From Candidatus Gastranaerophilales bacterium (GTDB taxonomy: Bacteria > Cyanobacteriota > Vampirovibrionia > Gastranaerophilales > Gastranaerophilaceae): a stretch of DNA of 37,255 nt. The notes under the pieces are model-generated. The model saw only the letters and a program-made list of their open reading frames with translations, had not been told where the DNA came from and did no database searches. A program made the translations under genes and the position numbers. Positions 1-37,255 of this stretch are shown one piece after another. Positions within the stretch are counted from its first letter, which is position 1. Each line of letters opens with the position of its first letter. Where the stretch lies: the NCBI GenBank assembly GCA_905234865.1, contig CAJOJE010000019.1, forward strand, positions 1 through 37,255. Reading direction: 5' to 3'.

Positions 1-489
1 TTCGCTTCAAAATGCAAAAGCATTTTTTCGCTTCATCGGACTAAAACCTTGGCGCACTACGTTCGGCTTTGCCTCACATTCGTGCTACGAAATTTCCGCC
101 TCTTGGAATTTCTTAACAGCTCACTTTACTTGAACTTCGTTTCAGAATTTCTCTAACAAGAAATTCTTCCGCTCCGCCGTTCGTTCGCATTACGGAACTC
201 GGTGACTTTGCACCTCGTCCGTCAGAAATTCCGCTGTCTTGGAATTTCTAGCGGTTTTTGCCCTTAATTTCGCTTCAAAATGCAAAAGCATTTTTTCGCT
301 TCATCGGACTAAAACCTTGGCGCACTACGTTCGGCTTTGCCTCACATTCGTGCTACGAAATTTCCGCAACAGCTCACTTTACTTGGACTTCGTTTCAGAA
401 TTTCTCTAAAAAGAAATTCTTCCACTCCGCCGTTCGTTCGCATTACGGAACTCGGTGACGTTGCACCTCGTCCGTCAGAAATTCCGCTA
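1..489. repeat. Two-copy tandem repeat, ~268-bp period, hairpin-rich
   Basis: Copy 1 starts at or before base 1 and runs to about 236; copy 2 runs 269-489 at an offset of 268. Copy 2 lacks 15 bases present at 100-114 and differs by a few substitutions. Each copy holds inverted repeats: AAAATGC/GCATTTT (9-15, 20-26), AGAATTTCT/AGAAATTCT (144-152, 159-167), and in copy 1 AGAAATTCC/GGAATTTCT (225-233, 241-249). Short open frames here follow the repeat and look spurious, so I see no gene. The right edge coincides with the stop codon of the pilin pseudogene (TAG at 487-489, minus). It could be a dispersed non-coding repeat family or a decayed element; nothing shows a transposase. Confidence 0.8.
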
Positions 490-1635
490 ATTATTGTAGC
501 AAAAAAGGAATGTGGTATCATGATGAAATACTCCGTTCCGGCCCGGGTTTCCACCGCAGTTATTCATCTCCGGACTCATATCACAAAAAGAAACCGTGGT
601 TAGATGTTTTTGTATGCTGTTATTTCTTCTTACATATTTGCTTGTCGGGATATAAAAGTGTACGTTAATGCGATTTTCTTCTTTAAAAACTTCGGGAAAA
701 CCCATTGAAGCGAGCCTTGCATTCCTTGTGCCATCATCAACGGAAGTATCTTTAATAAGCCAATCGCCTAATGCTTTTGCGTCGTCATAACTTATTATAT
801 TATCTACCCCGCCGCACATAATAACGGCACGCATATAATAATTCTTGTCTTTATTAGCTTCATCTCCCGTATATTCCATATTACGGAGTATATCATCGCC
901 ATAGGGCGAGGACATACATTCAGAATATGAAACAGATTCTATATTCCCTAAAGATATCGGAGCATTTAAACATAATCCGACTTCGTTTCCAAAACAGGTA
1001 TTCCCTATATTTTTTGCACTTCCCAATTAATAAACATCATCACCAAAAATATTCGGTTTATTGTCTCCGTTAATATCTACAATGCCTGCAATGCAGGATA
1101 AACCGTCGTTTTCTGTCTTTTCTGCGCAATTTGTATTATACGATAATATAATATGCGCTCCATCCGGCGTTGTTATTGCAATATTATCGGAAGTCCAATT
1201 ATTATTATTATCTTGCGCTTTCATTCCAAGCGACGAACCTGTTTTAATATCCGATAAATTAACCGAATCGCCATTAGAATTCACTTTAACGAATTGATAA
1301 TTTTCTCCGAAGCAATCCGTAACAGGAGGCAAATTACTCGGTTCATCTCGTACACGACAAATTTTTGCAATTTTTAAATAATTTCTTAACTCATCAACAA
1401 ATTCATAAGTATTTGAATAATAAGGCCCGATTTTATTTTGTACTGCCATTAATTCTATTGATTCGGACAGTTTTTTCTTTTAAACATTTGTTTGGCTTTC
1501 TCTTATTTTAAATTGAAATAAATAGCTTACGGACGCAATTATTACAGTCGCAACAATACCTACAATAAGAAAGATAATTAAGGTTTCAACCAAAGTAAAA
1601 CCTTTTTTGGGCGGAGGTATAAATTTTTGTATCAT
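487..1635 (-). pseudogene. Type IV pilin-like protein, interrupted by two in-frame TAA stops
   Basis: The ATG at 1635 follows AAAGG. The first codons give a class III prepilin leader: basic residues, then KKGFTLVETLIIFLIVG, with the G|F peptidase site, Glu at +5 and a hydrophobic helix. The frame is stopped by TAA at 1480-1482 (codon 52), reopens through a ~150-codon segment with a pseudopilin-like DINGDNKPNIFG motif, is stopped again by TAA at 1027-1029, and stays open to TAG at 487-489. All three pieces share one frame (383 codons) with no frameshift. Each TAA is one base from CAA or AAA. Intact relatives would be surface pilins or type II secretion pseudopilins, processed by a prepilin peptidase. 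TAA ends many intact neighbours, so recoding is unlikely. I read this as a recent pseudogene; sequencing error is the alternative. Confidence 0.75.
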
Positions 1636-1800
1636 AAAACCTTTATCTTTATTAAATTTATTTCTCGTTATAAGATATTTTTAACATAACTGCAATAAGT
1701 AACTTTTAGCGAAATATCCGGTATAAAAAGATACGTTATCGGTAGCAATAAAACAAATAAAAACCGGTTTTAAAAATTTTTATTGAGGAGTTTTTGCGCA

Positions 1801-1825
1801 TTAAAAAAGAGGGTTTTAACCCTCT
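1801..1825 (-). terminator. Rho-independent terminator of tRNA-Glu
   Basis: On the minus strand, AGAGGGTT and AACCCTCT form an 8-bp stem with a 2-base loop (1808-1825), followed directly by a T run (1803-1808). It lies just downstream of tRNA-Glu. Confidence 0.75.
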
Positions 1826-1837
1826 ATTATTTTAAAT

Positions 1838-1910
1838 TACCCCCAAGCGAATTCGAATCGCTGTTTTCACCGTGAAAGGGTGGCGTCCTAGGCCTCTAGA
1901 CGATGGGGGC
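1838..1910 (-). tRNA. tRNA-Glu (anticodon TTC)
   Basis: The minus strand folds as a cloverleaf. The acceptor GCCCCCA pairs with TGGGGGT (one G-U), the anticodon loop CTTTCAC is closed by CCACC/GGTGA with anticodon TTC, and the T arm contains GATTCGAATT. CCA is not encoded. The gene lies 18 bases downstream of a minus-strand gene whose last codons hold a TATAAT, a possible own promoter. Confidence 0.93.
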
Positions 1911-1928
1911 ATGACTTATTTAGTTTTC

Positions 1929-2639
1929 CTATTTATCATTATACACGAAAAGTCCGATTATGTCATTAAGTTTTGTCAATTGTTTTTGATAATTTAAGTT
2001 TTGTTTCTCAAGATTTCTGATATTGCTCTTATATTCTTGAATTGTAAAGTTACAATCCTTAATTGAACTGTTCAAACAATCTCTGACTTTTTGCGCATCT
2101 TGAAGAACACTTTTCATCGGAATACCGAGAGCTTCAATTGTTTGGCGAATAATTTGAGCGCCGACCTGTTTTGAAACTCCGCCGGGGAGCTGTGAAATGA
2201 GCCTTTTTAATACATTAATATTATTGGGCATTTCAAATTCCTCGGTGTCATCCTCAGAATCAATCGTAAGTTTGAAATCAGGGTTATCGCTGACATCACC
2301 CGATTCCATTTTAAATACGGGGGTATATTCTTCGCTTTCCTGTTCAACTCCTTCAATTGTAGGTGCTTCATATAAATCATCTAATTCATCGTAAGAACTA
2401 TCCGAATCATCGTCATCCTCATCTGACGGAATAATTGAACTGAACCCTGTATGTTTATCTTCTAAACTATCGTGCATTTCATTGTGCGATATGGAAATTA
2501 CATCTTGTGAATGTAAAGCTTCCATGGACTCGTTTTCGGATATTTCAAGCTCACTCTCACCACCTGACGGTTTGTTTTGTTTTTTGAGTGCGTCTGCAAT
2601 TTTTTTGCCCATATTCGAGGGTAGTTCGTTGCCTGACAT
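1929..2639 (-). CDS. Acidic hypothetical protein with C-terminal coiled coil
   Basis: A 236-aa soluble protein that I do not recognise. The first ~140 residues are low-complexity and very acidic, including a D/S/E run near residues 75-85. A folded-looking part follows (about 143-185: VLKRLISQLPGGVSKQ, then a helix with IIRQTIEALGIP), then a coiled coil rich in N/Q/K/L to the C-terminus. The start is ATG at 2639, with AAGGAA eight bases upstream; a TTG directly before it is less likely. There is no signal peptide or membrane segment. The gene stands alone between terminators at its 5' side and tRNA-Glu at its 3' side. The architecture (disordered acidic arm plus coiled coil) would suit a scaffold or cytoskeleton-associated protein, but this is only a guess. 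Confidence 0.75.
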   Translation of the reverse strand: MSGNELPSNMGKKIADALKKQNKPSGGESELEISENESMEALHSQDVISISHNEMHDSLEDKHTGFSSIIPSDEDDDDSDSSYDELDDLYEAPTIEGVEQESEEYTPVFKMESGDVSDNPDFKLTIDSEDDTEEFEMPNNINVLKRLISQLPGGVSKQVGAQIIRQTIEALGIPMKSVLQDAQKVRDCLNSSIKDCNFTIQEYKSNIRNLEKQNLNYQKQLTKLNDIIGLFVYNDK

Positions 2640-2717
2640 CAATTTTTTCCTTTGTCGAGTCTCTCCAAGAAATATTATATATAATAAATATTAAATTTCA
2701 ATAGTTTTTTTTTAAAT

Positions 2718-2745
2718 AAAAAAAAGGACCCAAAAAATTGAGTCC
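2718..2745 (-). terminator. Rho-independent terminator
   Basis: Read on the minus strand, GGACTCAA pairs with TTGGGTCC (one G-U) around a TTTT loop, followed by eight T. It lies ~100 bases beyond another hairpin at 2847-2872, so it may end a separate short transcript or back up the first terminator. Confidence 0.65.
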
Positions 2746-2846
2746 GCTGTCTGGAATTAAGAATAGCTGGAAGTATGAAAAAGATTTAATTATATATAAC
2801 AGCAAGTATAAAAATCTCACAATTACCCGATTGGGTACAATATTAA

Positions 2847-2872
2847 AATTCCTTAACAATTGTTAAGGAATT
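2847..2872 (-). terminator. Perfect 26-bp palindrome downstream of the exonuclease gene
   Basis: The 26 bases are a perfect palindrome centred on AACAATTGTT, with TTTTAAT following on the minus strand. It sits 47 bases past the stop of the minus-strand exonuclease gene, so a terminator is the simplest reading. The T run is short, and an operator-like site is possible. Confidence 0.5.
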
Positions 2873-2919
2873 AGGATTTTTATATTTAAAATTTGAAATA
2901 AACTACGTCCTATAAAAAA

Positions 2920-3840
2920 TTAATGCTTGTCAGGTTTGATTACGTTAAACACTTTATTTTCGGAAATTTCACATCTTGCGGATTTGATTCTGTCTTTAAT
3001 TTCATCGTCAACCGTAGATGATAAAACAAGTTTATCAATAAACACATTATTTAATCTTACCGCTTTTTCAAGAACCCCGATTTCATTCAAGGCATCTTTT
3101 ACCTGTTCAAAATCGTAAGCAAAAGATTTTTTAGTATTATATGCCATAGTTTCGCCCGAATTTGCGGTAATCGGCTCTCCGCCCTTTTCAAAATAAATTC
3201 TGAAAATAGATTTTAAATCTTGAATTTCGGATTGCAAAATTTGAATTGTCGATTGAAGCCTTAAAAATCTTTCAAACAAATATTCAACGTTATCTATCTG
3301 ACTTAGTTGCCAATCATATTTTTGAAAATACATCTTTTTTAATTTAGGATACGCTTTTGCAAGACCTTCTGCGTCCGCAAGCGCTCTGTGACGTGTAGAA
3401 AATTCTACGTTAAAAATTTCCATAAGTTTATCCAAACCGCAAGATTCAAGGTGCGGATAAACTTCTTTAAACATAAATTGAGAGTCAATATATCTGTTTT
3501 CAAACGGCTTTTTAAGCAATCGTTTTGAAGTTCTGTTTAAAAAGCTGTAATCAAAAATTGCATTGTGCGCAACAATCGGATTTTCTCCGATAAAATCAAT
3601 TATTTTCGGAAAAATTTCTTCCTCATCGGGAGCCTCAAGAAGCATTTCATCGGTTATACCATGAATTGCCATGGAAGATTTTCTGATTTTTTGATGAGGA
3701 TTAATTAAGGTTTCAAAAGTGTCGGTAATTTTACCGTTTTCAAGCCTTACCCCCGCAAATTCGATAATTCTTTCTTTTGTATAATCCAGTCCCGTTGTTT
3801 CAACATCCAGAACAATCTCAACTTCTTTTTTTCTTGGCAT
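2920..3840 (-). CDS. DEDDh 3'-5' exonuclease (DnaQ / Pol III epsilon-like)
   Basis: A 306-aa protein whose first ~175 residues carry the complete DEDDh exonuclease signature: Exo I VLDVETTGL with D12 and E14, Exo II HNAIFDYSFL with D97, and Exo III HRALADAEG with H151 and D156. These acids bind two metal ions that cleave DNA or RNA from the 3' end. About 130 further residues (176-306) form predicted helices, including a coiled-coil-like stretch near 195-215, and match no domain I know; a bare epsilon subunit is shorter. The ATG at 3840 follows GGGAAAACAG. The gene is monocistronic, with a terminator-like palindrome downstream. Roles could be proofreading, repair or RNA trimming; the sequence does not decide. 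It is not the PolC-fused form. Confidence 0.87.
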   Translation of the reverse strand: MPRKKEVEIVLDVETTGLDYTKERIIEFAGVRLENGKITDTFETLINPHQKIRKSSMAIHGITDEMLLEAPDEEEIFPKIIDFIGENPIVAHNAIFDYSFLNRTSKRLLKKPFENRYIDSQFMFKEVYPHLESCGLDKLMEIFNVEFSTRHRALADAEGLAKAYPKLKKMYFQKYDWQLSQIDNVEYLFERFLRLQSTIQILQSEIQDLKSIFRIYFEKGGEPITANSGETMAYNTKKSFAYDFEQVKDALNEIGVLEKAVRLNNVFIDKLVLSSTVDDEIKDRIKSARCEISENKVFNVIKPDKH

Positions 3841-3929
3841 TCTGTTTTCCCGTCTTTGATAAGTTTATGATAACATATAAAGAAAATTTTTCCAAAAAAA
3901 ATATTAGGTTGTTAAAAAAAATTGAAGAT

Positions 3930-3966
3930 AAAAGTGCATAAATTTTTCTAAATTGTATGCACTTTT
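3930..3966. terminator. Bidirectional terminator hairpin
   Basis: AAAAGTGCATA (3930-3940) pairs with TATGCACTTTT (3956-3966), with T runs on both strands. It lies downstream of the minus-strand 85-aa gene and most likely ends it. Confidence 0.7.
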
Positions 3967-3993
3967 TTTACTTGCATTAGTCAAACTAAAATA

Positions 3994-4251
3994 TTAACCC
4001 GTAAAATAGTCACAAATTAACTTTGGTTCTTTTTTGAATTTGACAGCTTTTAATAATCGGGAAATGAGAGGTTTTTTATATAAAAGTTTTTTATATTTAT
4101 CGACTAAAATTGCCTTTTTTATTAAAGTGCGGTTATAATTTTCCGCAACGCCCGAATTTTCAAAAATGTAAGGTTCCAATTCTCTTAATTGTTTTTTACA
4201 ATTTTCAATCTCGAGCTCAATACTTTTTAAATTTTTCTTTGTCATAACCAT
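3994..4251 (-). CDS. Small helical hypothetical protein (85 aa)
   Basis: An 85-aa basic protein that I do not recognise. It is predicted to be almost all helical: a coiled-coil-like N-terminal half (ELEIENCKKQLRELEPYIFE) and a lysine-rich C-terminal half. There is no signal peptide or membrane helix. Two ATGs are possible (4251 and 4245). The upstream AAAGAAAC is a weak ribosome site, so the start is uncertain by two codons. It is followed by a clear hairpin terminator and is divergent from the GH38 gene across a region with an 18-bp palindrome. The terminator and codon use like its neighbours make it likely to be real. Confidence 0.6.
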   Translation of the reverse strand: MVMTKKNLKSIELEIENCKKQLRELEPYIFENSGVAENYNRTLIKKAILVDKYKKLLYKKPLISRLLKAVKFKKEPKLICDYFTG

Positions 4252-4282
4252 TGTTTCTTTTTTAATAAGGTTTTGTTTCCAT

Positions 4283-4300
4283 AAATCAGTATACTGATTT
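4283..4300. promoter_or_regulatory. 18-bp perfect palindrome in a divergent intergenic region
   Basis: AAATCAGTATACTGATTT is a perfect palindrome between the divergent 85-aa gene (minus) and the GH38 gene (plus). Its core AGTATACT offers a TATACT -10 hexamer on each strand, so it could be a shared symmetric promoter core, a dimeric repressor site, or both. The plus transcript would have a leader of about 75 bases. Confidence 0.45.
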
Positions 4301-4375
4301 TGAGCGTTAAAAACTCGCCCAAAAAGACGATTACATGGTAAAATAAGCTAAAAAGATTATTTAAGGAATTTCTTG

Positions 4376-6607
4376 TTGAAAAAAAATAAAAAAACCGCAA
4401 TTGCTTATCTTCACACGCACTTTGACCCCGAATGGTACAGGAGCGCTGATAGTTTTAATGTAAGATTGGTTGAAATTATTGACAAGGTTTTAGATGAAAT
4501 AAATTCCTCCAAATTATCTTCTTTTTATTTTGACGGACAAATTTTAGCCCTTTTGAACTATTTAAAATTCCGTCCCGAAAAAGAAAAAATCATAAAAAAA
4601 CTTATAAAAGAGAAAAAAATTTTTATAGGTCCTTTTTTTGTATCTGCCGATACTCTTATTGTGCCTGCAGTTGCGCTTATTAAAAATTTGGAAACGGGGC
4701 TTAATTTTTCCAAAAAATTCAAAGAAACTTCTTTTATAGGATATATGTCCGATACTTTCGGACATTCAAACGATATTTTTAAAGTTTTGAAATATTTTAA
4801 TATAAATAACGCAATAATTTGGCGTGGTGTTAATAAAAACGTTCCCGCCGATTTTAAAAAGGAAGAAATAAACACGACAAGACTTGTTATGGGATATTAT
4901 CAAGACTTTTTACATACGGGTGAAATTGATAAAAATAAAGCGCAGACTGTTGAAAAAATTCTTGATAAAATTAATCAAAAGTCCGATAATATTCTTCTTT
5001 TGCCGATTGGAGGAGATCATCTTGCGCCGGTTTCAAATTTTTCTTCTAAAATTTCATTATTGAACAAATATTTAGAAAAATACGAAATAATACAAGGTTC
5101 ACCCTTTGATTATATTGAAAAAGCAAAATATATAAAAAATGTTGACGAAGAATTTTTGGATAATTCCGAAACATACATTTTACAAGGGGTATATTCAACA
5201 AGAATTGATGAAAAAATTAAAAATGCAAAATTATGTTTTGAACTTTATAATAAAATATTCCCGCTAAATTATTTTCTGAAAGGAAAGTTCAAAAACGAGC
5301 TTGAAGCAGCTTCAATCGAGCTTCTTTACAATCAAGCTCATGATTCAATTTACGGCTGTTCATCGGATAGCGTTTCAAAAGCCGTTAAAAAGCGCCAAGA
5401 AAGCGTATCGGACATAACAAAAACCGTTCGGGGAAATTTAATAAGAGATTTTAAAAAAGAATTTTTAATCAATAATTCAACCGATAAAATCGGGGTTTTT
5501 AACTTTTCTAATTATTCTCAAAACGGCTGCATTAAAATTATTTCCGATAAAAAAATTAAAAATGCGCAAAAAATAAGAACTTTTTATTCCGTATCGGAAG
5601 ATATTATGTCTGATATTAACATAAACCCCATGACGGAAGATTTTCACGATTTTTATGAATATTTAATTGAAATTCCCGATATTAAGCCGTTTTCATTTAA
5701 AAATTTTAAAATTCCGCCCGTTCAAAAAGCTCATATTGTAGGAAACGACTTTATTGAAAACGGTAACTTAAAACTTTTTATTTTGGATAATAAAATAAAC
5801 GTTACAGATAAAAAAACAGGCGAATTATTTGAAGATTTTATCAATCTTCATTCAACAAAAGATACGGGCGACAGTTATAATTATGCGCCTTTAGGCAGAG
5901 AACGAATTTTAAAGTTATTATCTTCAAAAATTAAAACTAAAGGAAAAATTAAATCAACCCTTGAAATCAAATTTGAAGATAATATTAAATTGAATGTTTC
6001 CCTAACGAATAAGAGCGATAATTTTGAATTTGAAATTCATATAAAAAACAGAAAGAAAAACAGAAAACTTCAGATTGTTTTTAATACAAAAAACAACATT
6101 GAAACAACTCTTTCAAAAGACTTAATCGCAGAAATAAAAAGAACTCCGGATTATAATTATCTTTTATCTCAAAACATGCCCGTTGCGGACAGGAGCGAAT
6201 TAAAAACGGGCGCATATCCGAATAACGGTTATGTACTTGCTAATGATGTACTGGTTGCGGGAATAGGGCTGAATGAGTATGAAATTTATAAAAATTCTTT
6301 AAAAATTACCTTTTTAAGAAGCATAGGAATAATTTCAAACCCCAAAAATCCTGCTCGTTTTGTTCCTGCGGGACCTCCGATAAAATGTCCCGATATGTGG
6401 ATGATTGGGGAATACAAAATTAAATTATTTATGAAATTTGACAGAAATAACGACAAGTTTCAAAGGCAAAAATTTTTGGAAAATGTTCTAAATCCTTTTT
6501 TAGGAATGTTCGGAGATTTTAAGATAAAAAATAAGACCTTTATTAAAAATAATGAGAAGTCTTATTTTGTAGGTATTATTAATTCTAAACCTTTATTTTT
6601 AAATTAA
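4376..6607 (+). CDS. GH38 alpha-mannosidase-like glycoside hydrolase
   Basis: About 743 aa; numbering below counts from the alternative TTG at 4373. The N-terminus carries HTHFDPEWY (H16 and D18, zinc ligands of GH38), SDTFGHSNDI at 126-135 (D127 aligns with the catalytic nucleophile), IIWRG near 148, GGDH near 213 and AHDSIYGCS near 322 (H323, the other zinc histidine). The C-terminal half is beta-rich, as in the family's mannosidase C-terminal domains. Such enzymes release alpha-linked mannose with retention. There is no signal peptide, so it probably works in the cytoplasm on imported glycans or a storage glycoside. No ATG is available: AAGGAA at 4363-4368 is seven bases from TTG 4376, my preferred start. 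No transporter gene sits next to it. Its stop is only 4 bases from a convergent gene. Confidence 0.87.
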   Translation: MKKNKKTAIAYLHTHFDPEWYRSADSFNVRLVEIIDKVLDEINSSKLSSFYFDGQILALLNYLKFRPEKEKIIKKLIKEKKIFIGPFFVSADTLIVPAVALIKNLETGLNFSKKFKETSFIGYMSDTFGHSNDIFKVLKYFNINNAIIWRGVNKNVPADFKKEEINTTRLVMGYYQDFLHTGEIDKNKAQTVEKILDKINQKSDNILLLPIGGDHLAPVSNFSSKISLLNKYLEKYEIIQGSPFDYIEKAKYIKNVDEEFLDNSETYILQGVYSTRIDEKIKNAKLCFELYNKIFPLNYFLKGKFKNELEAASIELLYNQAHDSIYGCSSDSVSKAVKKRQESVSDITKTVRGNLIRDFKKEFLINNSTDKIGVFNFSNYSQNGCIKIISDKKIKNAQKIRTFYSVSEDIMSDININPMTEDFHDFYEYLIEIPDIKPFSFKNFKIPPVQKAHIVGNDFIENGNLKLFILDNKINVTDKKTGELFEDFINLHSTKDTGDSYNYAPLGRERILKLLSSKIKTKGKIKSTLEIKFEDNIKLNVSLTNKSDNFEFEIHIKNRKKNRKLQIVFNTKNNIETTLSKDLIAEIKRTPDYNYLLSQNMPVADRSELKTGAYPNNGYVLANDVLVAGIGLNEYEIYKNSLKITFLRSIGIISNPKNPARFVPAGPPIKCPDMWMIGEYKIKLFMKFDRNNDKFQRQKFLENVLNPFLGMFGDFKIKNKTFIKNNEKSYFVGIINSKPLFLN

Positions 6608-6611
6608 AATT

Positions 6612-8807
6612 TTAGAAAACTTTTTCAACACTCATCTCGTACGGAGTGGATTTTACCATTAGTTTCTTTCCGCCCGTTTTTACGATGTATAAACTATCCG
6701 TATCACTTTCTTTTGCAAGTTGCGATTCAATATCCGTATCTTTAACTTCCATATCTCCAAAGTTGTATAAAACATAGATATCATCTTGAATATATCCTAC
6801 AAGAGATGTTGTTCCTTCAAACTTTGCAAGATACAAACCCCTTGTTTCCGTTAATTTGGACGACGAAACAATTGTAGCCGATTCTTCATTCGTATTTTGA
6901 TTATCGGAATTATAATCCGCAACAACATTGTTATCAGAGTATGTCGAATCAATCGGCGTTAATAATTCTTGAAGCATAGTGTCCTCATCTTCAATATTTA
7001 CCGTTTGTCCGTAATCTTCGGGGGCTTCATTCAATGCCTGATAAACGGCGCTTGTTTCGGGTGGATTGTCTGATTCGTTTTGAATATTGTTTTCTTCCGG
7101 ATAATTTGTTTCGTATTTATCCGTATCGTAGTTATCGTATTCTTGATTTTGATAATTCGCTTCATAATCCGAATTATCATAAGATGTTGTTTCGTTATTT
7201 TGTGTCGGAGCATAATCGGGAATGGTATCCAATATTTCAGGCTCATAATAATTATCGTTTGCTCTTACATCATAATTTGTTTCAGGTATCACACCGCCCC
7301 TTACGGGAGTTGTTGTCGAGTATGTATCTTCAAAATTACTTGCGGACGTTGCAAATGTTTGAGCAAAATTATTTTGTTGAACATTGGAATTTGCCTGATA
7401 AACGGGCGCTTGCGGTTGTTCTGTTTGTAATCGGTCGGAAAAATCGGGGCGGGTTTGAACATTTTGGTTTATTTTGTTTTCAGCCGCTCTTTGATTTAGC
7501 AATTCCCTGATATTTGAATTATCGCTTGCGATTTGTTCATTATACGCTTTTTGTTTGATATTTCTTCTGACAAGCAAAAATACGCTTGCCAAAAATAAGA
7601 AAATTCCGATTGAGCCTATTAATAAATATAAATTTGTTTGATTTTCCTCTAAAGGAGAATTTTGTTCTTGAACGGTTGCCGTTATGCTTTTGCTGTCGTC
7701 GAGGTTTTCATTTAAAACTTCTTCCGTATTTTCGTTTTCAAAAGAGACATCCGTTGCTTCTTTTACGGCAAGTTCATTTTCGTATTTTTTAACTTCATTA
7801 TCGGTATCAGGAACGGCCTTTGAAGTATCTACCGTTTTTTCCGATGTTGTTTGAGATGTTTTTTGCGTTTGGACGGTTTTTGAAGCTTGTTTTTCCGTTT
7901 CTTTATTTACCTGAACGGGTGTTTTTGCTGTTTGAGCCGACGCATTTTTAGATGCTGCGTTTTTCGTTTTTGGCGCATTGTTTGCCGATTTTACCGCCGT
8001 TGTTTTTGATGTCGAACCTGTTTTTCCTGCAACCGTTGTTTTATTGGATTTAGTTTGTTCGTTTGCGGAAGAATTGTTTTTATTTACCGCAGTTGCTTTA
8101 TTCGATTGACTTTGTGAAGGTAAATCGGCAAGCAGAGCAAGTTTTTGAATAGGATTTGTCAATGTTTTCGTTTGCTGCTGTTTTGTTTCCGTTTTTATTT
8201 GAGGTTTTGTATTTGTTTGAGAAGTTAATTGAGCCGCAGTTTTAGCTGCGGGTTGAACCGTTGTTTGCGCTGTTTTTTGTACGGTTGCTTGAGTTGTTTT
8301 TTGTTTATTATCAATTAAGGGAGATTGAATATTATTTGTCGCAAGTTTTTCTGCGTATCTTTCAAAAACTTTATCCAATTTAGCAAGTCTTACGGGGTCT
8401 AATTTCGGAGAAACGGAAGAATCAACCGCTTTTGTCGTTGTTGTAAGATTTAAGGGTTTTGAAGTTATGATTGCAACTTTTGTGTATCCGTTTTTTTCAT
8501 CCTGTCCCGCATAAGGGTATGTTTTAATCATAACGTTGCTTATGTCCGAAACGGGCGTAACGGATGTTACGGAATTACTTGTTTCCGGAAGTAAAAAGTA
8601 ATAAACGGTATCTGTTTTTTTAACTACTTTAACGGGTTCCGTGTAAACTTTTTGCGTATAAAGATTAACATTGTAGCTGTCTTCATTAATTTTTGATAAT
8701 TCTACTTTTAAAAGATTATTTTTATATGCACCGTCTGCGGCAAAAATAGAATTTGCGGTGCAGGCTAAAAGGGTTAGTGAGGCAAATGTCGTTAAAAATT
8801 TTTTCAT
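6612..8807 (-). CDS. Large single-pass membrane protein, AMIN-like periplasmic part and acidic cytoplasmic part
   Basis: 731 aa. Residues 1-23 form a signal peptide (likely cleaved after SIFA; an LLAC at 13-16 resembles a lipobox and leaves a lipoprotein possible). Residues 30-125 are beta-rich and resemble AMIN-type domains (VYYFLLPET, VAIITSKPLNL), a weak call. Residues 165-330 are a T/Q/K/A low-complexity linker that could span a wall. One membrane helix lies at 392-414, then RRNIKQK. The rest is Asn/Tyr/Glu-rich, ending in a small beta domain (last ~80 residues, GLYLAKFEGTTSLVGYIQDD). The plan (envelope domain, linker, helix, acidic cytoplasmic tail) recalls FimV-like assembly proteins, with no proven homology. 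The ATG at 8807 follows AGGGAC; it is divergent from era. Confidence 0.75.
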   Translation of the reverse strand: MKKFLTTFASLTLLACTANSIFAADGAYKNNLLKVELSKINEDSYNVNLYTQKVYTEPVKVVKKTDTVYYFLLPETSNSVTSVTPVSDISNVMIKTYPYAGQDEKNGYTKVAIITSKPLNLTTTTKAVDSSVSPKLDPVRLAKLDKVFERYAEKLATNNIQSPLIDNKQKTTQATVQKTAQTTVQPAAKTAAQLTSQTNTKPQIKTETKQQQTKTLTNPIQKLALLADLPSQSQSNKATAVNKNNSSANEQTKSNKTTVAGKTGSTSKTTAVKSANNAPKTKNAASKNASAQTAKTPVQVNKETEKQASKTVQTQKTSQTTSEKTVDTSKAVPDTDNEVKKYENELAVKEATDVSFENENTEEVLNENLDDSKSITATVQEQNSPLEENQTNLYLLIGSIGIFLFLASVFLLVRRNIKQKAYNEQIASDNSNIRELLNQRAAENKINQNVQTRPDFSDRLQTEQPQAPVYQANSNVQQNNFAQTFATSASNFEDTYSTTTPVRGGVIPETNYDVRANDNYYEPEILDTIPDYAPTQNNETTSYDNSDYEANYQNQEYDNYDTDKYETNYPEENNIQNESDNPPETSAVYQALNEAPEDYGQTVNIEDEDTMLQELLTPIDSTYSDNNVVADYNSDNQNTNEESATIVSSSKLTETRGLYLAKFEGTTSLVGYIQDDIYVLYNFGDMEVKDTDIESQLAKESDTDSLYIVKTGGKKLMVKSTPYEMSVEKVF

Positions 8808-8843
8808 AAATTCAAATTCGTCCCTAAATTTTGGATTTCATAG

Positions 8844-8853
8844 TACAATTATA
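8844..8853. promoter_or_regulatory. Shared -10 element of the divergent era promoter
   Basis: TACAATTATA reads as -10 TACAAT on the plus strand (8844-8849) and TATAAT on the minus strand (8853-8848). The plus -10 ends 6 bases before the era ATG, which has no Shine-Dalgarno sequence, so era mRNA is probably leaderless. The minus transcript would carry a ~34-base leader with AGGGAC. No good -35 is visible. Confidence 0.55.
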
Positions 8854-8855
8854 CT

Positions 8856-9788
8856 ATGAGAAACGAAAATTTACCAAAACTTAACAAAAAAGATTTTAAA
8901 ACGGGCTATGCCGTTATTATTGCAAGACCAAACGTCGGAAAGTCTACGCTTTTAAACTATATAACGGGGCAAAAAATAGCAATAACGACCCCCGTTGCGC
9001 AAACAACAAGAAAAAGGATAAAAGGTATTTTTACGGATGATGAAGCGCAAATAATTTTTACCGATACCCCGGGAGTTCATAAGCCTCTTAATAAATTAGG
9101 AGAATTTTTAGAACAGGAATCTATGTCTGCGCTAAAAGATGCCGATGTTGTTTTGTTTCTTGTAGATATAAACGATAAAGCAGGAAAAGGCGATACTTGG
9201 ATTGTTGAAAATTGCATTAAAAAAAATAAAACCCCCGTCATAATTGTTGCAAATAAGGTAGATTTAACAAATGACGAAGTAAAAAAAGAAGTCAATCTTT
9301 GTACTTATAAAACCCTTTTTAAAGAAAATTACCCCATCATTAAAGTTTCCGCAAAAACGGGTAAAAACGTAAATGTATTAATTGATAAAATAAAAGAATA
9401 TCTTCCTGTCTGCCCGCCTTTATATCCGATTGATACCATAACCGATCAAAATATGAGAAATATAGCTCAAGAAGTTATAAGGGAAAAAATTATTTTAAAC
9501 ACAAAAGAAGAAATTCCTCATTCCGTTGCGGTTATGATTGATGAATATAAAACAGAAGGGAACCTTGATAAAATAAAGGCCTCGATTTATGTTTCACAAA
9601 CAAGCCAAAAGGGAATAATAATCGGCAAAAACGGTTCTATGTTGAAAAAAATCGGAACGGAAGCAAGGCTTGAACTTCAAGAAATTATCGAAGGAAAAGT
9701 TTATCTCGAACTTTTTGTAAAAGTCAGAAAAAATTGGCAAAAAGATAAAAATGCGCTGAAAATGCTCGGGTATAAAGAAGATGTATAG
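8856..9788 (+). CDS. era: GTPase Era
   Basis: 310 aa, the usual Era length. The GTPase domain has G1 ARPNVGKST (23-31), DTPGVH (70-75), NKVD (133-136) and SAKTG (165-169). The C-terminal KH domain has GIIIGKNGSMLKKIG before a basic tail. Era binds the 3' end of 16S rRNA and helps mature the 30S subunit. The first P-loop residue is Ala rather than the usual Gly, which the A/G-x4-GK consensus allows. No ribosome site precedes the ATG and a -10 hexamer ends six bases upstream, which suggests leaderless initiation. It overlaps the next gene by 8 bases, and prmC follows in the same operon, so the unit serves ribosome assembly and translation. Confidence 0.97.
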   Translation: MRNENLPKLNKKDFKTGYAVIIARPNVGKSTLLNYITGQKIAITTPVAQTTRKRIKGIFTDDEAQIIFTDTPGVHKPLNKLGEFLEQESMSALKDADVVLFLVDINDKAGKGDTWIVENCIKKNKTPVIIVANKVDLTNDEVKKEVNLCTYKTLFKENYPIIKVSAKTGKNVNVLIDKIKEYLPVCPPLYPIDTITDQNMRNIAQEVIREKIILNTKEEIPHSVAVMIDEYKTEGNLDKIKASIYVSQTSQKGIIIGKNGSMLKKIGTEARLELQEIIEGKVYLELFVKVRKNWQKDKNALKMLGYKEDV

Positions 9789-10281
9789 CGTAAAAAATCA
9801 AGTTTTTGAGTTTTTATCGCAAAGACAAAAAAGTTCGCTTTTAAGTTATATGAAATCTTTTGTAAAAAAACACTCAAACTTGAACATTGACGATATTTTG
9901 GATGAATTTATTCAAGAAGAACAATATTATATCGAAATAAATTCATCAAGGTTTGAATTTTTATCCGAATATTTTTCAAACGAAGAATTTATTCGGGATT
10001 TTAAATTGTATACAAAAGAAATCTTTTTTGAATTAGAGCAAAAAGAAAAGTTAAAACCGATAATCGAAAAACAAAAACTAATCCAAAAAGAGCAAAGAAA
10101 AAAAGCTAACGATTATAAAATGAGCAAATTAAAACCGACCAAAAAACAGCTTTTTTATTACGAAAAAGTTGCAAAAGCCCACAACACCCCCTTAAAGCCG
10201 ACAGAAAACGCCTCAAGGCTTGACGTTCGGAATTGGATTATGGAAATAATTGACCCGAAAGAAGAATTTGAAGATGAATAA
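9781..10281 (+). CDS. Conserved-looking hypothetical protein between era and prmC
   Basis: A 166-aa soluble protein that I do not recognise. Residues 1-85 are helical and rich in acidic and aromatic residues. A basic helix follows (90-120), then a compact C-terminal module with KPTKKQLFYYEKVAKAH and SRLDVRNWIMEII; the PTxxQLxYxxKxA pattern recalls short helical modules such as DUF3072, a weak match. It starts 8 bases inside the end of era and ends 8 bases inside prmC, so all three are translationally coupled. This position suggests a role with RNA or the ribosome, but that is context only. There is no signal peptide or membrane helix. Confidence 0.8.
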   Translation: MYSVKNQVFEFLSQRQKSSLLSYMKSFVKKHSNLNIDDILDEFIQEEQYYIEINSSRFEFLSEYFSNEEFIRDFKLYTKEIFFELEQKEKLKPIIEKQKLIQKEQRKKANDYKMSKLKPTKKQLFYYEKVAKAHNTPLKPTENASRLDVRNWIMEIIDPKEEFEDE

Positions 10282-11110
10282 AATTCAAATTATAAACTTT
10301 TTAAAAAACGGAGGGCTTGACCCTATTGAAGCTAAAGCCGAGGCTGAACTCATTTTGGAATATGTTTTAGGTAAAACAAGGGAAGAACTGATTTTAGAAA
10401 ATAATTTTGACGAAGAAAAAATCTTACCCGTTTTAAAAAAAAGAATTGAAACTTATGAACCCGTTCAATATATTTTAGGTTTTGCGCCTTTTATGGGAGA
10501 AAAATTTATTGTAAACAATAATGTTTTAATCCCGAGAGATGAAACGGAACTTCTTATAATAAAAGCACAGGATGAAATTTTAAAGAAACGGGGTAATTTA
10601 AAAGTTCTTGATATTGGGGTTGGGAGCGGAATAATTTCTTGCATGGTATCAAAATTTGCAAAAGAAAATAAATTAGATGTAGCAATAACGGGTGTTGACA
10701 TATCCTCTTTTGCGCTTGATGTTGCAAATAAAAATAAGGAAAAACTTAATCTTGAAAACGTTAATTTTATTTTATCCGATGTATTTTCTAACGTATATGA
10801 AGAATTTGACGTGATAATTTCCAACCCCCCTTATATTCCGTACAAAATGAAACAAAACATTCAAAAAGAAGTTTCTTTTGAACCTGATTTAGCTTTGTAT
10901 ACCAATGATGAGGACGGAATTTTTTTCTATAACAAAATAATTAAAGAAGCAAAAGAATATTTAAAAAAAGACGGCGTCTTATTGTTTGAACTTATGGAAG
11001 GGCAATCAGAGCGGGTTTTTTCTTTATTTCAAACTAATGCTTACGGTGAAATTCAAATTTTTAAAGATATACAGGGCATACAAAGAGTTATTAAAGGCAA
11101 AATCCTATAA
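10274..11110 (+). CDS. prmC: Release factor glutamine methyltransferase PrmC (HemK)
   Basis: 278 aa, the usual length. It has an N-terminal helical release-factor-binding part with PVQYILG and IPRDETE, then a class I SAM fold with DIGVGSG at 113-119 and the diagnostic NPPY at 184-187. PrmC methylates the glutamine of the GGQ motif in RF1 and RF2, speeding translation termination. I chose ATG 10274 because it follows GAAG and gives the same ATG-to-TAA 8-base overlap seen at the previous junction; a TTG at 10250 would add eight residues with no homology. The gene is last in the era operon, and the 5' arm of its terminator lies inside its own final codons. Confidence 0.95.
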   Translation: MNKIQIINFLKNGGLDPIEAKAEAELILEYVLGKTREELILENNFDEEKILPVLKKRIETYEPVQYILGFAPFMGEKFIVNNNVLIPRDETELLIIKAQDEILKKRGNLKVLDIGVGSGIISCMVSKFAKENKLDVAITGVDISSFALDVANKNKEKLNLENVNFILSDVFSNVYEEFDVIISNPPYIPYKMKQNIQKEVSFEPDLALYTNDEDGIFFYNKIIKEAKEYLKKDGVLLFELMEGQSERVFSLFQTNAYGEIQIFKDIQGIQRVIKGKIL

Positions 11111-11130
11111 GTAACAGAATTTTGCCTTTT
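11093..11130. terminator. Bidirectional terminator between prmC and the phosphohexomutase gene
   Basis: AAAGGCAAAAT (11093-11103) pairs with ATTTTGCCTTT (11119-11129), with T-rich tails on both strands. The prmC stop codon lies in the loop. It serves the two convergent genes. Confidence 0.75.
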
Positions 11131-11148
11131 AAAAAAACAAATTAATTT

Positions 11149-12651
11149 CTAAACTTCAAGAGTTGTTTTTTCTTTTACTTTTGCGTTTGTAAGTTCAATT
11201 AAAGCATTTTGATATTTTTCGCAATTTTCTTTAGTACTTGCTTCAAACCTTAAAGTAAAAACAGGCTCGGTATTAGATTGTCTTATAAGCGCAAAACCGT
11301 CCTCAAAGACAAATCTCAGCCCGTCAATCGTAATGATATCCTTGATTTTTGTTTGAAAAATATCTTCGTTTGCGCATTTTTCAACTTCTTTTAAAACTTC
11401 TTTTTTAAGTTCATTCGGGCAATTAAGCCTGATTTCGGGAGATACCGTTATTTTATCAAAAGGTTTTAACATATCGCTTAATTTAAAATCAGGGTTTTTT
11501 GCTTTATTTTTGGTAAATATTTCTAACAAACGGCAGCCCGCATAAATTGCATCGTCAAAGCCGTAATATTTATCTTTGAAGAAAGTATGCCCCGACATTT
11601 CCCCTGCAAGCAATGCGTTTGTTTCTCTCATTTTTGCTTTTATGTAGCCATGTCCCGTCTTACACATAACGGCTTTGCCGCCCATTTTTTCAATTTCATC
11701 GTATAAAACTTGAGAACATTTTACCTCAGATACTATAACGGGTTTTTCGTTTCTGATTTTAAGTTCGTTTATTAAATCCGTTGCATATATTAAAAGAAGT
11801 TTATCCCCCGTTATCATCATTCCTTTTTCATCAACAACGCCTATTCTGTCAGAATCTCCGTCAAAAGCAATTCCAAAATCCGCTTTTGTTTCAATTACTT
11901 TTTTCTTTAAACTGTCTAAAGTTGCTTCAACACTAGGATTTGGATGATGATTAGGGAATGTTCCGTCGGGTTCCGTAAAAAGTTCAATTACTTCAGCCCC
12001 CATTTTTCTGTATAATTCGGGTGCTACAACTCCTGCCGTTGCATTTGCACAATCGGTTACAATTTTAATATTGTCTACTCTAAACGTATTTAAAAGTTTT
12101 TCTGAATACATTGATATTAAATCAGGCTTTTTGACCCACCCTTTTTTGTAATACCCGTATTTGCCCTGTCTGCTTAATTCGTATACTTCTTCCGTTTTAG
12201 CTTTTACTTCTTTTATGTCGTCTTCGCTTAAAGAAGCCTTGTTAAAAGTCATTTTTAATCCGTTGTATTCGCTCGGGTTGTGCGAAGCCGTTATTATAAG
12301 CGAACCCATAACTTTTGTATCATCGAGCATTTCTTTATTGTACATTGCAAATTCGCCAAAATATCCCAAAGGCGTAGGTGCAAGACCAATATCGAAAACA
12401 TTTGCTCCTGCCGTAGTTAAACCTTCTATAACCGCATTTTTTAATTCGGGCGAATGAAGCCTTGCATCCATGCAAACAACAAAACACATCTTATCGGGTT
12501 TACGGATATTTTCCGTTTTGGCAAGTTTAGTTGAAACCCATTTTACATATCCTCTTGCCGTATGAAAAAATAATTCGGAATATACTTCATTCGGAAAAAT
12601 TCCCCGTATGTCATTTTTCCCGAAAGCATTATAGTTTAAGGCATCTTGCAT
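11149..12651 (-). CDS. Phosphomannomutase / phosphoglucomutase (alpha-D-phosphohexomutase)
   Basis: 500 aa with the four-domain phosphohexomutase pattern: catalytic phosphoserine loop TASHNPSEYNG (S123), Mg-binding DGDSDRIG (264-271), sugar-binding GEMSGHTFF (350-358) and phosphate-binding RQSNTEP (457-463). GEMSGH marks the PMM/PGM (AlgC/ManB) group rather than GlmM. It interconverts hexose 1- and 6-phosphates, feeding GDP-mannose or UDP-glucose for surface glycans and storage sugars. The ATG at 12651 follows GGGGAA. It is monocistronic and divergent from the RR-STAS gene. The product of the GH38 enzyme could reach this step through mannose 6-phosphate, but no kinase is in the window. Confidence 0.93.
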   Translation of the reverse strand: MQDALNYNAFGKNDIRGIFPNEVYSELFFHTARGYVKWVSTKLAKTENIRKPDKMCFVVCMDARLHSPELKNAVIEGLTTAGANVFDIGLAPTPLGYFGEFAMYNKEMLDDTKVMGSLIITASHNPSEYNGLKMTFNKASLSEDDIKEVKAKTEEVYELSRQGKYGYYKKGWVKKPDLISMYSEKLLNTFRVDNIKIVTDCANATAGVVAPELYRKMGAEVIELFTEPDGTFPNHHPNPSVEATLDSLKKKVIETKADFGIAFDGDSDRIGVVDEKGMMITGDKLLLIYATDLINELKIRNEKPVIVSEVKCSQVLYDEIEKMGGKAVMCKTGHGYIKAKMRETNALLAGEMSGHTFFKDKYYGFDDAIYAGCRLLEIFTKNKAKNPDFKLSDMLKPFDKITVSPEIRLNCPNELKKEVLKEVEKCANEDIFQTKIKDIITIDGLRFVFEDGFALIRQSNTEPVFTLRFEASTKENCEKYQNALIELTNAKVKEKTTLEV

Positions 12652-12728
12652 AAAAAATTCCCCAATTCGTGATACAAAAATATTATATTATAAAGTTGAA
12701 AAATTGTAGTGTTTTTTAAAAAATATTG

Positions 12729-12734
12729 TATAAT
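12729..12734 (+). promoter_or_regulatory. -10 element of the RR-STAS gene, likely leaderless
   Basis: TATAAT ends 8 bases before the ATG at 12743, where no Shine-Dalgarno sequence exists. TTGTAG at 12704-12709 could be a -35 with a long (19-base) spacer. The transcript should start at or next to the ATG. Confidence 0.5.
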
Positions 12735-12742
12735 TAATAATT

Positions 12743-13645
12743 ATGAAAGATATTGTGATTTCAAAAGAACAATTAGAAAATTTGATTAAGATTTCAGGCA
12801 TTGAAATCCCGCTTGAGGCTGCGGATGAGAGCACAATATCCAAGGCTTTGATTGAAATAGAGAGGAAATTAAATTTCTTTTCTTATCCTGTCAGCTTTTT
12901 TACTGCCGAAAGTTTGCATGTTCTGATTGTCGATGATATGGAATTATCCATTTATCAATTGACTTCCATGCTTAAAAAAATCGGTACGGATGTTTGCGTT
13001 GCAAGAACAAAAGAAGAAGCAATTTCCGAATTAAAGAAAAAACATTTTGATTATGCGATTTTTGATTTGTTTTTACCGGATGCTAAAGACGGATTTGAAT
13101 TAATTGAAGCTGCCAATAAAATTAAGGAAGAAAACAAAAGAGATTTTAAAATTGTCGTTGTATCGGGAACGGACGATTCCAACATGATACAAAAATGTTA
13201 CAGCGAAGGAATAGATGAATTTATTGCAAAACAACCGAATTGGCACCAACAAATTATGAAATTTATTTCCGATACCGTCCTAAAGGCTGCAAGCGACGAA
13301 TACAGAAAATATTACATAAATAAAGATATTTGCGTTTTAACCATTCATAAAATAAATAACGAAACTTATATTTCAAATATTCTAAAAGAAGTAAACGCAA
13401 ACGTATTGACGGGAAAGCCCAACATTATCTTTGATATGGAAAATATAAAAATATTTTCCGATAAATTCGCTTCGATTTTTGCACAAGTATATAAAACCGC
13501 AAGTCAGGCCGGGGGGAATTTTGTTATAGTAAAACCCTCGAGAGATATTTTGGCGGCGCTCCAATATGTATTTTTAACCAATGCAATAAGAACGTTCTTC
13601 ACGATAGACGAAGCGGTAAAATACATCGAACAAACAAGAATTTAA
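12743..13645 (+). CDS. Response regulator receiver-STAS domain fusion
   Basis: 300 aa. A short N-terminal region (1-58) precedes a receiver domain (about 59-180) with acidic pocket D64/D65, phosphoacceptor D108 (IFDLFLPD), switch S141 (VVVSGTD) and K163. The C-terminal part (about 190-298) fits a STAS fold: KPNIIFDMENIKIFSDKFAS, then GGNFVIVKPS and a helix with IRTFFTIDEAVKYI. STAS proteins of this type usually act as anti-anti-sigma factors or partner-switch modules, controlled by phosphorylation on a serine or threonine. Here the usual DxSG serine site reads DMENIKIFS, so switching may depend on the receiver instead. No kinase or anti-sigma gene is adjacent. It is probably transcribed alone from a leaderless promoter. 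Confidence 0.78.
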   Translation: MKDIVISKEQLENLIKISGIEIPLEAADESTISKALIEIERKLNFFSYPVSFFTAESLHVLIVDDMELSIYQLTSMLKKIGTDVCVARTKEEAISELKKKHFDYAIFDLFLPDAKDGFELIEAANKIKEENKRDFKIVVVSGTDDSNMIQKCYSEGIDEFIAKQPNWHQQIMKFISDTVLKAASDEYRKYYINKDICVLTIHKINNETYISNILKEVNANVLTGKPNIIFDMENIKIFSDKFASIFAQVYKTASQAGGNFVIVKPSRDILAALQYVFLTNAIRTFFTIDEAVKYIEQTRI

Positions 13646-13662
13646 AAAAATAATTTTAAGAC

Positions 13663-13691
13663 TTGAAAAAAAATCTTTTTTACCGTAGAAT
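13663..13691 (+). promoter_or_regulatory. Sigma70-type promoter of tRNA-Gly
   Basis: TTGAAA (13663-13668), a 17-base spacer and TAGAAT (13686-13691) lie 36 bases upstream of the tRNA. This is one of the clearest -35/-10 pairs in the window. Confidence 0.7.
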
Positions 13692-13726
13692 AATCTCAAG
13701 AGATTGATTGATTTCCAAAACAGTAT

Positions 13727-13802
13727 GCGGAGGTAACTCAATTGGTAGAGTCCCTGCCTTCCAAGCAGGTTGTTGCGGGTTCGAGCCCCGTTCTCCGCTC
13801 CA
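13727..13802 (+). tRNA. tRNA-Gly (anticodon TCC)
   Basis: Cloverleaf: the acceptor GCGGAGG pairs with TTCTCCGC, the anticodon stem CCTGC/GCAGG closes loop CTTCCAA with anticodon TCC, and the T arm is CGGGTTCGAGCCCCG. The 3' CCA is encoded at 13800-13802. It has its own promoter and terminator. Confidence 0.95.
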
Positions 13803-13809
13803 TTAAATT

Positions 13810-13832
13810 TAAGAGTCTTGGACTCTTTTTTT
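13810..13832 (+). terminator. Rho-independent terminator of tRNA-Gly
   Basis: AAGAGTC and GACTCTT form a stem with a TTG loop, followed by a run of T, starting 8 bases after the tRNA. Confidence 0.85.
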
Positions 13833-13895
13833 GTATCTTTCGATAAACAGCTGATTTTTCACCTTGCATATAACTTGATATGAAAGGAAATTGTC

Positions 13896-15368
13896 GTGAA
13901 TAAAATTAACATAAAAGAGAATTTGGTAAAATATGTTTCTTTAGCGGTCTTTGCCCTAATAACTCTTACAATTCTCATATTCAGACCGCCCTTTACGGAT
14001 GAAGCAAACGCTTGGATGGTTGCAAAATCTTATAATTTACACGACGTGCTCTTTTATGCGGCAAAAAATGAAGGTCATCTTTTTATTTGGTATTTAATTC
14101 AAATGCCTTTTGCAAAGCATGATTTTTTATATCCGTATTCAATGTATTTTTTGAACTGGCTCTTTTGTTTTGCGGCTCTTATTGTTCTGTGGAATAAATC
14201 GCCGTTTTCAACTTTGGAAAAAACACTTATAACCTTTTCATGGCCATTTTTGCACTATTGGGCAATAATGGCAAGATGTTATTCGGTCGGAATATTTTTA
14301 TTGTTTTTAATTCTTTCTTTATGGAAGGACAAATCAAAACATCCGATTTTAATGCCCCTTTTAATAATCCTTCTTGCAAATACTTCGGCTATGGCGTTAT
14401 TTTGTGCTTTTGCACTCGGACTTATTTATATTTGCCGTCTTATAACGGATAAAAATATGCACAACCATACGCACAAACATTTTATTTCCGCTGCAATAAT
14501 ATTTTTAACGGGAGCCGTTTTAATACTTGTTCAAACTGCCGGAGCAAAATCAATAAATGAAAATTACGGGGATTTTATAAAATATTTAATCGACTTTTTC
14601 TTTAACTTTAAAACAAACTCCGTTACTTTTATTTGGATTTTAAACAAAATATCCGCACAAGTTGCACTGGGTTGCATTATTTTATCGCTGTTCGTGTTTA
14701 AAAATAATAAAAGCTCTCTGTTTTATTTTTCATTAACTTCGTTATTTATGGTATATCTGTTCATATTTATTTATGGCGGCGCATTCTGGCATTATATTTT
14801 CTTTTACCTGAATTTCATTGCGGCTTTATGGATGTTTCGTATTAAAGACTGTGAATTAAAAAGAAGCGTTAAGATATTAAATATATTGTTCGTCGTTTTA
14901 CTTTCTCTTATGTGTATCAAATCTTTAACCGTCAGATTTGACCATGGCTTCGACGATATTTTTAACTCCAACGTAAAACGGGTGGTAAAAATTTTAAACG
15001 AAAAAAATCTTATTCGAGAGGACTGTAAATATTATGTAATTGACCGTTGGTCGGAAACTCAAACGGGAATTTTGCCCTATTTTCCGAATGTTAAATTTTA
15101 CGACGCATTTGGAAACGCAAGATACGGCTACAATCATTACGATCATTTTTTGTTTAATTATAAAAAAGAATTTAATGCCGACATTATGGCAGATTCTTTT
15201 GACGAAAATAAAATTAACGTTCTTTTATCGGATACTCCAAAACCCCCCTACACCGTTTTAAGAGGTGAAAGGTGGTATATTCTTTTGTACCCTTTATATG
15301 TAGTTGAAAATCAAAAATTTCTTGCAGTATATGCAATGAAAAAAATCCCCGCACCAAAAGAAGAATAA
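13896..15368 (+). CDS. Multi-pass membrane protein, GT-C glycosyltransferase-like
   Basis: 490 aa with about ten hydrophobic helices. After the first helix (15-30) comes PPFTDEANAW, with D35 and E36 in the first outer loop, the place where GT-C enzymes (GT39/GT83 group, ArnT-like) carry their acidic catalytic residue. A soluble C-terminal part (about 355-490, with YYVIDRWSETQTG) would face the periplasm. Such enzymes move a sugar from a polyprenyl-phosphate donor onto lipid or protein. No close family name can be given. The start is GTG 13896, since GAAAGGAAA lies six bases upstream and no ATG fits. It is transcribed alone after tRNA-Gly and ends at a shared terminator. Substrate unknown. Confidence 0.72.
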   Translation: MNKINIKENLVKYVSLAVFALITLTILIFRPPFTDEANAWMVAKSYNLHDVLFYAAKNEGHLFIWYLIQMPFAKHDFLYPYSMYFLNWLFCFAALIVLWNKSPFSTLEKTLITFSWPFLHYWAIMARCYSVGIFLLFLILSLWKDKSKHPILMPLLIILLANTSAMALFCAFALGLIYICRLITDKNMHNHTHKHFISAAIIFLTGAVLILVQTAGAKSINENYGDFIKYLIDFFFNFKTNSVTFIWILNKISAQVALGCIILSLFVFKNNKSSLFYFSLTSLFMVYLFIFIYGGAFWHYIFFYLNFIAALWMFRIKDCELKRSVKILNILFVVLLSLMCIKSLTVRFDHGFDDIFNSNVKRVVKILNEKNLIREDCKYYVIDRWSETQTGILPYFPNVKFYDAFGNARYGYNHYDHFLFNYKKEFNADIMADSFDENKINVLLSDTPKPPYTVLRGERWYILLYPLYVVENQKFLAVYAMKKIPAPKEE

Positions 15369-15420
15369 CACTTTGAATTATATCGTTTTTCAATATCGGT
15401 CAAGTTTTATCTTTTATATA

Positions 15421-15461
15421 AAAATGCCGGCATTACAAAAAATATCGGCATTTATTTTTTT
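15421..15461. terminator. Bidirectional terminator between convergent genes
   Basis: AAATGCCG (15422-15429) pairs with CGGCATTT (15446-15453), followed by ATTTTTTT on the plus strand and preceded by A-rich sequence that serves the minus strand. Confidence 0.8.
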
Positions 15462-15467
15462 ATGATT

Positions 15468-15947
15468 CTAAAACTTTTTAACCCATACTTTTAAGCGCTC
15501 AAGTGTCGGATTAGAATTTAAAATGTCGCCTTTAGTTATTTCACATGTGTCCGATACGCTTTTTTTAAGATTATCAACCGTTTTCCCGAATCCGCTTCCT
15601 CCGGATGTTGCAAAAAGAATAATTTTTTTGTTTGAAAAATCGTATCTTTCTAAAAACGTATTGATAATCGTAGGCGCAATATACCACCAAATCGGAAAAC
15701 CCAAAAATATTACGTCATAATCGGAAACCGAAAAATTATCCTCAATCATTTTTGGACGTGAATTAAGATTTTTCATTTCTATTGAACTTCTTGAATTTTT
15801 ATCCGTCCAGTTTAAATCGGAATCTGTGTACGGCACCGACGGTTTTATTTCATAAATATCGCATTCAAGAGCTTTTGATAAATTTTCCGCCGTTTCTTTC
15901 GTTGTTCCCGTTGCCGAAAAGTATGCAACCAGAGTTTTTTTGTTCAT
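15468..15947 (-). CDS. Flavodoxin
   Basis: 159 aa, the usual short-chain flavodoxin size. The N-terminal FMN phosphate loop is YFSATGTTKETA (residues 9-20). GFPIWWYIAPTIINTFLE is the aromatic isoalloxazine-flanking loop, and FATSGGSGFGKT is the second flavin loop. These resemble the alkyl/nitro-reductase-associated flavodoxin group found in anaerobes. It would carry electrons in the cytoplasm, for example to reductases. The ATG at 15947 follows AAGGAA. It is a single gene ending at a shared terminator; nothing nearby names its partner. Confidence in the fold is high, in the partner none. Confidence 0.92.
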   Translation of the reverse strand: MNKKTLVAYFSATGTTKETAENLSKALECDIYEIKPSVPYTDSDLNWTDKNSRSSIEMKNLNSRPKMIEDNFSVSDYDVIFLGFPIWWYIAPTIINTFLERYDFSNKKIILFATSGGSGFGKTVDNLKKSVSDTCEITKGDILNSNPTLERLKVWVKKF

Positions 15948-16145
15948 AATTTTTTCCTTTTCTTAATGATTTTAAATTTTGGCGACCCCGTCAAACGGAA
16001 TTTATTTGTTTTACGGTAGATTTTAAATTCCGCAAGTTTAATATATTTTATAAATTTAACAATATATTTATTTTAATATCGTGTCAATATAATAAATGAC
16101 CGCATGTCTTTAAAATTCTCCCGCTGCGGCTTTTAAGATTGTTTT

Positions 16146-16832
16146 TTAATTAAAATGCTTAATTAAAAATAAAAACAAGGGTGCAATAAATGCGGTTAAA
16201 ATTCCGACAATAACAAGAGCAACCGAAGATGTGACGATTTGTTTTTCTTTATTTATTTCAACGCACTTTGATGTTCCTATTATATGACTTGCAGCACCTA
16301 TTGAAAGCCCTATTGCTATATCGTTTTTTACTTTTATTAATTTTAAAATTCTATGTCCGAACATTGCTCCGAAAACCCCCGTCAAAACAACAACGCAAGC
16401 CGTAAGCTCGGGTATTCCGCCTAAATTTTTGGAAATTTCTATTGCAATGGGCGCCGTTACGGATTTTGGGAGCATTGATTCCGTAACTTCAATATTGCAG
16501 TTACAAACTTTTGCGATAATATAGGTTGAAATAACGGCAAAAACCGAAGCTAAAACAAAAGCGGCATAAATAATTCTTTTATTTCTTTTTAAAAGCTCAA
16601 TATTTTTATATACGGGATACCCCAGGGCAACGGTTGATGGAATTAACAGGAAAGTTAAATATTCCGCACTTTCGTTGTATGTACTAAAATCAATACGGAA
16701 TAAAACCAAAGTTAAAATCAAAGCGCCGCCTGCTGTTAAAATAGGAGGAAATTTACTTAAAAGCGGTATTTTCTTTGTTTTTTGGGCAATTTTAAAATAC
16801 AAAACGGATATAATAAGACCAAATAAATTCAT
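16146..16832 (-). CDS. lrgB: LrgB/CidB family membrane protein
   Basis: 228 aa with about seven hydrophobic helices. The family signature is LPKSVTAPIAIEISKNLGG (about 122-140), with VVLTGVFGAMFGHRIL and IGAASHIIGTSKC after it. LrgB works with LrgA. The pair was first described as regulators of murein hydrolase export, and related pairs in Bacillus and Streptococcus carry pyruvate; plant relatives carry glycolate and glycerate. The ATG at 16832 overlaps the lrgA stop by 4 bases (ATGA), so the two are coupled. The L-lactate dehydrogenase gene starts divergently 95 bases from lrgA, which favours the carboxylate transport reading. No LytTR regulator is present. Confidence 0.92.
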   Translation of the reverse strand: MNLFGLIISVLYFKIAQKTKKIPLLSKFPPILTAGGALILTLVLFRIDFSTYNESAEYLTFLLIPSTVALGYPVYKNIELLKRNKRIIYAAFVLASVFAVISTYIIAKVCNCNIEVTESMLPKSVTAPIAIEISKNLGGIPELTACVVVLTGVFGAMFGHRILKLIKVKNDIAIGLSIGAASHIIGTSKCVEINKEKQIVTSSVALVIVGILTAFIAPLFLFLIKHFN

Positions 16833-17242
16833 TTTTCTTTTCTTTCAAACTTCCTTATTTTGCTCAGCCTTAAAAATTTTATTCCCCATTCGGTAAACAG
16901 ACCCGTAAAAACAATAACGGCGGTTGTTGTTACAAAAATTACGACAAAAATCGCAATCCAATTTTTCGTAATAATTGCTCCGTGTGTCATCAAACCGCAA
17001 AACAGCGGTACGAGAAACATTGCCATATTATTTATAAGAACTTCGCAAGACGATTTTATTTGTTCTTCTTTAATAATCCCTTTTGTGAGCGCCGTTGTAA
17101 ATAATATTAACCCCAAAATTGCGGGCGGAAGCTGAATATGTAAGAATTGCACGATAAGACGGCTTATATAATAAAAAAATAATAAAATTATAAAGCCAAA
17201 ACCAAAATTTGAAATCTGTCTTAAAACGGTTTTTATTTTCAT
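16829..17242 (-). CDS. lrgA: LrgA/CidA holin-like membrane protein
   Basis: 137 aa with four hydrophobic helices. The second segment carries QLPPAILGLILF, matching the LrgA pattern of P-x-x-x-x-G near a helix start, and VPLFCGLMTHGAII follows. I placed the start at ATG 17242 (MKIKTVLRQIS); the frame is open for 41 more codons upstream, but those residues are polar and overlap the ldh promoter and start. There is no ribosome site. A TAGAAT hexamer (17255-17250 on the minus strand) ends 7 bases before the ATG, so the mRNA may be leaderless. It forms an operon with lrgB through a 4-base overlap. Probable role: the small subunit of a pyruvate or lactate carrier. Confidence 0.85.
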   Translation of the reverse strand: MKIKTVLRQISNFGFGFIILLFFYYISRLIVQFLHIQLPPAILGLILFTTALTKGIIKEEQIKSSCEVLINNMAMFLVPLFCGLMTHGAIITKNWIAIFVVIFVTTTAVIVFTGLFTEWGIKFLRLSKIRKFERKEK

Positions 17243-17337
17243 TAAAAAAATTCTAACATAAAAAGAATGCACAATTCGTCCTTCCGGCTCTTTTGGTATA
17301 TAATCGGTATAAAAACATGTAACGAAAGGTCTTAAAA

Positions 17338-18303
17338 ATGGAACATAATTGCTTGAAATGCACAAATATCAGAAAAGTTGCAATAATAGGCTTAGGCTTT
17401 GTCGGAGCTGCATGCGCTTTTTCAATAATGCAATCGGGGTTATTTTCCGAAATGGTATTAATTGATGCCGATTTTGCAAAAGCTGAAGGAGAAGCGCTTG
17501 ATATAAGCCATGGCGTACCTTTCAGCCGCCCCATAAAAATTTATGCCGGATGTTATGATGATATAAAAGATGCAAGTTTAGTTATTATAACGGCAGGTGC
17601 AAACCAAAAAAAAGGCGAAACAAGACTTGACTTGGTCAAAAAGAATATATCCATTTTCAAATCAATAATTCCCGAAATTAAAAAAAGAGATTTTAAAGGT
17701 ATTCTTTTAATCGTTGCAAATCCTGTTGACATTTTAACGACGGTTACCCTTAAATTGTCGGGACTTCCGGAAAATAAAGTAATAGGTTCGGGGACCGTAC
17801 TTGATACCGCAAGATTAAAATATGAACTCGGCAATCACTTAAATGTTGATTCAAGGAGTGTTCATGCTTTTATTATAGGAGAACATGGCGACAGTGAAAT
17901 TGCGGCGTGGTCCAGCGCTAATGTTTCAGGCATTCCTTTAAATAAATTCTGCGAAATGAGAGGACATTTTGACCACGAAGAAGCAACGAAAAGAATAGCG
18001 GAAAACGTTAAAAACAGTGCTTATGAAATTATAGAAAAGAAAAAAGCAACGTATTTCGGCGTTGCAATGGCGGTAAAAAGAATTTGCGAAGCAATAATCA
18101 GAGACGAAAAATCAATTTTACCCGTTTCATCATTAATGAAAGGAGATTTTGGAATTGAGGGAATTTCATTATCTATGCCCGCAATTGTCGGTGCTTCGGG
18201 GGTTGAGCGAATGGTTCCGATTCAATTAAATGAAGAAGAAATCAATAAACTTCAAAAATCGGCAAAAACACTCTCCGATATACTAAAAGAAAATAAAGTG
18301 TAG
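17338..18303 (+). CDS. ldh: L-lactate dehydrogenase
   Basis: 321 aa. The NAD-binding motif GLGFVGAA lies at 18-25. The specificity loop ANQKKGETRLDLV (88-100) has Gln at 90, the LDH choice (malate dehydrogenases have Arg), and catalytic Arg96. Substrate-binding R159 follows LDTA, and the proton-relay H183 lies in IIGEHGDSE. It reduces pyruvate to L-lactate with NADH, regenerating NAD+ in fermentation. The N-terminal leader MEHNCLKCTN has a CxxC that most LDHs lack. The ATG at 17338 follows GAAAGG, and TATAAT at 17299-17304 gives a ~27-base leader. It is divergent from lrgAB and followed by a weak terminator. Confidence 0.95.
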   Translation: MEHNCLKCTNIRKVAIIGLGFVGAACAFSIMQSGLFSEMVLIDADFAKAEGEALDISHGVPFSRPIKIYAGCYDDIKDASLVIITAGANQKKGETRLDLVKKNISIFKSIIPEIKKRDFKGILLIVANPVDILTTVTLKLSGLPENKVIGSGTVLDTARLKYELGNHLNVDSRSVHAFIIGEHGDSEIAAWSSANVSGIPLNKFCEMRGHFDHEEATKRIAENVKNSAYEIIEKKKATYFGVAMAVKRICEAIIRDEKSILPVSSLMKGDFGIEGISLSMPAIVGASGVERMVPIQLNEEEINKLQKSAKTLSDILKENKV

Positions 18304-18327
18304 AATTAGAATTAAAATTAAAATTTA

Positions 18328-18364
18328 CTCCTTTTGAGCAGAAATATTTAAAAGGGGATTTTGT
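18328..18364 (+). terminator. Probable ldh terminator
   Basis: CTCCTTTT (18328-18335) pairs with AAAAGGGG (18350-18357), followed by ATTTTG, 25 bases after the ldh stop. The T run is short, so termination may be partial. Confidence 0.5.
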
Positions 18365-18406
18365 ATATATTATATTTAAAATATATCGAAACGAAAGGAT
18401 GAGAAA

Positions 18407-18472
18407 ATGAAAAGTTCAGACAAGTTACTCAGGACAAAATTTATGGGTATTGACTTAAGCTCAGGCTTATAG
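18407..18472 (+). CDS. 21-codon mini-ORF running into the repeat cluster
   Basis: The ATG at 18407 follows a good ribosome site (AAAGGAT at 18394-18400, six-base spacing). The frame encodes 21 residues beginning MKSSDKLLRTKFMGIDLS and stops at TAG 18470-18472, inside the first repeat unit. An AT-rich stretch with TATATT-like hexamers lies upstream. It may be a true mini-gene, or the 5' end of a longer gene cut by the repeat cluster. I recognise no family. Only the initiation signals support it. Confidence 0.35.
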   Translation: MKSSDKLLRTKFMGIDLSSGL

Positions 18473-18774
18473 TGTACCTCGATTGTCAAATTCATCATTT
18501 GCCAATCTGCGGCACAAGGATGGCTTATAGTGTACCTCGATTGGTGGAACTTTTGGTCAACGGTTACAGTCGAAAGCTCATCGCTTCCGACTTTCACCCC
18601 GGCTCACGCAGCGGCACAAGGTTGGCTTATAGTGTACCTCGATTGTCAAATTCATCATTTGCCAATCTGCGGCACAAGGTTGGCTTATAGTGTACCTCGA
18701 TTGTCAAATAAGGTTGGCTTATAGTGTACCTCGATTGTCAAATTCATCATTTGCCAATCTGCGGCACAAGGTTG
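18464..18774. repeat. Irregular 58-bp tandem repeat cluster
   Basis: A 22-base core (begins GGCTTATAGTGTACCTCG) occurs at 18464, 18522, 18624, 18682 and 18716. The full unit is 58 bases (core plus a 36-base tail ending GCGGCACAAGGTT). Spacings are 58, 102, 58 and 34: the second tail is replaced by a longer segment with a 10-bp stem-loop (18568-18592), and the fourth tail is truncated. Tails are copies, not unique spacers, so this is not CRISPR. With the ldh terminator and the mini-ORF it fills the stretch from 18304 to 18775. The last tail ends 1-2 bases before the stop codon of the minus-strand peptidase gene. Confidence 0.9.
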
Positions 18775-18775
18775 A

Positions 18776-19384
18776 TTAATATTCGTTTTCAAGAAATTTA
18801 AAGAGTTTTTCAAATTTTATATACAAGCTGTTTAAATATTCTTTTTCATCAACTTCAATTGTAATTGTTTTTATATTTCTTTCAATTCCCGCATAAGTAC
18901 CGAAAGACCCCGGAGTAGGATAGCCTATATCTTTTTCAACGGGGTATTTTACGATATTTGAAATGATTTTTGCAATATCTTCTGCGCTCCCGTCATAATT
19001 TACGATTTTATAGGGCGAGTGGATTGTAATTATTAAATCGAAATTATTATTTTCTATTAAATTAACGAGCATTTTTGTTTCAATTTCGCTATTCGGTTCA
19101 TATCCGCCAAAATAATCGTCGTTAAAATCTTTTAATTCCCAATTTTTTGTGGGAAAATTCCTGTTAATATCAATACCGTTTTTATTTTTTCTGGTATTTG
19201 AAAAATTTAATCTCGGGATATAAAAAAGATTATTTTTTAAAGGCCTTATCGTATTTTCTTTTAAATATTTATTTATTAAAAATTCGCCCTGCGGTTCATC
19301 TCCATGAATAACACCGATTACAAGAACATTTTTAGGTGTTTTGCAATCGGTGTTATTTAAAAATTTTAGAAGTTCGATTTCCAA
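18776..19384 (-). CDS. M14-family zinc carboxypeptidase, MpaA-like
   Basis: 202 aa, a compact M14 domain. Zinc ligands are in IHGDE (H27, E30) and TIHSP (H122). NGIDINRNFP (69-78) carries the substrate-binding Asn/Arg, and E177 in ITIEVDE is the catalytic glutamate. GYPTPGSFGTYAG (154-166) resembles MpaA, which cleaves gamma-D-Glu-diaminopimelate in murein tripeptide, so cell-wall peptide recycling in the cytoplasm is likely; no signal peptide is seen. The start is probably TTG 19384, since no ATG precedes the zinc motif; a ribosome-like AGAGGA lies 14 bases upstream inside the preceding gene. It follows the RpaB-like regulator by 6 bases, so they are co-transcribed. Its stop abuts the repeat cluster. 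Confidence 0.85.
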   Translation of the reverse strand: MEIELLKFLNNTDCKTPKNVLVIGVIHGDEPQGEFLINKYLKENTIRPLKNNLFYIPRLNFSNTRKNKNGIDINRNFPTKNWELKDFNDDYFGGYEPNSEIETKMLVNLIENNNFDLIITIHSPYKIVNYDGSAEDIAKIISNIVKYPVEKDIGYPTPGSFGTYAGIERNIKTITIEVDEKEYLNSLYIKFEKLFKFLENEY

Positions 19385-19390
19385 TTTTAA

Positions 19391-20137
19391 TTAATTTATC
19401 CTCTGAAACATATACCCTATACCCCTTGCAGTTAAAATCAATTCAGGGTTTGTAGGGTCAGCTTCAAGTTTTGACCTTAATCTTGAAATATGAACGTCAA
19501 CTACACGAGTATCAATTCTGTGATCCGGCGGATAAGCCCAAACATGTTGCAAGATTTCATTTCTTGAATATGCTTGTCCCGAATTATTAACAAGAAGTTC
19601 AAGAAGCGAAAATTCCATACCCGTTAATCTTATTCTTTCGTTCTTTCTGTATACTTGTCGTCTTGCCGTATCAATTTTGATACTTCCCGTCGTAATAACA
19701 TTTTTTGCCGTTTTGCCCATGGGGACGGTGGTTTCTTTTGAGTTTGTACGTCTTAAAACGGCTTTAACCCTTGCTTCAAGTTCTTTCGGGCTGAAAGGTT
19801 TAATAACATAATCGTCTGCTCCGAGTTCAAGCCCCGTTATTCTTTCGGAAACATCTCCCAACGCCGTTAAAATAATAATCGGAATATCGGAAGTTCTTCT
19901 TATTTCTCTTGTTACTCCATAACCGTCCATTTTGGGCATCATCACATCCAAAATAACAAGGTCAGGGTTTGCTTTATTGTAAACTTCAACTGCTTCTTCG
20001 CCGTCCTCTGCCGTTACAACATCGTAACCCTGCATTTTAAGACGGGTTTCCAATATTCTTCTGATACTCGCTTCATCATCCGCAACAAGTATCCTCTGCT
20101 TTGAATCGGCGGATTCATTTTGAATGTCTTCGCTCAT
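19391..20137 (-). CDS. rpaB: OmpR-family response regulator, RpaB-like
   Basis: 248 aa. The receiver domain has D20/D21, phosphoacceptor D64 (VILDVMMPKMDGYGV), T91 and K113. The winged-helix effector runs from about 148 to 246 (RIRLTGMEFSLLELLV, DTRVVDVHISRLRSKLE, TARGIGYMFQRI). These stretches are nearly those of cyanobacterial RpaB (ycf27), which responds to light and redox stress through the kinase Hik33. Here no photosynthesis gene is present, so the target set must differ; envelope or stress control is plausible. No kinase gene is adjacent. An M14 murein peptidase follows in the same unit. The ATG at 20137 has only a distant AAAGGG. The symbol is by similarity. Confidence 0.85.
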   Translation of the reverse strand: MSEDIQNESADSKQRILVADDEASIRRILETRLKMQGYDVVTAEDGEEAVEVYNKANPDLVILDVMMPKMDGYGVTREIRRTSDIPIIILTALGDVSERITGLELGADDYVIKPFSPKELEARVKAVLRRTNSKETTVPMGKTAKNVITTGSIKIDTARRQVYRKNERIRLTGMEFSLLELLVNNSGQAYSRNEILQHVWAYPPDHRIDTRVVDVHISRLRSKLEADPTNPELILTARGIGYMFQRIN

Positions 20138-20221
20138 ACGCTAACTACCCTTTATCTAAAACTATTTATGGATTTATATTAACATATCTTAAAAAAATTT
20201 TAAAGCAATTTTTTAAAAAAT

Positions 20222-20246
20222 AAAAAAAAGCCGACCGGAGGTCAGC
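20222..20246 (-). terminator. Rho-independent terminator
   Basis: On the minus strand, GCTGACC and GGTCGGC pair around TCC (20246-20230), followed by eight T. It ends the transcript of the 179-aa coiled-coil protein. Confidence 0.85.
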
Positions 20247-20285
20247 ATAAGGTTACAAGTTATTTAGGATTTTAGGAGTTAAATT

Positions 20286-20825
20286 TTAAAATTTGATTGC
20301 ATCAGCTTGAATGTTAGATCTTATTCTGTTTTCGTATTGCTGAAGTTCGGCTTCTTTTGCCTGAAGTTGAGTTTCCACTCTTGTTTGTTCCGTTTGCAGT
20401 TCTTTTTCGTATTCGTTTAAAACTTGCTGCATTTGTTTTGAATATTCTTTTAATTCTTCTTTATAAATTTCGTTGAATATCGTCGAAGCATCATAATTGG
20501 CTCCGTCAATACTTCCCATGGTATAACCGTATTGGTTGCCCGTCATGTTATTTGTTTGAGCAAGCTGCTGAATAAGGGCATTTGTTTTTATTGTTGCGGA
20601 TTGATATGCCGCAGCGGATGAGTTTTGCAGATAATCAAGCGTTGTGCCGAATAAGGACGACGGAGCGCTTGCGAGTTCATTCATCGTTAAAGTACCGTCT
20701 GCAATACTGTTTGTGTAATTTGCCAATTCTTGAATTTTGTTTGAAATTTGAACTTCTTCAAATTGAAGATCGGAAACCTCGCTTTTGAGCTGCATTTTCC
20801 TCATTGATAGCATCAACCAGGTCAT
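20286..20825 (-). CDS. Coiled-coil hypothetical protein (179 aa)
   Basis: I do not recognise a named family. It begins MTWLMLSMRKMQLKSEVSDL, has helical ends and a middle rich in S/T/N/G/Y (about 45-115), and ends in a Gln/Glu coiled coil (about 118-170) with VETQLQAKEAELQQYENRI. The gene at 36455-36871 shows the same VETQLxxxxxELxQ(W/Y) tail and a similar length, so they look like members of one family. There is no classical signal peptide. Small helix-middle-helix proteins like this are sometimes export-apparatus substrates or filament subunits, an untested idea. A strong ribosome site AAGGAGG precedes ATG 20825 and a strong terminator follows, so high expression is likely. It is monocistronic. 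Confidence 0.8.
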   Translation of the reverse strand: MTWLMLSMRKMQLKSEVSDLQFEEVQISNKIQELANYTNSIADGTLTMNELASAPSSLFGTTLDYLQNSSAAAYQSATIKTNALIQQLAQTNNMTGNQYGYTMGSIDGANYDASTIFNEIYKEELKEYSKQMQQVLNEYEKELQTEQTRVETQLQAKEAELQQYENRIRSNIQADAIKF

Positions 20826-20993
20826 TTTTTGCCTCCTTAACCTAAATAATACTTAACTTCTTTCCGTTTTTCGATTAAAAAAGGTGCTTTAACCAACTTT
20901 ATTTAACCTTAAACATTAACCTTACATGATAATAAAGTTTTAAAACCCATGTAAATTGCCTGCTTTAAGGGTATTGTTAAGAATTGTTAATAT

Positions 20994-21878
20994 TTAAAAA
21001 AGTGATTTCTGAAAAGGGGTTATATTATCAAAAGTTTTAAAATGTGTTTTTGAAACGTTTGATAATTCAAGTTCTCCGTATTTGGCAACAAATTGTTTAC
21101 CTTTTATTAAAACGTTTTCTCCTGCACCTTTAGGAAATTCAATTCCGTAGTCAAACGAAAGTTTTGAAATTTTTTTACAAAACTCCGCTCTTGCTAAAAT
21201 TGAAGCGCATGCAACAGCAGTATCGCTTTCCGCTCTCGGCATTTGTATCAGTTTTAAATTTTTCCCTTTAGTTTTAAGAGCATTCAGAATAAGGCTCTCA
21301 TCGCCGAATTTATCGGATATTCCTATTTTGCATTCGGTTTTGTTTAATATATTTTCAAAAACGGTGCTGTGCCCCCAAGCTAAAAGTTTATTCAAATTTT
21401 TAAACTTTGCATAAAGTTCGTTATATTTTTTATTCCCTATTGTTACAACATCATAAATTGAATTTTCTTTTATGACGTCAGCCAATTTTAAAATTTTCTT
21501 ATCATCAAGCTTTTTAGAGTCTTGAGCGCCCATATCTTTCATTTTTTGCGCTTTTTCTTCCGTTAAATAACATCCCGCTATAACAAGAGGTCCGAAAAAA
21601 TCGCCCTTGCCCGATTCGTCAACCCCGATGTGCGGATATTCGATTATTTGTTCTGTTTTGTTTTCTTCTTTTACGTTAAAAAGTTTTTCTTTAATATATT
21701 CAATCTCTTTTCCCTGAACAACAACTTTTCCCGATGTATAAAAAGTTACCTGCCAATTTTTATTTTTTGCCTGAAAAAAAGTATGTTGGGGAGTTGAAAA
21801 AGCGCATTCTTCTTTCGATAAAACATCTTTATAATGAACAACAAACGATTTATCGATTGAAGTCGTAAAAGTACCCAT
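20994..21878 (-). CDS. rnhC: Ribonuclease HIII
   Basis: 294 aa. An N-terminal TBP-like domain (about 1-75, with SGKVVVQGKEIEYIK), typical of RNase HIII, precedes the RNase H fold. The catalytic motif is GVDESGKGDFFGPLVIAG (D87, E88), the D-E-S-G-K-G-D form of HIII rather than HII. AESDTAVACASILARAEF supplies further active-site residues. The enzyme removes RNA from RNA-DNA hybrids during replication and repair. The ATG at 21878 has AAGGAG inside the end of the upstream PHP gene, and the stop and start are 2 bases apart, so the two are translated together. No clear terminator follows. Confidence 0.94.
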   Translation of the reverse strand: MGTFTTSIDKSFVVHYKDVLSKEECAFSTPQHTFFQAKNKNWQVTFYTSGKVVVQGKEIEYIKEKLFNVKEENKTEQIIEYPHIGVDESGKGDFFGPLVIAGCYLTEEKAQKMKDMGAQDSKKLDDKKILKLADVIKENSIYDVVTIGNKKYNELYAKFKNLNKLLAWGHSTVFENILNKTECKIGISDKFGDESLILNALKTKGKNLKLIQMPRAESDTAVACASILARAEFCKKISKLSFDYGIEFPKGAGENVLIKGKQFVAKYGELELSNVSKTHFKTFDNITPFQKSLF

Positions 21879-21880
21879 TT

Positions 21881-22516
21881 TTATCTGTTCTCCTTAATTA
21901 AAGAAGTGTGACAATCTTCTCCGCCCGTTTTAATTAAATTATATTTTTCGGCAAGTTTTAAAACCGTTTTCCTTGAATGAAATTTAACAACTCTTGTAAG
22001 CCTGTTATAGGGATAATATACTTCAATTCCGTCCAGCCCGTATGAAACAAGTTTTTGAACAAACCTGTCCAAGGAAATACACCAATAACAGCAAGGATGT
22101 GCTAAAACTGCGATTCCGCCGGCATTATGAATTGCTTCGATAACTTTTTTCGGGTTTCTCGAAGTAAAAATTCTTTTTAAAGTAGAAAATTTTCCCCTGT
22201 CAAATTTTGCGGTTAAGGATTTTAATTCTTCATTATTTATATCAACTCCGTACCCTAAAATATGAGGCAGGTTCAAATCGATAAAACAATCGAATTCAAT
22301 TCCTATTATCATATTCGGAGGAATTTTTTCAAGAGTATAATACCCTTCAAACGTGTTGTGGTCGGTAATTGAAAAAAGTTCAAGATTTAGCTTTTCCGCT
22401 TCTTGTATTAAGTCAAGAAAATCAACACGACCGTCCGAAAAAGTCGAATGAATATGAAGATTGACTTTTGTGAAAAAATCTTCTTTATTAAATTTATGCA
22501 ACATTTTATTCAGCAT
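21881..22516 (-). CDS. PHP-domain phosphoesterase
   Basis: 211 aa. PHP metal-binding motifs appear in order: NLHIHSTFSDG (19-29), ITDHNTFEGYY, GIEFD, VLAHPCCYWC and GGEDCH near the C-terminus. Stand-alone PHP proteins of this kind hydrolyse small phosphoesters such as nucleoside 3',5'-bisphosphates or trim RNA 5' ends; the exact substrate is not visible. I start it at ATG 22516. An in-frame TTG at 22531 lies inside the TATAAT element and cannot be on the transcript. The -10 ends six bases before the ATG and there is no ribosome site, so the mRNA is probably leaderless. rnhC follows in the operon, which suggests a nucleic-acid turnover role. Confidence 0.88.
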   Translation of the reverse strand: MLNKMLHKFNKEDFFTKVNLHIHSTFSDGRVDFLDLIQEAEKLNLELFSITDHNTFEGYYTLEKIPPNMIIGIEFDCFIDLNLPHILGYGVDINNEELKSLTAKFDRGKFSTLKRIFTSRNPKKVIEAIHNAGGIAVLAHPCCYWCISLDRFVQKLVSYGLDGIEVYYPYNRLTRVVKFHSRKTVLKLAEKYNLIKTGGEDCHTSLIKENR

Positions 22517-22518
22517 GA

Positions 22519-22528
22519 TATAATTATA
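22519..22528. promoter_or_regulatory. Palindromic -10 element shared by divergent genes
   Basis: TATAATTATA is a perfect palindrome giving TATAAT on both strands: 22519-22524 for the plus membrane-protein gene (which has an AAGGAAG site) and 22528-22523 for the minus PHP gene (leaderless). Two polymerases cannot use it at once, so the two directions should compete. Confidence 0.6.
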
Positions 22529-22547
22529 CAAAAAAAAGGAAGAATTT

Positions 22548-23402
22548 ATGGAAGAAAAAATTTACGCTCTGGAGAATGCTCCGAAATTGGGAGTTTTAAA
22601 GTCCGTTTATATCGGATATTGTTCACTTTTTAAAAATTTAAAACAGTTTATAAAGTTTTGTTATCCGGTTATACCTTTGCTTGTAATATGCTTCATTCCG
22701 GCATTATTGGACTTGACTAAATCTTTATCCCCGATTGCGCTGTTGGGCGCAGCTTTCTTGTTGGCAATCGTCGGGATAGCTTGTACGTGTTTTGGTTTTT
22801 GGAAATTTTTACAAGGAATTGTGGCAGTTTCATATTTTGCAAAAGATATTTATGAAAATAAACCTGTTCAAAATTTTACGACCTATTTTAAATATGTTCA
22901 GGCGCACACAAAAAGTTATGTTAAACTTTGGCTTCAACTTTGCTTGGCTTCCATAGTTTTTGCAATAGGTATTGTCGGGCTTATTTTCTTGAGCGTTCTT
23001 GCACTCCGTTATATAATACAAGACCCGAAGGTTGCAATAGGCGTTCAAACTCTTGTTGTTACCGCCATAGCAATTATTTTAGTTCCTTTATGGATTGTAT
23101 TACTTTCAAATATCCCCGCAATTTTTTGGGCATATAACGATAAAACCTACCCGCTAAATTCAATCTCCGAATCAATTAATGCGGCATACAAACATCCGTT
23201 TACTTTGGTCGGTGCGGTAATATTAATTAATTTGCCATGGGCTGTTGCCGAACAATTGTTTAATTTTATGGCGCCTCCTTTATTAAACAACTTATATGCG
23301 ACATCCGGCATGCTGGTTCTTGGAACGCTTGTATTTGTAATTTCAACATACACGTTCTCTTATGTTTATACAAGATATCATTTTGAGTTTATAAAAAAGT
23401 AG
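22548..23402 (+). CDS. Multi-pass membrane protein of unknown function
   Basis: 284 aa with six hydrophobic segments, roughly at residues 38-55, 62-88, 131-155, 165-195, 218-236 and 249-272, and short cytoplasmic ends. The N-terminal MEEKIYALENAPKLGVLKS is polar. I know no family name; the overall pattern (six helices, DKTYPLNSISESINAAYKHP near the middle) recalls unnamed integral membrane proteins of the DUF975 or DUF4013 type, a loose resemblance. The ATG at 22548 follows AAAGGAAG. It shares a palindromic -10 element with the divergent PHP gene. No transporter or enzyme motif is seen. Confidence 0.75.
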   Translation: MEEKIYALENAPKLGVLKSVYIGYCSLFKNLKQFIKFCYPVIPLLVICFIPALLDLTKSLSPIALLGAAFLLAIVGIACTCFGFWKFLQGIVAVSYFAKDIYENKPVQNFTTYFKYVQAHTKSYVKLWLQLCLASIVFAIGIVGLIFLSVLALRYIIQDPKVAIGVQTLVVTAIAIILVPLWIVLLSNIPAIFWAYNDKTYPLNSISESINAAYKHPFTLVGAVILINLPWAVAEQLFNFMAPPLLNNLYATSGMLVLGTLVFVISTYTFSYVYTRYHFEFIKK

Positions 23403-23457
23403 ACAAAACATAAATTTTAATGTATTATGTATTAACCAAACCGAAGGGAAACAAAAA

Positions 23458-23544
23458 TTGTTTAAAATATTATTACTTAACATAATCCGAAGATTTTTGC
23501 GAAAGGAAGAATTGGCTTTTTGCAAGATTTATATTGATGAATAA
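23458..23544 (+). CDS. Candidate 28-aa small protein
   Basis: TTG 23458 follows GAAGGGAAAC, a good ribosome site. The frame encodes 28 residues starting MFKILLLNIIRRFLRKEELA, a short hydrophobic-then-basic amphipathic helix. It stops at TAA 23542-23544, 18 bases before a very strong terminator. The compact layout (ribosome site, mini-ORF, terminator) in a 372-base gap between larger genes favours a real small gene, or a small RNA that is also translated. The non-ATG start and short length keep confidence low. Confidence 0.4.
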   Translation: MFKILLLNIIRRFLRKEELAFCKIYIDE

Positions 23545-23562
23545 TTTAAAATAAAATTTGAT

Positions 23563-23598
23563 AAAAAAGCCTTTCTAAAAAACAAGAAAGGCTTTTTT
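23563..23598. terminator. Strong 14-bp stem terminator
   Basis: AAAAAAGCCTTTCT (23563-23576) pairs with AGAAAGGCTTTTTT (23585-23598) around an 8-base loop, with T runs for both strands. It ends transcription from the 22548 gene and the mini-ORF. Confidence 0.9.
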
Positions 23599-23680
23599 AT
23601 TTACAAAAGTTTGTAAAAGGTACACTTTTTGTCAATTTATTTATTTCAGGAAACTTAAAAAGAACGAAGGGTTTAATTAA

Positions 23681-23755
23681 ATGAACAAATTATTTGAAAC
23701 TAAACGCAAAAATGCCACGGTTCAAAGACTTTTAAACCTCATTTGGGGTTTATAA
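23681..23755 (+). CDS. Candidate 24-aa leader peptide or small protein
   Basis: ATG 23681 follows GAAGGG (7-9 bases upstream). The frame encodes 24 residues starting MNKLFETKRKNATVQRLLNL and ends at TAA 23753-23755, 19 bases before the ATG of the 501-aa gene. Its last codons form a hairpin (AAACCTCA with TGGGGTTT), so ribosome movement could affect folding just before the next gene. No codon bias typical of amino-acid attenuators is seen. It may be a leader peptide or chance. Confidence 0.35.
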   Translation: MNKLFETKRKNATVQRLLNLIWGL

Positions 23756-23774
23756 TCAGGAAGGATAAGGAATT

Positions 23775-25280
23775 ATGGCACCGGTTTCAAGCATTTCAAC
23801 AATTTCACAAGTATTTTCAAAACTGGGGGATAATACAGGTTCGGTCATCCCCATGTTCGTTAAAGATTTTACCTCTAACACCATGACCTCAGTTACATAT
23901 TATAAAGAGGGCGGTAAAATGGACGGCCCCGAAAAGACGCTCGAAGAATTCGGAACGGGCGTTGTTTGGCTCGGCGGTATACCGTTTATTAAAAAGCATG
24001 TTTTTGATAGCAGAATATTTAAAAAATACGATATTAACCCTGATATCGACGCTAACAGGTTATTTTCAGGCAACAACAAAGAACATATAAACACTCTTGA
24101 ATTTGCTGCGGATAAGGCAAAATCATTGGGAAAAGAATTTGAAGAGCAGGCAGGAATTTTAGACAAAACAATTAAAAACAAATCTCTTGCAAAAAATTTA
24201 GCTCTCACAAAATTTATAGGCGCCACAGCCGCAACGGGCGCCGCATTATACGGAATTATTACTCTCAAACAAAAAAATACGGAAAAGCAAATTAAAAAAG
24301 AGCTTGATGAAAAACATAAAAAAGCGGGGTATGAAAAAAATGCGATAAAAAATACTTCCGTTTATCAGATTTTTAAAGGCAAGAATAATCCCGAAAATCA
24401 AAACGATTCTTCTAAAGGTCCGTCATTTAAAGGTGGATTGGGTACGTTTGTAATGACTAACCCGATTGCAAATACGGCAATCGTCGATTGCGTTATAGCG
24501 GGAACAAGGATGAAACAGGCAAGAGAAGGAGAAATGTTTGAAATTCTTTTTAAAGAAGCAAGCGTTCTTGCTTTTATATACGGTCTTGCTCAACCCTTAC
24601 AAAAAGGTTTTGAAGCACTCTCGATGAGATTTCTTAAAAAACCGATTGAAACGGATTATGCGGTAATGGATTCAAAAGCCGTTAAAGAAGCTATGGAACA
24701 GGAAAAGGTTAAATCCGGTTCATCAAAATTAATGCAGGATGCTAAAGCAATAATTAATCTTGCTTTAGGAAAAGGCGAAAATACGGAAAATGCCGCCGCT
24801 TCAATTGCAGATAAGGCAAAACAAGCCGTAAAATCTTCGGATATAAAAAATGAGGACGCAAAAAAAGTTCTTGATTTTATATTTAATAATCAAGATTCGG
24901 ACATTGTCGATGTATTTAAAAAGTCAGGCAACCTTTCAACATTTAAAACAAAACAAGGTGTTGAACAATTAAGCTTGTTATCAAGCATATCGGTTAAAAG
25001 TTTAAAAGAAACCGCCGAAAATACGGTTAAATTATTGGAAGAAGGCTCAAAAAGCAAGGATGTGACTTCCTTCTTAAAGAAAACGAAATTTGCAAAAGGC
25101 GCCGCCATTATAGGAAATATAGGCATAAGCGCTTTATTAATAGGATATGCACAGCCAAAGTTAAATCTTTACTTTAGAAAGAAAAGAAACGACGGCAATA
25201 ATACAAATCCCGCAATCCTTGCAATAGAAAAAGAATACGAAGCAAATTTAAAGGCGAAAAGTTTTCAAACTGATTGTTAA
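23775..25280 (+). CDS. Hypothetical protein with several membrane-like segments (501 aa)
   Basis: I do not recognise a family. The product begins MAPVSSISTISQVFSKLGDN without a cleavable signal. Hydrophobic segments occur near 147-166 (GATAATGAALYGIITL), 225-285 (TNPIANTAIVDCVIAGT and ASVLAFIYGLAQPL) and 446-468 (GAAIIGNIGISALLIGYAQP). Between them lie long lysine- and alanine-rich helices (about 300-440). PSFKGGLG near 215 is of a type I recall in other proteins of this lineage, without a function. The ATG at 23775 follows AAGGATAAGGAA, a strong site, with a possible 24-aa leader ORF upstream. A hairpin terminator follows. It could be an inner-membrane structural or toxin-like protein; I cannot tell. 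Confidence 0.7.
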   Translation: MAPVSSISTISQVFSKLGDNTGSVIPMFVKDFTSNTMTSVTYYKEGGKMDGPEKTLEEFGTGVVWLGGIPFIKKHVFDSRIFKKYDINPDIDANRLFSGNNKEHINTLEFAADKAKSLGKEFEEQAGILDKTIKNKSLAKNLALTKFIGATAATGAALYGIITLKQKNTEKQIKKELDEKHKKAGYEKNAIKNTSVYQIFKGKNNPENQNDSSKGPSFKGGLGTFVMTNPIANTAIVDCVIAGTRMKQAREGEMFEILFKEASVLAFIYGLAQPLQKGFEALSMRFLKKPIETDYAVMDSKAVKEAMEQEKVKSGSSKLMQDAKAIINLALGKGENTENAAASIADKAKQAVKSSDIKNEDAKKVLDFIFNNQDSDIVDVFKKSGNLSTFKTKQGVEQLSLLSSISVKSLKETAENTVKLLEEGSKSKDVTSFLKKTKFAKGAAIIGNIGISALLIGYAQPKLNLYFRKKRNDGNNTNPAILAIEKEYEANLKAKSFQTDC

Positions 25281-25310
25281 TTAAAATAAAACGCAACCCA
25301 AAATATAAAG

Positions 25311-25338
25311 GAGCAAAATCATTAAATTTGCTCTTTTA
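25311..25338. terminator. Terminator between convergent transcripts
   Basis: GAGCAAA (25311-25317) pairs with TTTGCTC (25327-25333), followed by TTTTATTT on the plus strand; the minus strand reads TTTGCTC then CTTTAT. It probably ends both the 501-aa gene and the accD-to-HD-GYP operon. Confidence 0.7.
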
Positions 25339-25363
25339 TTTAAACTGATTAACAAAAATCGGC

Positions 25364-26380
25364 TTAAATCGGCTCTCCGATTCCCTCACGAAGTTTATTC
25401 CATTCGATATTGGCATCTTTTACTATACTTTCAAAAATATCCAATATTTGCGGGTCAAATTGTTCGCCTCTTTTTTCTTCAATTCTTTTAATTGCGTCTT
25501 CAGGTGTTAGACCGTCCCTGTAAGGTCTAAAGGAAACAAGCGAATCATAAGCGTCCGCTATTGCAATAATTCTTGAGCCAACGGGGATATCATCTCCCGA
25601 AATTCCATAAGGATAGCCCTTTCCGTTATAAAATTCATGGTGATATTTGATTATATTAATTACTTTATCCAATTGTTTAATATCTTCCAAAATTTTAACC
25701 GAATAGAAAACATGTTTTCTTATTTCATTTTTTTCCTGCTCGCTCAAAGTGCCCGTTTTATGCAAAATATCTTCCTGTACGCCAATCATGCCGATATCAT
25801 GTAAAAGCGCCGCAAGTTCTATAAGAGCTTTTTCCGTTTTTGAAAGATTCATAGCCGATATTATCTTGCTTGCAAAAAAGGCAACACGTCTTGAACGTCC
25901 CAAAGTATATGCATCTTTTGAATCAAGAGCATCCATAATTGCATTAATCGTACCCGAAAATAAGTCTTTAAGGTCGTATATTAAACGCTTATTATCTTCT
26001 TTCAGCTGGAAATATTCAAGTGACATTTGAACCGTATGTAAAAGGTCATCCGGCGAAAAAGGTTTTTTTATGTATCTGTATATTTTTGCATAGTTTATGG
26101 CATTCATTAATATATCGACATCCGAATATGCCGTAACAAGTAAACGAATGGTATCAGGGTACATATCTGCCGTACGTTTTAAAAATTCAACCCCGTCCAT
26201 ATCCGGCATTTTATGGTCGGATAAAATACAGTGGACTTCTTCTTCTCTCAGCATATCGAGTGCTTTAAGAGGATTATTCGCCATTTTTACTTCATAATTT
26301 CTTCTTAATGTTCTGTATAAAAGTTGGAGATTATCCTGTTCATCATCTACTATCAAAATTTTGTATTTTTTTTCGCTCAT
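25364..26380 (-). CDS. Response regulator with HD-GYP domain (RpfG-like)
   Basis: 338 aa. The receiver domain (5-120) has D12/D13, phosphoacceptor D55 (CILSDHKMPDMDG), T83 and K106. A linker helix leads to the HD-GYP domain (about 140-325) with HD at 194-195 (ALLHDIGMIG), H223, HH at 247-248 and GKGYP at 253-257. HD-GYP enzymes split cyclic di-GMP (some cGAMP). The usual GHSxRV motif reads GRSRRV here (R162 for His), so one metal ligand may be lost and activity is uncertain; it might act as a binding protein. The ATG overlaps the kinase stop by 4 bases (ATGA), making a kinase-regulator pair. Last gene of the accD operon, with a PilZ protein two genes upstream. Confidence 0.9.
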   Translation of the reverse strand: MSEKKYKILIVDDEQDNLQLLYRTLRRNYEVKMANNPLKALDMLREEEVHCILSDHKMPDMDGVEFLKRTADMYPDTIRLLVTAYSDVDILMNAINYAKIYRYIKKPFSPDDLLHTVQMSLEYFQLKEDNKRLIYDLKDLFSGTINAIMDALDSKDAYTLGRSRRVAFFASKIISAMNLSKTEKALIELAALLHDIGMIGVQEDILHKTGTLSEQEKNEIRKHVFYSVKILEDIKQLDKVINIIKYHHEFYNGKGYPYGISGDDIPVGSRIIAIADAYDSLVSFRPYRDGLTPEDAIKRIEEKRGEQFDPQILDIFESIVKDANIEWNKLREGIGEPI

Positions 26381-27963
26381 TTTACGTCGTCACCTTTTGT
26401 TTTATGAAGAATAGGAAGAATTACCGTTACTTTTGTGCCTTTATCTATCTCCGATTCAATATTTATTTTGCCCCTGTGAGCTTCAACTACTCTGTAAGCT
26501 ATACTCATGCCGAGCCCTGTTCCTTGTCCTACCGGTTTTGTCGTAAAGAAGGGTTCAAATATTTTATGAATATTTTCGGGCTTAATTCCGCAGCCTGTAT
26601 CTTCAACAACAACGGAAATGTTATTTTCGTCAAATTTCTTTACCGTAAGATAAATATCACCGACGCCTTTTATGGCACCCTGTGCATTATCAATGATATT
26701 CATGAATACTTGATTTATTTGACCGCCGTAGGCTTCGATTTTAGGGAGATTTTCTTCATAATCTTTATGAATTGTAATTCTGTTTTTCATTTTATTGTTT
26801 AAAATATTTAAAATCGTGTCGATTTCTTTCGGAATGTTGCATTCTGAAAATACCATTTCATCCATTCTCGAGAAATTCTTTAAATCCAGAATGATATTTT
26901 TTGTTCTTTCAACCCCTTCTAAACATGATTTTATAAGATCGCCTATATCGTCTTTTATAAAATCTAAATCAATTTTTTCTTTGTGTTCCGAAATTTCTTT
27001 CATAATTTCCGGAGCAATTTGAGAATCAGCCAAAGAATATTTATTGATAAGCTCCAATAAATCTTTTTGGTAATTATCCAAAATCATTATATTTCCGTAT
27101 ATAAAATTAATCGGATTGTTTATCTCATGTGCAATTCCCGCAACAAGCTCGCCTAAAGAGCGCATTTTTTCGGAATGCACCATCATGGTTTGAGTTTCTT
27201 TTAATTTTTTATTTGCTTCTTTTAATTCAAACGTTCTTTCTTCAACCTTTGCTTCCAATGATTTATACAATACGTTGAGTTGCGTTGCCATTTCATTGTA
27301 AGCATCCACAAGTTTATCGACTTCTTCAAAGCCCGTTTTTGCAAGCTGGTACTCAAGGTTTCCTTTACCGAACTCTTGAACGCCCGATACAACGTCTTTA
27401 ATCGGACGGGATACAAGCTGACTTACATAAGCGCTTATTACGATACTCAACAACAGGAACAATATAACAAAAAGTTTCAAACCGCCTATCATTTCGTTAT
27501 AGCCGTCGTTTTGGGATTTATTTTTTGTAATACCCAAAAGGAGATGATATGCGCCGAAAGACAAGTCTTTTTGTTCTATTTTCGATTTTTTACTTATTCT
27601 CGGAGATAATATATTCTTAATGTTTACATTTTTATAATCCGATTCGGATGACCACAAAACTTCTCCGGAATCAGGGTTATATATGTAGGCGTATTGAATA
27701 AAATCATCCTGTCTTAACGGGGCAACCGCCGCCATGACGTTTTTATATCCGCCTTCTTTTAAATCGTTTTCGTATGCGGTTACGACTATTTTTGAAATAT
27801 AATTAGTGTATTTAACCGAAGTTTCTTCATAATCATTCAAGAGAGAATTAATACATCTTATTGAATAAAATGCCGTAATAACTATTGCTGCAGCAATCAA
27901 AAGGCTCATTGCGAGCGAAAAGTAAAAACCTAAATGTTTCCCTTTTTTTTCATTTGTACTCAT
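26377..27963 (-). CDS. Membrane sensor histidine kinase
   Basis: 528 aa. Membrane helices at about 13-35 and 161-181 flank a periplasmic sensor of ~120 residues (Cache-like, with YAYIYNPDSGEVLWSS). A HAMP linker (about 182-235) and a coiled coil (235-262) follow. The histidine box GIAHEINNPINF has the phosphoacceptor H279. The ATPase part has NIIDNAQGA (N box), DTGCGI (G1) and GQGTGLGMS (G2). It would autophosphorylate in response to an outside signal and pass the phosphate to D55 of the HD-GYP regulator encoded next, with which it overlaps by 4 bases. The ATG at 27963 follows AGAAAGAGA. The ligand is unknown; it is co-transcribed with accDA and pilZ. Confidence 0.94.
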   Translation of the reverse strand: MSTNEKKGKHLGFYFSLAMSLLIAAAIVITAFYSIRCINSLLNDYEETSVKYTNYISKIVVTAYENDLKEGGYKNVMAAVAPLRQDDFIQYAYIYNPDSGEVLWSSESDYKNVNIKNILSPRISKKSKIEQKDLSFGAYHLLLGITKNKSQNDGYNEMIGGLKLFVILFLLLSIVISAYVSQLVSRPIKDVVSGVQEFGKGNLEYQLAKTGFEEVDKLVDAYNEMATQLNVLYKSLEAKVEERTFELKEANKKLKETQTMMVHSEKMRSLGELVAGIAHEINNPINFIYGNIMILDNYQKDLLELINKYSLADSQIAPEIMKEISEHKEKIDLDFIKDDIGDLIKSCLEGVERTKNIILDLKNFSRMDEMVFSECNIPKEIDTILNILNNKMKNRITIHKDYEENLPKIEAYGGQINQVFMNIIDNAQGAIKGVGDIYLTVKKFDENNISVVVEDTGCGIKPENIHKIFEPFFTTKPVGQGTGLGMSIAYRVVEAHRGKINIESEIDKGTKVTVILPILHKTKGDDVK

Positions 27964-27977
27964 TAAAAATCTCTTTC

Positions 27978-28589
27978 TTACGATTTATTTTCCATTTCAG
28001 CAATTAATCTTAAAGAATATTGCATTAGGGCAATTCTGTCTATACTTCTTATTTTACTGAATTTTGCCGATATTGTGTACTTGTTTTCGGATGTTTCGTC
28101 GTTTTCCGTTATTCTTATCGGTTCAATAGTACACTCAACAACGAGGTTATTAATTAATTCTATCTTAATTTTATATTCTTTGCCTGTATCAAACGGAGTA
28201 TCGGACTCGAATTTAAGCCCTCCTGCCGATAAATCTTCAGGGATAATCTTAACGTTTTTATCTTCTAAAAGCTCCAAATTACCCAAAAAACGAACTCTTG
28301 TATATTTTCTTCTTTGTATTTCTTTCAAAACGGCAGGATACTTTATAACGACTTCCCTGTTATTTGATTGGGAAATTTCCGACTGAAAATAAACGAGCCC
28401 CGCTTTTGAAAGTCCGAATGCTTCAATTTTTTCGCCTTTTTTATAATCGCACAATTCTTCATCGCTCGCAATCGGAAGATGAATTTTTATAATATCATCA
28501 TTTATTTCTTTAATTTCAAAAACCGTCGCACTTTCGTAATTTTCGGGGACGATTTTTAAATTTGTAATTTCTTTTAATTCGATACTCAT
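27978..28589 (-). CDS. PilZ-domain cyclic di-GMP receptor protein
   Basis: 203 aa. An N-terminal beta domain (about 1-88, YcgR-N/PilZN-like) is followed by a PilZ domain with RRKYTR at 93-98 (R94 and R98 of RxxxR) and DLSAGG at 119-124 (the DxSxxG motif). These two motifs are the c-di-GMP binding signature. Proteins with this plan act as YcgR-like effectors that adjust motility, pili or exopolysaccharide. It sits 13 bases after accA and 14 before the kinase gene, in an operon that ends with an HD-GYP regulator, so receptor and likely nucleotide hydrolase come from one transcript. The ribosome site is weak (AGAAAGA). Confidence 0.9.
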   Translation of the reverse strand: MSIELKEITNLKIVPENYESATVFEIKEINDDIIKIHLPIASDEELCDYKKGEKIEAFGLSKAGLVYFQSEISQSNNREVVIKYPAVLKEIQRRKYTRVRFLGNLELLEDKNVKIIPEDLSAGGLKFESDTPFDTGKEYKIKIELINNLVVECTIEPIRITENDETSENKYTISAKFSKIRSIDRIALMQYSLRLIAEMENKS

Positions 28590-28602
28590 TTTTTTATCTT
28601 TC

Positions 28603-29577
28603 TTATGTTCCGTATATTCCGAGCGCCCTGAATTTAGAGTAACGATGTTCTTTTAATTCATTCGGACTCATATTTTTAAATTCGCCTAAAGATTTTAATA
28701 TTGCCTCTTTCAGCGTTTTTGCCATAAGTTCGGGATCATAATGCGCACCGCCCAAGGGTTCTTTTATTACTTCATCCACAATATTAAATTTCAAAAGGTC
28801 ATCACCCGTAATTTTAAGTGCATTTGCGGCTTTATTCGCTTCTTGAGCGTCCCTCCATAAAATAGAAGCACAGCCTTCGGGTGATATAACGGTATAATAA
28901 GCGTATTCCAATATCATAACTTTATTTGAAACGGCAAGTCCTAAGGCACCGCCCGAACAACCTTCGCCGGTTATAATCGAAATTACGGGAACATCAAGTT
29001 TTGCCATTTGTTTTAAATTAACCGCAATTGCCGTTCCTTGTCCGGTTTCTTCCGCTTTAATACCGGGATATGCCCCCATGGTATCAACAAGAGTTATAAT
29101 CGGAAGATTAAATTTCGAAGCATGTTCAAAAAGCCTTAGAGCTTTTCTGTATCCTTGAGGCTGCGGCATACCGAAATTGCATTCCAAATTTTCTTTTGTG
29201 GTTTTACCCTTAACGGTTCCTATAAGCATAACGGGTATACCGCCTATTCTGCATACGCCGCCTGCAATTGCTCTATCGTCCGTACCTTCTCTGTCGCCAT
29301 GGAGTTCGATAAAATCTTCGCTTATAAAATTAACGTAATCAAAGAAGTTGGGTCTTTGCGGATGACGTGCAATTTGAAGTTTTTGGTAAGGTTCCAATTT
29401 TTCGTAAAGCTCTTTTTTATATTCTTCCGTCTGTGTTTCAAGAGTTTGAATTTCAGACTCGTAATTCATATTTGTATCCATACTGACTTTTTTTAATTCC
29501 TCAATTTTTTCCTGCATAACGTATATGGGCTTTTCAAAATCAAGTATTTGCAGTTTTTTATCTATTGTATCAACCAT
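28603..29577 (-). CDS. accA: Acetyl-CoA carboxylase carboxyltransferase subunit alpha
   Basis: 324 aa, the usual AccA length. It has an N-terminal helical part (DFEKPIYVMQEKIEELKK), then the crotonase-type core with HGDREGTDDRAIAGG, MPQPQGYRKALRL, TLVDTMGAYPG and GEGCSGGALGLAV, all hallmark stretches. With AccD it transfers the carboxyl group from biotin to acetyl-CoA, giving malonyl-CoA for fatty-acid synthesis. It follows accD by 11 bases. The pilZ gene begins 13 bases downstream, with no terminator between, so accDA and the signalling genes should share one mRNA. AccB and AccC are encoded 4.5 kb away. Confidence 0.97.
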   Translation of the reverse strand: MVDTIDKKLQILDFEKPIYVMQEKIEELKKVSMDTNMNYESEIQTLETQTEEYKKELYEKLEPYQKLQIARHPQRPNFFDYVNFISEDFIELHGDREGTDDRAIAGGVCRIGGIPVMLIGTVKGKTTKENLECNFGMPQPQGYRKALRLFEHASKFNLPIITLVDTMGAYPGIKAEETGQGTAIAVNLKQMAKLDVPVISIITGEGCSGGALGLAVSNKVMILEYAYYTVISPEGCASILWRDAQEANKAANALKITGDDLLKFNIVDEVIKEPLGGAHYDPELMAKTLKEAILKSLGEFKNMSPNELKEHRYSKFRALGIYGT

Positions 29578-29588
29578 AAATTTACTTT

Positions 29589-30458
29589 CTATTTTAATGT
29601 GTGCATGGAAATGAGTTTTGAAAGTTTTTCTTTCATCTCTTTTCTTTCGGTTATAAAATCAATTTGTCCGTATTTTAAAAGATATTCCGCCGTTTGAAAA
29701 TCGGGAGGAAGTTTTTGTTTAATTGTCTGTTCAATTACCCTTCTTCCCGCAAAGCCTATTCTTGCACCTTTTTCTGCTATCATAATATCGCCTAAAGTGC
29801 CGAAACTTGCGGTAACTCCTCCGAATGTCGGTTCGCATAATACGGTAATGTATAAAATCTTAGCTTCGTTTAATTTTGCAACGGCACAACTTGTTTTTGC
29901 CATTTGCATTAAAGATAAAGCCGACTCTTGCATTCTGGCCCCGCCCGAAGCCGTAAATACTATAACGGGAATTTTTTCTTTTAAGGCAAGCTCCATAATT
30001 CTTGTTACTTTTTCGCCGACGACAGAACCCATTGAACCGCCCATATACTCAAAATCCATAACGGCAATTGCAACTTTTTGATTGTCGATATTTCCGATAC
30101 CCGTTATAACGGCCTCATCAAGCCCCGTTTTTTGACGTGCTTCTTCCTGACGCTTTGAATAGGGCTTTGTATCAACAAAATTCAGAGGGTCAACTCCGTA
30201 TATGTTTTGAAATTTTTCTTCAAAAGTGCCCTCGTCAATAATTAGTTTAATTCGCTCTCTTGCGCTTATTCTGAAGTGATAATCGCAATTGGGGCATACC
30301 ATTAAATTATTTTCCAAATCCTTTTTCGGAAGCTGGGAATTGCAATTATAACAAAGGCTCCAAAGTTTCCCTATCGAATCGTCAATATTGACCTCATTTT
30401 CCCTTAAAGCCTGCTTTTGCTCTTCTTTTCTTTTATTAAACCAAGCCGTTAGTGACAT
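29589..30458 (-). CDS. accD: Acetyl-CoA carboxylase carboxyltransferase subunit beta
   Basis: 289 aa. The N-terminal zinc ribbon has C36/C39 and C55/C58 (LCYNCNSQ, VCPNCDY). The crotonase core has FEYMGGSMGSVVGEK, FTASGGARMQESALSLMQM and TFGGVTASFGTLGD. It pairs with AccA as the carboxyltransferase. In bacteria the zinc domain can also bind nucleic acid, including its own mRNA. The ATG at 30458 follows GAGGAT. It is the first gene of a five-gene minus-strand operon, read from a clear promoter with an inverted repeat over its -35. Confidence 0.97.
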   Translation of the reverse strand: MSLTAWFNKRKEEQKQALRENEVNIDDSIGKLWSLCYNCNSQLPKKDLENNLMVCPNCDYHFRISARERIKLIIDEGTFEEKFQNIYGVDPLNFVDTKPYSKRQEEARQKTGLDEAVITGIGNIDNQKVAIAVMDFEYMGGSMGSVVGEKVTRIMELALKEKIPVIVFTASGGARMQESALSLMQMAKTSCAVAKLNEAKILYITVLCEPTFGGVTASFGTLGDIMIAEKGARIGFAGRRVIEQTIKQKLPPDFQTAEYLLKYGQIDFITERKEMKEKLSKLISMHTLK

Positions 30459-30496
30459 ATTATAAAATCCTCAATAATCTTCTTCATTCAACTTAT

Positions 30497-30527
30497 ATTA
30501 TAGTATAACTCACTTGTAAGGACAAGT
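30497..30527 (-). promoter_or_regulatory. accD operon promoter with overlapping inverted repeat
   Basis: On the minus strand: -35 TTGTCC (30525-30520), a 17-base spacer and -10 TATAAT (30502-30497), giving a ~32-base leader. An inverted repeat ACTTGT-4-ACAAGT (30512-30527) covers the -35 and part of the spacer, the expected place for a repressor. Its sequence is not the FapR or FabT consensus that I know. Confidence 0.65.
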
Positions 30528-30592
30528 TAATTGATTTTTCACCGTTTTTAAAGTTTTGAAATACTTTTTGGGGTGTTAAACGATTTTACCGG

Positions 30593-30598
30593 TATAAT
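30593..30598 (+). promoter_or_regulatory. -10 element of rsgA, likely leaderless
   Basis: TATAAT ends 6 bases before the rsgA ATG (30605), with no Shine-Dalgarno sequence. TTGGGG at 30568-30573 could be a -35 with a 19-base spacer. Confidence 0.5.
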
Positions 30599-30604
30599 TA
30601 ATAT

Positions 30605-31627
30605 ATGAAAGCGCAAATTTATAAAATTCATTCTGATTTCTACTATGTCAAACCTGAAATTTATGAAGGCGAATTTTTAACCTGCAAATTAAGAGAAGTT
30701 TTAAAAAAACAAAAACTTAAAATCAAAGTCGGGGATTTTGTCGAAGTAGACGAAAATTGTGCGATTACTTTTCTTTATCCTCCGAAAAACACTCTTGAAA
30801 GACCTGCCGTATCAAACCTTGATTTGGTTGCGGTAGTAGCTTCCGTTCTTGAACCGGAAATTGATTATACACAGCTTGACAGGTATCTTACTTTTCTTAA
30901 AATCCATAAAATTCCCGCTTTTATCTGCCTTAATAAAGATGACCTTTTAGCTGAAGAAGAACTTTTTAAAATAAAAGAAAAAACAAAAGCGATTTACGAG
31001 CCGTTAGGATATGACATAATCTTTACGTCAGCCCTTTTTAAAGAAGGCTTAAAAGAATTTAAAGATTACATTAAAGGAAAAACCGTAGCTTTTTGCGGAT
31101 TATCGGGAGTCGGAAAAAGTTCCGTATTGAGTGCAATTTCAAACAAGCAACTAAGGACGGGCGAAGTCAGCAAAAAAACCCAAAGGGGGTGTCACACGAC
31201 AAGACATGTCGAAATTATCGAATTTGGCGATATAAAAATAATCGACACTCCGGGATTTTCAAAACTTACTTTTGATTTTATCCTTCCGAAAGATTTAAGC
31301 GACTATTTTTATGATATTAAGAAATATTCAACAAGTTGCAAATTTTCAAATTGCCTGCATACAATAGAAGATGAAGGGTGTTCCGTTATTAAGAATTTGG
31401 ATAAAATACCAAATACAAGATACAAAAGCTATATTGAATTTTTGGATGAAACAAAAGAATTTAAGCAAAAAGTAACTTTTGAAAGTCAAAAAAAAGAATC
31501 GGGATTAAAAACCGATAAAAATAAAAATTATACAAAAATAAGCTCTAAAAAGCGTGAATTTTCAAGAAAAAAACTTAATCAAATGACCAAGAACATTCAT
31601 TTAACGGAAGGTATCGAAGATGATTAA
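30605..31627 (+). CDS. rsgA: Ribosome small-subunit GTPase RsgA
   Basis: 340 aa. It has the circularly permuted GTPase order of this family: OB-fold N-terminus, then G4 NKDD (110-113), G5 TSALF, G1 GLSGVGKSS (165-173), the switch region near TTRHVE, and G3 DTPGF (214-218). The zinc site is C245, C250, H252, C259. RsgA helps late 30S assembly. About 40 extra residues at the C-terminus (from 295) are lysine-rich and probably bind rRNA. It starts without a ribosome site just after a -10 element. The last 8 bases overlap the polyprenyl synthase gene, so the two are co-translated. Confidence 0.96.
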   Translation: MKAQIYKIHSDFYYVKPEIYEGEFLTCKLREVLKKQKLKIKVGDFVEVDENCAITFLYPPKNTLERPAVSNLDLVAVVASVLEPEIDYTQLDRYLTFLKIHKIPAFICLNKDDLLAEEELFKIKEKTKAIYEPLGYDIIFTSALFKEGLKEFKDYIKGKTVAFCGLSGVGKSSVLSAISNKQLRTGEVSKKTQRGCHTTRHVEIIEFGDIKIIDTPGFSKLTFDFILPKDLSDYFYDIKKYSTSCKFSNCLHTIEDEGCSVIKNLDKIPNTRYKSYIEFLDETKEFKQKVTFESQKKESGLKTDKNKNYTKISSKKREFSRKKLNQMTKNIHLTEGIEDD

Positions 31628-32519
31628 AGGGTATAAAAAAATCATAGATGAAACTTTAATTCAATATTTTGACGAAATTCTATACAACAAAACCCACAAA
31701 TTTGCCAAAAAAACCGCTGAGTCGATGAAATATACAACCTGCCTTGCGGGAAAAAGACTTAGAGGAATTTTGTGTATTGAAACTTGCAGAATTTTTTCGG
31801 GAGATTATTTTCCCGCACTTCCTTCGGCTTGCGCATTAGAAATGCTTCACAGCCAAAGTTTAATCCATGATGACCTTCCTTGTATGGATAATGACGATTT
31901 AAGACGAGGAAAACCTTCTAATCATAAGGTTTTTGGCGAAAATATCGCAACTCTTGCAGGAGATGCGCTCATTAGTTTGGGCGCACAAATTATAATCGAG
32001 AAAACACCTGCTTCAACGGGTTCTGAAAACATTATTAAAATTTTAAAAGAATATAATAAAGCGGCAGGCATATACGGAATAGTAGGCGGTCAAACGGCAG
32101 ACCTTGAAGCGGAAAAAATCAATCCTGACGAAGATTGCGCCGAGGAACTTTTAAAATATATCCAAAAATACAAAACCGGTGCGCTTTTTGTTGCATCATG
32201 CGCAATAGGAGCAATTGCAGGCGGAGCGTCTGAAGAACAAATAAATACAATTAAAAAATTCGGTTACGCATTCGGGGATGCTTTTCAAATGGCGGATGAT
32301 ATTTTAGATGTCGTTTCAACATCGGATGTTATGGGAAAAACAACGGGAAAAGACGAAAAAGAACACAAACTGACCTATATAAGCAAATACGGACTTGACA
32401 GCGCAAAAGAAAAATTAAACGCTCAAATAAATCATATATATGATATACTCAAAAAAGCCGAAATAAAATCTTCGGTTTTTGATAAAATCATAAATTCAAT
32501 AACAAATAAAACGGTATAA
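31620..32519 (+). CDS. Polyprenyl diphosphate synthase (FPP/GGPP synthase)
   Basis: 299 aa. It has the two aspartate-rich motifs of short-chain prenyl transferases: DDLPCMDND (84-92, the bacterial DDxxxxD form) and DDILD (226-230). GKRLRG (44-49) binds diphosphate, and GGQTADLEAE lies near 156. It joins isopentenyl diphosphate units to make C15 or C20 chains for quinones, carrier lipids or carotenoids. The helix before the first motif reads ACALEMLHSQSLIHDD; product length cannot be fixed from it. It overlaps rsgA by 8 bases and the PAP2-like gene follows 11 bases after it; I recall the latter pairing from cyanobacteria, where the synthase is crtE. Confidence 0.93.
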   Translation: MIKGYKKIIDETLIQYFDEILYNKTHKFAKKTAESMKYTTCLAGKRLRGILCIETCRIFSGDYFPALPSACALEMLHSQSLIHDDLPCMDNDDLRRGKPSNHKVFGENIATLAGDALISLGAQIIIEKTPASTGSENIIKILKEYNKAAGIYGIVGGQTADLEAEKINPDEDCAEELLKYIQKYKTGALFVASCAIGAIAGGASEEQINTIKKFGYAFGDAFQMADDILDVVSTSDVMGKTTGKDEKEHKLTYISKYGLDSAKEKLNAQINHIYDILKKAEIKSSVFDKIINSITNKTV

Positions 32520-32530
32520 ACGGAGTGATG

Positions 32531-33001
32531 ATGTATAATACGGGAATTGAAGCGATTATTGCGGGATTATTATCGGCAACAACGGCTCAACTTTTAAAAT
32601 TTATAACCTTTATCGTAATTCATAAAAAAATAAATTTTAGAATTTTTGCGACAACGGGCGGTATGCCGAGTTCTCATTCCGCAGGGGTTGTTGCTCTTAC
32701 GACAAGCATCGGATTAATTGAAGGAGTAACTTCAATTTCTTTTGCTATTGCTTTCGGGTTTTCTCTTGTCGTAATTCAAGACGCTCAGGGCTTAAGACGT
32801 GCTGCGGGAAAAACCGCCGCAACCTTGAACAGATTGGTTGAAGAATGGAGCCTGCAAAATAGCGAATCCAAACCCTACGAAGTTTTAAAAGAACTTTTGG
32901 GGCATACCCCGTTTGAAGTTTTAATGGGAATGATTTTGGGAATTTCTTTTGCTTTCTTTGTGCATTTTAAATTGCCCGAACTGTTGCCTTTAACTTTTTA
33001 A
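32531..33001 (+). CDS. Divergent PAP2 family membrane protein (DUF212)
   Basis: About 156 aa with four hydrophobic segments. TTGGMPSSHSAGVVALTT is the divergent-PAP2 signature, with a serine-histidine core like the phosphatase motif of PAP2 enzymes, and DAQGLRRAAGKTA and KELLGHTPFEVLMG are the other family blocks. Members are found in cyanobacteria, plants and Firmicutes; the substrate is unproven, possibly a lipid or prenyl diphosphate, which its place right after a prenyl synthase supports. I prefer ATG 32531, since GGAG at 32522-32525 leaves a 5-base spacer. Its stop (32999-33001) touches the stop of a convergent small gene with no base between. Confidence 0.88.
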   Translation: MYNTGIEAIIAGLLSATTAQLLKFITFIVIHKKINFRIFATTGGMPSSHSAGVVALTTSIGLIEGVTSISFAIAFGFSLVVIQDAQGLRRAAGKTAATLNRLVEEWSLQNSESKPYEVLKELLGHTPFEVLMGMILGISFAFFVHFKLPELLPLTF

Positions 33002-33157
33002 TTAATTTACACGTCTTATTAAACCCGTCAGCGCCATTCTTTCGACGTTGTTTGAAACTTCGGGCTTAATTTTCGGCATATTGTTTCGTTCTTTTTTAAA
33101 TTCGGATAAACCTATATAATCTTTATTTTTAAAAAATGATGTCAAGAATGATTTCAT
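33002..33157 (-). CDS. Small hypothetical protein (51 aa)
   Basis: A 51-codon frame read from ATG 33157, with GAAAGGC seven bases upstream, a good ribosome site. The product begins MKSFLTSFFKNKDYIGLSEF and continues with a basic, polar stretch (KIKPEVSNNVERMALTGLIRR). No family is known to me. A TATAAG-like -10 lies ~30 bases upstream of the ribosome site. The frame fills the gap exactly between the PAP2-like gene, with which it is stop-to-stop adjacent, and the start of the 33244 gene. Fit to the gap and the ribosome site make it probably real. Confidence 0.6.
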   Translation of the reverse strand: MKSFLTSFFKNKDYIGLSEFKKERNNMPKIKPEVSNNVERMALTGLIRRVN

Positions 33158-33230
33158 ATTTTTGCCTTTCAGATAATCTTATACAAAACATTTTACACTA
33201 CTGAATTTATAAAAAATTCCTATTTTTTAT

Positions 33231-33236
33231 TATAAT
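33231..33236 (+). promoter_or_regulatory. -10 element of the helical-repeat gene, likely leaderless
   Basis: TATAAT ends 7 bases before ATG 33244. An in-frame ATG at 33235 lies inside the hexamer and so cannot be on the transcript. No ribosome site is present. Confidence 0.5.
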
Positions 33237-33243
33237 GTTTTTT

Positions 33244-33972
33244 ATGAATAAGTATAAAAATTTTGAAAATATCCCTCTTTTTAATGCAGATGAAAGTTTA
33301 ATCAAAAATGCTTACTTTGCTGCGGAGAAAAATTATACCAAAAACGAGATTTTAAAAATTTTATCGGAAGAAAACGAAGAAATAAAGCCCCCTGCAATAT
33401 TTAACACAATATCAATAGACAATGAAAAAGAATTAAACCTTTTTTTATCTCACCTTACAAACAGGGACGGAAGGATAAGAGAGAGTATTTCTTACATTTT
33501 GAACGAATTATCTCCTTGTTCTTTATTTTCAAAAAAAGAGCAGTTTTTAATTCTTGTAGATGCTATATGTGACATTAACCCGAATGTTTCAAGAAATATT
33601 ATTTCTCTTATCAAAAAAAATGATGAAATAAAAGAAAAAATCTCACCGTTTATAATCGAGAGAACAAATAAAACACTCTCTGAATTATCGCTATATTTAA
33701 GGAGTCATTTTAAAGAAAATGCGGAAAAATCCGCAAAAAACCATGCGAAAAATAAACTCACCTTTAATTTATACTGGCTTTTAGAAGGAATTGTTGCTTC
33801 CGATTCATGTGATTTATCGAATGAAATTATAGTGAAAACGGGCATATTTTTGGATTACACAATAAGAGAAAAAACCGCCGAAATTCTCTCTAAAATGAAA
33901 AATCCGCCTTCCGATTTGTTAATAAAATTGAAAAATGATGAAAATATTTATGTAAAAAATCAACTTTTATGA
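33244..33972 (+). CDS. Helical-repeat (HEAT-like) hypothetical protein
   Basis: 242 aa, predicted all alpha. Repeating helix pairs with patterns such as NRDGRIRESISYILNEL, NPNVSRNIISLIKK and DYTIREKTAEILSKM resemble HEAT or armadillo-type repeats (a D/N, then xxVR or xxIR, at each turn). The last helix ends in DENIYVKNQLL. These folds serve as binding platforms; no enzyme motif is present. There is no signal peptide or membrane segment. I chose ATG 33244 because the earlier ATG overlaps the -10. efp starts 38 bases after its stop and may be read through from it, though an AGGTG site and AT-rich sequence could give efp its own promoter. Confidence 0.72.
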   Translation: MNKYKNFENIPLFNADESLIKNAYFAAEKNYTKNEILKILSEENEEIKPPAIFNTISIDNEKELNLFLSHLTNRDGRIRESISYILNELSPCSLFSKKEQFLILVDAICDINPNVSRNIISLIKKNDEIKEKISPFIIERTNKTLSELSLYLRSHFKENAEKSAKNHAKNKLTFNLYWLLEGIVASDSCDLSNEIIVKTGIFLDYTIREKTAEILSKMKNPPSDLLIKLKNDENIYVKNQLL

Positions 33973-34010
33973 TAGACTTAATTTGAAGAATAGATAAAAT
34001 AGGTGCTTTT

Positions 34011-34568
34011 ATGATTTCAGTAAACGATTTAAAAACAGGTCTGACATTAGAACTTGATAACGGTCTTTGGTCGGTTGTCGAATTTTTGCACGTTAAACCG
34101 GGAAAAGGCGCAGCTTTTGTTCGTTCAAAATTAAAAAACGTTGAAACGGGACAAGTAGTTGAAAAAACATTCAGAGCAGGCGAAAAAGTTTCCAAAGCAA
34201 TTCTTGACAGACGTGAAATGCAATATTTATATAAAGAAGGTAATGATTTTGTTATGATGGATTTGGAATCATACGAACAATTACCTGTTTCGGCCGATGC
34301 AATCGGGGACGGCACAAAATATTTAAAAGAAAATATGAATGTTCAAATTCTTATGCACAACGGAAAAATCATAGGAATTGACCTTCCGAATTTCGTTGAA
34401 TTGGAAGTAATCGATACTCCTCCTGCCGAAAAAGGAAATACCGCACAAGGCGGTTCAAAACCCGCTACTCTTGAAGGCGGAGCAATTGTTAACGTTCCTT
34501 TCTTTATTCAAGTCGGTGATAAATTAAGAATTGACACAAGAACAAACGAATATTTAGATAGGGTTTAA
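34011..34568 (+). CDS. efp: Elongation factor P
   Basis: 185 aa, the standard three-domain EF-P. The tip loop of domain I is [14 protein letters not shown] with K32, the residue lysylated by EpmA in some bacteria. Domain II has [12 protein letters not shown], and domain III ends [17 protein letters not shown]. It relieves ribosome stalling at proline runs. No epmA or earP is seen here, so modification is unknown. The ATG at 34011 follows AGGTG. accB begins 3 bases after the stop; the efp-accB pair is typical of cyanobacteria. Confidence 0.96.
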
Positions 34569-34571
34569 TTT

Positions 34572-35021
34572 ATGAACTTTGAAATAGAATACATAGAAAA
34601 ACTTGCAAACCTTGCCGATGAAAAGCAATTGACGGAAATTACGATTGAAGACGGAGACAAGGCAATTATAATTAAAAGAGGTGCAGCCGCAGTTCAAGCC
34701 GTTGCACCCGTAATAGCGCCCGTACCCGTTGCTTCCGATATACAGGCGGAAACTCAACCAAAATCGGAAGCAAAAGAAGCTTCAAAAGGTACGGCAATTA
34801 CTTCTCCTATGGTAGGCGCATTTTACGCTTCTCCGAGTCCCGGTGCAAAACCGTTTGTTAAAGTCGGAGATACCGTTGCTGCAGGGCAGGTTGTGTGCAT
34901 AGTTGAAGCTATGAAATTAATGAATGAAATAGAATCCGAAGTATCGGGCAGAATTACTCAAATTTGCGTTGAGGACGGACAATCTGTCGAATACGGACAG
35001 GTTCTTATGTACGTTGAATAG
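34572..35021 (+). CDS. accB: Biotin carboxyl carrier protein of acetyl-CoA carboxylase
   Basis: 149 aa. An N-terminal helical part (1-37) is followed by an Ala/Pro/Val linker (38-72) and the biotinyl domain with [20 protein letters not shown] and [10 protein letters not shown], where K115 takes biotin. The carrier moves carboxyl groups between AccC and the AccDA transferase. The start has TAGGG inside the end of efp. It is followed 8 bases later by accC. Confidence 0.96.
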
Positions 35022-35029
35022 GCAAAATT

Positions 35030-36400
35030 ATGATTCAGAAAGTATTAATAGCAAACAGAGGGGAAATTGCCCTTAGAATTATAAGAGCATGCAAAGAATT
35101 GGGCATAGCAACCGTAGCAATATATTCGCAAGCCGATGCCGACAGTTTGCATGTCAGCCTTGCGGATGAAGCATACTGTATAGGTCCGAGCCAAAGCTCG
35201 AAGAGTTATCTAAGCATTCCTGCAATAATAAGCGTTGCTCTAACGTCAGGCGCAGATGCAATTCATCCGGGATATGGCTTTATGTCGGAAAGGGCGGATT
35301 TTGTTGATATTTGCGATGAACATCACATTAAATTTATCGGACCCTCGGCAAATGCAATGAGAGCTATGGGTGATAAGGCAAGTGCCAGAAAAACAATGAT
35401 AGAAGCGGGTGTCCCCGTAACCCCGGGGACAGGGCTTATCGAAAATATTGATGAAATCAGAGAATTTGCCAAAAAAGCAGGATATCCCGTTATCATCAAG
35501 GCAACTGCAGGCGGCGGCGGAAAGGGCATGAGAATAGTCGAAAAAGAAGAACAACTTGAAGAAATGTTTAATCTTTGCCGTCAGGAAGCCCAAAATTCTT
35601 TTGCAAACCCTGAAGTTTACTGCGAGAAATACTTAATCAATCCAAGGCATATTGAAGTGCAGATTTTGGCGGACAGTTACGGAAACGTTGTCCATTTGGG
35701 TGAAAGGGATTGTTCAATACAAAGGCGACACCAAAAACTTCTTGAAGAAGCTCCGAGCCCTGCAATAACCGACGATATCAGAAAAAAAATGGGACAAGCG
35801 GCAATTAACGCAGCAAAAGCAATTCATTACGAAGGTGCGGGAACTCTTGAATTTTTATTGGATGAAACAGACCCGAACAATAAAAAATGGTATTTTATGG
35901 AAATGAATACCAGAGTTCAGGTTGAACATTGCGTATCGGAAATGATATCGGGAGTTGATATCGTAAAAGAGCAAATAAGGGTAGCTTCAGGCAAAAGACT
36001 TTCCGTTACTCAAGATGATATCAAAATAAAAGGTCATGCAATCGAATGCAGAATTAATGCAGAAGACCCCTCAAAAGACTTTATGCCTTTTGCGGGAAAA
36101 ATCGAAGGTTACATCGCTCCCGGAGGGTTTGGTGTAAGGGTTGATTCTCATATTTATACGGGATATAAGATTCCTCCGTATTACGATTCAATGCTCGGAA
36201 AATTGATATGCTGGGGTTCAAACAGAGAAGAGGCAAGAAAAAGAGCTTTAAGAGCGCTTGATGAGTATATAATAACCGGTATAAAAACAACAATTCCTTT
36301 CCATAAAGCAATTTTAAACAATGATGTTTTTATATCCGGAAAATTCGATACAAGTTTTATCGAAAAGCACTTTTCAAAAGACCAATTAAAAATGGATTAA
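35030..36400 (+). CDS. accC: Biotin carboxylase, acetyl-CoA carboxylase subunit
   Basis: 456 aa, the usual AccC length. It has an N-terminal preATP-grasp fold ([20 protein letters not shown]) and HPGYGFMSE at 80-88. The ATP-grasp glycine loop is [11 protein letters not shown] (157-167), and the catalytic stretch [10 protein letters not shown] lies at 291-300. It carboxylates biotin on AccB with bicarbonate and ATP. It is the last gene of the efp-accB-accC unit and ends at a bidirectional hairpin. Nothing is unusual in its length or motifs. Confidence 0.97.
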
Positions 36401-36415
36401 AAAACAGTTTTTTAA

Positions 36416-36446
36416 AAAATGCCTCCTGAATTTCAAGAGGCATTTT
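36416..36446. terminator. Bidirectional terminator after accC
   Basis: AAAATGCCTC (36416-36425) pairs with GAGGCATTTT (36437-36446) with an 11-base loop, and A and T runs on either side. It serves accC and the convergent 138-aa gene. Confidence 0.85.
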
Positions 36447-36454
36447 AATTAGTT

Positions 36455-36871
36455 TTATCTAAAATAATGGAATGTTGTTTCAACGGTTTTATCTCTTGCC
36501 TGTTTCCATTGGTCGAGTTCAGACCTTTGAACTTCCAGTTGCGTTTCGACGGTTTCTTGTTGTCTGTCAATTTTTTCTTCTGCTGCTTCCATTTGGTCTT
36601 GAATATTTTGAAGGATTATTTGGTATTCATTTTCAACGGATTGGATTTTATCCATAACTTGTTTATATTCTTCACTTGTAGCATCTTCGCTCAAAGATTC
36701 TCTCAAGCCGTCAACTTCAATCGTCATTTGGTTTGTGACTTGGCTTGTTTTTCCGCAGCCTTCTGCGTATTTCATATCTTTTTCGGAACTAAGGCGGAGT
36801 AAGCGCATTTCAAGATTTGATATTCTCAAAGTTCTTAAAAATATTTGGCTTTGCTCATTGGATAATCCCAT
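36455..36871 (-). CDS. Coiled-coil hypothetical protein (138 aa)
   Basis: I recognise no named family. The chain is almost all helical and highly charged: a basic N-terminal helix (FLRTLRISNLEMRLLRLSSE), then a coiled coil to the end with VETQLEVQRSELDQWKQARD. The tail matches the 179-aa protein at 20286-20825 (shared VETQL, then ELxQ and an aromatic), so these are probably paralogues. There is no signal peptide or membrane helix. The ATG at 36871 follows AAAGGATTTGAGAG. A 25-base inverted repeat lies upstream and strong hairpins sit on both sides, so it is transcribed alone. Small secreted or filament-forming proteins can look like this, an untested idea. Confidence 0.8.
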   Translation of the reverse strand: MGLSNEQSQIFLRTLRISNLEMRLLRLSSEKDMKYAEGCGKTSQVTNQMTIEVDGLRESLSEDATSEEYKQVMDKIQSVENEYQIILQNIQDQMEAAEEKIDRQQETVETQLEVQRSELDQWKQARDKTVETTFHYFR

Positions 36872-36886
36872 CTCTCAAATCCTTTC

Positions 36887-36911
36887 TTGTATATATATAA
36901 AGTATATACAA
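36887..36911. promoter_or_regulatory. Inverted repeat upstream of the 138-aa gene
   Basis: TTGTATATA (36887-36895) and TATATACAA (36903-36911) are perfect 9-base arms with a 7-base spacer. The element includes TATACT/TATATA hexamers suited to a -10 for the minus gene, whose ribosome site lies just downstream. It may be the promoter itself or an operator. Confidence 0.4.
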
Positions 36912-36978
36912 AAGAAATTATTGCCTCGTTATTTTAAAAAGATTAAGAAATATTACGAAACATCCACTCAACCGCTCG

Positions 36979-37017
36979 GCCGAATAAAAAGAAAAGCAAG
37001 CTCTTTTCAAAGCTCGC
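36979..37017 (-). terminator. Rho-independent terminator of the gene at the right edge
   Basis: On the minus strand, GCGAGCTTT and AGAGCTTGC form a 9-bp stem (two G-U) closed by a GAAA tetraloop (37017-36996), followed by TTTTCTTTTTAT. Confidence 0.75.
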
Positions 37018-37099
37018 CTTTCTTTAGTTTTAGAACGATTGGGTAAATTAGATTGTTTGGAATATGTGATGTTTTGTTGTCTTTTGATTAGTCGGATGA

Positions 37100-37255
37100 T
37101 TAATTCATATACTCATCGTCATAATCATAATCGTTGTAGTCATTATCAGCATTCATCGCATTAACATCAACATCATCGAGTTGGAGTCTTGCAGCGGCTG
37201 CGACTACCGTTGCGGATGTATCGGCTAAATCGTTTTGAATTTGAACGTTATCCGT
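37100..37255 (-). CDS. 3' end of an acidic hypothetical protein (partial)
   Basis: The frame is open from the window edge to TAA at 37100-37102, 51 residues. It contains ADTSATVVAAAARLQLDDVD and ends in an Asp/Tyr/Asn-rich tail (NDYNDYDYDDEYMN). A terminator 80 bases downstream supports a true gene end. The start and function lie outside the window. The D/Y tail is unusual and may be disordered. Confidence 0.65.
   Translation of the reverse strand, partial: TDNVQIQNDLADTSATVVAAAARLQLDDVDVNAMNADNDYNDYDYDDEYMN

Follow-up and report, generated by a model that had tools for sequence, protein, structure and literature searches.

A palindromic −10 element predicted to serve two divergent genes, one of them leaderless, in Candidatus Gastranaerophilales

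The palindrome TATAATTATA at positions 22519–22528 of the 37,255-nucleotide stretch of DNA analyzed here (the window) is quite likely a single bidirectional core promoter, predicted from sequence to give a leaderless mRNA leftward and a leadered mRNA rightward and to co-express the genes on its two sides.

Results

The genes on either side

The palindrome lies between the following genes.

21881–22516, − strand: PHP-domain protein of 211 aa, PF02811, identified by Pfam match and relatives
20994–21878, − strand: rnhC, ribonuclease HIII, downstream of PHP after a 2-bp gap, TIGR00716 above cut-off
22548–23402, + strand: fast-evolving polytopic membrane protein of 284 aa, no Pfam family

The first-pass annotation of this DNA had suggested that both outputs are real genes, and both do look real. 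In addition to its PF02811 domain, the PHP protein has relatives with which its N-terminus aligns. It was matched in 49 of 58 genomes at an E value of at most 1.1e-41 and at any strength in all 58 (own genome included in both counts), although nine of the matches are weak and may be to other PHP proteins. Among 14 named loci matching the PHP protein, nine bear the name Candidatus Gastranaerophilales and four 'uncultured bacterium', with one weak match named Bacillota. The membrane protein was matched in six of the eight other genomes of the genus; across 33 genomes its gene was found by sequence match in seven, every one in the genus. PHP-rnhC as a family-wide operon was ruled out, as rnhC adjoins PHP in loci L014–L021 and in none of L022–L043. 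Elsewhere in the window, overlapping ORFs with repeated GTR.AYSVPRL peptides at 18470–18725 indicate a short direct repeat after an LDH-like gene.

A probable shared −10 between two start codons

The two divergent genes are separated by 31 bp (PHP ATG at 22516–22514, − strand; membrane-protein ATG at 22548, + strand). The features in and at the edge of this gap are listed below.

22519–22528, unstranded: palindromic shared −10, TATAATTATA, whose two hexamers overlap by 2 bp; assigned by its placement as compared with −10 positions across the genome
22523–22528, − strand: −10 in the PHP-rnhC direction, TATAAT, starting at −12 from the ATG, exactly at the leaderless peak, with a T-tract before it
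22519–22524, + strand: −10 in the membrane-protein direction, TATAAT, starting at −29 from the ATG, inside the wide range of positions seen for leadered genes
22516–22518, + strand: TGn motif extending the + strand −10 (TGATATAAT), read from the sequence; the T of the motif lies opposite the A of the PHP ATG
22516, − strand: predicted transcription start site (TSS) of the PHP mRNA at the A of the ATG (leaderless), from the −10 spacing
22531, + strand: TSS predicted from the −10 spacing for the membrane-protein mRNA, whose leader would be 17 nt long; 15 bp from the PHP TSS
22536–22540, + strand: Shine–Dalgarno (SD) sequence AAGGA of the membrane-protein gene, starting at −12 (genome SD peak, −11 to −13)

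A −10 reading TATAAT on both strands and driving both genes, with no leader on the PHP-rnhC side and a normal one on the membrane-protein side, had been proposed in the first-pass annotation. The two hexamers are confirmed at 22519–22524 (+) and 22528–22523 (−), where they share 2 bp, and each direction enters a conserved gene (PHP-rnhC or the membrane gene). Sequence and comparison also support the sharing of this −10 by the two divergent genes and the leaderless start of PHP, with TATAAT at exactly −12, the peak of the genome sample, and no SD motif upstream of the start at 22516 on inspection of the sequence. The leader of the membrane-protein gene is likewise supported, by TATAAT at −29 and by AAGGA at 22536–22540. 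The + strand TATAAT is directly preceded by TGA, TGn being an extension motif of −10 elements. No good −35 region was seen by eye in either direction, and the site was absent from the output of a promoter scan on both strands.

The string TATAATTATA is present once in the window (expectation 0.16 in shuffles, which are first-order Markov resamples throughout; at least one copy in 15 of 100) and as 13 copies in the 1.87-Mb genome, compared to 22 for the reversed control. When the 13 copies were placed against ORFs of at least 90 aa, seven lay well inside, four overlapped an edge (the window site included) and two lay outside any, which rules out the palindrome alone as a promoter marker. Because it has fewer copies than its reversed control, the string alone is weak evidence; placement is what counts.

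These counts bear on an alternative in which one direction only uses the element, the palindrome being incidental AT-rich symmetry. The PHP-rnhC promoter would then lie further upstream, and the membrane gene would start at the palindrome or nearby. TATAAT is easily near-symmetric, and the seven of 13 genomic copies well inside ORFs fit such incidental symmetry. Several lines of evidence given below and in the next two sections make this alternative unlikely. The promoter scan lists nothing for PHP nearer than ~360 bp upstream, and no operon reads into PHP, because its upstream neighbor is divergent.

Leaderless genes as a class

PHP sits exactly on the leaderless −12 peak. In 837 kb sampled from its own genome, a −10 (at least five of six positions) lies at exactly −12 before 41 of 397 first genes, and an SD is found for one of these 41 compared to 149 of 340 other first genes; because the gene caller is simple (a codon score plus start rules rewarding ATG and SD), the leaderless-gene counts are approximate and some starts are wrong. 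In the sample from G014, the −12 class comprises 25 of 262 first genes (SD in none of 25 versus 99 of 226 others), and in that from G002 and G005 it comprises 17 of 200 (SD in one of 17 versus 76 of 174 others). The start codon of −12 class genes is always ATG in all three samples, though the gene caller favors ATG. TATAAT-N6-ATG was more frequent than TATAAT-N9-ATG in 35 of 35 family genomes, with totals of 3356 and 1672, respectively.

The excess of TATAAT-N6-ATG and the scarcity of SD in the −12 class therefore indicate that leaderless genes are a real class here. The host lineage, which we take to be placed beside the Cyanobacteria, shows a predicted mixture of SD-led and leaderless genes. 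The position of the PHP TATAAT exactly at the leaderless peak, with no SD, argues against a PHP-rnhC promoter further upstream and for transcription of PHP from the palindrome.

Conservation of the gene pair and of overlapping −10s

The PHP–membrane pair is, as judged from sequence comparison, conserved in Candidatus Gastranaerophilales. Outside the genus, a divergent ORF lies within 300 bp of PHP in 24 of 32 PHP loci. The 20 such ORFs examined encode proteins with 5–8 TM-like stretches, and comparison of profiles (made without L032, whose N-terminus was cut short in the gene call, and L039, which is short) with the genus membrane family gave 91.9% for 13 of the 20 (124 columns) and 95.4% for another five (129 columns). 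The shared divergent TM protein and the profile matches thus point to an old pair with a fast-evolving membrane protein.

Overlapping opposite −10s were found in 25 of 27 PHP–membrane intergenic regions, compared to 13.3 in shuffled sequences (0 of 300 shuffles as high), the relatives compared being not independent of one another and each species being represented by one genome. In a reduced set lacking the six genus relatives and L100, overlap was found in 18 of 20 regions (shuffled, 9.9; 0 of 1000 as high). Omitted from these counts were L030, L032 and L033 (unlikely ORF or unsure start) and L103 (a duplicate of L035). In five of the six genus relatives, overlapping −10 pairs occur at two places in the gap, either of which may be the one in use. 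Recurrence of overlapping elements in so many of these regions is a further argument against use of the element in one direction only.

Two variants among the relatives were recorded as side observations. At L104:2975–2994, the PHP–membrane gap measures just 20 bp (TCTTCAACTATACTATAGTT), and each of the two genes has a −10-like hexamer at −12. In L024, L026, L031 and L036 (four of the 32 other-genus loci), a conserved block around TATAATAATTTTATTACAAA lies upstream of PHP, and these loci have opposite −10s in an 18-bp register.

How specific overlapping −10s are was assessed across sampled intergenic regions. In intergenic DNA, which is AT-rich, overlapping −10s are frequent. They occur in 54 of 67 divergent regions of 20–95 bp (35.5 shuffled) and in 109 of 271 tandem regions (90.5 shuffled), while convergent regions have no excess (24 of 89; 25.3 shuffled). 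Enrichment limited to divergent regions was therefore rejected, since tandem regions exceed shuffles too. The 15-bp register itself is not enriched across divergent regions as a whole (11 versus 9.4). Sampled divergent pairs with a gap of 20–45 bp number 13; eight of them include a leaderless gene, in each case with an overlapping opposite −10; with a gap of 46–64 bp, 7 of 14 have a leaderless side, five of these seven overlapping. Per gene, leaderless starts make up 10 of 26 in the 20–45-bp pairs versus 104 of 833 elsewhere, and overlapping opposite −10s accompany 9 of 10 leaderless genes in these pairs versus 53 of 104 elsewhere. Overlap alone is therefore common, and the 53 of 104 leaderless promoters elsewhere that also have it are a point in favor of one-directional use.

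Origin of the compact form

The PHP–membrane gap is 31 bp here, compared to 59, 59, 58, 59, 56 and 70 bp in six relatives of the genus; a seventh genus PHP relative is without a divergent membrane-gene neighbor. With gaps of 56–70 bp in the six relatives, the compact form looks derived by deletion. In the genus alignment, membrane-side GTATA and PHP-side ATTATATC meet across the alignment gap, which places the deletion inside the palindrome. On this comparison, a deletion in a 56–59-bp ancestor probably fused the −10 of the membrane-gene side with that of the PHP side, and one deletion in this lineage would be the simplest reading. An RNase HIII tree with a midpoint root set the own genome, G002 and G004 apart from the remaining five (93/91), and the PHP tree gave these three no resolved placement.

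Two start codons 14 bp apart

We consider it likely that the lineage has a minimal divergent promoter class in which a −10 of the TATAATTATA type lies between start codons 14 bp apart and both transcripts are leaderless, the window site being a one-sided form with the same 15-bp register. The pattern searched, CAT-N2-TA-N2-AT-N2-TA-N2-ATG, keeps the 15-bp register and sets a start codon at −12 in each direction. This CAT-N14-ATG pattern was found at 53 sites in 35 family genomes, versus 8 for the reversed pattern and 10 for a gap-16 control with the same core. The 23 other genomes of the same search gave 9 sites versus 5 reversed. A class-wide search gave 84 sites versus 12 reversed in 52 family genomes (11 shared with the 35) and 8 versus 3 reversed in 94 genomes of other families.

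For an ORF check, 53 loci (at most one per genome, seven from other families) were fetched. ORFs of at least 60 aa opened on both sides at 28 of the 53, on one side at 18 and on neither at 7. All 28 both-ORF loci are in the family (28 of 46), and both ORFs were found at 0 of 15 gap-16 control loci (0 of 9 in the family). The exact TATAATTATA is present in 7 of the 28. By N-terminal sequence, the 28 loci fall into seven pair types, five of which occur in more than one genome, some across genera.

Guanylate kinase/histidine kinase: 9 loci (Pfam on one locus)
RarA-like AAA ATPase/solute-binding protein: 6 loci (Pfam on one locus)
Phosphopantetheinyl-transferase-like/O-methyltransferase-like: 5 loci (Pfam on one locus; phosphopantetheinyl-transferase match below cut-off)
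Two ketoacyl-synthase-like proteins: 4 loci (Pfam on one locus)
Recombinase-like pair: 2 loci (named by eye)
Phosphatase-like/IspG-like: 1 locus (named by eye)
Small protein/RelA-like: 1 locus (named by eye)

These loci also bear on an alternative reading of the palindrome, as the operator of a dimeric regulator instead of a doubled −10. The perfect dyad and the identity of some CAT-N14-ATG 20-mers across genera would fit an operator. However, the 14-bp spacing is exactly that predicted by two −12 rules, the gap-16 control with the same core is not enriched, and the common part is only TA..AT..TA, with flanks that differ between gene pairs. We regard an operator as very improbable and a doubled −10 as the better account.

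Other registers were also searched. For an 18-bp register between two leaderless genes there was no excess (72 versus 81 reversed); the 18-bp pattern fixes fewer bases, and its lower specificity could mask a small excess. A 21-bp register was weak (19 versus 11), and both ATGs opened ORFs at 1 of 10 loci.

Two further sites were noted in passing. At G000:C4 60080–60109, the divergent genes of a ketoacyl-synthase-like pair stand 30 bp apart, with a TATAAT on each strand between them; by eye this pair resembles the 14-bp double-ATG pair of G014 and G030, perhaps reflecting a further shift in geometry. In the window, CATAGTACAATTATACTATG at 8839–8858 shows this double-ATG register just ahead of a gene for an Era-like GTPase (8856; named by eye). 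Its left ATG opens a 5-codon ORF (MKSKI) here and an 8-codon ORF (MKSKFFGE) in G002, perhaps a very short leaderless ORF preceding the gene called at 6612–8807; the 20-mer or its reverse complement is also present in G005 and G007.

Proposed mechanism and the switch question

In the bidirectional reading, a sigma factor, presumably the housekeeping one, would bind the TATAATTATA −10 in both orientations. Transcription to the left from about 22516 would yield a PHP-rnhC mRNA beginning at its own AUG, and rightward initiation at about 22531 would yield a membrane-protein mRNA with the 17-nt leader and SD. The two RNAs would not overlap, and at most one polymerase would be expected on the site at once. 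At ordinary promoter strength, PHP-rnhC and the membrane gene would simply be co-expressed.

The first-pass annotation had gone further and proposed a built-in either/or switch, which was not supported. Such a bistable choice between PHP-rnhC and the membrane protein could draw on steric exclusion, as two RNA polymerases are stated to be unable to share a bidirectional promoter simultaneously (PMC12825309; here and below, statements on published work draw on excerpts of the sources). In the same study, however, the basal activity of five tested E. coli bidirectional promoters was too low for exclusion to matter (Warman et al. 2026; PMC12825309), which makes co-expression, not a switch, the default expectation. 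Also against a switch, no regulator was recognized among the PHP-rnhC and membrane-protein products; no feedback is evident, given that PHP and RNase HIII are both enzymes and that no family is known for the membrane protein. The compact geometry, moreover, is not conserved in the genus, the six relatives having the longer gaps given above. A true switch is thus highly doubtful, and we retain co-expression from one bidirectional promoter.

Discussion

Comparison with known systems

The site resembles the bacterial bidirectional promoters described by Warman, Grainger and colleagues (PMC12825309, PMC10268837) in having a symmetric −10 on both strands and, as predicted, divergent mRNAs. Bidirectional promoters are defined in these sources by divergent TSSs 7–25 bp apart, and the TSSs predicted here, at 15 bp, lie inside this range. 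In E. coli, a TSS distance of 18 bp is preferred, with 10 and 23 bp also common (PMC12825309). The present site differs in its 15-bp register, its two perfect TATAAT hexamers and the leaderless state of one gene. Between two start codons at −12, the family excess is likewise for the 15-bp register and not for the 18-bp register preferred in E. coli.

On its leaderless side, PHP is like the leaderless genes described by Zheng et al. 2011 (PMC3160421), which have a TA-like signal ~10 bp upstream of the start: its TATAAT lies at −12, its start is ATG and an SD is absent. According to the same source, many Cyanobacteria genomes use neither SD-led nor leaderless genes, unlike the host lineage, which appears to have both.

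Juxtaposed divergent leaderless promoters are reported in Mycobacterium tuberculosis, for example at prpD/Rv1129c (PMC3898074). These genes are likewise divergent neighbors, and both were mapped as leaderless; the pair differs in that two TSSs, not one shared −10, are reported in the portion of the source consulted. The divergent promoters of the EcoRV restriction-modification system also have overlapping RNA polymerase sites for divergent genes (PMC5333194). That pair is regulated by a C protein, and no such regulator was seen at the PHP–membrane site.

Taken singly, bidirectional promoters and leaderless genes have both been described. In the excerpts of the literature searched, covering bidirectional and leaderless promoters as well as leaderless genes and TSS maps in the order, no description was found of a −10 shared between two leaderless genes, the closest case being the divergent leaderless genes of M. 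tuberculosis. The site is best read as a bidirectional promoter in a leaderless variant for which those excerpts gave no description. If the 14-bp class is real, a complete two-gene promoter fits into 14 bp, with start codons, TSSs and one −10 in fixed geometry, and a lineage mixing SD-led and leaderless genes is added to those known. Such a naturally minimal, conserved element would then allow tests of the rules of competition at bidirectional promoters and of what leaderless translation costs.
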